Shown here one piece after another: positions 1 through 64,000 of a DNA stretch of 64,000 bases; position 1 is the first letter of the stretch, and every line of letters begins with the position of its first letter. Position numbers and translations under genes: made by a program. The notes below the pieces were generated by a model. That model did not search any database and was not told where the DNA came from. It saw only the letters and a list, made by a program, of their open reading frames with translations. The stretch comes from Pectobacterium brasiliense (GTDB taxonomy: Bacteria > Pseudomonadota > Gammaproteobacteria > Enterobacterales > Enterobacteriaceae). Location of the stretch: positions 124,001 to 188,000 of the forward strand of contig NZ_JACGFN010000003.1 of NCBI RefSeq assembly GCF_016950255.1. Reading direction: 5' to 3'.

Positions 1-375
1 CTTAGCGAAGATTTCCAACGTACGGTCGAGCGGTTTCTGGCGCTGCAAACGCTGGGAACGGAGAACGCACGGCAGGATGCCCGACTGTTAAAAAGCGTGG
101 TGCTGGAACAGCCGATGCCGTCAGTCGAGGTATTAAACGGCGGGCTGGCCATTTTGCGCGAAGCGGATTTACGCCAGCCGTTAGCCGACTTGGCCGTGCC
201 ATTCCTGCGGCTCTATGGTGCGTTAGACGGGCTGGTGCCGCGTAAGGTTGCCGGATTGCTGGATGACCAGTGGCCGAACTCAACCTCAGTCGTCATTCCA
301 AAGGCCGCGCATGCGCCGTTTATCTCGCACCCTGATGCCTTTACCGAGCAGGTGATCGCGTTCGCGCAGGCGTAG
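1..375 (+). CDS. bioH: Pimeloyl-ACP methyl ester esterase BioH, C-terminal part
   Basis: This is the 3' end of an alpha/beta-hydrolase read in frame 1 to the TAG at 373-375; the N-terminal half, including the nucleophile serine, lies outside the window. The visible part has the two other triad positions, Asp in [10 protein letters not shown] and His in [10 protein letters not shown], and the stretch [16 protein letters not shown] typical of enterobacterial BioH. The family cleaves the methyl ester of pimeloyl-ACP in the cytoplasm, closing the disguised fatty-acid route to biotin. In E. coli bioH lies close to yhgF/tex, which here sits 22 kb downstream, so accessory genes separate a normally compact neighbourhood. 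Confidence 0.9.
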
Positions 376-392
376 CCGACGATAATTTACAT

Positions 393-416
393 TTTCTCCT
401 CAATTTCTCCACGATT
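393..416 (+). promoter_or_regulatory. Candidate BaeR-like direct repeat in the acrD promoter region
   Basis: TTTCTCC occurs at 393-399 and again at 404-410, an 11-bp period of one helical turn. The second copy continues as TTTCTCCACGATT, which resembles the 5' part of the enterobacterial BaeR box (TTTTTCTCCATDATTGGC) with its 3' end degenerate. BaeR is known to activate acrD in enterobacteria. The match is by eye only. Confidence 0.35.
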
Positions 417-556
417 TAGCCGACATCGACAGTTAAGGTAATTCGGCACCCTGTGCGCAGGGGGTCTCTGGGTTGAATGAATCCGATTTCGAACGATTAT
501 AAATAGGCTGCTCGTGAAGCAGCCACGTTAAAATATGGCTGAGGAGTGTTGGAGAG

Positions 557-3500
557 ATGGCGAACTTTTTTGTCGACCGTCCCATTTTTGCGTGGGTGCT
601 GGCTATCCTTCTCAGCCTTTGCGGTATGTTGGCGATCAAGTCATTGCCGCTGGAACAGTATCCCGATCTGGCTCCGCCCAGCGTGCGGATCACGGCGAGC
701 TACCCCGGCGCGTCGGCGCAGACGCTGGAAAATACCGTCACACAGGTTATTGAGCAGAGCATGACCGGGCTGGATAACCTGATGTACATGTCCTCGGACA
801 GCAGCAACACTGGGCAAGCCAGAGTCATGCTGACCTTTGAGGCCGGCACCGACCCCGATGAAGCTCGCCAGCAGGTGCAAAACCAGCTTCAATCCGCTAT
901 CCGCAAGCTGCCGCAGGACGTCCAGCAGCAGGGCGTCACCGTGAGTAAAACCGGCGATACCAATATTCTGATGGTCGCGTTTGTTTCTACCGATGGCAGC
1001 ATGGACAAGCAGGATATCGCCGATTATGTCGCGACGAATATTCAGGAACCGATTAGCCGTATCAGCGGGGTGGGCGAGGTTTCTGCGTATGGATCGCAGT
1101 ATGCGATGCGCATCTGGCTGGATCCGGCCAAACTGATGGATTATGCGTTGACCACCAGCGACGTAGTGCGGGCGATTGAATCGCAGAACAGTCAGGTCTC
1201 GGTAGGGCAGGTCGGCGGCGTGCCATCTGTGGATAATCAGGTGCTTAATGCGACAATCAACGCGCAGTCGCTGTTAGAGACGCCGCAGCAGTTTCGCGAT
1301 ATCACGCTGCGCGTCAAGCAGGATGGTTCCGCCGTGACGTTAGCTAACGTTGCAGAAGTCGAACTGGGCGCGGAACGCTATGATTTTCTCAGTCGTTTCA
1401 ACGGCCAGTCCGCCTCTGGTCTGGGAGTGACGCTGGCGTCCGGTGCGAATGAGCTGGAAACCGATAAGCGGGTCAGAGAACGTATCGAGGAGCTGTCGCA
1501 GTACTTCCCGCACGGGCTGGAAGCCAAAATCGCTTTCGAAACCTCCCCTTTTGTTAAAGCCTCTATCACCGATGTGGTGAAAACTCTGTTCGAAGCGGTG
1601 CTGCTGGTCTTTCTGGTTATGTACCTGTTCCTGCAGAATTTCCGCGCCACGCTGATTCCTACTATTGCGGTGCCGGTGGTATTGCTCGGCACGTTTGCCG
1701 TGCTGTATGCCTTCGGCTTTAGCCTGAATACGCTGACGATGTTCGCGATGGTGCTGGCGATTGGTCTGTTGGTCGACGATGCCATTGTGGTGGTGGAAAA
1801 CGTAGAGCGTGTGATGAGCGAGGAAGGGCTCTCACCACGTGAGGCGACGCGAAAATCGATGGGGCAGGTGCAAGGGGCGTTGGTCGGGATCGCGCTGGTG
1901 CTGTCCGCCGTATTTGTGCCGATGGCCTTCTTTGGCGGCACGACGGGAGCGATTTACCGCCAATTCTCCATCACGATTGTGACCTCAATGATTCTGTCTG
2001 TGCTGGTGGCGATGACGCTGACGCCCGCGCTGTGCGCGACGCTGCTCAAGCCGCTTGCTAAAGGCCAACATCACGGCCGTAAAGGATTCTTCGGTTGGTT
2101 TAACCGCAGCTTTACCCGTACGTCGCTGAAGTATGAGCGTGGTGTCGGCAAGATATTGATCAGCAGCGGGCGCTGGCTGCTGCTGTATATGGGCATCATC
2201 GGGATTATGGCCTTCCTGTTCTTCCGGCTACCGACCTCATTTCTGCCGCAGGAAGATCGCGGTGTGTTCACGACACAAGTGCAGCTCCCGCCGGGCTCGA
2301 CGCAGCAGCAGACCTTACAGGTGGTCAACAAGATCGAGCAGTATTATCTCACGCAGGAAAAAGACAATGTGACGTCCGTGTTTTCCACCATTGGCTCAGG
2401 GCCGGGCGGAAATGGGCAGAACGTAGCGCGGCTGTTTGTACGTCTTAAAGACTGGGGTGAACGCACCACGCCGGAGAGCAGTTCGTTTGCGGTGATCGAA
2501 CGCGCAACCAAAGCCTTTCGTTCTATTAAGGAAGCGCGGGTGTTCGCCAGTAGCCCGCCGTCAATTAACGGGTTAGGTAGCGCCGCCGGTTTCGCCATGC
2601 GGTTACAAGATCGCGCGGGACTGGGACACGATGCGTTGATGGCGGCGCGGGATCAGCTGTTAAATATGGCTGATAGCAACCCCGAACTGACGCGCGTGCG
2701 CCACAACGGTCTGGATGATAGCGCGCAGTTGCGCATTCATATCGATCAGCGTAAAGCACAGTCGCTGGGCGTATCGGTGGATGACATTAACAGCACGCTG
2801 AAAACGGGGTGGGGTTCTACCTATGTGAATGACTTCCTTGACCGTGGCCGGGTGAAGAAAGTCTACGTTCAGGCGGCGGCGAAGTTCCGCATGCTGCCGG
2901 ACGATGTCAGCAAATGGTATGTGCGCAACAACAGCGGCGGCATGGTGCCATTCAGCGCATTTGCGCAAACCGCCTGGGAAACCGGCTCGCCGCGCCTTGA
3001 ACGTTACAACGGCTATTCCTCGCTGGAGATTGTCGGCGAGGCGACGCCGGGCGTCAGTACCGGCACGGCGATGAATGTCATGGAATCGCTGGTGGCGCAA
3101 TTGCCGGAAGGCTTTGGATTACAGTGGACGGGTATGTCGTTGCAGGAGCGATTGAGCGGGGTGCAGGCACCGGCGCTGTATGCCATTTCGCTGCTGGTGG
3201 TGTTCCTGTGTCTGGCCGCGCTCTATGAAAGCTGGACGGTGCCGTTCTCCGTCATGCTGGTGGTGCCGATGGGCGTGTTGGGGGCGCTGGTGGCAACCTT
3301 GGCGCGCGGTCTGGAAAACGATGTCTATTTTCAGGTTGGGCTACTGACGGTGGTCGGGCTATCGGCGAAGAACGCCATCCTGATAGTGGAATTCGCCAAC
3401 GAGATGAACCAGAAAGGGAAGGATTTGGTTGAGGCCACGCTGGAGGCTTCCCGCCAGCGGCTGCGGCCGATCTTGATGACGTCACTGGCGTTTATTTTCG

Positions 3501-3673
3501 GTGTCTTACCGATGGCGACCAGCAGCGGTGCAGGCTCGGCCAGCCAGCATGCGGTGGGAACGGGCGTGATAGGCGGGATGCTGGCTGCTACCTTCCTCGC
3601 CATTTTCTTCGTGCCGCTGTTCTTTGTCGTCGTACGCCGCCGCTTTCCGTTAAAGGAGAAAGCACCGGAGTAG
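557..3673 (+). CDS. acrD: AcrD-like RND multidrug efflux transporter
   Basis: A full-length 1038-residue inner-membrane proton/drug antiporter of the HAE1 RND family. The N-terminus [17 protein letters not shown], the proton-relay pair D407-D408 in [16 protein letters not shown] and the second-half segment [21 protein letters not shown] are all present. Overall sequence is much closer to AcrD than to AcrB as I recall them; AcrD-type pumps export aminoglycosides and other hydrophilic or amphiphilic drugs through TolC. The ATG at 557 follows GGAGAG. There is no adjacent membrane-fusion gene, as for E. coli acrD, which borrows AcrA. The leader contains a small hairpin (506-524, GGCTGCT/AGCAGCC). 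The location next to bioH differs from E. coli. Confidence 0.9.
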
Positions 3674-3756
3674 GGTAATAGTCGACATTTCCTGACGACC
3701 TGATGGCATTCGTCAATGGTGGTTTGCTGGGTGTCCATAAACAACACTATTTAGTC

Positions 3757-3789
3757 CGAACTGTTCATTTCTTCACGCTGAACAGTTCG
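3757..3789. repeat. 33-bp perfect dyad upstream of the LysE-family gene
   Basis: CGAACTGTTCA (3757-3767) and TGAACAGTTCG (3779-3789) form an exact 11-bp inverted repeat with an 11-nt spacer, ending 30 bp before the LysE-family ATG. The arms are centred two helical turns apart, which fits a dimeric regulator. No U-run follows, so it is unlikely to be the acrD terminator. Confidence 0.5.
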
Positions 3790-3819
3790 CTCTAATACCT
3801 CTGTAAAAGAGGAGAGGTT

Positions 3820-4434
3820 ATGGACATCACAGTATGGTTTTACTTCGCACTTGCCTGTTGCGGCCTTGCTCTGACCCCTGGGCCGAATGCGTTACTGGTC
3901 ATCACGCACAGTATTCGATTCGGGCCTGCTATCACCCTGTATACCATTTGGGGTGGCATACTGGCCTTCGCGCTGCTGATGGTTGTGTCCCTGTTTGGCA
4001 TTGACGTGTTGCTTACCATGTACCCTGCTTTCCTGACTTACATAAAATTTGCCGGCGGCATGTATCTTATCTGGCTGGGTTTCAGGCAGTGGCGGTTAAG
4101 GACGCTGCCTATCAGTGAATCTGCGCCAGTGGTGGCATCAATAAATCGGTTATCCCTTTTTACTCAGGGTGCCGCGTCGGCAGGGGCGAATCCGAAAGTC
4201 TTTTTATTCTTTGGGGCGTTTCTCTCTCAATTTATCGATCCGACAAAGGACACATTGCTGCAATTTGTCGTGATGGTTGCCACCTTTGTCGCCGTGGAGT
4301 TTCTGGTTGAACTGGCTATCAACCTAACGGCGGGGCGATTTCGGGTTTATCTTGCAGAGCATGGCAAAGCCTTTAGCATGGTTTGCGGTGCCATCTTTAT
4401 GACGATTGGCGGACTGGTGTTGTTTATGCAGTAA
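3820..4434 (+). CDS. LysE/RhtB-family amino-acid exporter
   Basis: A 204-residue polytopic membrane protein with the family's N-terminal pattern ALTPGPNALLVI, five to six hydrophobic segments and the usual length of about 205 residues. LysE/RhtB proteins export amino acids or related metabolites across the inner membrane. The substrate cannot be read from the sequence. The ATG at 3820 follows AGAGGAGAGG. The gene stands alone between acrD and an AraC-type regulator that starts 106 bp downstream on the same strand; that regulator could control it, but this is inference. A strong dyad lies just upstream. Confidence 0.85.
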   Translation: MDITVWFYFALACCGLALTPGPNALLVITHSIRFGPAITLYTIWGGILAFALLMVVSLFGIDVLLTMYPAFLTYIKFAGGMYLIWLGFRQWRLRTLPISESAPVVASINRLSLFTQGAASAGANPKVFLFFGAFLSQFIDPTKDTLLQFVVMVATFVAVEFLVELAINLTAGRFRVYLAEHGKAFSMVCGAIFMTIGGLVLFMQ

Positions 4435-4540
4435 GCGGTGGGTCTTGCGCTAAAAAGCCGCTTTCCCTCGCTGAGCGTTAAAATAGGGTTATCTCTGTCT
4501 GGATTGCGTTGTCGCGATCCGCTTTTTGAGCAGGCGTAAC

Positions 4541-5524
4541 ATGGTCAATCCCCAGATAAAATTCGTTCTGCTGCTGATGCCGGGTTTTTCCCTTCTGTCG
4601 GTCGGTGGATTTCTCGATAAGCTGCGGTTCTCCAGCGATGAGGAAGACTATAGTCGTCAGGTGAACTGTTCCTGGACGCTGACGACGCTGGATAACCAGC
4701 CTGTGAAAGCCAGCTGTGGGGCCGTGCTGGTGCCAGACGAGGCGGTTTCAGCGCGGAAAATCCATGCTGAAAACTGCGATTATTTCGTCATTTTCGGTGG
4801 GAATACACCCGCCAAAGTCATGTCTGATACCGCCTCTTATCTCCCCTTGCTGCGGCACCTTCGGCGCAGCAAGATCCCGCTGGTGAGTGTCGATAATGCC
4901 GCCTTTCTGCTTGCGGAGACGGGGTTTTCTGGCAAACGCATTCTGGTTCACTGGCGTCATTTTGGTGAGTTTAAAGCGCTTTTTCCGTCTATTACCCCCG
5001 TTACGGACAGGAACGTCATGGAGGAAGGCGGTATCTATTCCTGCCCCGGCGGCAGTGCCACCATCGAGCTGGCAGCCTTTCTGCTGGAAAAAAAGCTGGG
5101 AAGAGAACGGGCTATCAAGGGATTGTCAGATATGTTGGTCGGTGGGTTTGTTCCTCCGTCTAGCCTGACATGGAACAGCCCTGAGCTTGAAGGCGCGCCG
5201 ACGTCGGTACGACGGGCGCTGACTATCATGCGCCAGAGTCTGGCAAGCAGGCTAACTTCTGAGGATATTGCTCAGCGCAGCGGCCTGTCGCGGAGACAGC
5301 TGGATAGATCGCTGCAAAAGCGCATTGGCCGTACCATCCAGCAGACGTACATGGACATGAAGATCGCTCAGGCCTGTTGGCTGATGCTGCGGACTTCCCG
5401 CACCTTGTCCCAAATTGCGGCAGATACCGGCTTTGCCGATCCCAGTCATCTGAGCCGTATTTTCCGGCAGCATCTGGGGATGGCGCCCGGAAAGTGGCGT
5501 CGGGAGAATGCATTTGAAACGTAA
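4541..5524 (+). CDS. GlxA-family AraC-type transcriptional regulator
   Basis: A 327-residue protein with an N-terminal DJ-1/PfpI-like (GATase1) domain (about 1-190) and a C-terminal AraC double helix-turn-helix (about 225-325; SEDIAQRSGLSRRQLDR and ADTGFADPSHLSRIFRQ). The nucleophile-elbow position reads SVDNAAFLLAETG, without the cysteine of active PfpI enzymes, as expected for a sensor domain. The ATG at 4541 is preferred; a TTG at 4526 is in frame but has no better ribosome site. GlxA-like regulators often control amine or amino-acid metabolism. The nearest candidate target is the upstream LysE-family exporter. The ligand is unknown. Confidence 0.8.
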   Translation: MVNPQIKFVLLLMPGFSLLSVGGFLDKLRFSSDEEDYSRQVNCSWTLTTLDNQPVKASCGAVLVPDEAVSARKIHAENCDYFVIFGGNTPAKVMSDTASYLPLLRHLRRSKIPLVSVDNAAFLLAETGFSGKRILVHWRHFGEFKALFPSITPVTDRNVMEEGGIYSCPGGSATIELAAFLLEKKLGRERAIKGLSDMLVGGFVPPSSLTWNSPELEGAPTSVRRALTIMRQSLASRLTSEDIAQRSGLSRRQLDRSLQKRIGRTIQQTYMDMKIAQACWLMLRTSRTLSQIAADTGFADPSHLSRIFRQHLGMAPGKWRRENAFET

Positions 5525-5610
5525 CAGCCAGATTGTATTTGTTATTGAAAATAGATGTAGATGCAATAATTTATGGGTAAATTCATCAAACTGTAAAAAA
5601 AGGTAACTAC

Positions 5611-5647
5611 GTTATGTCCTGCTAAACTACGCAACCAAGGACATAAC
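5611..5647 (+). promoter_or_regulatory. Hairpin covering the ribosome-binding site of the alkaline phosphatase gene
   Basis: GTTATGTCCT (5611-5620) pairs perfectly with AGGACATAAC (5638-5647) across a 17-nt loop. The right arm contains the Shine-Dalgarno AGGA (5638-5641), and the start codon follows at 5649. In RNA the stem would hide the ribosome site; in DNA the same dyad could be an operator. Which applies cannot be told by eye. Confidence 0.55.
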
Positions 5648-5648
5648 A

Positions 5649-7394
5649 ATGAAAGCTCGCTGGTTACTGCCTTTACTGATTTCTGCTGCGCTGCCAGGAA
5701 TGGTGCAGGCTCAGGCCATTTATCCCATTGACCGCGCCACCATGTTGGCGGGCGGGAAATTCGATTTTAAAGTCGAGTTTGATGAAGTACTTAAGCCTGA
5801 AGATATTCGCATTCTGATCAACGGCAAGGATTACCAGCAGGTGCTGGGCAAAACGGCATCGTTTGTTGAGCGTGAAGACGGCGGCAACGCGTCCACGATC
5901 TGGCTGCGAGACGTGAACTTGCCGGAAGCGGGCAAGTATGTGGTAGAGGCGGAAGCCAAAGGCAAAAAGACGCAGGTGAACTGGGACGTGTATTCCGCGT
6001 CCGGCACGCGTAAAGCCAAAAACGTGATTCTGTTCATCGGCGATGGCCTGTCCGTTGCGCACCGCACTGGCGCGCGCATCCTGTCCAAAGGGGTGACGGA
6101 AGGGAAAGCGGACGGTCGTCTGGCGATTGATGACCTGCAATATATGGCGTTTGCCGGTACGTCCAGTACCGACTCTATCGCGGCCGATAGCGCCAACACC
6201 ATGAGCGCCTATATGACCGGCCACAAATCCGGTGTGAATGCGCTGGGTGTCTACGTCAGCCGTAGCAAAAATTCACTGGATCACCCAAAGCAGGAAACGC
6301 TGGGTGAGCTGTTAACCCGTTCTACCAAAATGTCTGTCGGCGTCGTCAGCGATGCTGAACTTCAAGACGCTACGCCAGCGGCGGTCGTCTCTCACACGCG
6401 TCGTCGTGCGGATAAAGCCGAAATCGTTGAGATGTTCTACAACGTGCAGCCTACGGTCATGCTGGGCGGCGGTTCTGCCTATTTCCTGCCAAAAAGCACG
6501 CCGGGTTCTAAGCGTAAAGACGAAACCAACTACGTTGAGAAATTCCAGCAGGCGGGCTATTCACTGGTTACCGATGCGGATTCACTGAAGAAAAATGCTG
6601 CGCAGGCGACCAAGCTGCTGGGGCTGTTCCACACTGGCAACATGGATGGCGTGATGGATCGTCGCTTCCTGAAAAATGACGTTGCCAAGAAATTCCCGAA
6701 CCAGCCTGACCTGACCGACATGACGCAGGCGGCGCTGGATGTGCTGTCCAAAAACCAGGATGGCTTCTTCCTGATGGTGGAATCTGCGCTGATCGACAAA
6801 GCGTCCCACCCGCTGGATTGGGAACGTGCTTTCACGAACACCATCATGCTGGATCAGTCTGTCGCCATCGCCAAGAAATTTGCCGAGAAAAACCCAGACA
6901 CGATGATTATCGTGACGGGTGACCATACGCATGGCCTGTCTATCATCGGTACTGTGGACGACAGCAAGCCGGGCACCGAGATGCGTGAGAAGGTTGGCGT
7001 GTATGAAGATGCGGGCTATCCGAACTATAAGGATGCCAACAAAGACGGCTACCCGGATGACCTGAACGTTTCTAAACGTCTGGCGGTGTTCTTCAACAAC
7101 TTCCCTGACTATTACGAGACGTTCCGTCCGAAGCTGGATAACCAGTTCGTTCCTGCTATCAAGAACGAAAAAGATGAATATGTCGCCAACAAAGCCTATG
7201 AGAAAGTGCCGGGCGCGGTATTCCGCGAAGGGATCCTGCCACGCTCTTCCGACACGGGTGTTCATGCCGTTGACGACATGGTGATTCAGGCGAGCGGCCC
7301 AGGTGCAGAGCGTATCCGTGGTTACATGGAAAACACCGATCTGTTCCGGGTGATTGTTGATGCACTGGCGGTGAAACCGCAGGACAAAAAGTAA
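5649..7394 (+). CDS. Secreted alkaline phosphatase
   Basis: A 581-residue protein with a signal peptide (about 1-22, ending MVQAQA) and the alkaline phosphatase fold's metal-site motifs: D132 in ILFIGDGLS, nucleophile S181 in DSANT, E378/D383/H387 in ESALIDKASH, D425/H426/H428 in TGDHTHG and H539 in DTGVHAVDD. The family is a periplasmic phosphomonoesterase using two Zn and one Mg. It is longer than E. coli PhoA (about 470). Extra features are an N-terminal domain of about 110 residues before the catalytic core and a calcium-loop-like DANKDGYPDD at 462-471. An intrinsic terminator lies 34 bp after the stop. No convincing Pho box was seen; the leader hairpin suggests translational or operator control. 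Confidence 0.85.
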   Translation: MKARWLLPLLISAALPGMVQAQAIYPIDRATMLAGGKFDFKVEFDEVLKPEDIRILINGKDYQQVLGKTASFVEREDGGNASTIWLRDVNLPEAGKYVVEAEAKGKKTQVNWDVYSASGTRKAKNVILFIGDGLSVAHRTGARILSKGVTEGKADGRLAIDDLQYMAFAGTSSTDSIAADSANTMSAYMTGHKSGVNALGVYVSRSKNSLDHPKQETLGELLTRSTKMSVGVVSDAELQDATPAAVVSHTRRRADKAEIVEMFYNVQPTVMLGGGSAYFLPKSTPGSKRKDETNYVEKFQQAGYSLVTDADSLKKNAAQATKLLGLFHTGNMDGVMDRRFLKNDVAKKFPNQPDLTDMTQAALDVLSKNQDGFFLMVESALIDKASHPLDWERAFTNTIMLDQSVAIAKKFAEKNPDTMIIVTGDHTHGLSIIGTVDDSKPGTEMREKVGVYEDAGYPNYKDANKDGYPDDLNVSKRLAVFFNNFPDYYETFRPKLDNQFVPAIKNEKDEYVANKAYEKVPGAVFREGILPRSSDTGVHAVDDMVIQASGPGAERIRGYMENTDLFRVIVDALAVKPQDKK

Positions 7395-7406
7395 TCCTAC
7401 GACGCT

Positions 7407-7886
7407 ATGAATAATGCGAAATGCAGCAAAGCGGGGGCGACCCCGCTTTTATTCTCCTGGCTGCGCGTGGTGCTGGCGCTCCTCCTCATCGGTGGTATCG
7501 CCCCGGTAAAAGCCGCGCAGTCTGAACTCTCCTTCGACAAGCTGTACGCCTCTTACGGCGTGCTGGGTCTGGAGTTCTCCAATGAAGTCAAAACGCTCTC
7601 CGGCAAACGGGTAAAAATGCGTGGCTTCATGGCACCGCCCCTCAAGGCGGAGTCACAATTCTTTGTCTTAACCAAAATGCCGATGGCGCTGTGCCCCTTC
7701 TGTTCGTCTGATGCGGACTGGCCTGAAGATATCCTCGTCGTTTACCTCGCCAAGCGTCAGACCTTCGTACAGAACAACACCATGATTGAGGTGGAAGGCG
7801 TACTGGAACACGGATCGTGGACCGACCCTGAAACGGGTTTTGTCAGCCTGCTGCGACTGCGTGAAGCCACGTTCGATACCCTTTAG
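7407..7886 (+). CDS. Periplasmic protein of a zinc-linked ABC operon (DUF3299/PA4066-like)
   Basis: A 159-residue protein with a predicted signal segment (about 18-36, ending VKAA) and a small globular domain containing ALCPFCSSDADWPEDILVVYL. It resembles the PA4066-type protein encoded with the MacB-like ABC system PA4064-PA4065 of Pseudomonas, a Zur-repressed operon. The biochemical role is unknown. It lies 8 bp before the ABC ATPase gene, so the three genes form an operon. The start is uncertain: the ATG at 7407 has no clear Shine-Dalgarno and lies before a strong terminator hairpin (7428-7453); GTG codons at 7467 and 7470 would shorten but keep the hydrophobic segment. Confidence 0.7.
   Translation: MNNAKCSKAGATPLLFSWLRVVLALLLIGGIAPVKAAQSELSFDKLYASYGVLGLEFSNEVKTLSGKRVKMRGFMAPPLKAESQFFVLTKMPMALCPFCSSDADWPEDILVVYLAKRQTFVQNNTMIEVEGVLEHGSWTDPETGFVSLLRLREATFDTL
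7428..7453 (+). terminator. Intrinsic terminator of the alkaline phosphatase gene, inside the next ORF
   Basis: AAAGCGGGG (7428-7436), a GCGA tetraloop and CCCCGCTTT (7441-7449) make a perfect 9-bp stem followed by TATT, so the transcript ends in four U's plus AUU. It lies 34 bp after the phosphatase stop yet within the first codons of the downstream ORF if that starts at 7407. Confidence 0.8.
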
Positions 7887-7894
7887 GAGCGCTG

Positions 7895-8587
7895 ATGGCG
7901 GAGTTATTGATTCAACACCTGAGTGTGACCTTCCCCGATACGTCCGAGGCCGTGCTGGCTATTCCCGCGCTGTCGATTCGTTCTGGCGAGCGGGTCGCGG
8001 TGATGGGGCCTTCCGGTTCCGGTAAGACCACGCTGGTGAATGCTATTACCGGGATGGATCACAGCGGAACGGGCTGTGTGCAGTGGGAAAAACAGGATAT
8101 CTGGCAGATGAACGAAGCGGAACGCGACCGCTGGCGGGCGCAGCATATCGGGCTGGTAATGCAGGATTTCCACCTGTTCCCCGGCTTGAGTGCGATAGAG
8201 AACGTCTTACTGCCTGCGCAGTTTCACCACTGGCGGATCCCTGCGGCGCTCAGGCTGCGGGCGGCAGATTTGCTGGCACAGGTCGGGCTGGATACCGCGA
8301 AACGTCCGATTGAAGTGCTATCACGCGGCGAGAAGCAGCGGGTAGCGGTCGCAAGAGCCTTGCTCAGCAAGCCTGATATCATCATCGCCGATGAGCCCAC
8401 GGCCAGTTTGGATGCGCACAGCGGTGAGCAGATTGCCGATCTGCTGGTGACGCTGGCGCGCGAGAGTCGCGCGACGCTTATCGCGATTACGCACGATGCA
8501 CGTCTGGCTTCACAAATGTCGCGCTGTATTCAACTGGAAAAAGGACGCCTCGTGGCTGACACGCTGTATCAGGAGGCTCGCGCATGA
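7895..8587 (+). CDS. ABC transporter ATP-binding protein (LolD/MacB type, PA4064-like)
   Basis: A 230-residue nucleotide-binding protein. It has Walker A GPSGSGKTT (38-46), the Q-loop in LVMQDFHLFPG, the signature LSRGEKQRVAVARAL, Walker B IIIADEPTASLD and the H-loop AITHD. The length and signature are those of the LolD/MacB/FtsE group, which drives mechanotransmission rather than classic import. It starts with ATG after GGAG and overlaps the permease gene by 4 bp (ATGA), so the two are translationally coupled. The partner's histidine-rich loop points to a role in metal, probably zinc, homeostasis; this is inference from the Pseudomonas PA4063-PA4066 precedent. Confidence 0.85.
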   Translation: MAELLIQHLSVTFPDTSEAVLAIPALSIRSGERVAVMGPSGSGKTTLVNAITGMDHSGTGCVQWEKQDIWQMNEAERDRWRAQHIGLVMQDFHLFPGLSAIENVLLPAQFHHWRIPAALRLRAADLLAQVGLDTAKRPIEVLSRGEKQRVAVARALLSKPDIIIADEPTASLDAHSGEQIADLLVTLARESRATLIAITHDARLASQMSRCIQLEKGRLVADTLYQEARA

Positions 8588-10023
8588 TTCCTTGGCGTCT
8601 TATCTGGGTTGACTGGCGTCGGCTTTGGCCGGGCGTGCTGGTTGTAGTGTTGCTGATCGCCGTGGCGACAGCGTTAAGTATTTCGGTGAGTTTGCAGGAA
8701 AGAGCGCTACGTATGGGCAGCGCCAAGGCTGCCGATCGTTTCGATCTGGTGATCGGCGCGCCGGGGAGCGAAACCCAACTGGTGCTGTCGTCCGTGTTCC
8801 TGCAACCGTCGGCGCTGACGCTGATTCCTGCGCAGGTGCTGACCGATCTGGAGAAGAACCCGCTGGTTGCCTGGGCGGCACCAGTCGCGTTCGGTGATTT
8901 CTATCAGGGGATGCCGATTGTTGGCACCACGCCGCCGTTGGTCACCGATAACGGTAAACGGCAACTCACCACCGGACGCGTGTTCAACGACGGCTTTGAG
9001 GCCGTGGTAGGGGCGCAAACGGGGCTGACGGTGGGGAGTACCTTTAGCCCGATCCATGGTCAGGTGGGGACAGAAGGGGCGCACGCGCATGATGATGTTA
9101 CCTACACCGTTGTCGGTGTTTTACCTGCTGACGGCGGCGCGTGGGATAAAGCGATTCTGGTTCCAGTGAACGCGGTGTGGCGAGTACACGGTATCCATCC
9201 GCCTCATGCTGCGGACGATGAACACCACGATGCTCACGACCATAACGAGCATACCGACCATGATCATGGCGCACATGAGCACGAAGGTGAACATGGCGGC
9301 CATTCTCATGATCATGATGAAACCACGCAGGTGGAAGGCGAACAGCATGCTGATGAACATCACAACGAAGCCCATCCTGCGGAAGGTGCGGAAAGCGGTG
9401 ATCGTCATGATGCTGTCGCTCAGCCGGTAACCGCGTCACACGATGACGAGCACGGCGAAGCAGAAGCACACGGGCACGCCCATCAGGCGGGGTTGCCCGC
9501 TATTGTCGTTAAACCGAAAACGATCGCGGGTGCTTATCAACTGCGTTCTCTGTATCGCAACAACACGACGCTGGCGGTGTTCCCCGGCGAAGTGCTGGTG
9601 AAGCTCTACTCGATGCTGGGCGACATTCGTGAACTGCTGACCTATATCTCGCTGGGAACGCAGGGATTAGTCGGCGTCGCGGTGGCGATGGTGGCGGTTA
9701 TCCACTTACGGCAACGGCAGAAACAGATTGGCGCACTGCGTGCCTTTGGCGCGCCGCGCTACGGCATTTTCACGCTGATTTGGAGCGGGTTGATGTCGCT
9801 GGTAAGCGTCGGCGTACTGCTGGGAGTCGGTCTGGGCTACCTTGCCGCCCGTGCGATTGCGGTGGTGATGAGTGAGAAAAGCGGCTTCGTCCTGCCGGTG
9901 ACGCTGGAATGGGAAGACATCCACTTCGTCCTGCTCCTGTTGCTGGTCGCCGCCGTGGTGCTCACCATTCCCGCGATGCTGTCCTACCGTCAATCTCCTG
10001 CTACAGCGCTGCGTGGAGAGTAA
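8584..10023 (+). CDS. FtsX/MacB-like permease with a large histidine-rich periplasmic loop (PA4065-like)
   Basis: A 479-residue MacB-type permease with one N-terminal membrane helix (about 15-37), a periplasmic domain, and three C-terminal helices (about 345-475) carrying the FtsX-family segment RQRQKQIGALRAFGAP. Residues 202-300 contain about 26 histidines mixed with Asp and Glu (runs such as DEHHDAHDHNEH and HSHDHDE), a clear metal-binding loop inserted in the periplasmic part. It pairs with the upstream ATPase. In Pseudomonas the homologous set is repressed by Zur and includes a separate His-rich protein; here the His-rich stretch is built into the permease. The transported substrate and direction are not known. 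Confidence 0.8.
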   Translation: MIPWRLIWVDWRRLWPGVLVVVLLIAVATALSISVSLQERALRMGSAKAADRFDLVIGAPGSETQLVLSSVFLQPSALTLIPAQVLTDLEKNPLVAWAAPVAFGDFYQGMPIVGTTPPLVTDNGKRQLTTGRVFNDGFEAVVGAQTGLTVGSTFSPIHGQVGTEGAHAHDDVTYTVVGVLPADGGAWDKAILVPVNAVWRVHGIHPPHAADDEHHDAHDHNEHTDHDHGAHEHEGEHGGHSHDHDETTQVEGEQHADEHHNEAHPAEGAESGDRHDAVAQPVTASHDDEHGEAEAHGHAHQAGLPAIVVKPKTIAGAYQLRSLYRNNTTLAVFPGEVLVKLYSMLGDIRELLTYISLGTQGLVGVAVAMVAVIHLRQRQKQIGALRAFGAPRYGIFTLIWSGLMSLVSVGVLLGVGLGYLAARAIAVVMSEKSGFVLPVTLEWEDIHFVLLLLLVAAVVLTIPAMLSYRQSPATALRGE

Positions 10024-10059
10024 TGGGTTACGACTTAGTCGCAAAACTAAGCTGTAATG

Positions 10060-10098
10060 GCATCGGACCTGTAGTTTTTGCGTCCGATGCTGTTTTTT
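10060..10098 (+). terminator. Intrinsic terminator after the His-rich ABC operon
   Basis: GCATCGGAC (10060-10068) pairs with GTCCGATGC (10082-10090), followed by TGTTTTTT. It starts 37 bp after the permease stop and isolates the operon from carR. Confidence 0.85.
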
Positions 10099-10416
10099 CC
10101 TTACCTATTTACCCCTTCCGATTCCCATACTCAGTCAACGGCCTGCGTCCCTTCGTTATTATGGCTTGGGATCAGTAACGAGCAGCAATACTATTACTTA
10201 TTTCCATAAATAATATTTCTAAAAATAGTAACTATATTAATTATTATTTGGTTGGGCTATGTATATAAAATGTTGACGGATTGTATCTTAATTGATAACT
10301 TTCGGCCTTGTTAAATCTTAGTGATTATATCTGGTGTAACTAAAAATAATTATATCTACTCTCTGGGAAAAAGTTGATCTTTTAATCTTTGAGCAAAGTC
10401 GGTAAGAGAGGGTAAT
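10099..10416. other. AT-rich intergenic region upstream of carR
   Basis: 318 bp with no ORF of note. From about 10180 it is strongly AT-rich, unlike the GC-richer genes on the left, and it must hold the carR promoter. A TTGACG hexamer occurs near 10273 but no good -10 partner is clear. I see no convincing lux-box dyad here. Confidence 0.6.
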
Positions 10417-11151
10417 ATGGATCATGAAATCCATTCCTTTATCAAAAGGAAGCTGAAAGGAGTCGGTGATGTATGGTTTTCTTATTTTATGATGAGTAAA
10501 AACTCTACCAGCCAACCTTATATTATTTCGAATTATCCCGAAGCATGGATGAAGGAGTATATAAAAAAAGAGATGTTTCTGAGTGATCCTATCATTGTTG
10601 CCTCATTAGCTCGGATCACGCCGTTTTCTTGGGATGATAATGATCTTGTGACGCTAAGAGCCAAGAATCAGGATGTTTTTATTTCTTCCGTGCAGCACGA
10701 TATAAGTTCAGGTTATACCTTTGTTTTGCACGACCATGATAATAATGTGGCGACACTGAGTATAGCGAATCACCTGGAAGATGCGAATTTCGAAAAATGT
10801 ATGAAGAATCATGAAAATGATTTGCAGATGTTACTTGTGAATGTACATGAAAAAGTGATGGCATATCAGCGTGCTATCAACGTTCAAGATAACCCCCCCG
10901 ATAATTCAAGAAATGCCTTACTCTCTCCGCGTGAAACCGAAGTGCTTTTCCTGGTTAGTAGTGGACGAACTTACAAAGAGGTTTCTCGTATATTAGGTAT
11001 TAGTGAGGTCACCGTTAAGTTCCACATTAACAACTCAGTCCGTAAATTGGATGTTATCAATTCCCGCCATGCTATAACTAAAGCACTTGAGTTAAATCTT
11101 TTCCATTCCCCCTGTGAGCCTGTAGTGATGAAGCATATGGACGCCCGTTAG
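10417..11151 (+). CDS. carR: LuxR-family quorum-sensing activator of carbapenem genes, CarR
   Basis: A 244-residue regulator with an N-terminal acyl-homoserine-lactone-binding domain (about 15-165, with the conserved aromatic/Asp set around W36, Y53 and D62) and a C-terminal LuxR helix-turn-helix (about 175-240; LSPRETEVLFLVSSGRTYKE and ISEVTVKFHINNSVRKL). CarR of Pectobacterium binds 3-oxo-C6-HSL, made by CarI/ExpI encoded elsewhere, and activates carA-H. The length equals that of the described CarR. The ATG at 10417 follows GAGAGGG. No luxI gene is in the window. The gene is AT-richer than the rest of the cluster. Confidence 0.93.
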   Translation: MDHEIHSFIKRKLKGVGDVWFSYFMMSKNSTSQPYIISNYPEAWMKEYIKKEMFLSDPIIVASLARITPFSWDDNDLVTLRAKNQDVFISSVQHDISSGYTFVLHDHDNNVATLSIANHLEDANFEKCMKNHENDLQMLLVNVHEKVMAYQRAINVQDNPPDNSRNALLSPRETEVLFLVSSGRTYKEVSRILGISEVTVKFHINNSVRKLDVINSRHAITKALELNLFHSPCEPVVMKHMDAR

Positions 11152-11171
11152 CGTGTATTAATGCTTGCTAA

Positions 11172-11210
11172 ATAGGGAGGAACCTATCCAAAAGAATAGT
11201 TACTCCCTAT
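11172..11210 (+). promoter_or_regulatory. Interrupted inverted repeat between carR and carA
   Basis: ATAGGGAG (11172-11179) and CTCCCTAT (11203-11210) are exact complements, and inner bases AAC/TAT pair with ATA/GTT, giving an interrupted stem of about 14 bp. No U-run follows. It could be the carR 3' hairpin, or a site acting in the carA promoter region, which has to lie in this 181-bp gap. Confidence 0.45.
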
Positions 11211-11332
11211 CTAAAAGAAATACATTAGCTGAACTTTTACATGGTTAATATTTACCTTTGCCTTTTCTATGATACGTGACGAATTCAAACGTTGTTTTCT
11301 CTCATGTTGTTATTAAGGTAAGGGTTATTACT

Positions 11333-12844
11333 GTGAGCAATAGTTTTTGCGTTGTTTATAAAGGTTCTGATACCGATATAAATAATATCCAACGCGACTT
11401 CGACGGAAAGGGTGAAGCATTATCTAATGGCTATCTTTTTATCGAACAGAATGGCCATTATCAGAAGTGTCAGATGGAAAGAGGATCGGCCTACCTAATA
11501 GGCTCGCTGTACAATCGGACGTTTCTGATCGGATTGGCCGGCGTGTGGGAAGGCGAAGCTTATCTGGCAAATGATGCCGAGCTGTTAGCGTTGCTGTTCA
11601 CGCGTCTGGGAGCGAATGCACTGGCGCTGGCTGAAGGTGACTTCTGCTTTTTCATTGATGAACCAAACGGCGAATTAACGGTAATTACCGAGTCGCGTGG
11701 TTTCTCGCCGGTTCATGTCGTACAGGGCAAAAAAACCTGGATGACCAATAGCCTTAAACTGGTTACTGCGGCAGAAGGTGAAGACGCGCTGTGGTTTGAA
11801 GAAGAGGCGTTGGTGTGCCAGTCACTGATGCGGGCGGATACCTATACGCCGGTGAAAAATGCGCAGCGTCTTAAGCCGGGAGCGGTGCATGTCCTTACGC
11901 ACGATAGCGAAGGTTATTCTTTCGTTGAAAGCCGCACGCTGACCACACCAGCCAGCAACCAATTGTTAGCGCTTCCGCGTGAACCGCTGCTGGCATTGAT
12001 TGATCGCTACCTTAATGCGCCGCTTGAGGATTTAGCGCCGCGCTTTGATACCGTAGGGATTCCCTTGTCAGGCGGTCTGGATTCCAGCCTGGTAACGGCG
12101 CTCGCCAGTCGTCATTTCAAACAATTGAATACGTATTCGATTGGGACGGAACTCAGCAATGAGTTTGAGTTTTCTCAACAGGTTGCTGATGCACTCGGTA
12201 CACATCATCAGGTGAAAATTCTGTCCGAAACTGAAGTGATCAACGGCATCATCGAATCCATCTATTACAACGAAATATTTGACGGCTTATCCGCTGAAAT
12301 CCAATCTGGGTTGTTCAATGTCTATCGCCAGGCGCAGGGGCAGGTGTCCTGCATGCTCACCGGATATGGTTCCGACCTGCTCTTTGGCGGCATACTGAAG
12401 CCGGGAGCGCAGTATGACAATCCGAATCAGCTGCTTGCCGAGCAAGTGTACCGGACGCGTTGGACAGGGGAGTTTGCTACCCACGGCGCTTCCCGTTACG
12501 GCATTGATATTCGTCACCCCTTCTGGAGCCACTCCCTAATCTCTCTGTGTCATGCGCTACATCCTGATTACAAAATTTTCGACAACGAAGTCAAAAATAT
12601 CCTGCGTGAATACGCCGATTCGCTGCAATTGCTGCCGAAAGACATTGTCTGGCGCAAGAAAATCGGCATTCACGAAGGTTCCTCCGTCAATCAGGCCTTT
12701 GCGAATGTTCTCGGGTCAACGGTTGATAACTACCAGACCAAAAGTCGCTTTACCTACCGTGTTTATCAAGCCTTCCTTCGTGGCCGTCTCTCCATTACAG
12801 ATGTGACGCCCTCTCAGCTTAAAGATCTGATTAAAAAGGATTAA
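11333..12844 (+). CDS. carA: Carbapenam synthetase CarA
   Basis: A 503-residue beta-lactam synthetase homologue that uses ATP to close the beta-lactam ring of carboxymethylproline, giving carbapenam-3-carboxylate. The N-terminal half is an Ntn-like domain related to asparagine synthetase B but lacking the glutaminase Cys2; the C-terminal half has the PP-loop SGGLDSS (246-252). Starting from the GTG at 11333, the published catalytic residues fall at their known numbers: Y345, E380 and K443. This fixes the start; an in-frame GTG at 11276 would add 19 residues not found in CarA. carB follows after 2 bp. Confidence 0.95.
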
Positions 12845-12846
12845 CT

Positions 12847-14435
<1,589 letters not shown>

Positions 14436-14489
14436 CTCTCATGATTCCGGCGCGAAAACGTGCCGGATTGATATGGATCTGGAACCATC

Positions 14490-15620
14490 ATGCCTAACGA
14501 TCTTTACGCTATCTACAATCGTTACACGTCAAGGACCCTGTTTTTTAAATACTGTGCGACAGCGACGCTAACGCACAGACTGACACGTCGGCTGTCGCTT
14601 TTTACGTTGAAAAAGTGCCTTGCCCGGCCACGGGGACGCCTTTTCTCTCTGGTTAACAGCATTTATTTTGGCGGAGAAACGCTGGAAGAGGTTCAGAGTA
14701 CAGCAACTTTTCTGGCACGCTCTGGCATTGCTTGCGTACTGGACTACGCCGTGGAAGGGGAAAATGACGAGACGCAGTTCGATAAGGCAATGGAAAATAC
14801 GCTGCGCCTCATCGAGATGTCGCAGCAGACGGATAGCCTGCCTTTTGTCGTGATTAAACCGTCGTCGCTGGGGAGTGTTGCCGTGTATGCCCGGCAAAGT
14901 GAAGGGCTCGCGCTGGATGAGGCATTCGCCAGCGCATGGTCACGCATCGTTACGCGTTTCTCATGTCTGTTCGATTATGCCCGCTCTCATGGCGTGCGTG
15001 TGATGGTTGATGCGGAGCAGACCGCGATTCAGCCTGCAGTGGATCGTTTGGTTCTAGACATGATGCGTGAATTTAACCGCGAGAGTGCGGTGATCACGCT
15101 GACGCTGCAATTTTATCTAAAGGATCAACTGCGTTTTCTCGACGAATGCTATCAGCGAGCCTGTCAGGATAATTTTCTGTTCGGCGTGAAAGTAGTACGC
15201 GGTGCTTATCTGGAAGAAGAGAAACGAGTGAACGGTGGCGTGCGCTGCTTTGCAACCAAACAGGAAACCGATCGTAGCTATAACGCGGCGGTGGATTACA
15301 TTGCACTGCGTCTGGATCGAATCGCACCGTTTTTCGCCACGCACAACGAGGAAAGCCTCGCCTTGATTATGTCGAGTGAGTCGCTACGCGCGGGGCGCAC
15401 CTGGGTAGGTCAGCTTTACGGGCTGGGCGATCATATTACTTATTCGCTGCTGCAAACCGGTTTCCGCGTGTGCAAATACCTGCCTTACGGTCCGCTCGAT
15501 AAGTCGTTGCCCTATTTACTCCGCAGGATTGAAGAGAACGCTGTTGCCTCGGCAACCTTCAAAAAGGAAAATAAACTCTTGCAGAAGGAGTTGCTGCGCC
15601 GTCTCGTAGGAGGGATGTAA
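14490..15620 (+). CDS. carD: CarD, proline-dehydrogenase-like enzyme of the carbapenem pathway
   Basis: A 376-residue FAD-dependent proline dehydrogenase-fold protein (PutA/ProDH barrel; motifs FGVKVVRGAYLEEEKR and YLPYGPLDKSLPYLLRRIEEN). CarD is thought to oxidise proline to pyrroline-5-carboxylate, the substrate of CarB. This raises carbapenem yield without being strictly required. Its stop TAA shares an A with the ATG of carE, which supplies a ferredoxin and probably accepts its electrons. The gap to carC is 54 bp. The N-terminal segment of about 40 residues is rich in Arg, Lys and Thr. Confidence 0.92.
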   Translation: MPNDLYAIYNRYTSRTLFFKYCATATLTHRLTRRLSLFTLKKCLARPRGRLFSLVNSIYFGGETLEEVQSTATFLARSGIACVLDYAVEGENDETQFDKAMENTLRLIEMSQQTDSLPFVVIKPSSLGSVAVYARQSEGLALDEAFASAWSRIVTRFSCLFDYARSHGVRVMVDAEQTAIQPAVDRLVLDMMREFNRESAVITLTLQFYLKDQLRFLDECYQRACQDNFLFGVKVVRGAYLEEEKRVNGGVRCFATKQETDRSYNAAVDYIALRLDRIAPFFATHNEESLALIMSSESLRAGRTWVGQLYGLGDHITYSLLQTGFRVCKYLPYGPLDKSLPYLLRRIEENAVASATFKKENKLLQKELLRRLVGGM

Positions 15621-15898
15621 TGTCAAAATTTCATTGTCATATTCGCGATACGGCTATCGGTTTCCCCGTGTCGGAGGATGAAAGCGTGCTCAGTTCAGCC
15701 TATGAAGCTGGTGTCGAATTGCCTTATCGCTGTGCTTCTGGTTACTGCGGTGTTTGCAAGGTGCGTCTGACGTCCGGCAACGTCAACATGGATCATTCTG
15801 GTGGGATCTCACGTAAAGATATCGCTGATGGTTACATTCTACCTTGCTGTTCCGTGCCGCTCTCTAACCTCGAAATTGAACCTGTATCGTCATGCTGA
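15620..15898 (+). CDS. carE: CarE, plant-type 2Fe-2S ferredoxin
   Basis: A 92-residue ferredoxin with the cluster ligands C38-x4-C43-x2-C46 (RCASGYCGVC) and C76 (or C77) in YILPCCS. In the carbapenem pathway CarE is taken to carry electrons for CarD; like CarD it boosts but is not essential for production. Its start overlaps the carD stop (TAATG), and its last codons overlap carF, so translation through the block is coupled. Confidence 0.92.
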   Translation: MSKFHCHIRDTAIGFPVSEDESVLSSAYEAGVELPYRCASGYCGVCKVRLTSGNVNMDHSGGISRKDIADGYILPCCSVPLSNLEIEPVSSC

Positions 15899-16758
15899 AG
15901 AAAACGCTAATCGTTGGACTTTGCTGTGCTTTCCCCCTCTTCAATGCTCGAGCGGTGAATGCTGTTCCTGACGAGGTGGCTGTCAAAGGTGGCAATTTCT
16001 ATGTTGGATCGGTCTTCGGCTCGGAAGACTATGCCGCCCATACCAACACGTCTGTCGCATCTTTTGCCATGACGAAAACGGAAATCACCTATCAGCAATA
16101 CCATGCTTTGCTTGAGTGGGCTGATGCGCACGGTTATCAGCTCAGCGGTGGTTGTAACGGCGCCACTTTTGAGGATTGCTTGCCGCCTGAACAGGACGCC
16201 AGCCTTCATCCTGTCACCAATGTGTCGTGGTGGGATGCACTGATTTTCGCTAATGCGCTGAGTGAACGGGAACGGCTGCCGCCTTACTATCTGACAGCAG
16301 ACGGCAAAACGCTAAAACGCGCGCCGGATGATGGCAGTGAAAAGGCCATACGTGAGAATCCGCAGGCTTCGGGTTACCGTTTGCCGACGCTGGCGGAATG
16401 GCAAGTGGCAGCCAGAGGCGGAAAGAAGGGTCTGGCGCAGGGGACGTACGGACAGCGCTATGCCGGTAGCGAACAGCCGGACAGTGTGGCGCATTTTCCT
16501 TCTGACTCTCAATCATTCGGCACGGTGCCTGTGGCCTCGAAGCGTCCCAATGCTCTGGGGCTTTATGATATGAGCGGCAATGTGTCTGAGTGGTTGAATG
16601 AGTCTTATGCGGTGGAAGGCGGAAAAACCATGTACTACTTTTGTGGCGGAAGTTATCTGGAACGCACGCACAGTCTTGCTAGCTGCGATCTGCACACGCC
16701 CGGTTTTTTCATGCCGGATATTGGTTTTCGACTAGTAAGGACACTTGATGGTCAATAA
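15892..16758 (+). CDS. carF: CarF, carbapenem intrinsic-resistance protein (SUMF1/FGE-like fold)
   Basis: A 288-residue exported protein with a signal peptide (about 1-25) and a formylglycine-generating-enzyme-type domain (VKGGNFYVGS, TNVSWWDALIFANALSE, YRLPTLAEWQVAARGG, GLYDMSGNVSEWLNE and IGFRLVR). CarF and CarG together protect the producer against its own carbapenem by a mechanism that is not beta-lactam hydrolysis. The SUMF fold is seen; the enzymatic cysteines of true FGEs are not obvious, so the fold may serve binding. It overlaps carE by 7 bp and carG by 11 bp. Confidence 0.92.
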   Translation: MLKKTLIVGLCCAFPLFNARAVNAVPDEVAVKGGNFYVGSVFGSEDYAAHTNTSVASFAMTKTEITYQQYHALLEWADAHGYQLSGGCNGATFEDCLPPEQDASLHPVTNVSWWDALIFANALSERERLPPYYLTADGKTLKRAPDDGSEKAIRENPQASGYRLPTLAEWQVAARGGKKGLAQGTYGQRYAGSEQPDSVAHFPSDSQSFGTVPVASKRPNALGLYDMSGNVSEWLNESYAVEGGKTMYYFCGGSYLERTHSLASCDLHTPGFFMPDIGFRLVRTLDGQ

Positions 16759-17281
16759 ATTCGTAGGGTGGCTGGCGCTCTGTGCCATTAGCAGCACGGC
16801 TGCTGCACTCTCTCCTGTGACATTGAAAGACGGCATCAATCGGCTGGATCTCAATCAGGACGGTGGGAACGATTATGTCGTTGTTGCCCAGTTTGACAAC
16901 AATACCTCGCATCCTAATCTCGGGATGACCTTTTTTGTCCGCCGTCCAGACGGTGGGCATAGCATTATGCCGGTAGCCAACAGCAATACGTTTACCTGGT
17001 TCGACTATCGCCTGTCCGCTGCGGCGGATTTTCTGGTGCAGGACAATCGGTTATTCCTGTCTGGAAAGCATTACTTTCTGGTGACGGCAAGGAAGCAGGG
17101 GGAAAACGTCTTTGATCCCACAAAAGTCGTTTTAACAATTTACGACTTTAAAGCCTCACGGGACGATCCCGGTGTACCACTCTATGAATGGTCGGAGCGC
17201 AAGCGTGTGGTAACACAAAATACCTACCAATCGGTCGATGAGGCCTACAAGGAAGTGAATGAGGCGATGCTGGCAAAATGA
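16748..17281 (+). CDS. carG: CarG, carbapenem intrinsic-resistance protein
   Basis: A 177-residue secreted protein starting at ATG 16748, after AAGGA and inside the 3' end of carF. It has a signal peptide (about 1-20, ending AAA) and a soluble periplasmic domain beginning LSPVTLKDGINRLDLNQDG. It acts with CarF in self-resistance and has been reported to be sufficient or nearly so for protection in heterologous hosts. No known enzyme motif is visible. Its stop overlaps the ATG of carH. Confidence 0.92.
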   Translation: MVNKFVGWLALCAISSTAAALSPVTLKDGINRLDLNQDGGNDYVVVAQFDNNTSHPNLGMTFFVRRPDGGHSIMPVANSNTFTWFDYRLSAAADFLVQDNRLFLSGKHYFLVTARKQGENVFDPTKVVLTIYDFKASRDDPGVPLYEWSERKRVVTQNTYQSVDEAYKEVNEAMLAK

Positions 17282-17832
17282 AAATATCGGTATTAATCGT
17301 ATTCGGGCTATTGGCATCCTTCGGGGCGTGGGCGCAACTCAGTGAGCAGGATTACCAGCAACGCGTACAGGAGTTTTTTGATGCAGAACCGCCGCTGTGT
17401 CTGGGCGAAAAGCAGTGGCCGGTTCATAGTCCTAAAGGTGATTCCCCCTGGAACAGTGGACGGTTGCATGCGCTGGTGGACGCGGGGCTGGCATACGCGA
17501 CGCCTGAAGGAACAGGAAAGGCATATCGGTTATCGCCTGTAGGTGAGAAGAATTGGCGCCAACATGGCGACCTTTGCTATGGTCGTATGCAAGTGAGCCG
17601 TATTGAGAGAATCGATCGTGTGAATCAGGAACTGACGGTGGTGTATTTCACTTATCATCTGACATCGTTGGAAAGTTGGGCTCATAACCGTTCGTTACGC
17701 TTTGCCTTTAGCGAGTTGGATAATCTTGTCGGTGGAATGCAAACCACGCGTTATTCCGCTACGATTCGTGAGACGTTAGGTGGGGCGGCCAAATTGCAGG
17801 ATTACCCTGTGCCGGTAGAACTGGATTACTAA
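17278..17832 (+). CDS. carH: CarH, exported protein of unknown function in the carbapenem operon
   Basis: A 184-residue protein with a signal peptide (about 1-20, ending GAWA) and a mature part starting QLSEQDYQQR. It is the last gene of the car operon, joined to carG by an ATGA overlap. CarH has no assigned function and is not needed for production or resistance in the strains studied. I recognise no domain in it. Confidence 0.9.
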   Translation: MKISVLIVFGLLASFGAWAQLSEQDYQQRVQEFFDAEPPLCLGEKQWPVHSPKGDSPWNSGRLHALVDAGLAYATPEGTGKAYRLSPVGEKNWRQHGDLCYGRMQVSRIERIDRVNQELTVVYFTYHLTSLESWAHNRSLRFAFSELDNLVGGMQTTRYSATIRETLGGAAKLQDYPVPVELDY

Positions 17833-17868
17833 CTCGATCCTGGTGAAAATAATTCCTTGTTTTGAAAA

Positions 17869-17900
17869 GGTATCCCGACAGGTTCATACTGCGGGATACC
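17869..17900. terminator. Shared terminator between carH and ansB
   Basis: GGTATCCCG (17869-17877) and CGGGATACC (17892-17900) are perfect complements between two convergent genes. On the minus strand the stem is followed by TTTTCAAAAC, so it best serves ansB. On the plus strand the tail is CCATTGTT. Confidence 0.65.
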
Positions 17901-17925
17901 CCATTGTTATCGTCTATCCCTGTGA

Positions 17926-18975
17926 TTACTGCTCGAAATAGCCGCGGATTTTCTCGATATCGTCGCCGTTAGACAACGCCAGAGAGAGCAGAATGCGGGC
18001 TTTCTGCGGGTTGTAGAATCCACTGCCGATAGCACCGTCTTTCTTCTTATCCGTTACATAGCCGTTGCCAGTGCGTGTGCTGATCACCACCGGAATGCCT
18101 TTGGCCACCGCTTTCTTGATGTCTTCTTTGATACGCGTTGGCGTAGAACCGTTACCGCTACCCGCGATAATGATCCCTTTTGCGCCCTGTTCAATCGCGG
18201 CATTCAGCAGGCCGCTGTCTTGATCCTGATAGCCGTACAGAATGTCGACCTTCGCCAGTGTTTCCTTATTACTTACGTCAAAGAACGGTTTGTTTTCGGG
18301 AGCGGCTGGCTGGTAGAAGAAGCGCGGAACACCGCCGTAGAAGGCACCGAGATAGCCTTGTTCATTGGCTTTGAATGTGTCCAGCGACGTGGCATTGGTT
18401 TTGGTGGTGTAGAAGGCAGAGCCGATGCGGTCATTCAGCAGCACCATCGCGCCGCGTTTTTCCGCGTTCTTGCTGGTCGCCAGCGTGACGGCTTCCAGCA
18501 GGTTCATAGAACCGTCTGCACTGATGGCGGTAGCGGGACGCATCGCGCCAACGATAACTACCGGTTTCTCGCTTTTTACCGTCAGATCCAAAAAGAACGC
18601 CGTCTCTTCCAACGTATCGGTGCCGTGAGTCACAACGACGCCGTGTGTGTTTGCATCGCTTAACTGTTTGCTAATCGCTTTGGATAGCTTCAACAGAATA
18701 GCCTGATCGATATTTCCGCTGGCAGTGTTGGCGATTTGCTCACCGGTCACCGTCGCGACATCGCCAATAGTGGGTACCGCGTTCAGCAGTTCCTGAATGC
18801 CGATCGCGCCCGCCTTATAGCCTGTCGTATCCGTGTTGGATTCTGCCTTTCCGGCGATGGTGCCGCCGGTTGCGTATATCGTAACGCCAGGTTTGGTGTC
18901 ATCGGCCAGCAGGGCATGAGACGACAGCATCAGGCAAGCGGCGGTGATGGTGCGAGCGATGAATGAGAGTTGCAT
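17926..18975 (-). CDS. ansB: Periplasmic L-asparaginase (type II)
   Basis: A 349-residue periplasmic enzyme that hydrolyses L-asparagine, and more slowly glutamine, to aspartate and ammonia. It has a signal peptide (about 1-24, ending ALLADD) and both family signatures: TGGTIAGKA with the nucleophilic Thr, and VVTHGTDTLEET with the second Thr-Asp pair, followed by MRPATAISADG. The ATG at 18975 lies behind AAGGACC; an upstream in-frame start at 19020 has no ribosome site and would spoil the signal peptide. It is close to the Erwinia asparaginases used as drugs, though it differs from the E. chrysanthemi enzyme at many positions. Confidence 0.93.
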   Translation of the reverse strand: MQLSFIARTITAACLMLSSHALLADDTKPGVTIYATGGTIAGKAESNTDTTGYKAGAIGIQELLNAVPTIGDVATVTGEQIANTASGNIDQAILLKLSKAISKQLSDANTHGVVVTHGTDTLEETAFFLDLTVKSEKPVVIVGAMRPATAISADGSMNLLEAVTLATSKNAEKRGAMVLLNDRIGSAFYTTKTNATSLDTFKANEQGYLGAFYGGVPRFFYQPAAPENKPFFDVSNKETLAKVDILYGYQDQDSGLLNAAIEQGAKGIIIAGSGNGSTPTRIKEDIKKAVAKGIPVVISTRTGNGYVTDKKKDGAIGSGFYNPQKARILLSLALSNGDDIEKIRGYFEQ

Positions 18976-19277
18976 TAGCAGGTCCTTGTTTTTGTCATTG
19001 GAAAGCAAGAACAAAAGCAACTTCTATACCAATGCTTATTTATCTATTATCCAGCTAATTAATCACGGAGAGTCTTTGCTTTGGTGCATAGCGTGGGGCG
19101 CTGGCGGCTGTATTGCACTGCAATGGTGAGCACGGTGGCAGTGAATGGGATGAGAGGAAAAGCTGTGCCGATAATCTTGAATGGCGTCATTTGACGTCTT
19201 ACCGACTCTGTATAAAAACAGGGTGAACGTGGTTCACCCTGCTGCATTTTACGGTCTTGGCGTGACGCCAGAGGGGA
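18976..19277. other. ansB upstream region and kduI downstream region
   Basis: 302 bp between two leftward genes. It must hold the ansB promoter. Apart from the kduI terminator at 19219-19241, I see no strong CRP or FNR site and no ORF worth calling. Confidence 0.5.
19219..19241 (-). terminator. Terminator of the kdgT-kduI transcript
   Basis: CAGGGTGAAC (19219-19228) and GTTCACCCTG (19232-19241) form a perfect 10-bp stem with a 3-nt loop. On the minus strand it is followed by TTTTTATAC. Confidence 0.88.
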
Positions 19278-20114
19278 TTAGCGTAAATCCAACATCGCGA
19301 TATGGTCCATATCGTCAAACGTCAGGTTTTCGCCGATCATGCCCCAGATAAAGGCGTAGTTTTTGGTGCCGACACCGGTGTGAATCGACCAACTCGGGGA
19401 GATCACTGCCTGCTCGTTATGCATCACCAGATGGCGCGTTTCATGCGGCTCACCCATCATATGGAAAATAATGGTGTCTTCCGCCATATCAAAATAGAAG
19501 TACACTTCCATTCTGCGCTCATGGGTATGCGTCGGCATTGAATTCCAGTTGCTGCCTTCCGCCAGACGCGTTAATCCCATGCTCAGTTGGCAAGTTTCCA
19601 CCACTTCCGGCACCAGATATTTGCAAATCGTCCGCTTGTTACAAGTTTTGACGTCGCCCAGCGGTGCTTTGATCGCCTGATTCTGTGTAATGATGCGTGT
19701 CGGGAAAACGGCATGTGCTGGTGCGCTGTTGTAATACAGTTTCGCAGGCTTGGCGCTGCCCAGGCTGCTGAACGCTAAGGCTTTCGCTCCCTTGCCGACA
19801 TAGAGCGCTTCCTCATTGCCAACTTCATAGCTTGTGCCGTCGATGACGATTTTTGCCGGGCCGCCAATATTGATCAGCCCCAGCTCGCGACGCTCAAGAA
19901 AATAGTTCACGCCAAATTGTTTGCCGATGTCGTCATCAAACGTTATCTCGCCCTCCACCGGCATGATCCCGCCCACCACGATACGGTCGATGTGGCTGTA
20001 GGTCATGGTGTATTGGTTTGGCGTAAATATCTGCTCAATCAGAAATTTCTTTCTCAGCTCAGTGGTATCAAGCGTTTTCGCATGTTCACTGTGTACACTT
20101 TGTCGTACGTCCAT
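19278..20114 (-). CDS. kduI: 5-keto-4-deoxyuronate isomerase KduI
   Basis: A 278-residue cupin enzyme that converts 5-keto-4-deoxyuronate, from pectin degradation, into 2,5-diketo-3-deoxygluconate in the cytoplasm. The zinc ligands sit at the E. coli KduI positions H196 and H198 (PTHTHERR), E203 and H245 (SWSIHTG). It follows kdgT by 12 bp on the same strand, forming an uptake-plus-catabolism pair for pectin breakdown products, and ends at an intrinsic terminator. Confidence 0.95.
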
Positions 20115-20126
20115 TTTGCTACCTTC

Positions 20127-21083
20127 TTATGCGTGTTTAGGTGAAAAGCGTTTTGCCCATAATGCTGTAATGATGGGCACCAATACTGATGTCACGATCA
20201 CACTGGTGGCGACTAACGCTGTTGCCTGTTGAGCGACCGGAGCGAATTCCGGAGCCATATTCGCGATCAACAGAGGAGTGGCGACGGCGGCACCTGCGCT
20301 GCTGGATGCGGCCACGCCTGCGGTTCCATTACCACCGCCGATAAATTTATCCGCCAGAATCAGTGGGATACCTGTAACAACAATCACCAGCAGGCCGAGG
20401 AAGATACCTGCGAAGCCCGTCTGGAGGATCACTGATAAATTAATGGTGTTACCTAACGCAAAGGCAAAGAAAGGAATCAGCGTTTGTACTGAATTACCGA
20501 ACAGTTTTCTCAAATCCGGGTCCAGGTTACCCAATACAAAACCAATCAGAAAAGGCAGGACGGCACCGACAAATAACTGAGGTTCAAAGGTAGCGATACC
20601 GCTGGCACCCAGAATGACCATGGTCATCAACGGGCCAGATTCCAGAGACATCAGTACGAAGGCACCTGCTTCTTCTTTCGAACCGTATTGGTTCATCAGT
20701 GCAGCGTACAAACCGCCGTTAGTCATGTCCATTGCTGCGACCAGCGCCAGCACGGAGATCCCAGCCAGCATGCCATTTTGGATGCCGTCACCCGGCAGGA
20801 ACGTGCCCGCGATCAGCGCCACAACCCAGGCGGTGGCGATTTTGGTGACCACCAGAACGCCTGATTTTCTCAGCATCGTTCCCGTTGCTTTAAATTCAAT
20901 GGACGCGCCCATGCAGAAAAACCATACCGCCAGAATAGGGATTGTGCCAGTAATCAGGCCGTTACTGAAAGAACCTAAATATTTCCCAGCGCCTGGCGTA
21001 AAGGTATTACAGAGTGCGCCCAAAAATAGCGGCACCAGCATTAATCCCCCAGGGATTTTATCAATAGCTTGTTTGATTTTCAT
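20127..21083 (-). CDS. kdgT: 2-keto-3-deoxygluconate permease KdgT
   Basis: A 318-residue inner-membrane H+ symporter with about ten hydrophobic segments and the KdgT-family start [19 protein letters not shown] and segment [19 protein letters not shown]. It imports 2-keto-3-deoxygluconate and related pectin products. The ATG at 21083 follows GAGG at a good distance; an in-frame ATG four codons earlier lies before the ribosome site. It is the first gene of the kdgT-kduI unit. Confidence 0.93.
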
Positions 21084-21436
21084 AAAAGACCTCATTAAAA
21101 GATAAAAGCATGTTCAGCCCGCTTTCAGTGAAAGCAGAAGGAGTATTGGTATAAAGTCATAAATAGGGCGGAATAAAACCCAAGGGGTTATTACCCGATT
21201 TCATTAATTAGTGAAGATGGTTGTCCCCATTATAAAATTGATAATTAATATTTTTCGTCATCTTAATGATGACTTATGTCATGTTTTTTTAGTTATAGAT
21301 GGCCTGCCCGTAATGCGTAATTAGCGTTTACAGGTAATTATGTCGTGATATATCGCCACGTTATTTTTTTACGTGACTATGATGAATTTCAATAAATCAA
21401 AAATTGAAATTCACTAGGTTATTTTCGATAAATATA
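21084..21436. other. kdgT promoter region with several small dyads
   Basis: 353 AT-rich bp. It contains a hairpin GCTTTC-AGT-GAAAGC (21121-21135), an imperfect dyad 21172-21192 that starts AATAAAAC and ends GGTTATT, and GTCATC-TTAAT-GATGAC (21257-21273). An AT-rich stem lies at 21383-21413 (TGAATTTCAAT/ATTGAAATTCA), just after the IclR gene. The 21172 dyad loosely resembles a KdgR box, but the centre does not fit well. No ORF is called. Confidence 0.5.
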
Positions 21437-22225
21437 TTATCTAATATCAATCTTCCGGCTGTTAATATGAGCAGTAATTGCTTTGCTGGTTTTAATCAGG
21501 CTTGCCAGATGTTTTTCTTTTTTTCCATTCGCATATTGTGACTGCATACCGTTAACGCCAATGGCGGCGATGACTTCACCATTTTGGTTAAAGATAGGCG
21601 CAGCCATGCAGCAGATCTCTTCTATATCTTCGCCGTCGTCTATTGCCCAGCCCTGTTCCTTGACGATTTTCAGGTGCTGCAGGAAATCTTCTTTATTGGT
21701 AATCGTTCGGGGCGTCAAATACTCAAAGGTGCAATCGGCAATCAGTGATTCAATTCTTTCCTGTGGTAGCCAGGCGACGAGCACTTTCCCCAGAGACATA
21801 CGATTAAATATAATTTTCTTACCTTCCCAGGATGTTTTTACGATGGCCTTGGGGGATTCGACTTTACTCAGGAAGAAACCGTTATCGCCGTCCATAATAC
21901 CAAGATGGCAGGTCAACTCCGTCTCTTTGACTAATTCATGCATAAAGTTAATCGTGTCTTTACGCAGATCAATATTCTTTATTACCAAACCGCCAAGCTC
22001 AAACAGTCTCAATCCCAAAACATAACGACCGTCAGCGCGCTGACGTAACAATTGCGTCACCACCAGCACTTCCAGTAGATGATGTACGCTGCTTTTGGGT
22101 ATAGACAAATCAGTGCAAATCTCAGTGAAGCTGGCTTCGTCATGTTTGGCGATGTAGTCAATAATCATCACTAAACGGACGGCTGCCGGCGCTTTACTGT
22201 GTTCGAGCTGTTGGAATATATTCAT
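21437..22225 (-). CDS. IclR-family transcriptional regulator next to kdgT-kduI
   Basis: A 262-residue regulator with an N-terminal winged helix-turn-helix (about 12-70; FTEICTDLSIPKSSVHHLLEVL) and a C-terminal IclR effector domain (about 85-255; LGKVLVAWLP and AAPIFNQNGEVIAAIGVNG). The N-terminus differs clearly from the global pectinolysis repressor KdgR, so I do not call it KdgR. Its position upstream of kdgT-kduI on the same strand suggests that it senses a uronate-type compound and controls them; this is inference. A long dyad lies directly before its ATG and suggests autoregulation. Confidence 0.85.
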   Translation of the reverse strand: MNIFQQLEHSKAPAAVRLVMIIDYIAKHDEASFTEICTDLSIPKSSVHHLLEVLVVTQLLRQRADGRYVLGLRLFELGGLVIKNIDLRKDTINFMHELVKETELTCHLGIMDGDNGFFLSKVESPKAIVKTSWEGKKIIFNRMSLGKVLVAWLPQERIESLIADCTFEYLTPRTITNKEDFLQHLKIVKEQGWAIDDGEDIEEICCMAAPIFNQNGEVIAAIGVNGMQSQYANGKKEKHLASLIKTSKAITAHINSRKIDIR

Positions 22226-22226
22226 G

Positions 22227-22266
22227 TTGTTCTATATATAAAACTTCGGTTTCCTATATAGAACAA
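22227..22266 (-). promoter_or_regulatory. Long dyad directly upstream of the IclR-family gene
   Basis: TTGTTCTATATA (22227-22238) and TATATAGAACAA (22255-22266) are exact complements. The spacer continues the symmetry as AAAC-TTCG-GTTT, so 16 of 18 positions per arm pair around a 4-nt centre. It begins one base before the start codon, a place suited to an autoregulatory operator or an RNA stem-loop in the leader. Confidence 0.6.
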
Positions 22267-22395
22267 TAATAACGCAACGGTAATTTATTTACCTAGATGC
22301 AGATCACAAAATAATCGCGAAGTGGTTGAATATTTCAATATAAATGAAACGTAGTTTTATTAGGGAAACAAAATGGCGGTATTTTGGCAGGAAAG

Positions 22396-22425
22396 ATGCC
22401 TGACCTCGTAAATAAGGCCAGGCAT
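22396..22425 (-). terminator. Probable tex terminator
   Basis: ATGCCTG-A-CCT (22396-22406) pairs with AGG-C-CAGGCAT (22415-22425). It lies 22 bp beyond the tex stop. On the minus strand it is followed by CTTTCC, a weak U-tail. Confidence 0.5.
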
Positions 22426-22447
22426 GATTTAAATGACAGAACGGCGG

Positions 22448-24781
22448 TTAGCGCTTTTTAAAGGCGGCAGCCAGAGCATCGCCCATCGCGCTGTTGCCAG
22501 CGAGAGGGGCGCTAGCGGGACGAGGACGTGATTTACCGGCTGGCTGACGCGATGAAGTATTGCTATCGCCACGCGCATTGCCACCGCCACGACGTGATGC
22601 GGTGTCGCCCGGCTGTTCATCAAGGCGCATGGTCAGCGCGATACGTTTACGTTGCAGATCCACTTCCATCACTTTCACTTTGACGATATCGCCGGCTTTC
22701 ACGACCTTGTGCGGATCGTCGACGAAATGGTCGGCCAGTGATGAAATGTGTACCAAACCGTCCTGATGGACGCCGATATCCACAAACGCACCAAAGTTGG
22801 TGACGTTGGTGACGGCACCTTCCAGAATCATGCCCGGCAGGAGATCGTTTAAGGTTTCCACGCCGTCGGCGAAGCTGGCGGTTTTGAACTCAGGACGTGG
22901 ATCGCGACCCGGTTTTTCCAGCTCTTTGATGATGTCGGTTACCGTCGGCACGCCGAAACGCTCATCGGTGAAATCCGACGGTTTCAGGTTACGCAGCGCA
23001 TTCGGGTTCCCCATTAGCTCCTGTAACGCCTGTTCGGTCGCGGCCAGAATACGTTCCACGATCGGATAGGCTTCCGGGTGAACGGTAGAGGCATCCAGTG
23101 GGTTGTTGCCGTGGTTGATGCGCAGGAAGCCTGCACACTGTTCAAAGGCTTTTGGCCCCAGACGGCTGACTTTCAGCAGCTGTTCGCGATTGTGGAAGCG
23201 GCCATTCTCATCACGCCAGGTCACAATATTTTGCGCCATCATGCGCGTGAGTCCGGCGACGCGGGTTAGCAGCGCCACGGACGCGGTATTCAGATCAACG
23301 CCGACGGCGTTTACGCAGTCTTCGACCACTGCATCCAGTTTTTTCGCCAGCAGACTTTGGCTTACGTCATGCTGATACTGACCCACACCGATGGATTTCG
23401 GGTCGATCTTCACCAGCTCCGCCAGCGGATCCTGCAAACGGCGGGCGATAGAGACTGCGCCGCGCAGCGAGACATCCAGATCGGGGAATTCCAGCGCCGC
23501 CAGCTCGGACGCGGAGTACACCGACGCGCCAGCTTCGCTGACGATCACTTTCTGTGCTTTGATATCTGGGAACTGTTTCTGCGTGTCGAGGAAGAAGCGT
23601 TCGGTTTCACGCGATGCAGTACCGTTACCAATCGCCACCAGCTCAACCTGATGTTTGAGGCACAGTGCGGCGATGATCGGAGCGGCTTTAGCTGCCTGAC
23701 CGGTATGCGGATAAATCGTATCGGTCGCAACCAGCTTGCCAGTGGCATCCACCACCGCGACTTTTACACCAGTACGCAGGCCGGGATCGAGACCCATGGT
23801 GGCGCGCATGCCCGCCGGAGCGGCCATCAGCAGGTCGTGCATGTTGCGGGCGAAAACGTTGATTGCTTCGTCTTCGGCTTTTTCACGCACGCTGCCCATC
23901 AGTTCAGTTTCAAGGTGCAGCAGTACTTTAATGCGCCACGTCCAGCTAATGACGGCGCGCCGCCAGCTGTCCGCTGCCGCATTCCCTAAACGCAGGTTCA
24001 GGTGGTCGATAATAATCTGTTCGCAGTAGCTCTCACGCGGCGCTTCTTCGTGCTGCGGATCGGCGTTCAGAGCCAGTTGCAGCACGCCTTCGTTACGGCC
24101 ACGGAACATAGCCAGTGCGCGGTGTGAAGGCACCTGAGCAATCGGTTCGTGATGATCGAAATAGTCGCGGAACTTCGCACCTTCTTCCTCTTTCCCTTCC
24201 ACAACGCGGGAAACCAGATGGGCATTTTTCCACAGATAGTGACGCACTTTCGCCAGCAGCGTGGCGTCTTCGGCAAAGCGTTCCATCAGGATGTAACGTG
24301 CGCCGTCCAATGCGGCTTTCACGTCCGCGACGCCTTTCTCAGCATCGACATAAGCCTGTGCCGTCAGCTCCGGCTCCTGGCTCGGGTCCTGCCACAGGCT
24401 GTCGGCCAGCGGTTCCAGACCGGCTTCAATCGCGATCTGCCCGCGCGTGCGGCGCTTCGGTTTATACGGCAGATAGAGATCTTCCAGCTCGGTTTTGCTC
24501 AGCGTGCCGTTAATGGCGGTGGCGAGCTGCGGGGTTAATTTCCCCTGTTCGTCGATGGATTTCAGAATAGTCTGGCGTCGGTCTTCCAGTTCACGCAGGT
24601 AACCGAGGCGCGTTTCGAGCTGGCGCAACTGGGTGTCATCCAGCCCGCCGGTCACTTCTTTACGGTAACGGGCGATAAAAGGGACGGTGTTTCCTTCGTC
24701 CAGCAGGCGGACGGCGGCGTCTACCTGCTCCGTACGCGCCTGCAATTCGCTGGCGATAATGTGGCTTAATGAATCATTCAT
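22448..24781 (-). CDS. tex: Transcription accessory protein Tex (YhgF)
   Basis: A 777-residue RNA-binding protein with the Tex architecture: N-terminal helical region ([18 protein letters not shown]), YqgF-like RNase H-fold domain ([17 protein letters not shown]), helix-hairpin-helix motifs ([17 protein letters not shown]) and a C-terminal S1 domain ([28 protein letters not shown]), ending in a Gly/Arg/Ser-rich tail. Tex is a transcription elongation and RNA-quality factor, non-essential in many bacteria. The start at 24781 (MNDSLSH) matches the E. coli N-terminus; ATG 24802 and TTG 24805 are in-frame alternatives. In E. coli it lies near bioH and feoABC; feo is not next to it here. Confidence 0.93.
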
Positions 24782-25126
24782 AGGTCTGATATCAATCGTC
24801 ATCAAGTGAGTGGGTGAAATAAGTGAGGACAGTTATACGGATTGAGCGTGCAAAATGCCAGCCGCTGCCGTCTGGAATACGGGGACGATGATGGCGCGGT
24901 TCGCCGGATTACGATCGGAGAAGGGGAAAGAGGCGCGGCAAAATTTACCTACATCAATATTCCGTCAGATTCTTGCAACCCACTCACGATTTTAGCGTAT
25001 GACATACGTTGGCCTTGTGTAGCTATAAATTGAGCGCGTTAAATTGAGTGCCGCACGGGATGACCGATCCAGAAGCCCGTAAGAGCGGACGAGAACAACA
25101 TCATTATTCGGGCAGGAGAAAGGTTC
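24782..25126. other. Divergent promoter region between tex and the citrate synthase paralogue
   Basis: 345 bp. It contains the palindrome at 24996-25008 and two AAATTGAG copies near 25027 and 25043. A good ribosome site (GGAGAAAGG) ends before 25127. No ORF is called. Confidence 0.5.
24996..25008. promoter_or_regulatory. 13-bp perfect palindrome, candidate operator
   Basis: CGTATG-A-CATACG is exactly symmetric around 25002 and lies about 120 bp before the citrate synthase paralogue. Its size suits a GntR- or TetR-type dimer. The regulator is unknown. Confidence 0.4.
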
Positions 25127-26413
25127 ATGACAGTCAGAACGTCCACGTTGACGGCAGAAGGGCAAGCGGATATCACGTTGAACATGCGTTCCGGCGTGCT
25201 GGGGAAAACGGCGGTGGATATTCGCCCACTCGGTGAACACGGGCTGTGCAGCTATGACCCCGGTTTTGCCAATACGGCAGGGTGCGAGTCGGCGATTACC
25301 TATATAGATGCGGTGAATAGCGTGCTGCTGCATCGGGGCTTCCCTGTCGAACAGCTCGCTGAGCAGTGTGACTTTACTGAAGTCTGTTACATCCTGCTGC
25401 ATGGTGAAGCGCCTTCGGCGGAAGCGTATGCGAAATTTGCTGACAACATCACCCGCCATACGCTGGTTCATGAGCAAATTACCCGGATGTTCAGCGGCTT
25501 TCGTCGCGATTCCCACCCGATGGCGCTGATGTGCGCGGTGGTGGGCGCGCTGGCCGCGTTCTATCACGATGTATTGGATATCCATAACGCGGAGCATCGC
25601 GAGCTGGCGGCAGTGCGGCTGCTGTCGAAAATGCCGACGTTAGCGGCAATGTGCTACAAATATTCCATCGAACAGCCATCCGTGTATCCCCGCAATTCGC
25701 TCTCCTATACCGGCAACTTTCTGCATATGTTGTTTTCGATTCCGGCGGAGAAATATGAAGTGAATCCGGTGCTGGAACGAGCGATGAACCGCATCCTGAT
25801 TCTGCATGCCGATCATGGTCAGTGCCCGTCTACGATGGCGGTCAGAGCGTCAGGTTCTTCTGGCGCTAACCCGTTTGCCTGCATTGCTGCCGGGCTGGCA
25901 TCGATGTGGGGGCCGCTGCACGGCGGGGCGAACGAAGCCTGTATGCGCATGCTGGAAGAGATTAAAACGGTCGATCGCGTCCCTGAATTTGTACGACGCG
26001 CGAAAGACCGCTGCGATTCATTCCGGCTGATGGGATTCGGTAACTCGGTCTACCAGCATTTCGACCCACGCGCGGCGATTCTGCGTAAAACCTGTTATGA
26101 AGTGCTCAATGAACTCGGCACGGAAGACAGCCTGTTGCAGGTGGCGATGGAGCTGGAACATATCGCCATGACCGACGCCTATTTTCTGGAGAATAAACTC
26201 TACCCGAGCGTCGATTTCTATACCTCAGTCATTCTCAAAGCGATGGGGCTGCCGCCATCAATGTTTACGGTGATTTCCACCGTCGGCAGAACGATCGGCT
26301 GGATTGCACATTGGGATGAGATGCATAAGCAGGATGAAATCAGCATCTACCGTCCGCGCCAGATTTATACCGGACAGCCGCGTCGGGACTATGTTTCCGC
26401 GCTGAAAGACTGA
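25127..26413 (+). CDS. Divergent citrate synthase paralogue
   Basis: A 428-residue type II citrate synthase-like protein. The folded core and several active-site positions are kept: H230 (LHADHGQ), catalytic H265 (GPLHGGANE), R315 (HFDPRA) and D363 (YPSVDFYTS). However, the motif that reads GFGHRVYKNYDPR in E. coli GltA reads [13 protein letters not shown] here, so the oxaloacetate-binding His305 equivalent is N306 and the following Arg is S307. The N-terminal beta domain is also altered. It may accept a different 2-oxo acid or be weakly active. It stands alone, with the palindrome upstream and a hairpin downstream. A siderophore island using citrate lies 6 kb away, but no link is shown. Not likely to be the housekeeping GltA, which normally sits beside sdh. 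Confidence 0.75.
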
Positions 26414-26423
26414 TGCGACTTTT

Positions 26424-26453
26424 ACCATGATGCCTATGTCGCGGCATCATGGT
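26424..26453. terminator. Hairpin between the convergent citrate synthase and chemoreceptor genes
   Basis: ACCATGATGCC (26424-26434) and GGCATCATGGT (26443-26453) form a perfect 11-bp stem with an 8-nt loop. It is placed as a shared terminator but has no good U-run on either side. Confidence 0.5.
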
Positions 26454-26472
26454 GATCATGGGCAGTATAAGC

Positions 26473-28140
26473 CTAGAATTTTTCCCAGTTATCCTGTGCG
26501 TTGCCGACCGGCGCGAGCGCTAAACGAGCGGGTTGGGCTTTCTTCGCCGTCGGCGCTGGGCGGACTGCTGGCGTGCCTCGCAGATGGAAATGGTTCATGA
26601 GCGTCACCAGATGAGAGGACTGTTCGCGCAGGCTGGTTGCCGCATTGGCGGATTCTTCCACCAGCGTCGCGTTCTGCTGGGTGACCTGATCGAGCTGGTT
26701 CACGGCATCATGAATTTGCGAAATACCGGATTCCTGCTCCTGCGTTGTCGTCCCGATCTCGCTGATTAAGTCTGCCACGCTGCGCGCCTGACGTACCAGC
26801 TCATCAATGGTGCTGCCGGTATCTTCAACCAGACGATTCCCCGCTTCCACTTTTTCGACGCTGGTGTTGATCAGTACCGCGATCTCTTTAGCGGCGGAGG
26901 CGGAACGCTGTGCCAGCGAGCGCACTTCTCCAGCGACCACGGCGAAGCCGCGGCCTTGCTCACCCGCGCGCGCGGCTTCGACCGCCGCATTCAGCGCCAG
27001 AATATTGGTCTGGAAGGCGATGCCATCAATGACGCTGATAATGTCGCGGATTTTGTGTGAACTGGTGGAGATCTCTTTCATCGTAATGACCATGTTGCTG
27101 ATGGCATAACCGCCCTTGGTCGCTGTTTCGCTGGCCTGGCTGGCAAGTTGAGTGACGCTACGCACGGTATGGGCATTCTGACGAATCGCCTGGCTCATCT
27201 GTTCCATTGAGGCGGCCGTTTGTTGCAGGCTGGCGGCCTGTTCTTCCGTACGCTGGCTCAGGTTTTCGCTGCCTGCGGCGATTTGGCTGGAACCGGACGC
27301 GATGGCTTCGCTGCTCTGCCGCACCTGCTCGACGATATCGCCCAGGTTATGGCTCATGTGACGCATGGTGGCTAACAGGCTGCTGTGGTCGTTCGGCTTG
27401 ATATTGATATCGACGGCCAGATCGCCATCGGCCACCTGCCGGGCAACGTGGGTGGCATAGAGCGGTTCGCCCCCCAGTTGGTTTTTCAGCGTGCGGGTAA
27501 TTAGCCAGGCTACGACTGCGGCCATCGCGGCAGCGGCAAGCGCGAGAATCAGCATGATAACGCTGCCGGACTGCGCATCCTGCTGCGCCCCGCTGACAAT
27601 CTCGTTGGTATCCTGCTGCTGCGAGGCCATCATCGCGTCCAGCACTTTAAACAGTGCGTTTTGTGCCGTCTGCATCTCATTGAGAATAATGGTGTTACCT
27701 TGCAGACGCTGCTGCGGATCGGTGGATTTCACCAATTCCATCGCTTTCAAAAAGGCCTCAAGGTAGGGCGGACGAGTGTCCTGAAACTGTTTCAGCAGCG
27801 CGCGGGTGCCTTCGGTATCCAGCTGTTGCCCCAGCTTTTTCAGGTTGGCGGTATTGCGGGCGATTTGCTCGTCGACGAACTGCTTTTCCTGTCTGATTTG
27901 TGCAGGATCGGTGCTGAGTGCCATGTTACGGATCAGACGAGCATTGGCGTCAAAGCCAGCTTTAACCTCCTGAATCAATAACATATTCGCCAACGTGGTA
28001 CCGGAAAGCCGGTTGATGTCGTTACCCAGCCCAACCAGCTGGAGTCGTCCGAAGAATGCCACCATCAGGCTGATGATAATAACCAGAGAAAATCCCATAC
28101 CCAGCATCTTGCCGAGTTTGATTCTGTTCAGCATATTCAT
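26473..28140 (-). CDS. Methyl-accepting chemotaxis protein
   Basis: A 555-residue chemoreceptor with an N-terminal transmembrane helix (about 9-32), a four-helix-bundle periplasmic domain to about 185, a second helix (about 190-213), HAMP, and a cytoplasmic signalling hairpin with the tip [20 protein letters not shown]. The C-terminus ends NWEKF, a variant of the NWETF tether that recruits CheR and CheB. The ligand is not predictable. The ATG at 28140 is preferred because AAGG lies six bases before it; the ATG at 28146 directly abuts that AAGG. No other chemotaxis gene is adjacent, the usual pattern for soft-rot bacteria with many receptors. Confidence 0.92.
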
Positions 28141-30307
<2,167 letters not shown>

Positions 30308-30480
30308 AAATCGTTCTCCGTAGCTCTCCGTGGCTAAAAGTACGGGATAGAAATGACATATTTATGTCTGTTGATAGATTATTAGCCAAAACTGTAAATC
30401 TGTGTAATGAACGCGCGATTTTTGCACGTGGGAATCTCAAAGAATGGTGTACGCACTAAGAGCCTAACGGGGTTACTGAC

Positions 30481-30960
30481 TTGAAAACCAACCTGATTAC
30501 CCGCGAGGGGTATGACAAACTGCGGGCAGAGCATGACCATCTCTGGAATGTAAAGCGCCCGGAAATTACGAAAATTGTCTCCTGGGCAGCGAGCCTTGGG
30601 GATCGCTCAGAAAATGCGGACTACACCTATAACAAGCGTTTATTGCGCCAGATCGACAGGCGTGTGCGCTACCTGAGAAAATGCCTGACGGAATTGAAAA
30701 TCGTTGATTATTCGCCGCAGCAGGATGGCAGCGTATTCTTTGGTGCTTGGGTCGAGATCGAAAATGAACAAGGTGAGGTGAAGCGCTTGCGGATTGTCGG
30801 CCCCGATGAGATCTACGGCGATAATAAAGACTATATTTCAATCGATTCCCCGATGGCGCGCGCCATGCTGAAAAAAGCGGTTGATGAGGAGTTCACCGTG
30901 AATACGCCAGACGGTCCGCGTGAGTGGTTCGTCAATTCGATTGATTACGTTAAGTCATAA
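30481..30960 (+). CDS. greB: Transcript cleavage factor GreB
   Basis: A 159-residue factor that enters the RNA polymerase secondary channel and stimulates cleavage of backtracked RNA. The N-terminal coiled coil carries the acidic tip in AASLGDRSENADYTYNK, and the C-terminal FKBP-like domain ends SIDYVKS. The start is TTG at 30481 (MKTNLITREGYDKL), as the alignment with E. coli GreB (MKTPLVTREGYEKL) requires. It belongs to the conserved tex-greB-ompR backbone; the next 12 kb are inserted between greB and ompR. Confidence 0.95.
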   Translation: MKTNLITREGYDKLRAEHDHLWNVKRPEITKIVSWAASLGDRSENADYTYNKRLLRQIDRRVRYLRKCLTELKIVDYSPQQDGSVFFGAWVEIENEQGEVKRLRIVGPDEIYGDNKDYISIDSPMARAMLKKAVDEEFTVNTPDGPREWFVNSIDYVKS

Positions 30961-30980
30961 TCGACCCGGTAGCGGCACGC

Positions 30981-31021
30981 AGGGGGAGCGCGCGGCAAGC
31001 TGTGCAGGCGCATTTCCCCCT
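30981..31021. terminator. Possible terminator between greB and the CitE-like gene
   Basis: AGGGGGA plus GCGC (30981-30991) can pair with GCGC (31008-31011) and TCCCCCT (31015-31021), with a small bulge. It lies between convergent genes and has only TTAGTGTTCT after it. Confidence 0.4.
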
Positions 31022-31045
31022 TAGTGTTCTAGTGGCGCAAGAGGT

Positions 31046-31927
31046 TTAGTTATCTACATTTTGCGCCCGTAATAGCTGCCTGGCCTGCTCAATGACGGGT
31101 AAATCCACCATCTCCCCGTTTATCTGGAAAGCGTAGCTGTGTTCGGCGGCTTTCAGAACCTGCTTTGCCCAGTCTATTTTGCTGCGATCCGTCGCGAATG
31201 CCCGCTGAACGGCATCGATCTGCGAGGGATGAATACAGAGTTTGGCTGAGAAGCCGAGCGAGCGCGCATGTAATGCGTCAGCTAACACCCGGTCGTGATG
31301 CGTGAAGTCAGGATTGACGCAATCTATCGGTGGCGGCAAGTCGGCCAGTCTGGAGGCTAATACAATGCGGCTTCTGGCATACAGCAAGGCATACAAGGAT
31401 TGATCGCAATGAATATCGAGTGAGAAATCCAATGAGCCAAATGCGACTCTTTCTACCCCTGCTGCACAAATCTCTTCTGCATGATGCAACCCCTGTGCGG
31501 TTTCAATTATCGCAATAATATTAACCGTTTCCGATCTATTACGATTTATCATTTCTCGCGCGTCATGCAGCATTTTTGCGGATTCTATTTTAGGTAAAAC
31601 AATTTCCCATTTGTCTTTTTTATGTTTGGATGGAGCGTTATTTCTTAATTTTTCTTTATTATTAAGTTTATTCAGAAACTCGATGTCTTCACTGAATTCC
31701 ACTGAACCAAATTTGTTTAAACGTATATATTTTTTGCAATTTATTTCAGAGACGGGCGTATCGTTTTTATCCCATTGGATAATATTTTCTCTAGCCTGAT
31801 TTTTTTCATCAGGATGAACAGCATCTTCTAAATCAAATATCACGGCATCGGCACCGCAGCAGACGGCTTGTTGAAAGCGGTGGGGCGCATTACCAGGCAC
31901 AAAGAGATAGGTTTTAGCGTGTTCCAT
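31046..31927 (-). CDS. CitE/HpcH-HpaI-family lyase divergent from the siderophore operon
   Basis: A 293-residue TIM-barrel protein with the CitE-like pattern: TYLFVPGNAP at the N-terminus, VIFDLEDAVHPDEK, metal ligands E in AIIETAQGL and D in FGSLDFSLD, and KLCIHPSQI. CitE-like enzymes cleave or form C-C bonds of 3-hydroxy acyl (often CoA) compounds. HpcH/HpaI relatives occur in NIS siderophore clusters (SbnG makes citrate; AcsB in achromobactin), so a role in precursor supply is plausible. The ATG follows AAGGAGAG. Residues of about 70-115 are lysine- and asparagine-rich, and the 5' half is very AT-rich. It shares a promoter region with the NIS synthetase gene. Confidence 0.75.
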   Translation of the reverse strand: MEHAKTYLFVPGNAPHRFQQAVCCGADAVIFDLEDAVHPDEKNQARENIIQWDKNDTPVSEINCKKYIRLNKFGSVEFSEDIEFLNKLNNKEKLRNNAPSKHKKDKWEIVLPKIESAKMLHDAREMINRNRSETVNIIAIIETAQGLHHAEEICAAGVERVAFGSLDFSLDIHCDQSLYALLYARSRIVLASRLADLPPPIDCVNPDFTHHDRVLADALHARSLGFSAKLCIHPSQIDAVQRAFATDRSKIDWAKQVLKAAEHSYAFQINGEMVDLPVIEQARQLLRAQNVDN

Positions 31928-31996
31928 GCTGCTCTCCTTCTGTTAGTTCATTGATTAAATGCGGTTTTATTAAAATGTAACGCATTAATTGCGAAT

Positions 31997-32015
31997 AAGA
32001 ATGATACCTATTTAC
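31997..32015. promoter_or_regulatory. Candidate Fur box in the divergent siderophore promoter region
   Basis: The 19-mer around AATGATAcctATT matches 12 of 19 positions of the Fur consensus GATAATGATAATCATTATC, counted by eye, with the AATGATA core intact. It lies about midway between the CitE-like and NIS synthetase genes, so one site could govern both. Confidence 0.45.
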
Positions 32016-32177
32016 ATCGTCGTGGTTAATATGCTAGCTTTCCGTTCATTATTTTTCAATCCATCTATTACGACATTTTTATTAAATTTCGGGACGTGTT
32101 AACCCGAGATTTAACGACATCCTTTTATACGTTACTGCAATCGGTTTTTACTTGTTTTATCGGTATGAGGAGTGGTT

Positions 32178-34079
32178 ATGAATATCAAGGTTGACGAAAT
32201 TAAACACAGGGATATACATCAGGATGTAGATGATTTTCTCTCTGATTACTCAAATAAAAACGCGTTAAGGCGATTGATTCGCTGCTTTTTCGCAGAAGGA
32301 ATTTTGAATAAAAATGACCTGAGGTTTATTGAGGGTAATTCCAGGGAAGCAACGCTGACTTTGCAGGGTGGCAAAGGTATATTGAAATTTGAAGATATTT
32401 CGTCATCACCGGCAAACACCTATATTAATAATGGAAATATTTATCTCATTCATTCAGATGGGACGTCTTTTCCCGTTACCAGCCACGAGCGATTGATTGA
32501 TTTACTTCGCGACAGTTTCGATTTTCATCCTGACGAGAGCGGTATCAGTGGCCTGAAAAAAGACGTCGGTAACAGTATTCGTAATGATACCAACGCCCGG
32601 CGCTATCGTTGCCAATGGCGTGCTGAGGTGGCCGATGCCATGCAGCAGGACGGGCAGAACGCTTTCACGCCGTGGCTGCGTTGGCAGCTCAGCATTCGCG
32701 ATGCCGCCATGTTTCTCGATCAGTGGGGATCGCTGGAAGGCCACCCTTACTACCCGACCTGGAAATCCCGCCCCGGACTGAGTGACGAAGACGTCCAGCG
32801 GCTGTCACCCGAATTTAACGCCCGCGTGCCGCTGCGTATTACCGCGCTGCGCCGCGATATGGCGTATGTCGAATCCATGCCGCACGTCGATGATTTTCAT
32901 TCGTGGTTTGCTCATGCATTCCCCGCGCTCTGGCAGGACTGGAAGCAGCGCCTGAATCAACAGGGGCTGGATGAGACGCAGTGGCTCCCGCTGCCTATCC
33001 ACAGCTGGCATCTGGAAAACTGGGTGAAATCCCACTATGAGGATGAAATTGCCGAAGGGATTCTGCTTACCGACGGCCCCGATCTCATCACGCTACCGGG
33101 TATGTCGTTCCGTACCGTTTTGCCCGTTGAACCTCCTTCTTCTCCTTTCATCAAACTCCCCGTCGCCATCTGGATGACTAGCGAAATGCGCAGCCTACAG
33201 GCGAAATCCATCCAAATGGGGCCACGTATCAGCACCATTATCGAAGCGATTCTGGCGCAGGAAGGCGGATTTGAGCAGCGGCTGGCGTTTTTCCGCGAAG
33301 AGACGGCGTTCCACTACAAGCACGCGGTGCATCAGGATGACGCACCGGGCAAACATCTCTCCGTCGTTTTCCGCGATGCTCGAATTTATGAACGCACCGA
33401 CGGCGCCCTGCCCGTGACCGTCGCCACGCTGTTTACGGCGCTGCCTCATCGCGACCAGCCGCTGTTCACCGAGCTGGTGACGCTGTCCGGGCTTGGCCCC
33501 GAAGCGTGGTTCCGCCAATACGTCCGCGCCGTAACCCGGCCTGTTATCGCTATCTATCTGCTGTACGGCATCGGGCTGGAAGCGCATCAGCAGAACAGCC
33601 AGATCCTCTTTTCACCGGAAGGTGTCGCGCAGGGATTATTAATCCGTGATTTCGGCGACGGGCGTACCTATGCGCCGCTGCTGCGTCAGCGCGGTCACCA
33701 TCTGCAACCCTACGTCTGGCCCGGCATTCTGCCCACGGTATTTGAAGACGACATCGAACCCGTGCGGATGTTTGTCGTCGACGCCTGCTTTGTCAGCCAC
33801 CTGCACGAACTGGCGCTGGCGCTCAGCGCGGAATACGGCTTTGCCGATGCCCGGCTGTGGCAGGTGATGAAAGAAGAAACCGCCGCGGCGTTTGACGCAG
33901 TGAAGTCGCGCGTTGATGGCGAGCTGTGGCAGACCGAACGCGACATGTTTATGACCCAGCCCTGGTATACGCGTTCGCTGCTGCGCATGCATATCCAGGA
34001 ATATCGCGACTATCGGATTCAGCACGGTCTGAGCAATCCCTTCCTCATTGAAGAGGAAGAAACCCGCATCGGATCGTGA
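32178..34079 (+). CDS. IucA/IucC-family NIS siderophore synthetase
   Basis: A 633-residue NRPS-independent siderophore synthetase that adenylates a carboxylate (citrate in most type A enzymes) and condenses it with an amine or alcohol. The family motif GHPYYPTWKSRPGLS (near 190) and the C-terminal FhuF-like region with EAHQQNSQILF and LIRDFGDG are clear. The ATG at 32178 lies six bases after GAGGAG; a GTG at 32172 overlaps that site. The first 110 residues or so are encoded by much AT-richer DNA than the rest. It is the only NIS synthetase in the island, whereas staphyloferrin B, achromobactin and aerobactin systems use two or three. It opens the rightward operon. Confidence 0.9.
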   Translation: MNIKVDEIKHRDIHQDVDDFLSDYSNKNALRRLIRCFFAEGILNKNDLRFIEGNSREATLTLQGGKGILKFEDISSSPANTYINNGNIYLIHSDGTSFPVTSHERLIDLLRDSFDFHPDESGISGLKKDVGNSIRNDTNARRYRCQWRAEVADAMQQDGQNAFTPWLRWQLSIRDAAMFLDQWGSLEGHPYYPTWKSRPGLSDEDVQRLSPEFNARVPLRITALRRDMAYVESMPHVDDFHSWFAHAFPALWQDWKQRLNQQGLDETQWLPLPIHSWHLENWVKSHYEDEIAEGILLTDGPDLITLPGMSFRTVLPVEPPSSPFIKLPVAIWMTSEMRSLQAKSIQMGPRISTIIEAILAQEGGFEQRLAFFREETAFHYKHAVHQDDAPGKHLSVVFRDARIYERTDGALPVTVATLFTALPHRDQPLFTELVTLSGLGPEAWFRQYVRAVTRPVIAIYLLYGIGLEAHQQNSQILFSPEGVAQGLLIRDFGDGRTYAPLLRQRGHHLQPYVWPGILPTVFEDDIEPVRMFVVDACFVSHLHELALALSAEYGFADARLWQVMKEETAAAFDAVKSRVDGELWQTERDMFMTQPWYTRSLLRMHIQEYRDYRIQHGLSNPFLIEEEETRIGS

Positions 34080-34160
34080 TGTATGGCGATGCTCCCGCCT
34101 CACAGGCTGAAAACGGGAGCATCTTTTTCACTCCTCATTTTGAGATGGATAACTTTGTTG

Positions 34161-36374
34161 ATGAACGCCAGGAAGAACTTCACTCCACCTACCGGGAAGA
34201 CTCGTTTTCCTATTCCCTCCGCGTTGGCCATCGCCGTAACGGCTGTGCTAAGCGGCATCGCGATACCCGCGCAGTCTGCAACGGGTGAGCGCGATGATTC
34301 CACTATCGTGGTGGAAGCTAAAGACGCGAATGCCGTGCAGGGGCTGGTCGCGGGTGGCATGTCGGCGCGGTCGTCCAGCACCGGGCTGCTGGGCAAAAAG
34401 GACGTGATGGATACGCCGTTTAACGTCAGCAACATGACCTCATCGTTTATTGAAAATAAACAGGCACAGACGCTGGGGCAGGTGGTCGCGCATGACGCAT
34501 CGGTGCGGGTGAGCAGTTCTCAGGGCGGTCTGCTGGATTCCTACTACATTCGCGGTTTTCCACTCAATGAAGGAAACCTGAGCGACATCGCCATGAACGG
34601 CGTCTACGGTGTTGCGCCCAACTATCAGCTGATGACTGACTACATCGAGCGGGTGGAAGTGCTGAAAGGGCCGTCGGCGCTGCTGTATGGGCTGTCGCCT
34701 AACAGCAGCGTGGGCGGCGTGATTAACGCCGTCACCAAACGCCCGACCACCGTCGGAAATCTGACCCGCCTCACGACCAGCTGGCAGTCTGATTCCCAAC
34801 TCACACAGCATGCGGATATTTCCCGCGTCTATGCGCTGGACAATAACAATCTGCTCGGCGTGCGTTTTAACGGGAATTACGGCTACGGCGACACGGTGTG
34901 GGATGGCAGCGACAAGCGTACACAGGTCGGCTCGCTTGGGCTGGATTTTTCGTCAGAACGCTTCCGCGCCACGTTGGATCTCATCACTCAGCATCTGAAA
35001 ACCCGTGCGCCGTCTCGCCCTTATTCGTTCGCGCAGGGTGTGACCGTGCCCGATGCACCGGATGGCAACACTAATATTTCCCAGCCGTGGGGGTTCTGGC
35101 ACTCCAAAGATCAGTCGGTGTTGCTGCATACCGAATACGATCTGGCGGATAACGTCACCTGGTTTACCGATTTAGGCGGTTCCAGCGCACACGTGAGCCG
35201 ACTGTCGGAGCAGGTGCCGCAGGTCACGAATAATAATGGTGATGTGAGCAGAACGAGTAGTAATGCTTCCTATCTTGTGAATTATCGCGCCGCCGTTAGT
35301 CGTTATAATTTAGCTACGGGTATTAGAGCTGACGTGGAAACGGGCTCGGTGACACACAAACTATCAGCCCAAACCAGTTATTACCGGGATCGCCATGCAA
35401 CAACAAGTGTAATTGGTCCAGACCTCAATACTAATATCTATAACCCCGTATATATGTCTCCCGTTGACATTCCCGCACCTGCAACGATAAGCAAACGTTC
35501 TTCCACTGCGCTGTCAGGTATCGCATTGGCGGATACGCTCGGCTTCTGGAACGATGCGCTGCAAGTCACGGGTGGGCTGCGCTATCAGCAGATCAAGTCG
35601 GATAACTTTGTTCCTGGTAATAGCGCGCCATCATCGTCCTACGACAAAAATGCGATCACGCCGATGGTCGGTGTGGTGGTGAAACCCTGGCAGCACGTCT
35701 CGCTCTATGCCAACTACATTGAGGGGCTGAGTAAAGGAGATATTGCGCCTGCGAATGCGAGCAATCCGGGTCAGGTGCTTGCGCCGTATAAGAGCAAGCA
35801 GTACGAAGCCGGGGTGAAAGTGGACGCGCTGGGGACGATCTCTACGCTGAGCGTCTTCCAGATCACCAAGCCGAGCGGCGCGCTGGTTAACGGGGCGGGT
35901 AGTGAGTTCGTTACCGCTAACGAGCAGCGCAATCGGGGTATCGAGCTGGATGTCGTCGGTTCACCGCTGGAGGATCTGCGCCTGACCGGTGGTTTGATGC
36001 TGCTGGATGCCGAGCTGACCAAAAGTGTGACGCCGGGGGCGCAGGGCAAGCGCGCGCCGGGGACGTCGCGTTTTCAGGCTAACGCCGGCGTGGAATATGA
36101 CCTGCCGTTCCTGCGCGATCTGACGCTGAACGCCAACGTCACCCATAACGGGAAGCAAAACGTCAACACCATCAATACCCAGTCTATTCCTTCCTGGACC
36201 ACCGTTGATTTTGGCGCGCGTTACAAGACGCGAATCTACAACGCGCCCACCACGTTCCGAGCTGATGTCCTGAACGCCTTTGACCGCAATTACTGGTCTG
36301 GCGTGACGTCGTTCAGCACGGTATCGCAAGGAACGCCGCGGACGCTGATGCTGTCCGTCGCGGTTGATTTCTAA
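34161..36374 (+). CDS. TonB-dependent siderophore receptor
   Basis: A 737-residue outer-membrane receptor with a signal peptide (hydrophobic part ALAIAVTAVLSGIAIPAQSA), a plug domain (DTPFNVSNMTSSFIENKQAQ, SYYIRGFP, ERVEVLKGPSALLYG) and a 22-strand barrel ending in the terminal phenylalanine VAVDF. It belongs to the FhuA/FcuA-like ferric-siderophore group and should import the product of this island with TonB-ExbBD. The start is uncertain: ATG 34161 gives a normal signal peptide, and ATG 34083, 3 bp after the NIS stop, is in frame but adds 26 unlikely residues. Residues of about 355-446 are encoded by lower-GC DNA. Confidence 0.88.
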   Translation: MNARKNFTPPTGKTRFPIPSALAIAVTAVLSGIAIPAQSATGERDDSTIVVEAKDANAVQGLVAGGMSARSSSTGLLGKKDVMDTPFNVSNMTSSFIENKQAQTLGQVVAHDASVRVSSSQGGLLDSYYIRGFPLNEGNLSDIAMNGVYGVAPNYQLMTDYIERVEVLKGPSALLYGLSPNSSVGGVINAVTKRPTTVGNLTRLTTSWQSDSQLTQHADISRVYALDNNNLLGVRFNGNYGYGDTVWDGSDKRTQVGSLGLDFSSERFRATLDLITQHLKTRAPSRPYSFAQGVTVPDAPDGNTNISQPWGFWHSKDQSVLLHTEYDLADNVTWFTDLGGSSAHVSRLSEQVPQVTNNNGDVSRTSSNASYLVNYRAAVSRYNLATGIRADVETGSVTHKLSAQTSYYRDRHATTSVIGPDLNTNIYNPVYMSPVDIPAPATISKRSSTALSGIALADTLGFWNDALQVTGGLRYQQIKSDNFVPGNSAPSSSYDKNAITPMVGVVVKPWQHVSLYANYIEGLSKGDIAPANASNPGQVLAPYKSKQYEAGVKVDALGTISTLSVFQITKPSGALVNGAGSEFVTANEQRNRGIELDVVGSPLEDLRLTGGLMLLDAELTKSVTPGAQGKRAPGTSRFQANAGVEYDLPFLRDLTLNANVTHNGKQNVNTINTQSIPSWTTVDFGARYKTRIYNAPTTFRADVLNAFDRNYWSGVTSFSTVSQGTPRTLMLSVAVDF

Positions 36375-36415
36375 GGATAGGCATTTTTCAGGAACCGAAC
36401 GTTAAGGAGATAGCG

Positions 36416-37819
36416 ATGAGCAACCTGTTTAGCTTTGCCGCAGTGTCTTCCCTCCCTGTCGCGCAGGCCCACTGGCCTGAGAGACTGACGCCTTATCTGG
36501 ATAGCGAGATTGAGCAGTTTCTTTTCAACTCGCCGCAAAGGTTGTCATGGTTGGTTGAGCAGTATGGGTCGCCGCTGAATATTGTCTGGCCGCACACCGT
36601 GGCCAACAATATCGCGGCATTGCGGACGGTGTTGCAGCGTCACGACGTGGACTGCCGCCTGTACTACGGCGCAAAGGTGAATAAATCGCCGGGTCTGGTA
36701 CAGGCGGCGGTGAATGCGGGCGTCGGCGTGGATGTTTCCAGCCTACAGGAACTGAAAGATGCGCTGCGGGCAGGCGGCGACGGCGCGCGGCTGTGCGCCA
36801 CTGGCCCGGCCAAAACGCGTGAGTTCCTGACGGCGCTGGTTCATCATCGCGCTCTTATCGTGCTGGATTCACCGGAAGAATTCGACGAGGTGCTCGCGCT
36901 GGCGGATTTGTTGCGCGTGACGGATCCCGTGCGGGTTCTGCTGCGCTATCGCCCATCGTTCGCGCAGGCCAGTCGGTTTGGCATGCTGGCTGATGAGGTT
37001 GCAATCTGCCTGGAGGCGTTGAGCACCAGACAGGCTGTGCTTCATCTGGAAGGCTTCCATTTCCATCTCGGCGGCTATGAGCCCGATACCCGCGTGGCGG
37101 CATTCGCTGAGGTACTGCCATTACTGGAGCGGGCGCGGTCAAAGGGATTACAGCCCGCGATTATTGATATCGGCGGGGGATTGCCGATTCAATATCTTTC
37201 GGCTTCACGCTATCAGGATTATTTAGCGAAGCAGAATGCGGCGGATTACCGCCACGGTCAGGTGCCGACCTCGTTTTACCCGTATGGCGGTGAGCGTTCG
37301 GCTGTCGACTATCTTGAGGCATTCCTGTCCGCCTCAATCGGACAGAACCGCGTGGCGGACGTGCTCAAGCAGCACGGCCTGATTCTGGCGATTGAGCCGG
37401 GACGCAGCCTGGCTGACCAAAGTGCGATTACCGTGTTTCGCGTCACGCGCACGCGCCGCCAGCCGGATGGCAACCACGTTGTGTTTGTGGAAGGCAGCAG
37501 CTTCAGCGCGTGTGAGACCTGGTTTAACTCTGAGTTTTTGATTGATCCTCTGCATGTTTTTTCCGTCAAAAAAGACACGCCTCTGGTGCCGGGCAAAGCC
37601 TGGATCGCCGGACACAGCTGTCTGGACGACGATGTCATTACGAACCGATTGATTCATTTTCGAACCGTGCCGCAGTCAGGCGATTTACTGATTTACGCGA
37701 ATACGGCGGGATACCAGATGGACCTGCTGGAAAACGCGTTTCATCGGCATCCGCTGCCTGCGCGCCTGTGTGCGTTCAAAGGTAAGAAAGGTGAGCTGAT
37801 TTTTTCCAGTGATAACTGA
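36416..37819 (+). CDS. PLP-dependent type III decarboxylase (SbnH/PvsE-like)
   Basis: A 467-residue fold-type III enzyme related to diaminopimelate and ornithine decarboxylases. The Schiff-base lysine is K87 in YYGAKVNK; the HFHLGG block, the glycine-rich IIDIGGGLPIQY, IEPGRSL and the second active-site segment CLDDD are present. In NIS clusters such enzymes (SbnH, PvsE, AcsE, FslC) decarboxylate a diamino acid, free or already attached to citrate, to supply the diamine backbone. It begins 41 bp after the receptor gene behind AAGGAG and is followed after 13 bp by the SbnA-like gene. The exact substrate, 2,3-diaminopropionate, ornithine or a citryl conjugate, cannot be read. Confidence 0.85.
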   Translation: MSNLFSFAAVSSLPVAQAHWPERLTPYLDSEIEQFLFNSPQRLSWLVEQYGSPLNIVWPHTVANNIAALRTVLQRHDVDCRLYYGAKVNKSPGLVQAAVNAGVGVDVSSLQELKDALRAGGDGARLCATGPAKTREFLTALVHHRALIVLDSPEEFDEVLALADLLRVTDPVRVLLRYRPSFAQASRFGMLADEVAICLEALSTRQAVLHLEGFHFHLGGYEPDTRVAAFAEVLPLLERARSKGLQPAIIDIGGGLPIQYLSASRYQDYLAKQNAADYRHGQVPTSFYPYGGERSAVDYLEAFLSASIGQNRVADVLKQHGLILAIEPGRSLADQSAITVFRVTRTRRQPDGNHVVFVEGSSFSACETWFNSEFLIDPLHVFSVKKDTPLVPGKAWIAGHSCLDDDVITNRLIHFRTVPQSGDLLIYANTAGYQMDLLENAFHRHPLPARLCAFKGKKGELIFSSDN

Positions 37820-37832
37820 ATGGAGCAGAACC

Positions 37833-38849
37833 ATGATCCTGAATAAAGTAACTGATTTGATTGGTAATACGCCCGTTATACAAATTCCGGTTCCCTATGG
37901 GGATACGCGTTTGTTTTTAAAAGTGGAGAAGAACAATCCCGGCGGAAGCATGAAGGATCGCATGGCGAGAAACATGATTGTTGCCGGACTGAAGTCAGGC
38001 AAAATCCGCCCCGGTGGCACCATTGTCGAGTCGTCATCAGGGAATACCGGTATCGGGCTGGCGCTGGCGTCAATTGAATATGGCCTGCGCTTTATCGCCG
38101 TGGTCGATCATCACGCGGCACAGGACAAAATCGCCATCATGCGCGCGCTCGGCGCGGAAATTCGCTACGTCTCCGGCGACTACGGCGAAGATGAGGTGGC
38201 GGTGGTGGAACGCCAGCGCATGGCGGCACAGCTGGCGCAGGAAATACCCGGCGCGGTGTTTATGAACCAGTCGGATAACGCGGCGAATGCAGGCGGTTAT
38301 GCCGATTTTGTCCGTGAGCTGTTCAGCCAGATTGGCAAGATCGACGCATTTGTCGGCTGCGTGGGCACCGGCGGATCGATGACGGGCATTTCGCACGGCC
38401 TGAAAGTCCATAATCCAGATATCACGACCATTGCCGTTGAACCGGTGGGTTCTATCGTCTTCGGCCACCCCGGTAAGCCTTACTATCAATCCGGCACCGG
38501 TACGCCCGCGGGGGATACCGTAGGGCTGGTGTTGGATTACAGCTGCATCGACTGTGGCGAGCAGGTTTCGGATGCGCAGGCGTTTGAAACGGCACGCTAT
38601 ATCGCACGGCACTACGGTTTGCTGGTCGGCGGTTCGACGGGCGGGGTGATCTATAAAGCGCTGGAGCTGATCTATCAGGATCGCATCGGCGGCAACGTCG
38701 TGCTGGCGATTGCCGATGGCGGGGAGAAATATCTGCACACGGTGTTTAACGAAGAGTGGCTCGCGGCGCGTAACCTGATCGATAGCGGCGTGTGGCACGA
38801 TCTGGATCGCTGGCTGGGCAATGCGATTTCTCTGGAGCAGGCAAGCTAA
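37833..38849 (+). CDS. SbnA-like PLP synthase (predicted ACEGA synthase)
   Basis: A 338-residue cysteine-synthase-fold enzyme: PLP lysine K41 in NNPGGSMKDR, substrate loop SSSGNTGIG (67-75) and the phosphate-binding GTGGSMTG. Within this family it looks like SbnA, which couples O-phosphoserine with glutamate to N-(1-amino-1-carboxy-2-ethyl)-glutamate (ACEGA), the first step to 2,3-diaminopropionate. A plain cysteine synthase would be out of place in a siderophore operon. The ATG at 37833 follows GGAG; an in-frame start at 37809 overlaps the previous gene. The dehydrogenase needed to split ACEGA follows after 10 bp. Confidence 0.8.
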   Translation: MILNKVTDLIGNTPVIQIPVPYGDTRLFLKVEKNNPGGSMKDRMARNMIVAGLKSGKIRPGGTIVESSSGNTGIGLALASIEYGLRFIAVVDHHAAQDKIAIMRALGAEIRYVSGDYGEDEVAVVERQRMAAQLAQEIPGAVFMNQSDNAANAGGYADFVRELFSQIGKIDAFVGCVGTGGSMTGISHGLKVHNPDITTIAVEPVGSIVFGHPGKPYYQSGTGTPAGDTVGLVLDYSCIDCGEQVSDAQAFETARYIARHYGLLVGGSTGGVIYKALELIYQDRIGGNVVLAIADGGEKYLHTVFNEEWLAARNLIDSGVWHDLDRWLGNAISLEQAS

Positions 38850-38859
38850 GGAGTCAAGG

Positions 38860-40031
38860 ATGATCGAAACGCTAAGCGGGCAGCCGCTTAACGTGGTGAT
38901 TTGCGGGGCCGGCAAGACCGGCCATCTCGCCACGGTGCTGTTTAAACAACTGCCAGACGTCAAGGTGACGCTGCTGGGCAGCCATCCTCGTCTGCCGGAA
39001 GCCTATCAGCAGCACGGTAAACGGCTACACGCGTTGCTGCCGGATGGCGAGACGCTGACGGCCACGCCGGACTGCGTGACCTGCGACCCGGCGGAAGCCT
39101 GCCGCGATGCGGACGTCGTTATCATCACCGTTCCCGCCAACTTCCGCGCCGATCTTCTGGCGCGGATTGTTCCCCATCTTCCCCGCGATAAACCGGTTTA
39201 TGTCGGCGCAATTCCCGGTTTTTGCGGCTTTGACTGGCTGGCCGAACGTGAGCTGGCCGCGCGCGCCCAAACGCGGTGATTTGGGGCATGAAGGACGTCG
39301 CGCACATTGCGTTTGATTTGCTGCCGGGCCAGTCGATCAAAATGGGCGGCGAAAAGGCCACGCTGTATGTCGCCACGCATCGGCGCGAAACGGCTGCGAG
39401 CCAGCAGGCGCTGATGGCGCTGCTGCAACGGCTCTATTCTGCGCCGGTGGTGCTATTGCCAGATTATCTGGAGATCACGCTGACGCCGGGTAACCCGATT
39501 ATGCATAGCGCGGTGATTTACGGCCTGATCGGTCCTTACGGGCAGTGGCATGCCCGACCGCTCTCGCAGCCGCTATGCTGGTGGAATGATTGCCCGGAAC
39601 TCGGTGCCTATTATCTGGAACGCATGGACGAGGAGAACCAGCGGCTGTGTGCAGCGCTGGAGACGCGGCTTGGTGTGCGACTGGACTCGGTGCTGCCGCT
39701 CAAGCAGGAGATTATCGATGCCTATGGCGATCAGATTGCCGATGCGCACACGATGCTTTCCGTGCTGCGCACCAATCAGGCTTATCACGGCATCGGTCTG
39801 CCGCTGCGAAAACATGACGCTGGTGGGTACGTGTTTGATACTCAGCATCGGGTGTTTCAGGAGGATATTGCCTACGGCCTGAGCCTGCTGGTGACGATTG
39901 CGGAGAACCTGGCCGTTAGCGTGCCGTACATTGAGGAAGTCTACCGGTGGTGCAGTGATTACATGGGAACCTCGACGCAGGATCGTCCCGACTATTTCCC
40001 GCCGCACTGGCTGACGGATGAGATGAGTTGA
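38860..40031 (+). pseudogene. Opine-dehydrogenase-family gene with a one-base frameshift
   Basis: Two overlapping frames make one protein of about 390 residues of the NAD(P) octopine/nopaline dehydrogenase family. The first (38860-39279) has the Rossmann GAGKTGH and reads to ERELAARAQTR-stop. The second (from about 39270) continues VIWGMKDVAHIAF and holds the C-terminal opine domain (NPIMHSAVIYG, HRVFQEDIAYG). Adding one C in the run near 39264-39268 gives ...ARAPNAVIWGM, restoring the frame. In this operon it sits where SbnB (an ornithine-cyclodeaminase-family ACEGA dehydrogenase) would be, and ACEGA is itself an opine-like secondary amine. It may be a real mutation or a sequencing error. 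ATG 38860 follows AAGGAG. Confidence 0.8.
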
Positions 40032-40091
40032 CGTGATGACCGTAGCGGAAATGAGGCCGGGTGACGCCGTGAAATCAGAAGGAGCTGACGC

Positions 40092-41342
40092 ATGCGCTTG
40101 AGCGGACAGGTCGCGTTCATCATCCACTTTATGTTTGTCGTACAGCTAGTGGCGATGGGGGCGATGGAGATGAGCGGGCCGTTTTGGCCGCTGCATCTGG
40201 AAAGTATGTCATCGGGTGCGGAACTGAGTATCGCGGGGATTGCCGTGTACGTCGGGCCGATGCTGGGCATTATGCTGACCAGCGCCTTCTGGGGAAGGAT
40301 GGGCGATCGGCTGGGCAACAAAGCCATGATGATCCGCGCGTTGTTTGGGCTGGCGTTAACCCAGCTCGGGCTGGCGTGGGCAAACGACATCTGGACGATA
40401 GTCGCGCTGCGTTTTATTCAGGGAGCCTGTGCGGGCTATATTGCGCCCGCGCAGGCGTATGGCGTCGCGGTGGTCAGTCCGCTACAGCGCACGCGGCTGT
40501 TTGCCTGGCTTCAGGTCTCTACCAACGTAGGATCGCTGCTGGGAGCGATTGTCGGCGGGCTGATCCTCGATTACCTGAACTTCTTCTGGATCAACCTGAG
40601 TGCGGCGATCCTCTGCGCGCTGTGCGGCATCACCGTGGCGCTCTTCCTACCGCATGTTGCCCCCGATGTCCCTGCGGCTCCGCCTGCGGATGCGCAGGCG
40701 AAAGCCCTTCCCCGCAGGCGGCTCTGGGCGCTGTCGCCGATTCCCGGTCTGCTGCTGATTTCTGGCCTACTGCTGACCAGCCGTATGATCCCGCAAACGC
40801 CGTTTTCCCTCTATCTGGACGGCTTCTTTCAGGTGGATAAGTGGGTTATCGGGCTGTGTTATGGCTTGCAGGCGACCGGCGTGATTGTCTCTGCATCGCT
40901 GTGGGCGCGCTATTTTGAAAATCTCTCGCTGTCGCAGACGCTGAGCCGCCTGTGTGTGGTCATGCTGGCCTGCGCCATCGTGACGTTGACGGCCGCTACG
41001 ATCCTGAATATTGCGATTTTCATCCCGCTGTACTTCCTGTGGGGCGTGCTGTTGGGGGCGACGACGCCCGTGCTGATGGCGCTGATTTCCCGAGCGGCTG
41101 GGGCCGGACAGCAGGGGTACATACTCGGCGTGGCGCAAAGCGTCAGCCAGTTTGCCTCGATTCTGGGCATTTCTTTGGGCGGATTGGTTCTCTACTCCCC
41201 CGGATTACGTTCGCTGTTCTTCTGCGTTGGTGCCGCGTATCTGGTGACCTTCCTGGTCGCGCTGATGCTGCTACGACGCCTGCGGATACAGGCGGAAAAA
41301 CATGACTCTCTCTCGACGAAGGGAAATATCGAAAATGTGTAA
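40092..41342 (+). CDS. MFS exporter of the siderophore island
   Basis: A 416-residue major facilitator with about twelve hydrophobic segments, the loop motif WGRMGDRLGNKAMM after helix 2 and the domain hinge around 200-230 rich in Ala, Pro and Arg. NIS siderophore operons usually encode one such exporter (SbnD, PvsC, LbtB), so secretion of the operon product is the likely role. The ATG follows GAAGGAG. The stop overlaps the start of the binding-protein gene by 8 bp. Confidence 0.85.
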   Translation: MRLSGQVAFIIHFMFVVQLVAMGAMEMSGPFWPLHLESMSSGAELSIAGIAVYVGPMLGIMLTSAFWGRMGDRLGNKAMMIRALFGLALTQLGLAWANDIWTIVALRFIQGACAGYIAPAQAYGVAVVSPLQRTRLFAWLQVSTNVGSLLGAIVGGLILDYLNFFWINLSAAILCALCGITVALFLPHVAPDVPAAPPADAQAKALPRRRLWALSPIPGLLLISGLLLTSRMIPQTPFSLYLDGFFQVDKWVIGLCYGLQATGVIVSASLWARYFENLSLSQTLSRLCVVMLACAIVTLTAATILNIAIFIPLYFLWGVLLGATTPVLMALISRAAGAGQQGYILGVAQSVSQFASILGISLGGLVLYSPGLRSLFFCVGAAYLVTFLVALMLLRRLRIQAEKHDSLSTKGNIENV

Positions 41343-42495
41343 TCGTTGGACGCGGCAATATTGCCGTCGGTTATTGCTGAGCGCGCTGTTGATGATAGGC
41401 CTGTCGCCGCTGGCGGGGCAGGCTGAGCAAACCGCGCAAACCTCAACCATCATCAAGGACGTGTTGGGGCGCGAGGTGAGAGTCAAGACGCCGGTGCAGC
41501 GTGTCATGCTGGGGGAGGGGCGTCAGCTTTATCTGGTTGCGATGCTCGACAGGGAAGACCCGGCGAAAAGGATTGTTGCCTGGAAGCGCGATCTGATTCA
41601 GTCCGATCCGGCCACGTGGCACCAGTATCGTGACCGCTTCCCTCAACTGGCAAAAATCCCGACGTTTGACGGCACGGAAAAGGGAACGTTTGACGTGGAG
41701 CAGGCGGTGTCGCTCAAGCCGGACGTCATCATTATGAACATTGAGGCACAGCGGTCGATTGTCGATGCGGGTTATGACCGGATACTGGACAGCGTCGGCA
41801 TTCCGATTGTGTATGTCGATTTTCGCTATCACCCGCTGGAAAACACGGCGCCTACCATGCGTCTATTCGGCAAGCTGTTTAATCAGGAAGCTCGTGCCGA
41901 AGCCTTTCTCGCATTCCGTGAGGCACAGCTAAAACGCGTTTCCGATGTGCTGGCGGCTAAAAAACCGCGTTCCCCACGCGTTTTTATTGAGCGACTGGGT
42001 GGCTATACCGATGAATGTTGCCTGACGTTCGGCCCGGATAACTTCGGTAAATTCGTGCAATTGGCCGGTGGCGATAACGTTGCGGCGAAGAATGCGCCGA
42101 GCACCTTTATGCAGATGCACCCTGAACAGGTGATTGTGGAAAACCCGGAAATTGTAGTGATCACCAGCGGTAATTTTGAGGCCTTCGTGCCCGGCGGACG
42201 CTGGATTGGTCTGGGGCCGGGGCAGGATGTGACGGAAGGGCGCAAGCGGCTTGAATGGTTTTTGGGACGTCCGGCCTACACCAACAGCATCGCCAAGCAG
42301 CAGCGTGCATTTCATGCCATCTGGCATCAGTTTTACAATGGCCCGTATGACTTTATCGCCATTCAGCAACTGGCCGAGTGGTTCCACCCAGACTTATTTC
42401 GCGATCTCAACGCGGATGACACCTTCCGCCAGCTTCACCAGCAGTTCTTGCCGGTTGATTACCAGCCGGGCTATTTCGTCAGTCTTACACAGTAA
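41335..42495 (+). CDS. Periplasmic Fe-siderophore-binding protein (FecB/FepB-like)
   Basis: A 386-residue class III substrate-binding protein with a signal peptide (about 1-31, ending GQAEQ) and the TroA/FecB pattern: IKDVLGREVRVKTPVQRVML, VSLKPDVIIMN, DSVGIPIVYVDF and AGGDNVAAKNAP. It would hand the ferric siderophore to an inner-membrane ABC importer. No permease or ATPase gene is in the island, so it must share one encoded elsewhere. The ATG at 41335 overlaps the exporter stop; an earlier in-frame start at 41302 lies deep in that gene. Confidence 0.85.
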   Translation: MCNRWTRQYCRRLLLSALLMIGLSPLAGQAEQTAQTSTIIKDVLGREVRVKTPVQRVMLGEGRQLYLVAMLDREDPAKRIVAWKRDLIQSDPATWHQYRDRFPQLAKIPTFDGTEKGTFDVEQAVSLKPDVIIMNIEAQRSIVDAGYDRILDSVGIPIVYVDFRYHPLENTAPTMRLFGKLFNQEARAEAFLAFREAQLKRVSDVLAAKKPRSPRVFIERLGGYTDECCLTFGPDNFGKFVQLAGGDNVAAKNAPSTFMQMHPEQVIVENPEIVVITSGNFEAFVPGGRWIGLGPGQDVTEGRKRLEWFLGRPAYTNSIAKQQRAFHAIWHQFYNGPYDFIAIQQLAEWFHPDLFRDLNADDTFRQLHQQFLPVDYQPGYFVSLTQ

Positions 42496-42563
42496 GTCAC
42501 TCACCGTCGGCTCCGGTGCACTGGCCGGAGCTATAAGAGATTGTTTATGTCAGGAGGTTGAGC

Positions 42564-42974
42564 GTGTTTGAAAGTATGACCTACCAGATTGCTCTTACGC
42601 CCGTGCAGTTCCTGCTTCCCTCTGAAAATGTCGATATGTCGAACGTGGAATGTCTGATGGAGGATATTTGCCGCTGTGGCTGCTGGACGACACCCGTACC
42701 CATAGAGAAAGAAACCGGGATTATTATGGACGGCAATCACCGATTACGCGCGGCTAGCGAGCTGGGATTAAAGCACATCCCTTGTGCGCTGCTTGATTAT
42801 GACGATCCTCGTGTGTCCGTTTACCATTGGAAGACCGGGAAGCCTTTTTGCAAGAATCTGATTATGCAGACGATTGTGGCGGAAAAGAGTCTATTTCCCT
42901 ATAAGACGACGCGTCATTTTTTCCAGCCTGCGCTGCCGTCGGTGCGTGTTGTGCTGGATGAACTTATGCGCTAA
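42564..42974 (+). CDS. Small ParB/Srx-like protein (resembles the SbnI N-terminal domain)
   Basis: A 136-residue protein with a ParB/sulfiredoxin-like core: PVQFLLPSENVDMSNVECLMEDI followed by TTPVPIEKETGIIMDGNHRLRAASELGLKHIPC. SbnI of the staphyloferrin B cluster has this domain and is a serine kinase supplying O-phosphoserine to SbnA, but it is about 250 residues long; here only the ParB-like part exists. A precursor kinase or a regulator are both possible. The GTG at 42564 is chosen because AGGAGG ends six bases before it. It is the last gene of the operon, 68 bp after the binding-protein gene. Confidence 0.7.
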   Translation: MFESMTYQIALTPVQFLLPSENVDMSNVECLMEDICRCGCWTTPVPIEKETGIIMDGNHRLRAASELGLKHIPCALLDYDDPRVSVYHWKTGKPFCKNLIMQTIVAEKSLFPYKTTRHFFQPALPSVRVVLDELMR

Positions 42975-43337
42975 TCATCGCGATGCGTCAACCGCTTCAC
43001 GTTGTCGTTCTGAATTCAGTCGGCAACGTCCTTTCTCTTCGCTTTTCTCCTGCTTTTGCCGCTACCGTGCCTTTTTATTGGTAGCGGCGTTACTATAATC
43101 ATCGTGAGCGATAATCTTCCTTAATCAGGATTGTCATAAACGACACGCTTTGCTAGCTGTAACCTGCGTAAACGCCGATTATTTTATGACTGACAGCACA
43201 GGAAATGATTGATTACACGAATTTTAATATGCTTTGTAACAATTTTGCCTAGAATGTATACCAGAAACGACTGTCAGTAATTCGTGTGTTTCTGAACAAT
43301 AGCAGTGTCGGCGCTATTACGCCTTTGGAGAAAGAGA
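42975..43337. other. Region between the siderophore island and ompR
   Basis: 363 bp. A 9-bp stem GCCGCTACC/GGTAGCGGC (43058-43088) with a 13-nt loop may end the siderophore operon, though no U-run follows. The remainder is the AT-rich ompR leader and promoter region. No ORF is called. Confidence 0.5.
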
Positions 43338-45415
<2,078 letters not shown>

Positions 45416-45445
45416 GCAATTTTGGGCAGCACTGGCATGAATAAG

Positions 45446-45470
45446 AAAGGCGCGGATTCCGCGCCTTTTT
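45446..45470. terminator. Bidirectional terminator between envZ and pckA
   Basis: AAAGGCGCGG and CCGCGCCTTT pair around a 3-5-nt loop, with U-runs on both strands (TTTTT on plus, TTTCTTATT on minus). It separates convergent genes. Confidence 0.88.
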
Positions 45471-45493
45471 CGTAATGGTTTTCTTACCTGTCG

Positions 45494-47114
45494 TTACCGC
45501 TTCGGTCCTGCTTTCACCAGCGCTGCGCCTGCCGGTGCATCGGTGTACTTATCGAAGTTGGTGATAAAGCGCTGTGCCAAATCGTCCGCTTTTTCCTGCC
45601 ATTGTTCGACGTTGGCATAGGTATCACGTGGGTCGAGAATGTCAGGATTGACGCCGGGTAGCGAGGTCGGAATCGCCAAATCGAAGACAGGCAGCGTCTG
45701 CATTTCTGCATCATCAATACTGCCGTTCAGAATGGCGTCAATAATCCCGCGCGTATCCTTAATGGAGATACGTTTGCCGCTGCCGTTCCAGCCCGTGTTC
45801 ACCAGATAGGCCTGTGCGCCAGCCGCCTTCATGCGTTTCACCAGCACTTCAGCGTACTGCGTCGGGTGCAGCATCAGGAAGGCTGCACCGAAGCAGGCGG
45901 AGAAGGTCGGTGTCGGTTCCGTTACGCCCGCGCTCGGTTCCTGCCAGTTTGGCGGTAAAGCCGGACAGGAAGTGATACTGCGTTTGATCGGACGTCAGGC
46001 GGGAAACCGGTGGCAACACGCCGAACGCATCCGCCGTCAGGAAGATCACTTTCGTTGCATGGCCCGCTTTGGAGACCGGTTTAACGATATTCTGAATGTG
46101 GTAGATCGGATAAGAGACGCGGGTGTTCTCGGTTTTGGAGCCGTCGTTGAAGTCCACGGTGCCGTCTGCCAACACGGTGACGTTCTCCAGCAGCGCATCG
46201 CGTTTGATGGCACCGTAGATATCCGGCTCTGCTTCCTTAGACAGCTTGATGGTTTTGGCATAGCAGCCGCCTTCAAAGTTGAAGACGCCATCGTCGTCCC
46301 AGCCGTGTTCGTCATCGCCAATCAGCTGGCGTTTCGGATCGGTGGACAGCGTGGTTTTACCCGTACCGGACAGGCCAAAGAAGACCGCTACATCACCTTT
46401 TTCACCGACGTTTGCCGAACAGTGCATGGACGCGATGCCTTTCAGCGGCAGCAGGTAGTTCATGATGGAGAACATCCCTTTCTTCATTTCGCCGCCGTAC
46501 CAGGTGCCGCCAATCAGCTGGATGCGTTCTGTCAGGTTGAACGCGACAAAGTTCTCGGAGTTCAGCCCCTGTTCCTGCCAGTTTGGGTTGGTGCATTTTG
46601 CGCCGTTCATCACGATGAAGTCCGGCTCAAAGCCTTCCAGTTCTTCATCGCTCGGGCGGATAAACATGTTTTTGACGAAATGTGCCTGCCACGCTACTTC
46701 CGTGACGAAACGTACGCTGAGACGGCTGTCTGGGTTAGCACCGCAGAAGGCATCGATGATGAACAACCGTTTGCCGGACAGCTGTGTCGTGACCAGTTGC
46801 TTCAGGTGCGTCCAGGTTTCCTGGCTCAATGGGTGGTTATCGTTCTTACCTTTGCCTTGATCGGACCACCACACGGTGTCGCGGGTGATGTCATCGCGCA
46901 CGATGTATTTGTCTTTCGGGGAACGGCCGGTAAAGATGCCGGTATCGACGGCTACCGCACCCAGTTGGGTTTCGATGCCGCGTTCATAGCCTTGTAGGGT
47001 AGGGGAGCGTTCTTCTTCAAAAAGCAGTTCATAGCTGGGATTGTAGACAATATCGCGGACATCGTGGATTCCATAAGCCGTCAGGGCTTGCGGGGTAATA
47101 CCGTTGATCAGCAT
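45494..47114 (-). pseudogene. pckA: Phosphoenolpyruvate carboxykinase (ATP) gene with a one-base frameshift
   Basis: The reading frame from ATG 47114 (after GAGGAG) gives a normal PckA, with [16 protein letters not shown] (kinase-1a), [22 protein letters not shown] and the metal-binding region, up to AGTERG. It then shifts and ends at 45849. The rest ([34 protein letters not shown] to the terminal AGPKR) continues in another frame down to 45494. Removing one base from the CCC at 45927-45929 restores [18 protein letters not shown]. The corrected protein is 539 residues long, near the E. coli 540. PckA converts oxaloacetate to PEP in gluconeogenesis; loss would block growth on organic acids. 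Either a true mutation or an error in the read. Confidence 0.88.
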
Positions 47115-47282
47115 GTTGCTACTCCTCAAGTTATAGTCGTACTACTAAACATTGTAGGGAGTGAGCTTATTTTAACCGCGATAACAATCATAAAATTAAA
47201 TAAATTCATTAATAACTTTGCTTATTTAGGGTGATTGAAAAATAATCACGTCGGTTTACAGATGGGAAAATAAGCAAAATAA

Positions 47283-47304
47283 AACGGGTACTGTCGTACC
47301 CGTT
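47283..47304 (-). terminator. hslO terminator
   Basis: AACGGGTAC (47283-47291), loop TGTC, GTACCCGTT (47296-47304). On the minus strand the stem is followed by TTATTTTGC. It lies 7 bp beyond the hslO stop and upstream of the pckA promoter region. Confidence 0.82.
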
Positions 47305-47311
47305 AAAAAGA

Positions 47312-48181
47312 TTAATGCAACAGATTTCCTGATGAATCCTGCCGTATGGCGCGGATGTCCAGCGAATTAAACAGGTAGTGCGTACCGCAATAATCACAGT
47401 GCATATCGATTTCACCGTCCTGCTCGATCATCTCATTCACTTCCTGATCGGACAGCGTCATTAATGCATCTGCGCAACGATCGCGCGAACAGTGGCAGCG
47501 GAACTCGACATCCTGCGGCTCATACACGGTGACTTCTTCCTGATGATAAAGGCGGTACAGCACCTCAGTGGCAGGCAGGGTAAACAGCTCGTCAGCTTTG
47601 ACCGTCGTGGTGAGCTGTGCCAGATGATCAAAATCATTACGATCGGCATCCTGTGCAGGCAATACCTGGAGCAGCATGCCTGCGGCTGCCTGCTTCCCGT
47701 CGTGTTGACCGGTACGGATAAACAGCCGTGTCGGCAACTGTTCGGACTGCTGGAAATAGCTCTCCAGACATTCGGCTACGGTTTCACCTTCTAAACCGAC
47801 GACGCCCTGATAGCGTTCGCCGTCAGTCGGCGTAATGGTAATGACCAGATAGCCATTGCCGACCATTTCTTTCAGCGAACTCCCCGGAGCGATATCCCCT
47901 TGCAGACGGGCAACGCCGCGCATCTGCTGCTGGTGATTACCGTTAATCACCGCCAGTTTCAGTGGGCCATCGCCCTGAAGCTGAACGGTAATATCGCCGC
48001 TGAATTTCAGCGTGGCCGTTAACAGGCTGGTGGCAACCAGCATTTCGCCTAGCAGCGTTTGTACCGCAGCTGGATAGTCGTGGTTGGTCAAAATACGTTG
48101 ATACGTTTCGTTAACTGTCACCAACTCGCCACGAACGGCATAATTTTCAAACAGATAACGATGTAGTTGGTCATGAGCCAT
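47312..48181 (-). CDS. hslO: Redox-regulated chaperone Hsp33
   Basis: A 289-residue cytoplasmic holdase activated by oxidation. The C-terminal zinc switch has CHC in [12 protein letters not shown] and CDYC in [10 protein letters not shown], corresponding to the four redox cysteines of E. coli Hsp33. The N-terminal core ([22 protein letters not shown]) is typical. It starts 115 bp after hslR on the same strand, as in E. coli. Confidence 0.96.
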
Positions 48182-48296
48182 AATATTTTCTCGTCGTTGT
48201 GCGGAGATGAGTAGTGCGGCGATGAGTGGTGCGGCAATCGCTGGGTCTTCTCTCTATTGTCAGCAGTTTGATGACCAACAAATGAAGAGCGGAGCG

Positions 48297-48707
48297 TTAT
48301 TCCTGATCGCTGTATTTAAATTTAATCAGATCGCGTCGCTCTTTTTTATCAGGGCGGCGATCGGGGTGTGGCATCGTCAGCGCATTCATTTTCCGCGCCT
48401 GTGCCAGCTTTTCTCGTTTCTCAATGCTTGCGGCTGTTTCCTGATACAGCGCCTGCGCCTCTGTCGCGCTTCTGCGCTGGCCGCTGACGGCTAAAATGAC
48501 TACGGTGCGTTCATCATTGCCCTGACGCAGTTTGATCTCGGCATTCAGTTCGACCTGTTTGCTCGGCTTACCGCGTTGCCCGTTATAGTGCACTTTGCCG
48601 CCGTCGATCATTTCGCGAGCTATCGCCCGGGTTTTATAGAAACGGGCGGCCCAAAGCCATTTGTCCAGACGAACGGCGTCGTCGGCCTGCTCGGTAGCTT
48701 TCACCAT
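48297..48707 (-). CDS. hslR: Heat-shock ribosome-associated protein Hsp15
   Basis: A 136-residue RNA-binding protein with an N-terminal S4 domain (VRLDKWLWAARFYKTRAIAREMIDGG) and a lysine/arginine-rich tail. Hsp15 binds the free 50S subunit carrying a peptidyl-tRNA and helps recycle stalled ribosomes. Length and neighbours (hslO downstream, yrfG upstream) match E. coli. Confidence 0.95.
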   Translation of the reverse strand: MVKATEQADDAVRLDKWLWAARFYKTRAIAREMIDGGKVHYNGQRGKPSKQVELNAEIKLRQGNDERTVVILAVSGQRRSATEAQALYQETAASIEKREKLAQARKMNALTMPHPDRRPDKKERRDLIKFKYSDQE

Positions 48708-48825
48708 AAATCCCCCTGATTACCCTAATGCCGATCGTTTAAGGATCGCGTTACTGGGGGCGACCACGGCGCGAGGCATCCCTGCGGGAAGCTCATCACC
48801 GTGTTTCCCCCTCAGGCCGCCTGCA

Positions 48826-49512
48826 TTACTCTGCGTTAACGGAGTGACGCAGAGCGGGTAGCAGCGCAAGGTAGTCGTTCATTGACGGATGTTGCAGGAA
48901 TGCCTTTTCCTGCTGGCCGGAATCGGGATTACGCACGCCCAGACAGTAATGAATACCGAATGTTTTCGCGGCATCCAGAATCGGTTCGCTGTCATCCACG
49001 AATAACGTTCTGGCGGGGTTGAAGCCAGTCTGCTGCTGTACGGCCTGCCACAAACGCTGATTCTCTTTCGGATACCCATAAGTATGGGTGGAAAGTAATA
49101 AATCAAGGTGCTGATCCAGCCCGGTGTGTTCGATTTTTACCGCCAGACTGTGTGGATGGGCGTTGGTCAGCAGAATCGTCTTTTTACCGCATTCGCGTAG
49201 CGCCGCTAAAAATGGCGTCGTGTCATCGCGCAATCGGGCTCGCGTACCGATATCCGTCGTCATTTGATAGATATCCAGATCGAGACGTTCTGACCAATAA
49301 TCGAAACAGTACCAGTTTAGCGTGTGTTGAACGGCCTGGTATTCGTGTTCGATAAGCTGGTGCGCCTGTTCAAGGCTGATGCGACGTTTTTCACTGAGCG
49401 ACTGTGGTACCAGTTGAAGCCAGAAATAGCTGTCAAACGCCAGATCGAGCAGCGTGCCATCCATATCCAGTATCACGGTGTCGATGTCGTGCCAGTTAAC
49501 GTGGGGATTCAT
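48826..49512 (-). CDS. yrfG: GMP/IMP nucleotidase YrfG
   Basis: A 228-residue HAD-superfamily phosphatase: motif I ILDMDGTLLDL, motif II LLTNAH, motif III lysine in YGYPKENQRLW and motif IV FVDDSEPIL. YrfG dephosphorylates GMP and IMP in vitro. It belongs to the igaA-yrfG-hslR-hslO block, with a 118-bp gap to hslR and no overlap with igaA. Confidence 0.92.
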   Translation of the reverse strand: MNPHVNWHDIDTVILDMDGTLLDLAFDSYFWLQLVPQSLSEKRRISLEQAHQLIEHEYQAVQHTLNWYCFDYWSERLDLDIYQMTTDIGTRARLRDDTTPFLAALRECGKKTILLTNAHPHSLAVKIEHTGLDQHLDLLLSTHTYGYPKENQRLWQAVQQQTGFNPARTLFVDDSEPILDAAKTFGIHYCLGVRNPDSGQQEKAFLQHPSMNDYLALLPALRHSVNAE

Positions 49513-49629
49513 AACGACTCCAGATGTCGCGTCGTGCTATAGGGGTGATGCAGCAGAAGACGCGCAATGCAATTGTGACGAGAGTGACGGCCGCTAGGTT
49601 AGCATAACCACGGAGCGGGCACGATGCCG

Positions 49630-51777
49630 CTAGCGGGGGAGCTGTGGGCGATTGTCCGGGAACGCATTCGTCATCATATTGAACCGTGAGGCGTAATAGC
49701 GCTGAATATCGGTCACTCGCTTCTGGCTTTTACGCATCTTAATCCCGGTCAAAACCGCATTAATGATAAACGTTGCAGAAAAGAGCAGCAGCAGCAGACA
49801 CGTGCCGAGATAGCGCCAGACGGTAATGACATCGGGTTCGCTGTGCAGGCTGATGTGCTGGGTTCCGTTAGCATCGGTATTCAACTGCGTGATCACGCCC
49901 GTGGCATTAAACGGCGTATGCAACAGCATCGCGGAAAGCCGCTGGAGTTCCTGCCACTGATCCGACGGACGATATTCATTCAGCGGCATCGGAGGAAGCG
50001 GATGGTTAACGAACTGTCGGCCTTCGTCGCTGCGAATCAGGAATCCACCGGGCGGCGGGCTGTTCAGAGAATCTGCCGCGTTATTGATTTCCTGATAGAA
50101 GAATTGATCGGTAGAACTGTTGACCAAGGATTCTAGCGTTTCTGCGCTGACGGCGGGCAGCACCACATTCATACCTTTCAGCGTGCCGGAATTGGCGTCT
50201 TTTACCAGTGTATTCCAGTTCTTGACGTCGCTTAGATTCACCAGCGCATTTTTCAGGCGAGAGCAATCGTTTTCCTGCCGACACAAATCTTGTGTTCTCA
50301 GGACAACTTCAGCGAAGTTTTTCATCAGGATCAGCCCTGATTTCTGGATCGTAGACGCTAACTGAGAGTTAACCTGACCTTCTTTTTCCGCTTGCGGATG
50401 GAGCTGGCTATTGACGGATTTCAGTAAGGCAGAGGCTTTTTCAATCGTCTCGGATTCCGGTAATGGCAGCGGCGCAGCTTTATTCCAGTAAATAGCGGAA
50501 CAGTCAAAGGGGCTGAACGCATAGGACGATGGTGCGGAAACGGGATGAATGCCTGCGGGCACATAGCACATGCCGTTGCCACGGACAGCCAGCGTGTCAC
50601 CAATGCGGAGCTGAGCGGTTTCCAGATCGCTGACCTGCGTGACCTGAATACGCTGCGCACCTTGAAGCCAGGCCAGACTGAGCTTGAGCGGCAGTTCAAG
50701 CTGTACGTTAGTGACGAGCAAAATCAGGCTGAGCAGTGAACCAGCGGCCAGCAGTAGATTCCTGCCCCAGCGCTGTAGCGGGAAATGTTTCACTTCATCA
50801 TGCAGCGACAGGTGCTCTCCCTGACGGATCACCTGTCGGTTGAGATAGATATCGACATCCGTTTTTCGCCCGAGATCCTGCGTGATATAGGGCTGCCAGT
50901 GAGGCGGATAAATCAGATCGATATTACCGAGTGAGATATTGCCGAGCGGCCCCTGATTGGATTCGCCAAACAGCCCCAAGCCTTGCGGTGTGCCGTGAAG
51001 GCAGTGCACATCGCGCAGTTCCTGAGCGGACGGCGAGCGGAAAAGTTGCCACAGGCTCCAGCCTGCTAATAATGATGCGGTACCGATCAGCCAGGGGAGC
51101 AGGACGATAGGGCTATTCAAACTGATGAACAAAAGCAGAAAAGACACGCAGAGCACGGCGGTTTCCTTCAGGCCCCTAGAGTGGTGCATGGCGTGTTCTT
51201 CACGTGTTTCCTTACGGATAGTGACCAACTCGGCATGCTCACTCCCTTCCTGACGGATGGAGGCGTTCGGGACAGGGACTTCGCTCGGCAGTGGGGCGAG
51301 TGGACGATCTTCGAGACACTCGGTTAGCGAGTGTCCATTCAAGGAAATGACCAGTGGGATCGAGCGCGTCTTAATCAGTTCGACGGTGTTATTTTCGGTA
51401 ATGAACGGTTCCCAACTGGGCGGCAGATGGATTTCTTGCGTATCAATATAGTAGCGCCACTTATTCTGAGCGTCGGTGCTCAGGCCATAGCGTGTAATCG
51501 TATGGGTGATGGGGTAAACCCGATTACTTTGCAGGGAACGCGGCAGTTTTGGCTGATCGTTGGGGGTATCAAGCGGCGTGGTTTGCTGGCTGTTTTCCTG
51601 AGCCAGATAACGCTCAATGGCGATCCGTTCATCTTCAGTTAACCGTCGCGGAAGCGATTGCGAAACGGGTAACGGCGGAGTGGAGAAGAAACGGTGTCGC
51701 ATACGGTAGGCGATAAAACCCCCGACAACGATCAGACAGGCAAGCAATATCGCCAATAGGGTAAATATTGTGCTCAT
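49630..51777 (-). CDS. igaA: IgaA/YrfF/UmoB, inner-membrane brake of the Rcs system
   Basis: A 715-residue inner-membrane protein with an N-terminal helix (about 4-25), two further helices around 205-245, one near 340-360 and one near 655-675, and large cytoplasmic and periplasmic parts. The periplasmic part carries cysteine pairs (MCYVPAG, FDCSAIY, LCRQENDC). IgaA restrains RcsD/RcsC and is essential in Salmonella unless Rcs is lost; Rcs controls capsule, motility and pectinases in soft-rot bacteria. Divergent from nudE as in E. coli. Confidence 0.93.
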   Translation of the reverse strand: MSTIFTLLAILLACLIVVGGFIAYRMRHRFFSTPPLPVSQSLPRRLTEDERIAIERYLAQENSQQTTPLDTPNDQPKLPRSLQSNRVYPITHTITRYGLSTDAQNKWRYYIDTQEIHLPPSWEPFITENNTVELIKTRSIPLVISLNGHSLTECLEDRPLAPLPSEVPVPNASIRQEGSEHAELVTIRKETREEHAMHHSRGLKETAVLCVSFLLLFISLNSPIVLLPWLIGTASLLAGWSLWQLFRSPSAQELRDVHCLHGTPQGLGLFGESNQGPLGNISLGNIDLIYPPHWQPYITQDLGRKTDVDIYLNRQVIRQGEHLSLHDEVKHFPLQRWGRNLLLAAGSLLSLILLVTNVQLELPLKLSLAWLQGAQRIQVTQVSDLETAQLRIGDTLAVRGNGMCYVPAGIHPVSAPSSYAFSPFDCSAIYWNKAAPLPLPESETIEKASALLKSVNSQLHPQAEKEGQVNSQLASTIQKSGLILMKNFAEVVLRTQDLCRQENDCSRLKNALVNLSDVKNWNTLVKDANSGTLKGMNVVLPAVSAETLESLVNSSTDQFFYQEINNAADSLNSPPPGGFLIRSDEGRQFVNHPLPPMPLNEYRPSDQWQELQRLSAMLLHTPFNATGVITQLNTDANGTQHISLHSEPDVITVWRYLGTCLLLLLFSATFIINAVLTGIKMRKSQKRVTDIQRYYASRFNMMTNAFPDNRPQLPR

Positions 51778-52215
51778 GTCATCTCCATTCCAAAACGCGA
51801 TGCTCCTTGTTCTCGTCGGAGTTTAACAAAATTATACAATCGATGATAACCCGTATGGCATTGTTTTCTTAGATTAATAACGTAATTGTGAATGGAATTA
51901 ATCGCATAAGGTGATGATAGTAACAAGCAAAAAACGCCTCTTGAATGAGGATATTCCTATTTTTTTTAAGTTATTGACTTTTTCTGGTGGTTTCTCATAC
52001 AGGATGTATCCTTCATGTTGCCCACACGTAAATTCATCGTCACGATAGTTGCAGCGAAGGTGACTGTTAACGCACAATGTGAACAGAATCAAAAAAGAAT
52101 ATTTACGATCTCTTCTTATTCAACAGCATGCCATATTCAGGTTGCGATAAATGCAGCCTCTCATGCGCGTTGGGCTAAGGTGCCGTTCTGGTCGTAACTC
52201 TCTGGGGGGGCATCA
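51778..52215. other. Divergent promoter region igaA/nudE
   Basis: 438 AT-rich bp. Short open frames are present on both strands but none has a ribosome site or resembles a protein. A G7 run (52204-52210) directly precedes the nudE ATG and contains its ribosome site. No strong hairpin was seen. Confidence 0.5.
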
Positions 52216-52773
52216 ATGAGTCATAACCTGAAAAAACCTAAAATCCTCAAGGTGGAAACAGTAGCGCGTTCGCGCTTGTTCAATGTGGAATCCGTCGATC
52301 TTGAATTTAGCAACGGGGTACGTCGGGTTTATGAACGGATGCGTTCAAGCGGCCGACAGGCGGTGATGGTTGTCCCGATCATTGATGATGAACTGCTGTT
52401 GATTCGTGAATACGCCGTCGGCATTGAAGAATACGAACTGGGCTTTCCCAAAGGGCTGATCGATCCCGGCGAAACGGTTTTCGAAGCCGCTAACCGCGAG
52501 CTAATGGAAGAAGTCGGTTTTGGGGCGGAAAAGCTGGAGTTGCTGGCGACGTTAACGATGGCCCCCTCCTATTTTTCCAGCCAGATGAATATCGTTGTGG
52601 CACGTGGGCTGTATCCGCAGAGTCTGGAAGGCGATGAGCCGGAGCCGATGCCCCAAGTCCGCTGGCCGATAGATAACATGATGTCGTTGCTGCAAGAGCC
52701 TGATTTCCGCGAAGCGCGTAATGTCAGCGCGCTGTTTTTGGCCCAAGACTGGCTGCGTCGTACACCTCGCTAA
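52216..52773 (+). CDS. nudE: ADP compounds hydrolase NudE
   Basis: A 185-residue Nudix hydrolase that cleaves Ap3A, ADP-ribose and NADH. The Nudix box reads GLIDPGETVFEAANRELMEEVGF, a full GX5EX7REUXEEXGU match near residues 80-102 (described here, not new). It is divergent from igaA and precedes mrcA on the other strand, as in E. coli, except that a secreted DUF1593 protein gene has been inserted between nudE and mrcA. Confidence 0.95.
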   Translation: MSHNLKKPKILKVETVARSRLFNVESVDLEFSNGVRRVYERMRSSGRQAVMVVPIIDDELLLIREYAVGIEEYELGFPKGLIDPGETVFEAANRELMEEVGFGAEKLELLATLTMAPSYFSSQMNIVVARGLYPQSLEGDEPEPMPQVRWPIDNMMSLLQEPDFREARNVSALFLAQDWLRRTPR

Positions 52774-52904
52774 TTTCCTGTGACATAACGGAGAGCGTAC
52801 GTCTTTTCCGGTGATGTTGGTCACACATCCTTTTTTCGTTCGTTGTCGTGACAGGTGCAGGCGTCTATAACGTCTGCACAGGGCGTGACTGATAAATGAA
52901 GGCG

Positions 52905-52956
52905 AACCTGCCGTGGATAGCAAAACCTGCTATTCACGGCGGGTTTTTTTGTTTTT
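52905..52956 (+). terminator. Long hairpin terminator downstream of nudE
   Basis: AACC-GCCGTG-ATAGCA on the left pairs with TGCTAT-CACGGC-GGTT on the right with three single mismatches, then GTTTTTTTG follows. It lies 130 bp after nudE and about 50 bp before the next CDS. Confidence 0.8.
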
Positions 52957-53004
52957 CAGCCCTGATAAATGTGTAAAACAACACCGACGAAAGAAGGAGA
53001 TAAG

Positions 53005-54429
53005 ATGAACATACCGAAGGGGATCATACGTGCGCCGTTGATGTTACTGGCGCTGGTGAGCACGCTGCTATTGCCTGCACTGGGGCAGGCAGCGGAAACC
53101 ATGTCGGAGAAAACCCGAATACTTATCCTGACGGACATTGGCAATGAGCCGGACGATTCGCAGTCTTTGGTTCGTTTCCTGCTCTACAGTAATGAATTCG
53201 ATGTTGAGGGAATTGTGGCAACCACCTCAACCTGGCTGAGGGATAAGGTCAACCCAGAGATGATTATGCAGCGCCTTGATGCTTACGAGAAGGTGTTGCC
53301 TAACCTGCGTCAGCATGCGTCCGGCTACCCGTCTGCGGAGGCATTGCGCCAGGTTGTCAGATCTGGCCGTGCCGGATTTGGCATGGACGTTGTGGGTGAG
53401 AATAACGCGACGGAGGCCTCTCGGTTGATTATTCAGGCGGTGGACAAACAGGATGCGCGCCCGCTGTGGATCACGGTGTGGGGCGGTGCGGTGGATTTAG
53501 CGCAGGCTCTCCATGACGTACGCGCTACCCGCACGCCGGATCAGGTGGCAACGTTTGTCAGTAAGATTCGCGTGTACGCGATCTCCGATCAGGATAATAC
53601 CGGTGCCTGGATTCGGGCGAATTTCCCGACGCTGCGTTACATCACCAGTATCCACGCCTGGAATGATTACTTTATCTCCACCTGGATTGGCATGTCCTCG
53701 TCGTTTGCCGAAGGTAGCGACATGAGTCAGGTGAATAACGAATGGCTGAGCAAACGTATCCGTAGCAAAGGCCCGCTCGGGGCGGTCTATCCTGCGATTG
53801 AATATACGATGGAAGGTGACACGCCTTCATTCCTCTACCTGATCCAAAACGGGCTTGGCGATCCAGAACACGCGGAATACGGCAGTTGGGGAGGACGCTA
53901 CGCGCCCATCGTACCGGGCGACACCAGCGGACTGCGTGTCAGCACCTCCGATCAGGTCATGAGTAAAAATGGCAAAATGTACCGTACCGCATCGGCCACG
54001 ATCTGGCGCTGGCGCGACGCATTCCAGAATGATTTTGCCGCTCGTATGGACTGGACGCTGCCTAAGGAGAGTAGCAAGGCTAACCATAACCCTGACCTTG
54101 TACTGAATGGTCAGGCTGGGCGTTCTATTGTGACTTTGAGTGTGAAATCGGGTGAGACGGTGACGCTGTCCGCCGATGGTTCGCACGACCGCGATGGCGA
54201 CAAGGTGAATTATACCTGGTGGCAATATAAGGAACCCACTGCCACCGCGATAGGCGTACATTTTGCACCAGAGGTGAAACTGGCCAACGAGTCAGGCATG
54301 CAAACGCAGTTTGTCGCCCCAGACGTTAAAGCACCAACGCCTTTCCATATTATTTTGCAGGCGAAAGATGAGGGAACGCCGAACCTGTTTTCCTATCGTC
54401 GGGCGATTGTCACCGTGATGCCGAAGTGA
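53005..54429 (+). CDS. Secreted DUF1593 nucleoside-hydrolase-like protein
   Basis: A 474-residue exported protein with a signal peptide (about 1-30, ending GQAAE). The central domain (36-330) has LTDIGNEPDDSQSLVRFL, where D44, D50 and D51 mimic the calcium-binding aspartates of nucleoside hydrolases. The C-terminal domain (about 365-474) is a PKD/Ig-like beta domain (VTLSADGSHDRDGDKVNYTWWQY). Proteins of this kind are often annotated as cellulose-binding or sugar-degrading, but no activity is firmly known to me. The ATG at 53005 follows GAAGGAG. It sits inside the nudE-mrcA backbone junction and ends before a shared terminator. Confidence 0.8.
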   Translation: MNIPKGIIRAPLMLLALVSTLLLPALGQAAETMSEKTRILILTDIGNEPDDSQSLVRFLLYSNEFDVEGIVATTSTWLRDKVNPEMIMQRLDAYEKVLPNLRQHASGYPSAEALRQVVRSGRAGFGMDVVGENNATEASRLIIQAVDKQDARPLWITVWGGAVDLAQALHDVRATRTPDQVATFVSKIRVYAISDQDNTGAWIRANFPTLRYITSIHAWNDYFISTWIGMSSSFAEGSDMSQVNNEWLSKRIRSKGPLGAVYPAIEYTMEGDTPSFLYLIQNGLGDPEHAEYGSWGGRYAPIVPGDTSGLRVSTSDQVMSKNGKMYRTASATIWRWRDAFQNDFAARMDWTLPKESSKANHNPDLVLNGQAGRSIVTLSVKSGETVTLSADGSHDRDGDKVNYTWWQYKEPTATAIGVHFAPEVKLANESGMQTQFVAPDVKAPTPFHIILQAKDEGTPNLFSYRRAIVTVMPK

Positions 54430-54470
54430 TGTGCGGTGAAAGGCTAAGAGATTGATTGCTGACAGCGCCA

Positions 54471-54500
54471 TAAAAAATGGCCTTCCGTCAGGAAGGCCAT
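54471..54500 (-). terminator. mrcA terminator
   Basis: ATGGCCTTCC (54477-54486), loop GTCA, GGAAGGCCAT (54491-54500). On the minus strand TTTTTTATGG follows, a good U-run. It also lies after the convergent DUF1593 gene. Confidence 0.88.
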
Positions 54501-54520
54501 CAATAACGTGATGCCGGATA

Positions 54521-57076
54521 TTAGAACAGTTCTTCGCTTTGTCCGTTATCCATCAACGTAGTGCCGACTTCATGCACTTCGTATTCTTTCGGCTGCGTTC
54601 CATCAATGAAGTATTCGGAACGGCTATTCCCGCCACCGTTGGACAGCTTGCCGCTGCTGCGGTCAATGACCACACTGACGATGCCAGGCGGCGGCGTCAG
54701 CGGTTGTTCCGGTACGCCATCCAGCGCGGCTTTCATGAAATCATCCCACGCAGGCTGCGCTGATTTCGCACCGCCTTCATAACCGGAGATCTGATCTTTG
54801 ATGACGCCAGATGCGCTGCTGGCACCCAGATCGCGACGGTGATCGTCGAAGCCAATCCAGACTGAGGTCACCAGATTCGGGCCATAGCCGGAGAACCAGG
54901 CGTCTTTGGAACTGTTCGTGGTACCGGTTTTACCGCCGATATCACGACGTTTCAAATCACGACCCGCACGCCAGCCCGTTCCCATCCAGCCCGGTTCGCC
55001 AAAGACGTTGCTGTTCAGCGCGTCTTTAATCAGGAACGCCAACGGCGTATTGATCACGTGCGGTGCATAAGGCTGTGCAGCGCTTTGCTGTGCGGCTTCT
55101 GGCGTAACAGGTTCCAGCTCTGGCTGCGGCAGGCCTACCGGCGGCGCTTCGTTTGACGTGGCAACATCTTCAACGTTAGTGGTCGCCAACACCGGAGAAC
55201 GTGGCGTTTCACCGTAGACCAGCGGTAGATTACAGGTATCACAAACGACTTTCGGCGTCGCAGTAAACACCGTACCGCCTGCCTCGCTTTCTATCTTACT
55301 TATCAGATAAGGGTCGACCAGATAGCCGCCGTTTGCCATGACGGCATAACCACGTACGACCTGTAGCGGGGTAAACGAGGCCGCGCCCAGAGCCAGCGAT
55401 TCGGTATGAACGATATTCTGCGCCGGGAAACCGAAGCGTTGCAGGTAATCCGCAGCATAGTCTACGCCCATCGCACGCATGGCACGTACCATCACCACGT
55501 TTTTGGACTGACCCAGTCCCTGACGCAAACGAATCGGACCATCGTAGGTTGCCGGTGAGTTTTTCGGCCGCCAGTCAGATCCTGCACCGGCATCCCAACG
55601 GGTAATCGGTACGTCGTTCAGAATCGTTGCCAGCGTTAAACCTTTGTCCATCGCAGCGGTATACAGGAACGGTTTGATGTTGGAACCAATCTGACGCAGT
55701 GCCTGCGTCGCACGGTTGAATTTGCTTTGGTTAAAGTCAAAACCGCCAACCAGCGCTTCTATCGCACCGTTTTTCGGGTTAAGCGAGACGATGGCCGAGT
55801 TGACGTCCGGCACCTGTGCCAGCCACCAGTCATCGTTCACTTTACGGACCCAGACCTGCTGACCGGCCTGTACCACGTCCGTGACGCGCTTCGGTGTTGG
55901 CCCTTGCTGCGTATCGGAACGGTAGGCTCGTGCCCAGCGCATGCCCGCCATCGGCAGGGCAATATTGCTGCCGTCAGACAGGATCGCAATCGCGTTGTCA
56001 GCCGTGGTGCTGGTGACGATGGCCGGATAGAGCGGGCCGTAGACCGGCAACACTTTCAGGGCGGCAATCATCTTCGCCTGATCCCAGACGCCTTCGCCTA
56101 CTTTCCAGAGCACTTTGCTCGGTCCGCGGTAACCGTGGCGCATGTCATAGGCGAGGATGTTATTACGCAGCGCATCCTGTGCAGCGGTTTGCAATTTTTT
56201 GGTGACCGTCGTGTAGACCTTATAACCGTCGTTATAAGCATCTTCACCGTAGCGTTTGACCATCTCCTGCCGTGCCATTTCTGCGACATACGGGGCGGAG
56301 AACGAAATATTCGGTGCGTGATAATTTGCGACCAGCTTTTCGTTACGTGCCGCATCGTATTGCGACTGGTTGATGTAGTTTTCATCCTTCATACGTGCAA
56401 GGACGACGTTGCGACGGGCAACGGCACGGTCGTAGGAATAGAGCGGGTTGAACGTCGATGGCGCCTTCGGCAGACCGGCGATCATCGCCATTTCGCTCAG
56501 CGTCAACTGGTCAACAGGGCGGCCAAAGTAAACCTGTGCCGCCGCGCCAACGCCATAAGCGCGATAGCCGAGGTAAATCTTGTTCAGATAAAGCTCAAGG
56601 ATTTCATCCTTGGTCAGCATCTGCTCAATACGGATAGCCAGAAACACTTCCTTGATCTTACGAATCAGGGTGCGTTCCGGGCTCAGGAAGAAGTTCCTGG
56701 CGAGCTGTTGCGTAATGGTACTCGCCCCTTGAGAGGCGTGACCCGATGTGAGCGCGATAGACGCGGCGCGGATGATCCCGACGGGATCGACACCGTGGTG
56801 ATCATAGAAGCGGCTGTCTTCGGTCGCGATAAAAGCGTGTACCAACTCAGGGGGAACCTGATCCAGCTTGAGTGGGATACGGCGTTTTTCACCAAACTGA
56901 GCGATCAGTTCGCCATCGGCGCTGTAAACCTGCATAGGCGTTTGCAGCCGAACGTCTTTCAGCGTGGCGACATCGGGCAGTTGGGGTTCGATATAACGGT
57001 ACAAACCGTATATCGAGGCAGCTCCCAGCAGAATGCAAGAGACTGCAAGGATGAGTAGATACTTTACGAACTTCAC
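54521..57076 (-). CDS. mrcA: Penicillin-binding protein 1A
   Basis: An 851-residue bifunctional peptidoglycan synthase: N-terminal helix (about 5-28), a GT51 glycosyltransferase domain (TEDSRFYDHHGVDP, GASTITQQLARN, RKIKEVFLA), an OB-like insert and a transpeptidase domain with SXXK in GSNIKPF, SKN in GQSKNVV and KTGTT. It polymerises and cross-links peptidoglycan in the periplasm. The start is GTG at 57076 (MKFVKYLLI), as in E. coli. It is a possible target of the carbapenem made by this strain, although self-protection goes through CarFG. Confidence 0.96.
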   Translation of the reverse strand: MKFVKYLLILAVSCILLGAASIYGLYRYIEPQLPDVATLKDVRLQTPMQVYSADGELIAQFGEKRRIPLKLDQVPPELVHAFIATEDSRFYDHHGVDPVGIIRAASIALTSGHASQGASTITQQLARNFFLSPERTLIRKIKEVFLAIRIEQMLTKDEILELYLNKIYLGYRAYGVGAAAQVYFGRPVDQLTLSEMAMIAGLPKAPSTFNPLYSYDRAVARRNVVLARMKDENYINQSQYDAARNEKLVANYHAPNISFSAPYVAEMARQEMVKRYGEDAYNDGYKVYTTVTKKLQTAAQDALRNNILAYDMRHGYRGPSKVLWKVGEGVWDQAKMIAALKVLPVYGPLYPAIVTSTTADNAIAILSDGSNIALPMAGMRWARAYRSDTQQGPTPKRVTDVVQAGQQVWVRKVNDDWWLAQVPDVNSAIVSLNPKNGAIEALVGGFDFNQSKFNRATQALRQIGSNIKPFLYTAAMDKGLTLATILNDVPITRWDAGAGSDWRPKNSPATYDGPIRLRQGLGQSKNVVMVRAMRAMGVDYAADYLQRFGFPAQNIVHTESLALGAASFTPLQVVRGYAVMANGGYLVDPYLISKIESEAGGTVFTATPKVVCDTCNLPLVYGETPRSPVLATTNVEDVATSNEAPPVGLPQPELEPVTPEAAQQSAAQPYAPHVINTPLAFLIKDALNSNVFGEPGWMGTGWRAGRDLKRRDIGGKTGTTNSSKDAWFSGYGPNLVTSVWIGFDDHRRDLGASSASGVIKDQISGYEGGAKSAQPAWDDFMKAALDGVPEQPLTPPPGIVSVVIDRSSGKLSNGGGNSRSEYFIDGTQPKEYEVHEVGTTLMDNGQSEELF

Positions 57077-57187
57077 CTGGGATTTTCCATTCAGTAGCGT
57101 TTGGACAGTTTATAAACAACCGGGCGCTAGTATAAAGGTAAGCCAGCACTGTGGATATGTTTATTGGATAAGGAAATCGGGTTGAAC

Positions 57188-58039
57188 ATGGGTTATCACA
57201 TCTGGCGGGTTGGCGTGGATATACAAAACGGCTTCATGCGTGCGCTGGCGGTTCAGCGCCGCCGCGATGGCTGGCAGCTTCGTCACTGGTGGCAATATCC
57301 GCTACCAGACGACACCTTGCGCACGGGTAGTCTACACCATACTGAGGCACTTTGTGAGGCCTTGCGAACATGGCGTCGTTTACTGCCTGGACACATTTCG
57401 CTACGGGTGGGGTTCCCTGCTCAGTTGATTTTACAGCAGCATTTACCGATGCCCGACCCGCGTTTACAGGAGCCGGAGCGTAGCCTCTACATCGAAACCC
57501 TGGCGTCTCGTAAGCTACCGATCAGCAGTGAATCGCTGGCGATAGACTATCGGGAAGATCCACAGATGCAGGGTTCGCTGCTGGTGACGGCCGCGCGCCG
57601 ACAGGAGGTCGATAACTGGCTGGCATGCCTGAATAGCGCGGGGCTACACCCCGATGTGCTTGAGGTTTCAACCTGTGCGCTTCGGGCGATGGCGCAGCGG
57701 GCTGGGCTTGAAACTCACCGTCTGTTGCTGCATCGCTTGTTGGATGGCTGGCTATGGGTTTCCCCGTTGAACCATGCTTTTCACTCGGGCGTGATACACC
57801 TTGATGAGCTGAATGACGAGGCCGATATCTTATCGGTTGTAAGCACTCGCTATCAGCATGATGTCGATGACATAGCCTATTACTCTAGCGTCTCGCCCGA
57901 TTTACCCAGCCAACAACCCGATGTATTACAGCCGTGGTCGCCGTTAACGGTGTTTAACCACATGCAGCCGCCGCTGCCGAGTTTCCCCTCGGCTTTTGCG
58001 ATTGCGGGTGGGTTAGCATTGCGTCCTGAGGATGCCTGA
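57188..58039 (+). CDS. hofM: HofM, PilM-like protein of the DNA-uptake locus
   Basis: A 283-residue PilM/ComA-like protein (actin-fold relative: VGVDIQNGFMRALAVQRR at the start, IAGGLALRPEDA at the end). It is the first gene of hofMNOPQ, homologues of competence pilus assembly proteins needed in E. coli to use DNA as a nutrient. The ATG at 57188 is chosen over TTG codons at 57164 and 57182; AAGGAAATCGGG precedes it. It is divergent from mrcA, as in E. coli. Confidence 0.85.
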   Translation: MGYHIWRVGVDIQNGFMRALAVQRRRDGWQLRHWWQYPLPDDTLRTGSLHHTEALCEALRTWRRLLPGHISLRVGFPAQLILQQHLPMPDPRLQEPERSLYIETLASRKLPISSESLAIDYREDPQMQGSLLVTAARRQEVDNWLACLNSAGLHPDVLEVSTCALRAMAQRAGLETHRLLLHRLLDGWLWVSPLNHAFHSGVIHLDELNDEADILSVVSTRYQHDVDDIAYYSSVSPDLPSQQPDVLQPWSPLTVFNHMQPPLPSFPSAFAIAGGLALRPEDA

Positions 58040-58041
58040 CT

Positions 58042-58611
58042 ATGTTGCTGATTAATCTTTTACCCTGGCGCAACACTCGGATGCGTCAGCGGGCACGTCG
58101 TTGGTTATGGCTGCTGTGGCTACAGACGGGGTTGATGCTATGCCTTATTGCGGCGAGCTATCTGCTTTGGCAAAACAGGCAGCAACGCGCGCAGGATGAA
58201 CTCAATGCGGTGCTGGCCCAACAGCAGCAACTGACGGTGCAATATCAACAAACGCATCAGGCGCGAGAAGCGCTGCGTCGCTATCTGGAACAGGAGCGCA
58301 GCGAGGCGAGAGTCCGGCACGACAATCGTCGTAACCTCCATCTGTTAGATCAGCTTGCTGGCATGGTGCCCGCGCGTCTGTGGCTGACGGAAATCGCTGA
58401 CCGCGAATCGTATCTGCTGCTGTCCGGTGTAAGTGAAAACTATCACGATATCATTACGCTACAGCACGCGTTATCACGTCATATTTCCGTCGAGCGTGTG
58501 CAGTTGCTGCATACGTCCCGAGAGCGTGGTGTGAATACCCCGTTGCGCTTTTCCTTTCAGGCCAACTGGCGCGATGCGGGTGTTTCCTTACCGGGGGAAG
58601 ACCATGATTAA
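58042..58611 (+). CDS. hofN: HofN, PilN-like membrane protein
   Basis: A 189-residue bitopic protein with the PilN start MLLINLLPWRNTRMRQR, one transmembrane helix (about 24-42) and a coiled-coil stretch rich in Gln (about 45-90). PilN anchors PilM at the inner membrane in type IV pilus and competence machines. It lies 2 bp after hofM and overlaps hofO by 8 bp (ATGATTAA). Confidence 0.88.
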   Translation: MLLINLLPWRNTRMRQRARRWLWLLWLQTGLMLCLIAASYLLWQNRQQRAQDELNAVLAQQQQLTVQYQQTHQAREALRRYLEQERSEARVRHDNRRNLHLLDQLAGMVPARLWLTEIADRESYLLLSGVSENYHDIITLQHALSRHISVERVQLLHTSRERGVNTPLRFSFQANWRDAGVSLPGEDHD

Positions 58612-59188
58612 TCAAGCGATCGTGACTGCTGTCGTACTGAATCGGCCTGAGCTAGTGAATAAACCGCTCTGGCAGCAGCTAGCGCTTCAATTGGCGTTTG
58701 TCGCCGCTGCTGGGCTGTTAGCAGGCTGGTTCCTCATCGGTGAAGTACGGCAGGCGGTGATTAGCATAGAAGAGCAAACCGTTCAGGCGCGTCTGGATGT
58801 AGGGGAACTCCAGCAAAAACTAGATGCGATGCCACTGCTCTCGGTGCTACGCACGCAATTAACGGAGAAAACCGCGCAAGACGATCCCTTTCAGCCCGAC
58901 AGGCTGGCACAGCTTATCGTTGAGCCGCTGTCGCTGGCGGGGGCGTCGCTTCTATCCTGGCAGCCCGCTCCGCCTGATTCGGGAGCCCCCCATCAGGAAC
59001 GTTGGCAATTGGCATTTAGCGCGAATTACACGGGCGTATTGCAGGTGCTTCGTGCGCTGACGGCGTTACCTTATGTGCTGCGAATAACGCAACTGACGGT
59101 AAAGCCTGATGGCGCTCCAGCGGCAGCGTCGGAAAAACCGCGGCTTCTGGTTGAACTAACGCTAATCAGGCCGGAGGTATCGCCATGA
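58604..59188 (+). CDS. hofO: HofO, PilO-like protein
   Basis: A 194-residue protein with an N-terminal helix (about 25-45), a short coiled coil and a small alpha/beta domain, the PilO layout. It would pair with HofN in the inner-membrane alignment complex. The ATG at 58604 lies within the hofN stop region; an in-frame start at 58574 is less likely. It overlaps hofP by 4 bp. Confidence 0.83.
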   Translation: MINQAIVTAVVLNRPELVNKPLWQQLALQLAFVAAAGLLAGWFLIGEVRQAVISIEEQTVQARLDVGELQQKLDAMPLLSVLRTQLTEKTAQDDPFQPDRLAQLIVEPLSLAGASLLSWQPAPPDSGAPHQERWQLAFSANYTGVLQVLRALTALPYVLRITQLTVKPDGAPAAASEKPRLLVELTLIRPEVSP

Positions 59189-59562
59189 GCCACATAATAC
59201 GTTGTATCGCATTGATACTGCTCTTTGCGCCACACGGCGTACAGGCGGAAAAACTCGCAGAGCGTATCGACCCTTTTCAGCCTCTGGCTGCTTCACGCTG
59301 TCTGCCCTCAGCGACACTGCCAGCGTGGCAGCTAAAAGGCGTGATTGGTTCTGGCGACCGTTGGACTGGCTGGTTAGCGCAGCCGGAGGCTGGTTGGCTC
59401 AGGCTGACACGCGGCGAGACGATCCCTCCCGGGAATTGGATGGTCAGTCAACTGGATAAATCAGGTGCCAAACTTGTCCCGACAGCGCATGAGGCAGGCT
59501 GTGACGGTCTGCCAGAGAATCTGCTGCTGATTTCTCCGTTTATCGCTAAGCCTGTGGAATAG
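59185..59562 (+). CDS. hofP: HofP, PilP-like periplasmic protein
   Basis: A 125-residue exported protein with a signal peptide (about 1-21, ending VQA) and a PilP-like strand pattern (RIDPFQPLA, WQLKGVIGSGDRWTGWLA, GETIPPGNWMVSQLDKSGAKL). PilP links the inner-membrane complex to the secretin, here HofQ. There is a 99-bp gap before hofQ. Confidence 0.83.
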   Translation: MSHIIRCIALILLFAPHGVQAEKLAERIDPFQPLAASRCLPSATLPAWQLKGVIGSGDRWTGWLAQPEAGWLRLTRGETIPPGNWMVSQLDKSGAKLVPTAHEAGCDGLPENLLLISPFIAKPVE

Positions 59563-59661
59563 ATGCAGTCTGCCTGACGCACGTATTTTGAACGCCGTCT
59601 TTGGACAACAGTTTGTTGAAAACAATGCTGGCAACAGCGTATCTCGATAACAAGGAAGGTT

Positions 59662-60936
59662 ATGAATATGAGGATGTTATGTCGGGTGGTGGCGTTGAGT
59701 GGGTTACTTCTTCTCGCCGCGCCGTTTCAGGCCAGTGCGGAAAGTTCGGTATCGATGGCGTTTGAAGATTCACCGATACCTCGGGTGCTACAGGCGTTAG
59801 CCGATCATCAACAACTCAATGTGGTGATCGCTCCGGGCGTGACGGGGAATCTTAGCCTGAGGTTGGTAGATATTCCCTGGCAGCAGGCACTGGATATTGT
59901 TCTACGCATGGGGAAGCTCAGTGTCGAGCGGAACGGCAACGTACTGATGGTTTTCCCTGCTGGGCACCTTGAATCCTTACAGAAAGAACGAGACGAACAG
60001 GCGGCGGAGCAGGCGCAGAAATTGCCGCTGCATAATATCTCTGTTGCATTGCAATATGCTGATGCGACGGAAGTGGCGGCCAGCGTTCAGGCTCAGCGTG
60101 GAACGCTACTCTCTACGCGCGGCAGCGTCACCGTGGATAAGCGGACGAATACCTTATTGATTCGCGATACGGAAGAGGCTCTGGCACAGCTCGAACCGTG
60201 GGTGAAAGAGCTCGATCTGCCGCTAGCGCAGGTGCAACTGGCGGCGCATATTGTCACCATCAGTAGCGAGCACCTGCAGGCGCTGGGCGTGAATTGGGGG
60301 TTGGGTGAAGGGAGCGCGGCGAACAAGGCACTCAGGTTGAATAATTTTAACGTTGGCCTGCCAGTCGATACGCCCGCGATCAATGCCGGATTCCATTTGG
60401 CACGCTTGAATGGTCGCCTGCTGGACCTGGAATTAATGGCGCTGGAACAGGAAAGTCAGGTCGAGATTATCGCCAGCCCTCGCTTGTTTACCGCGCACCA
60501 GCAGACCGCCAGTATTAAACAAGGCACGGAAATTCCGTATCAGGTCTCCAGTGGTGCCAGCGGATCGACGTCTATCGAGTTCAAGGAGGCGGTATTAGGG
60601 ATGGAGGTCACGCCAGACATTCTGCGTGCCGGACGGATTACGCTGAACCTGAAAATTAGCCAAAACATGCCGGGGCAGACGATTAAGCAGGGCGATAATG
60701 GCGAAGCATTAGCGATCGATAAACAGGAAATCCAAACCCAGGTGACGGTCGCTGATGGAGAAACCATCGTATTAGGCGGCATTTTCCAGCAGCAAAAAAA
60801 GAACAGCGACAGACAGGTACCCATATTGGGCGAGGTTCCCGTATTTGGTCATCTGTTCAGAAACCATACTCAGCAGCATACGCGACGAGAATTGGTCATT
60901 TTCATTACGCCGACGCTGATACCCGCATCATCGTGA
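59662..60936 (+). CDS. hofQ: HofQ, outer-membrane secretin of the DNA-uptake locus
   Basis: A 424-residue secretin with a signal peptide (about 1-26, ending ASA), N0/STN and N1 domains (VLQALADHQQLNVVIAPGV, LPLHNISVALQYADATEVA) and the secretin core (VEIIASPRLFTAHQQTASIKQGTEIPYQ, LGGIFQQQKKNSDRQVPILGEVP, RRELVIFITPTLI). It would form the outer-membrane pore for DNA entry. Its length is that of ComE/HofQ proteins. The ATG follows AAGGAAGG. Confidence 0.93.
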   Translation: MNMRMLCRVVALSGLLLLAAPFQASAESSVSMAFEDSPIPRVLQALADHQQLNVVIAPGVTGNLSLRLVDIPWQQALDIVLRMGKLSVERNGNVLMVFPAGHLESLQKERDEQAAEQAQKLPLHNISVALQYADATEVAASVQAQRGTLLSTRGSVTVDKRTNTLLIRDTEEALAQLEPWVKELDLPLAQVQLAAHIVTISSEHLQALGVNWGLGEGSAANKALRLNNFNVGLPVDTPAINAGFHLARLNGRLLDLELMALEQESQVEIIASPRLFTAHQQTASIKQGTEIPYQVSSGASGSTSIEFKEAVLGMEVTPDILRAGRITLNLKISQNMPGQTIKQGDNGEALAIDKQEIQTQVTVADGETIVLGGIFQQQKKNSDRQVPILGEVPVFGHLFRNHTQQHTRRELVIFITPTLIPASS

Positions 60937-61287
60937 GTAAACTCAGGCGGGCTCTGATGTCATACGGTGTTTTTTGTTCGGATTGGGCGCAATATTTTGT
61001 CACGTTCGTCGCTTATGAGTTTGACGCTGCGGCGGATTTAGCTTACAAGGGTTAGCGAATTGAGCACTGAAGTGTTGTTCCACCGAAAATGTCGATAAAA
61101 CATACTGCATTGACCCCCTGTGGTCGGTGTGACATTTTATTCGGTTGCCAAACTACCCTGAGTCTTGAGATAATTTTTTGTCTGATTCTCGCACTATCGC
61201 TCATGAGGTTTCAGTTTAGGTCCCGCCGCTGGGTTGATTGGCGGGGCGGGTTATCATTAACGAATTGTCTTAGTAATACCAAAAAAC
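60937..61287. other. aroK promoter region
   Basis: 351 bp between hofQ and aroK. It contains the stem CCCGCC/GGCGGG (61222-61245) followed by GCGGGTTATC, close before the aroK start, and AT-rich promoter-like stretches. A 105-codon open frame that begins at 61089 and overlaps aroK in another frame is not convincing. No gene is called. Confidence 0.5.
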
Positions 61288-61809
61288 ATGGCAGAGAAAC
61301 GCAATATCTTTCTGGTTGGGCCTATGGGTGCCGGCAAAAGCACTATTGGCCGTCAGTTAGCTCAGCAACTCAATATGGAGTTTTTCGACTCCGATCAAGA
61401 AATTGAGCGACGCACTGGGGCTGATGTGGGCTGGGTATTCGATGTGGAAGGCGAAGAAGGCTTCCGCGATCGTGAAGAGAAAGTCATTAATGAATTGACG
61501 GAAAAGCAAGGCATCGTGCTGGCGACAGGCGGTGGCTCAGTCAAATCACGTGAGACGCGCAATCGTCTTTCCGCGCGCGGCGTTGTCGTTTATTTGGAAA
61601 CGACAATCGAGAAACAGCTTGCCCGCACGCAGCGTGACAAGAAGCGTCCGTTACTTCAGGTTGAAACCCCTCCACGTGAAGTATTGGAAGCGTTGGCGAA
61701 AGAGCGGAACCCGCTTTATGAAGAAATCGCTGACGTTACCATTCGGACTGACGAGCAAAGTGCCAAGGTCGTTGCTAACCAGATTATTAATATGCTGGAA
61801 AGTAACTAA
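61288..61809 (+). CDS. aroK: Shikimate kinase I
   Basis: A 173-residue kinase that phosphorylates shikimate at O3 in aromatic amino-acid synthesis. It has Walker [12 protein letters not shown], the shikimate-binding Asp in FFDSDQEIE, Arg in FRDREEKV, and GGG in ATGGGSV. Length and context (aroK-aroB-damX) match E. coli. A short stem ATCCGC/GCGGAT lies in the 51-bp gap to aroB. Confidence 0.97.
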
Positions 61810-61860
61810 GAGCATACCTTATCCGCATTGAGCGGATCTTGAACGGGTTGTTTAACGCGC

Positions 61861-62946
61861 ATGGAAAGAATTACCGTAACACTAGGGGAACGTAGTTATC
61901 CCATTACGATAGCCGCTGGATTATTTGATGATTCGGCTTCTTTTATGCCGTTGAAAGCGGGGGAGCAGGCCATGCTGGTGACGAACCAGACGTTGGCTCC
62001 TCTGTACCTTGACCGCGTTCGTGGCGTGTTGGAAAACAGTGGCGTGCATGTCGATCAGGTTATCTTACCTGACGGCGAGCAGCACAAATCGCTGACCGTA
62101 TTGGATCAGGTTTTTACCGCGCTGTTGGCGAAACCGCATGGTCGTGATACGACGATTGTTGCCTTGGGTGGCGGTGTCATCGGCGATTTAGCCGGTTTTG
62201 CCGCGGCCAGCTATCAGCGTGGCGTCCGATTTATTCAGGTGCCGACAACGCTGTTATCGCAGGTAGATTCTTCCGTCGGTGGTAAAACCGCCGTCAATCA
62301 CCCGTTGGGTAAAAACATGATCGGGGCGTTCTACCAGCCCGTATCGGTTGTGATCGATCTGGACTGCCTGAAATCTTTACCGGCACGGGAATTGTCATCC
62401 GGGCTGGCGGAAGTCATCAAGTACGGCATTATTCTGGATCGCGATTTCTTTCTTTGGCTCGAAGAAAACATTGAAGCCGTGCGTGCGCTACAGCATGACG
62501 CGCTGGCTTACTGCATTCGACGCTGCTGTGAAATCAAAGCGGCGGTGGTTGCAGCAGATGAACGCGAAAGCGGTATGCGTGCGCTGCTCAACTTGGGCCA
62601 TACTTACGGGCATGCCATTGAAGCAGAAATGGGCTACGGTAACTGGCTTCACGGCGAAGCGGTTGCGGCAGGCATGGTGATGGCTGCACATACGGCACGT
62701 CGCCTTGGGCAGTTCTCCGTTGAGGATGTCGAGCGAGTCAAGTCTCTGCTGATTCGCGCTGGCTTACCTGTAAACGGCCCAACGCAAATGACACCTGAAT
62801 CCTATCTTCCTCATATGATGCGCGACAAGAAAGTGCTGGCGGGCGAGTTACGTCTGGTGCTGCCAACGGCAATCGGTCAATCTGAAGTTCGTGGCGGCGT
62901 CGCGCATGACATGGTGTTGGCTTCGATAGCTGATTGTCTTGCCTGA
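61861..62946 (+). CDS. aroB: 3-Dehydroquinate synthase
   Basis: A 361-residue NAD- and metal-dependent enzyme converting DAHP to 3-dehydroquinate, step two of the shikimate pathway. It shows the nucleotide-binding [14 protein letters not shown], the metal ligands E in [10 protein letters not shown] and H in [12 protein letters not shown] and LHGEAVAAG, and the substrate lysines in [19 protein letters not shown]. In the aroKB-damX operon. Confidence 0.97.
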
Positions 62947-63111
62947 TGCGTAATGCTATCGGGTTATGAAAGACTGCAGTTATGAAAGATAAGTATTAAC
63001 GACAGACACGCCCTAATGGGTTATGGTTAATAAAATACAATGCGTTACGATTCAATGATTCGCCTTGGCGACCGCTTGGTGAATTCGAGCTTTTTAGTGG
63101 GGAGATGTTAA

Positions 63112-64000
63112 ATGGATGAGTTCAAGCCGGAAGATGAGCTGAAGCCTGATACCAGTGACCGTCGACCTACTCGTCAGCAGAAAAGCAGCAACTTCGCGGT
63201 ACCTAAAATCGCGCTTTCCAGACAGCACCTGATGATTGGCATCGGGATTGTGGTGCTGGTGTTGCTGATCGTGGGTATTGGGTCTGCCTTGCAGGCACCT
63301 TCTCAGCCACAAACCTCACAGACGCAGAATCAAGCGAGTGGCGAGCGAAATATCGATCTCTCTTCCTCGTCCTCCATGACCCAGAACACGCAGCCTTCCT
63401 CTCCGAGTGAAAGCCCCGCGGCCGTTTCCGGCGAGGCCAGTCATGGTCAAATGCCAGGGCAGGCGTCTTCTCAAACGCCGACGTCGCCCCAGACATTGAG
63501 TGCTCCTCCGATTTCCGGTACGCCGACGGATGCACAGATTCAACCGCCGGTGGCAGGCCAGCAGCGTATTGAGCTGCCGGGCAATATCACCGATGCGCTG
63601 TCGCAACAGCAAGGGCGCGTGAGCGAATTCTCTCAGGGTGCGGCAGGAAACTCGACGCTGCCAACGGCACCTGCGACGGTTGCTCCGACCGGGAAAACGC
63701 CTGCGACCTCATCCGCTAAAAATACGCACAACACGACGCCTGCACATGCTAACAACGCTAAGCCTGCTGCGAACAGTGCGCCAAAAGCGCCAGTCGCAAG
63801 CAAACCCGCAGCTAACGCAAAAGCGGCGCCTGCTGCGGCCGGGCAGAACGTTTCCGTACAGAATGCGCCCGCCAGCAGTTTTACGTTGCAACTGAGCAGC
63901 GCATCACGCTCGGATACGCTGAAAGCCTACGCAAAACAACATAATCTCGCCCATTCGTGGGTGTATGAAACGAAACGAGACGGAAAATCCTGGTATGTGT
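63112..64000 (+). CDS. damX: Cell-division SPOR protein DamX, N-terminal part
   Basis: The frame from ATG 63112 (MDEFKPEDELKPD, after GGGGAG) stays open to the window end, giving 296 residues. It has a short cytoplasmic segment (about 1-44), one transmembrane helix (about 45-65, GIGIVVLVLLIVGIGSAL), a long Pro/Ala/Thr/Gln-rich linker and the beginning of a C-terminal SPOR domain (SFTLQLSSASRSDTLKAYAKQHN). DamX binds denuded septal glycans and takes part in division. Compared with E. coli DamX the cytoplasmic part lacks the long acidic/arginine stretch of about 60 residues. The C-terminus is outside the window. Confidence 0.92.
   Translation, partial: MDEFKPEDELKPDTSDRRPTRQQKSSNFAVPKIALSRQHLMIGIGIVVLVLLIVGIGSALQAPSQPQTSQTQNQASGERNIDLSSSSSMTQNTQPSSPSESPAAVSGEASHGQMPGQASSQTPTSPQTLSAPPISGTPTDAQIQPPVAGQQRIELPGNITDALSQQQGRVSEFSQGAAGNSTLPTAPATVAPTGKTPATSSAKNTHNTTPAHANNAKPAANSAPKAPVASKPAANAKAAPAAAGQNVSVQNAPASSFTLQLSSASRSDTLKAYAKQHNLAHSWVYETKRDGKSWYV

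Follow-up and report, generated by a model that had tools for sequence, protein, structure and literature searches.

According to the relevant parts of a 2024 review, the proteobactin genes of Proteus mirabilis (pbtI / pbtABCDEFGH) were described in 2010 (Himpsl), when a Pectobacterium homologue of PbtA (54%, the closest) was already noted; the pbt genes are iron repressed, iron chelation fails only in an nrp and pbt double mutant, and PbtA groups in the clade of Sinorhizobium fredii Y4xN (PMC11026637). Those parts of the review give no structure for the product. The role of the y4x/y4y genes in rhizobia has itself been termed enigmatic (PMC3973906). Rhizobactin, in turn, is composed of lysine, ethylenediamine, alanine, and malate, and Pseudomonas sp. 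FEN secretes it together with a new, more abundant compound, rhizobactin B, in which citramalic acid replaces malic acid (measured masses, 378.1866 and 392.2020, respectively); pyoverdine was not detected from this strain (PMC7676072). In the sections consulted, the FEN study suggested that homologues of rhbAB (rhizobactin 1021) are responsible but did not settle the biosynthesis (PMC7676072), the FEN genome note names no cluster (PMC7849696), and a claim of rhizobactin genes in P. corrugata is made without detail (PMC5679145). No link of rhizobactin with either proteobactin or an opine dehydrogenase was found in open-access full texts; subscription papers could hold one.

Here, we compare these systems with a locus in a 64,000-nucleotide stretch of Pectobacterium brasiliense DNA (the window). 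We found that its operon corresponds, in Pectobacterium, to the proteobactin genes. Contrary to the first-pass annotation, the locus is therefore not new. We consider it probable that the operon encodes the machinery to make, export, and take up an aminopolycarboxylate siderophore of the rhizobactin type, with rhizobactin B the likeliest product, a reading based on gene identity, similarity, gene order, presence in one producer strain, and a mass balance.

Layout of the greB-ompR locus

Annotation of the window by open reading frames (ORFs) and profiles placed nine genes between greB (30481-30960) and ompR (43305-44057) (Table 1). Every gene named in the first-pass annotation, from the IucA/IucC synthetase to the ParB/SbnI-like protein and the divergent CitE/HpcH-like gene, was recovered at 31046-42974, with identities taken from curated models. 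Two of these genes call for qualification. The opine dehydrogenase gene is present, but as two overlapping ORFs in the source assembly. The ParB/SbnI-like protein has the ParB fold, but its ORF is only 138 aa and scores 41 bits against the SerK model NF053625, below the 380-bit cut-off. By alignment it resembles a shortened free-serine kinase SerK, with Glu23 aligned to SerK Glu30 and the DGxHR motif retained. Gene order from greB to ompR is kept in the genus relatives aligned to the window, so the grouping of these genes is not due to chance, and the eight-gene plus-strand run following the divergent CitE/RipC-like gene is an apparent operon. The locus had also been called an island, which is not borne out: the window holds no tRNA, the ten proteins scanned include no integrase or transposase, GC is within the window range, and the position between greB and ompR is fixed in relatives.

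Table 1. Features of the siderophore locus in the window
Feature	Position	Strand	Profile evidence
pbtI-like CitE/RipC-type C-C lyase (HpcH/HpaI-CitE-like)	31046..31927	-	PF03328 4e-33
pbtA-like NIS synthetase (IucA/IucC + FhuF)	32172..34079	+	PF04183 + PF06276
pbtB-like TonB-dependent siderophore receptor	34083..36374	+	TIGR01783 334 bits, over cut-off
pbtC / Y4yA-family PLP decarboxylase, alanine-racemase fold (fold-III)	36416..37819	+	
pbtD / Y4xP, SbnA/CysK-like PLP beta-replacement enzyme	37809..38849	+	
pbtE-like opine dehydrogenase, ORF 1 (nucleotide-binding part)	38821..39279	+	PF02558
pbtE-like opine dehydrogenase, ORF 2 (octopine-dehydrogenase domain)	39276..40031	+	PF02317 2e-30
pbtF-like MFS transporter	40092..41342	+	top NCBIfam FslB 181 bits, cut-off 600
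pbtG-like periplasmic ferri-siderophore-binding protein (Peripla_BP_2)	41302..42495	+	PF01497
pbtH-like compact SerK/SbnI-type protein, ParB fold	42558..42974	+	NF053625 SerK

Several other proteins also scored below the cut-offs of curated models. The PbtI-like protein has RipC as its top NCBIfam model (152 bits; cut-off, 375) and matches an acyl-CoA lyase in the PDB (2e-38), the PbtD-like protein scores 238 bits against the SbnA 2,3-diaminopropionate model TIGR03945 (cut-off, 350), and the PbtG-like protein scores 219 bits against NF010649 (cut-off, 374). The pbtA-like synthetase gene is the only PF04183 gene found in a whole-genome search of the source (4.88 Mb). Its product is closest to a 633-aa P. 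brasiliense database entry (98%) and is 61% identical to the synthetase of Pseudomonas sp. FEN, its second-best named homologue, and 55.7% identical to that of P. mirabilis. The start is likely the ATG at 32178, not the GTG at 32172, since many relatives align from there, GAGGAG lies upstream, and the nearest entry has 633 aa. In P. atrosepticum, a temperature-regulated IucA/IucC gene (CAG77013.1), which may or may not belong to this locus, is listed as giving a wild-type phenotype when disrupted by a transposon (PMC8125463).

Elsewhere in the window, a type I citrate synthase gene (25127-26413, plus strand) lies roughly 5 kb away from the siderophore genes, and the bifunctional ornithine lipid synthase OlsF (28604-30307, minus strand) scores over its curated cut-off. 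An asparagine-synthase-like gene (11276-12844, plus strand; under the model cut-off) sits beside a stretch of low GC (0.417 at 10-12 kb), and its region is possibly a small horizontally acquired cluster.

Relation to known siderophore systems

The proteobactin locus of P. mirabilis has the same gene order as the window, including the divergent CitE-like pbtI, and the proteins of the window are 44-81% identical to those of two P. mirabilis loci (L023 and L097). Proteus differs in having an ABC permease/ATPase pair (PMI0229-0230) by pbtI, where the window has greB (PMC11026637); we hold this pair to be accessory to the pbt locus, not defining. Compared as a whole with known NIS clusters, the gene set thus matches a described one, although we found no structure for its product. 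The y4xM-N-O-P / y4yA-B genes of S. fredii NGR234 comprise the same ParB-like, Y4yA decarboxylase, SbnA-like, opine dehydrogenase, NIS, and MFS genes (37-70% identity to the window proteins), but in a different order, with no CitE, receptor, or binding protein alongside, and, unlike the window genes, within a type III secretion locus. NGR234 has two copies of the cluster, one in that locus on pNGR234a (L024) and one on the 2.4-Mb replicon NC_012586 (H40), the latter matching S. meliloti AK83 genes at 87.6%.

Pseudomonas sp. FEN carries all nine genes in one locus (L048), in which the MFS gene is followed by sigma/FecR genes, a receptor, a binding protein, a FecCD permease, and an ATPase. A whole-genome search of the FEN draft found one IucA/IucC gene, and it lies in this nine-gene cluster. 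With an orthologous cluster in FEN, the rhizobactin system (S. meliloti DM4 and FEN) fits the gene set of the window in both its enzymes and its masses. In S. meliloti, 4 of the 32 plasmid records gave matches to the SbnA-like, opine dehydrogenase, and NIS genes, each at a minimum of 99%; the AK83 cluster lacks CitE, consistent with malate-type rhizobactin from that species.

The earlier characterization of the locus as a one-synthetase, carboxylate-type NIS system that encodes enzymes for a diamine unit derived from serine, distinct from staphyloferrin B, achromobactin, and rhizoferrin, was upheld. Staphyloferrin B (sbnA-I) has the SbnA-like, SbnI/SerK-like, and fold-III decarboxylase genes in common with the window, but it uses three NIS synthetases, where one PF04183 gene was found in the window genome, and an SbnG-type lyase, where the window has a CitE-type lyase and an opine dehydrogenase. 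An SbnB-type dehydrogenase gave no match over the cut-off in any of four genomes, nor in any of 14 controls, and the single SbnB-family match in the source genome is weak and on another contig. The "sbn" cluster of Methylobacterium aquaticum 22A, considered as a family member, was rejected, being a two-synthetase, staphyloferrin-B-like set according to its authors (PMC9301485). Rhizoferrin systems (FslA/FslC and FigA/FigC) share the single NIS synthetase, a decarboxylase, and an FslB-like MFS protein; however, the decarboxylase of the window is not of the FslC type (25 bits against a 500-bit cut-off for the citrylornithine decarboxylase model), and the opine dehydrogenase, SbnA-like, and SerK-like genes are additional. 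With the opine metallophores (staphylopine, pseudopaline, and yersinopine), the locus shares the opine dehydrogenase fold and the logic of reductive condensation, the PbtE family having the PF02317 domain and an octopine-dehydrogenase fold. The structural model of the FEN PbtE orthologue is nevertheless nearer, by best Z, to octopine dehydrogenase and N-(1-carboxyethyl)norvaline dehydrogenase (CENDH) than to opine-metallophore enzymes, and nicotianamine synthase gave no match among the ten proteins scanned.

Variation of the locus within Pectobacterium

Both parts of the opine dehydrogenase lie in a single frame in all 16 genus relatives that have the gene, and the remaining ORFs of the locus match relatives over their full length. 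About 6 kb onward, pckA (phosphoenolpyruvate carboxykinase) is also split into overlapping ORFs (45494-45874 and 45849-47129, minus strand). That both genes are split suggests either erroneous indels from assembly or genuine decay, and the source strain may be a nonproducer or the pbtE break a sequencing error. A reading of the locus as a remnant undergoing decay in the source strain, with uptake working and synthesis not, is compatible with a rhizobactin-type gene set. The interruption of pbtE is in line with this, as is the absence of synthesis genes from 3 of 25 genus genomes that have the receptor, MFS, and binding protein genes, but the intact length of the other ORFs and the split of pckA in the same window, suggestive of assembly errors, point away from it, and we regard decay in the source strain as somewhat doubtful.

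The three genomes (G001, G015, and G016; loci L129, L130, and L131) come from a survey of 25 that includes the source. In these, most of the synthetase is gone, as are the decarboxylase, SbnA-like, and opine dehydrogenase genes apart from remnants, and the receptor, MFS, and binding protein genes are kept without stops; these strains are possibly siderophore users, not producers. Retention of the MFS gene in loci without synthesis genes hints that this protein may serve uptake besides export. Across the survey, the decarboxylase was found in 17 genomes and a receptor match (E value of 1e-200 or better) in 19, 6 of these with an internal stop in the aligned stretch; five genomes had neither marker. 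One genome (G021) has the synthesis genes, with the synthetase, receptor, and SerK-like gene broken. Three others (G013, G014, and G020) have lost the SerK-like gene and carry a truncated or broken CitE-like gene, with the core kept, so these two proposed precursor suppliers seem dispensable there.

Upstream of the synthetase gene, a weak Fur-box-like 19-mer (32000..32018; 13 of 18 scored positions) lies inside a block conserved in Pectobacterium, and the site in the same register scores 14 of 18 in all 16 relatives; random sequences reached the score in 300 of 3000 cases for the window and in 48 of 3000 for one relative. The classic Fur 19-mer was discarded as not significant, its best intergenic match (12 of 19) being equalled by 1052 of 2000 random sequences.

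A candidate pathway and the CitE/RipC-like gene

Ethylenediamine built from serine has a precedent in EDDS. In the pathway that we envisage, O-phosphoserine would be supplied by the SerK-like PbtH or by primary metabolism, and PbtD would join it to the alpha-nitrogen of lysine, yielding N2-(2-amino-2-carboxyethyl)lysine. Decarboxylation by PbtC would then give N2-(2-aminoethyl)lysine, and with it the ethylenediamine bridge; PbtE would condense the free amine reductively with pyruvate to form the N-(1-carboxyethyl) "alanine" end, and PbtA would amidate the lysine epsilon-amine, using malate for rhizobactin and citramalate for rhizobactin B. As the candidate supplier of citramalate (or of malate), the CitE/RipC-like PbtI could make the citramalate from acetyl-CoA and pyruvate, and PbtF, PbtB, and PbtG would handle export and uptake. 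The substrates, the order of the steps, and production of the compound in Pectobacterium are what we infer; the arithmetic is exact. Serine phosphate plus lysine, less phosphate and CO2, plus pyruvate (reductively) and malate, less water, gives C15H27N3O8 (computed [M+H]+, 378.1871), and citramalate in place of malate gives C16H29N3O8 (392.2027). One use of each enzyme, each accounting for one structural unit, therefore closes on the published masses of rhizobactin and rhizobactin B. One caution is that a product from ornithine and citramalate is isobaric with rhizobactin.

The first-pass annotation had instead proposed a citryl-Dap or citryl-ethylenediamine product. By analogy with rhizoferrin, free L-Dap (with the opine dehydrogenase standing in for SbnB), one NIS synthetase, and the decarboxylase would yield citryl-Dap, citryl-ethylenediamine, or bis-citryl-ethylenediamine, with predicted m/z values of 235.09, 279.08, or 409.11. 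The SbnA-like and decarboxylase genes are in place for such a route, FslA is the top-scoring NIS model for the synthetase, and the CitE-like gene could supply citrate as SbnG does. However, the opine dehydrogenase would be without a role unless it replaced SbnB, and FEN, with this as the sole IucA/IucC locus found, makes rhizobactin and rhizobactin B. A citryl product is thus very unlikely, and the original proposal is probably wrong.

It is also conceivable, if unlikely, that the Enterobacterales apply the same scaffold logic to another amine (e.g., ornithine), keto acid (e.g., 2-oxoglutarate), or hydroxy acid (e.g., citrate), which would make proteobactin a new analogue. The enterobacterial synthetases do form their own 14-row clade beside 22 Pseudomonas rows, and the Serratia locus carries an additional class-V aminotransferase. 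Against this, FEN too has all the core enzymes and the CitE-like gene, and the SbnA-like enzyme of the window shares 74-81% identity with its counterparts in FEN, Proteus, and Serratia. The Serratia copy (L022) is on a plasmid of S. marcescens; its aminotransferase gene and an IS903B element within the decarboxylase region correspond to 12787-13971 and 6094-7062 of L022.

Among the best 80 of 104 named loci, the decarboxylase, SbnA-like, and opine dehydrogenase genes accompany the synthetase in 74 and the SerK-like gene is present in 68; the loci without decarboxylase and SbnA-like genes are L070, L112, L122, and L123, on short contigs, and L121 and L127, on longer ones. The last two, from Mesorhizobium, have a PbtA-type synthetase and no partner genes within the stretch examined. 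Co-occurrence across the class was uninformative, the opine dehydrogenase being found in 1 of 369 genomes, the source itself; across the family, the synthetase was found in 7 of 392 genomes and the opine dehydrogenase in 8, including all 7. The eighth (G734) has a weaker opine dehydrogenase match, and its matches to the SbnA-like enzyme, themselves weak, lie on other contigs.

The CitE-like gene, searched for by tblastn with the window protein (1e-5; flanks are short in some loci), was found in 34 of the same best 80 loci: in all 22 from Pseudomonas, in 11 of 12 from Enterobacterales (the exception being Arsenophonus, and the L076 copy being truncated), and in Bosea, an alphaproteobacterium. 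That search did not find it in any of the 15 betaproteobacterial loci or in the other 30 of 31 alphaproteobacterial loci. In a quick synthetase tree of 88 rows, with long outgroup branches, the window and FEN fall within one 36-row clade (SH-aLRT, 95), and CitE presence needs two changes across 80 rows, a count that omits eight rows, namely the two outgroups plus six loci that have NIS alone or lie on short contigs. Confinement of the CitE/RipC-like gene largely to the FEN clade fits a citramalate head group here.

On balance, we favor the view that proteobactin, the rhizobial type III y4x genes, and the Pectobacterium greB-ompR operon constitute one rhizobactin-type family, with a pathway undescribed as far as we found and with the CitE/RipC-like gene setting citramalate versus malate as the head group. 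The proposed pathway draws on four enzymes: a ligase for O-phosphoserine and lysine, a decarboxylase, an opine dehydrogenase acting on pyruvate, and a single NIS synthetase that uses malate or citramalate. If true, this would link rhizobactin, known since the 1980s with its genes unsettled, to proteobactin, for which no structure was found, and to enigmatic genes of rhizobial symbiosis plasmids, and NIS siderophore chemistry would gain a branch that forms opines and uses malate or citramalate. Exact masses would be predicted for many Pseudomonas, Pectobacterium, Proteus, Burkholderiales, and rhizobia, and a single CitE-like gene would act as the switch between two products.
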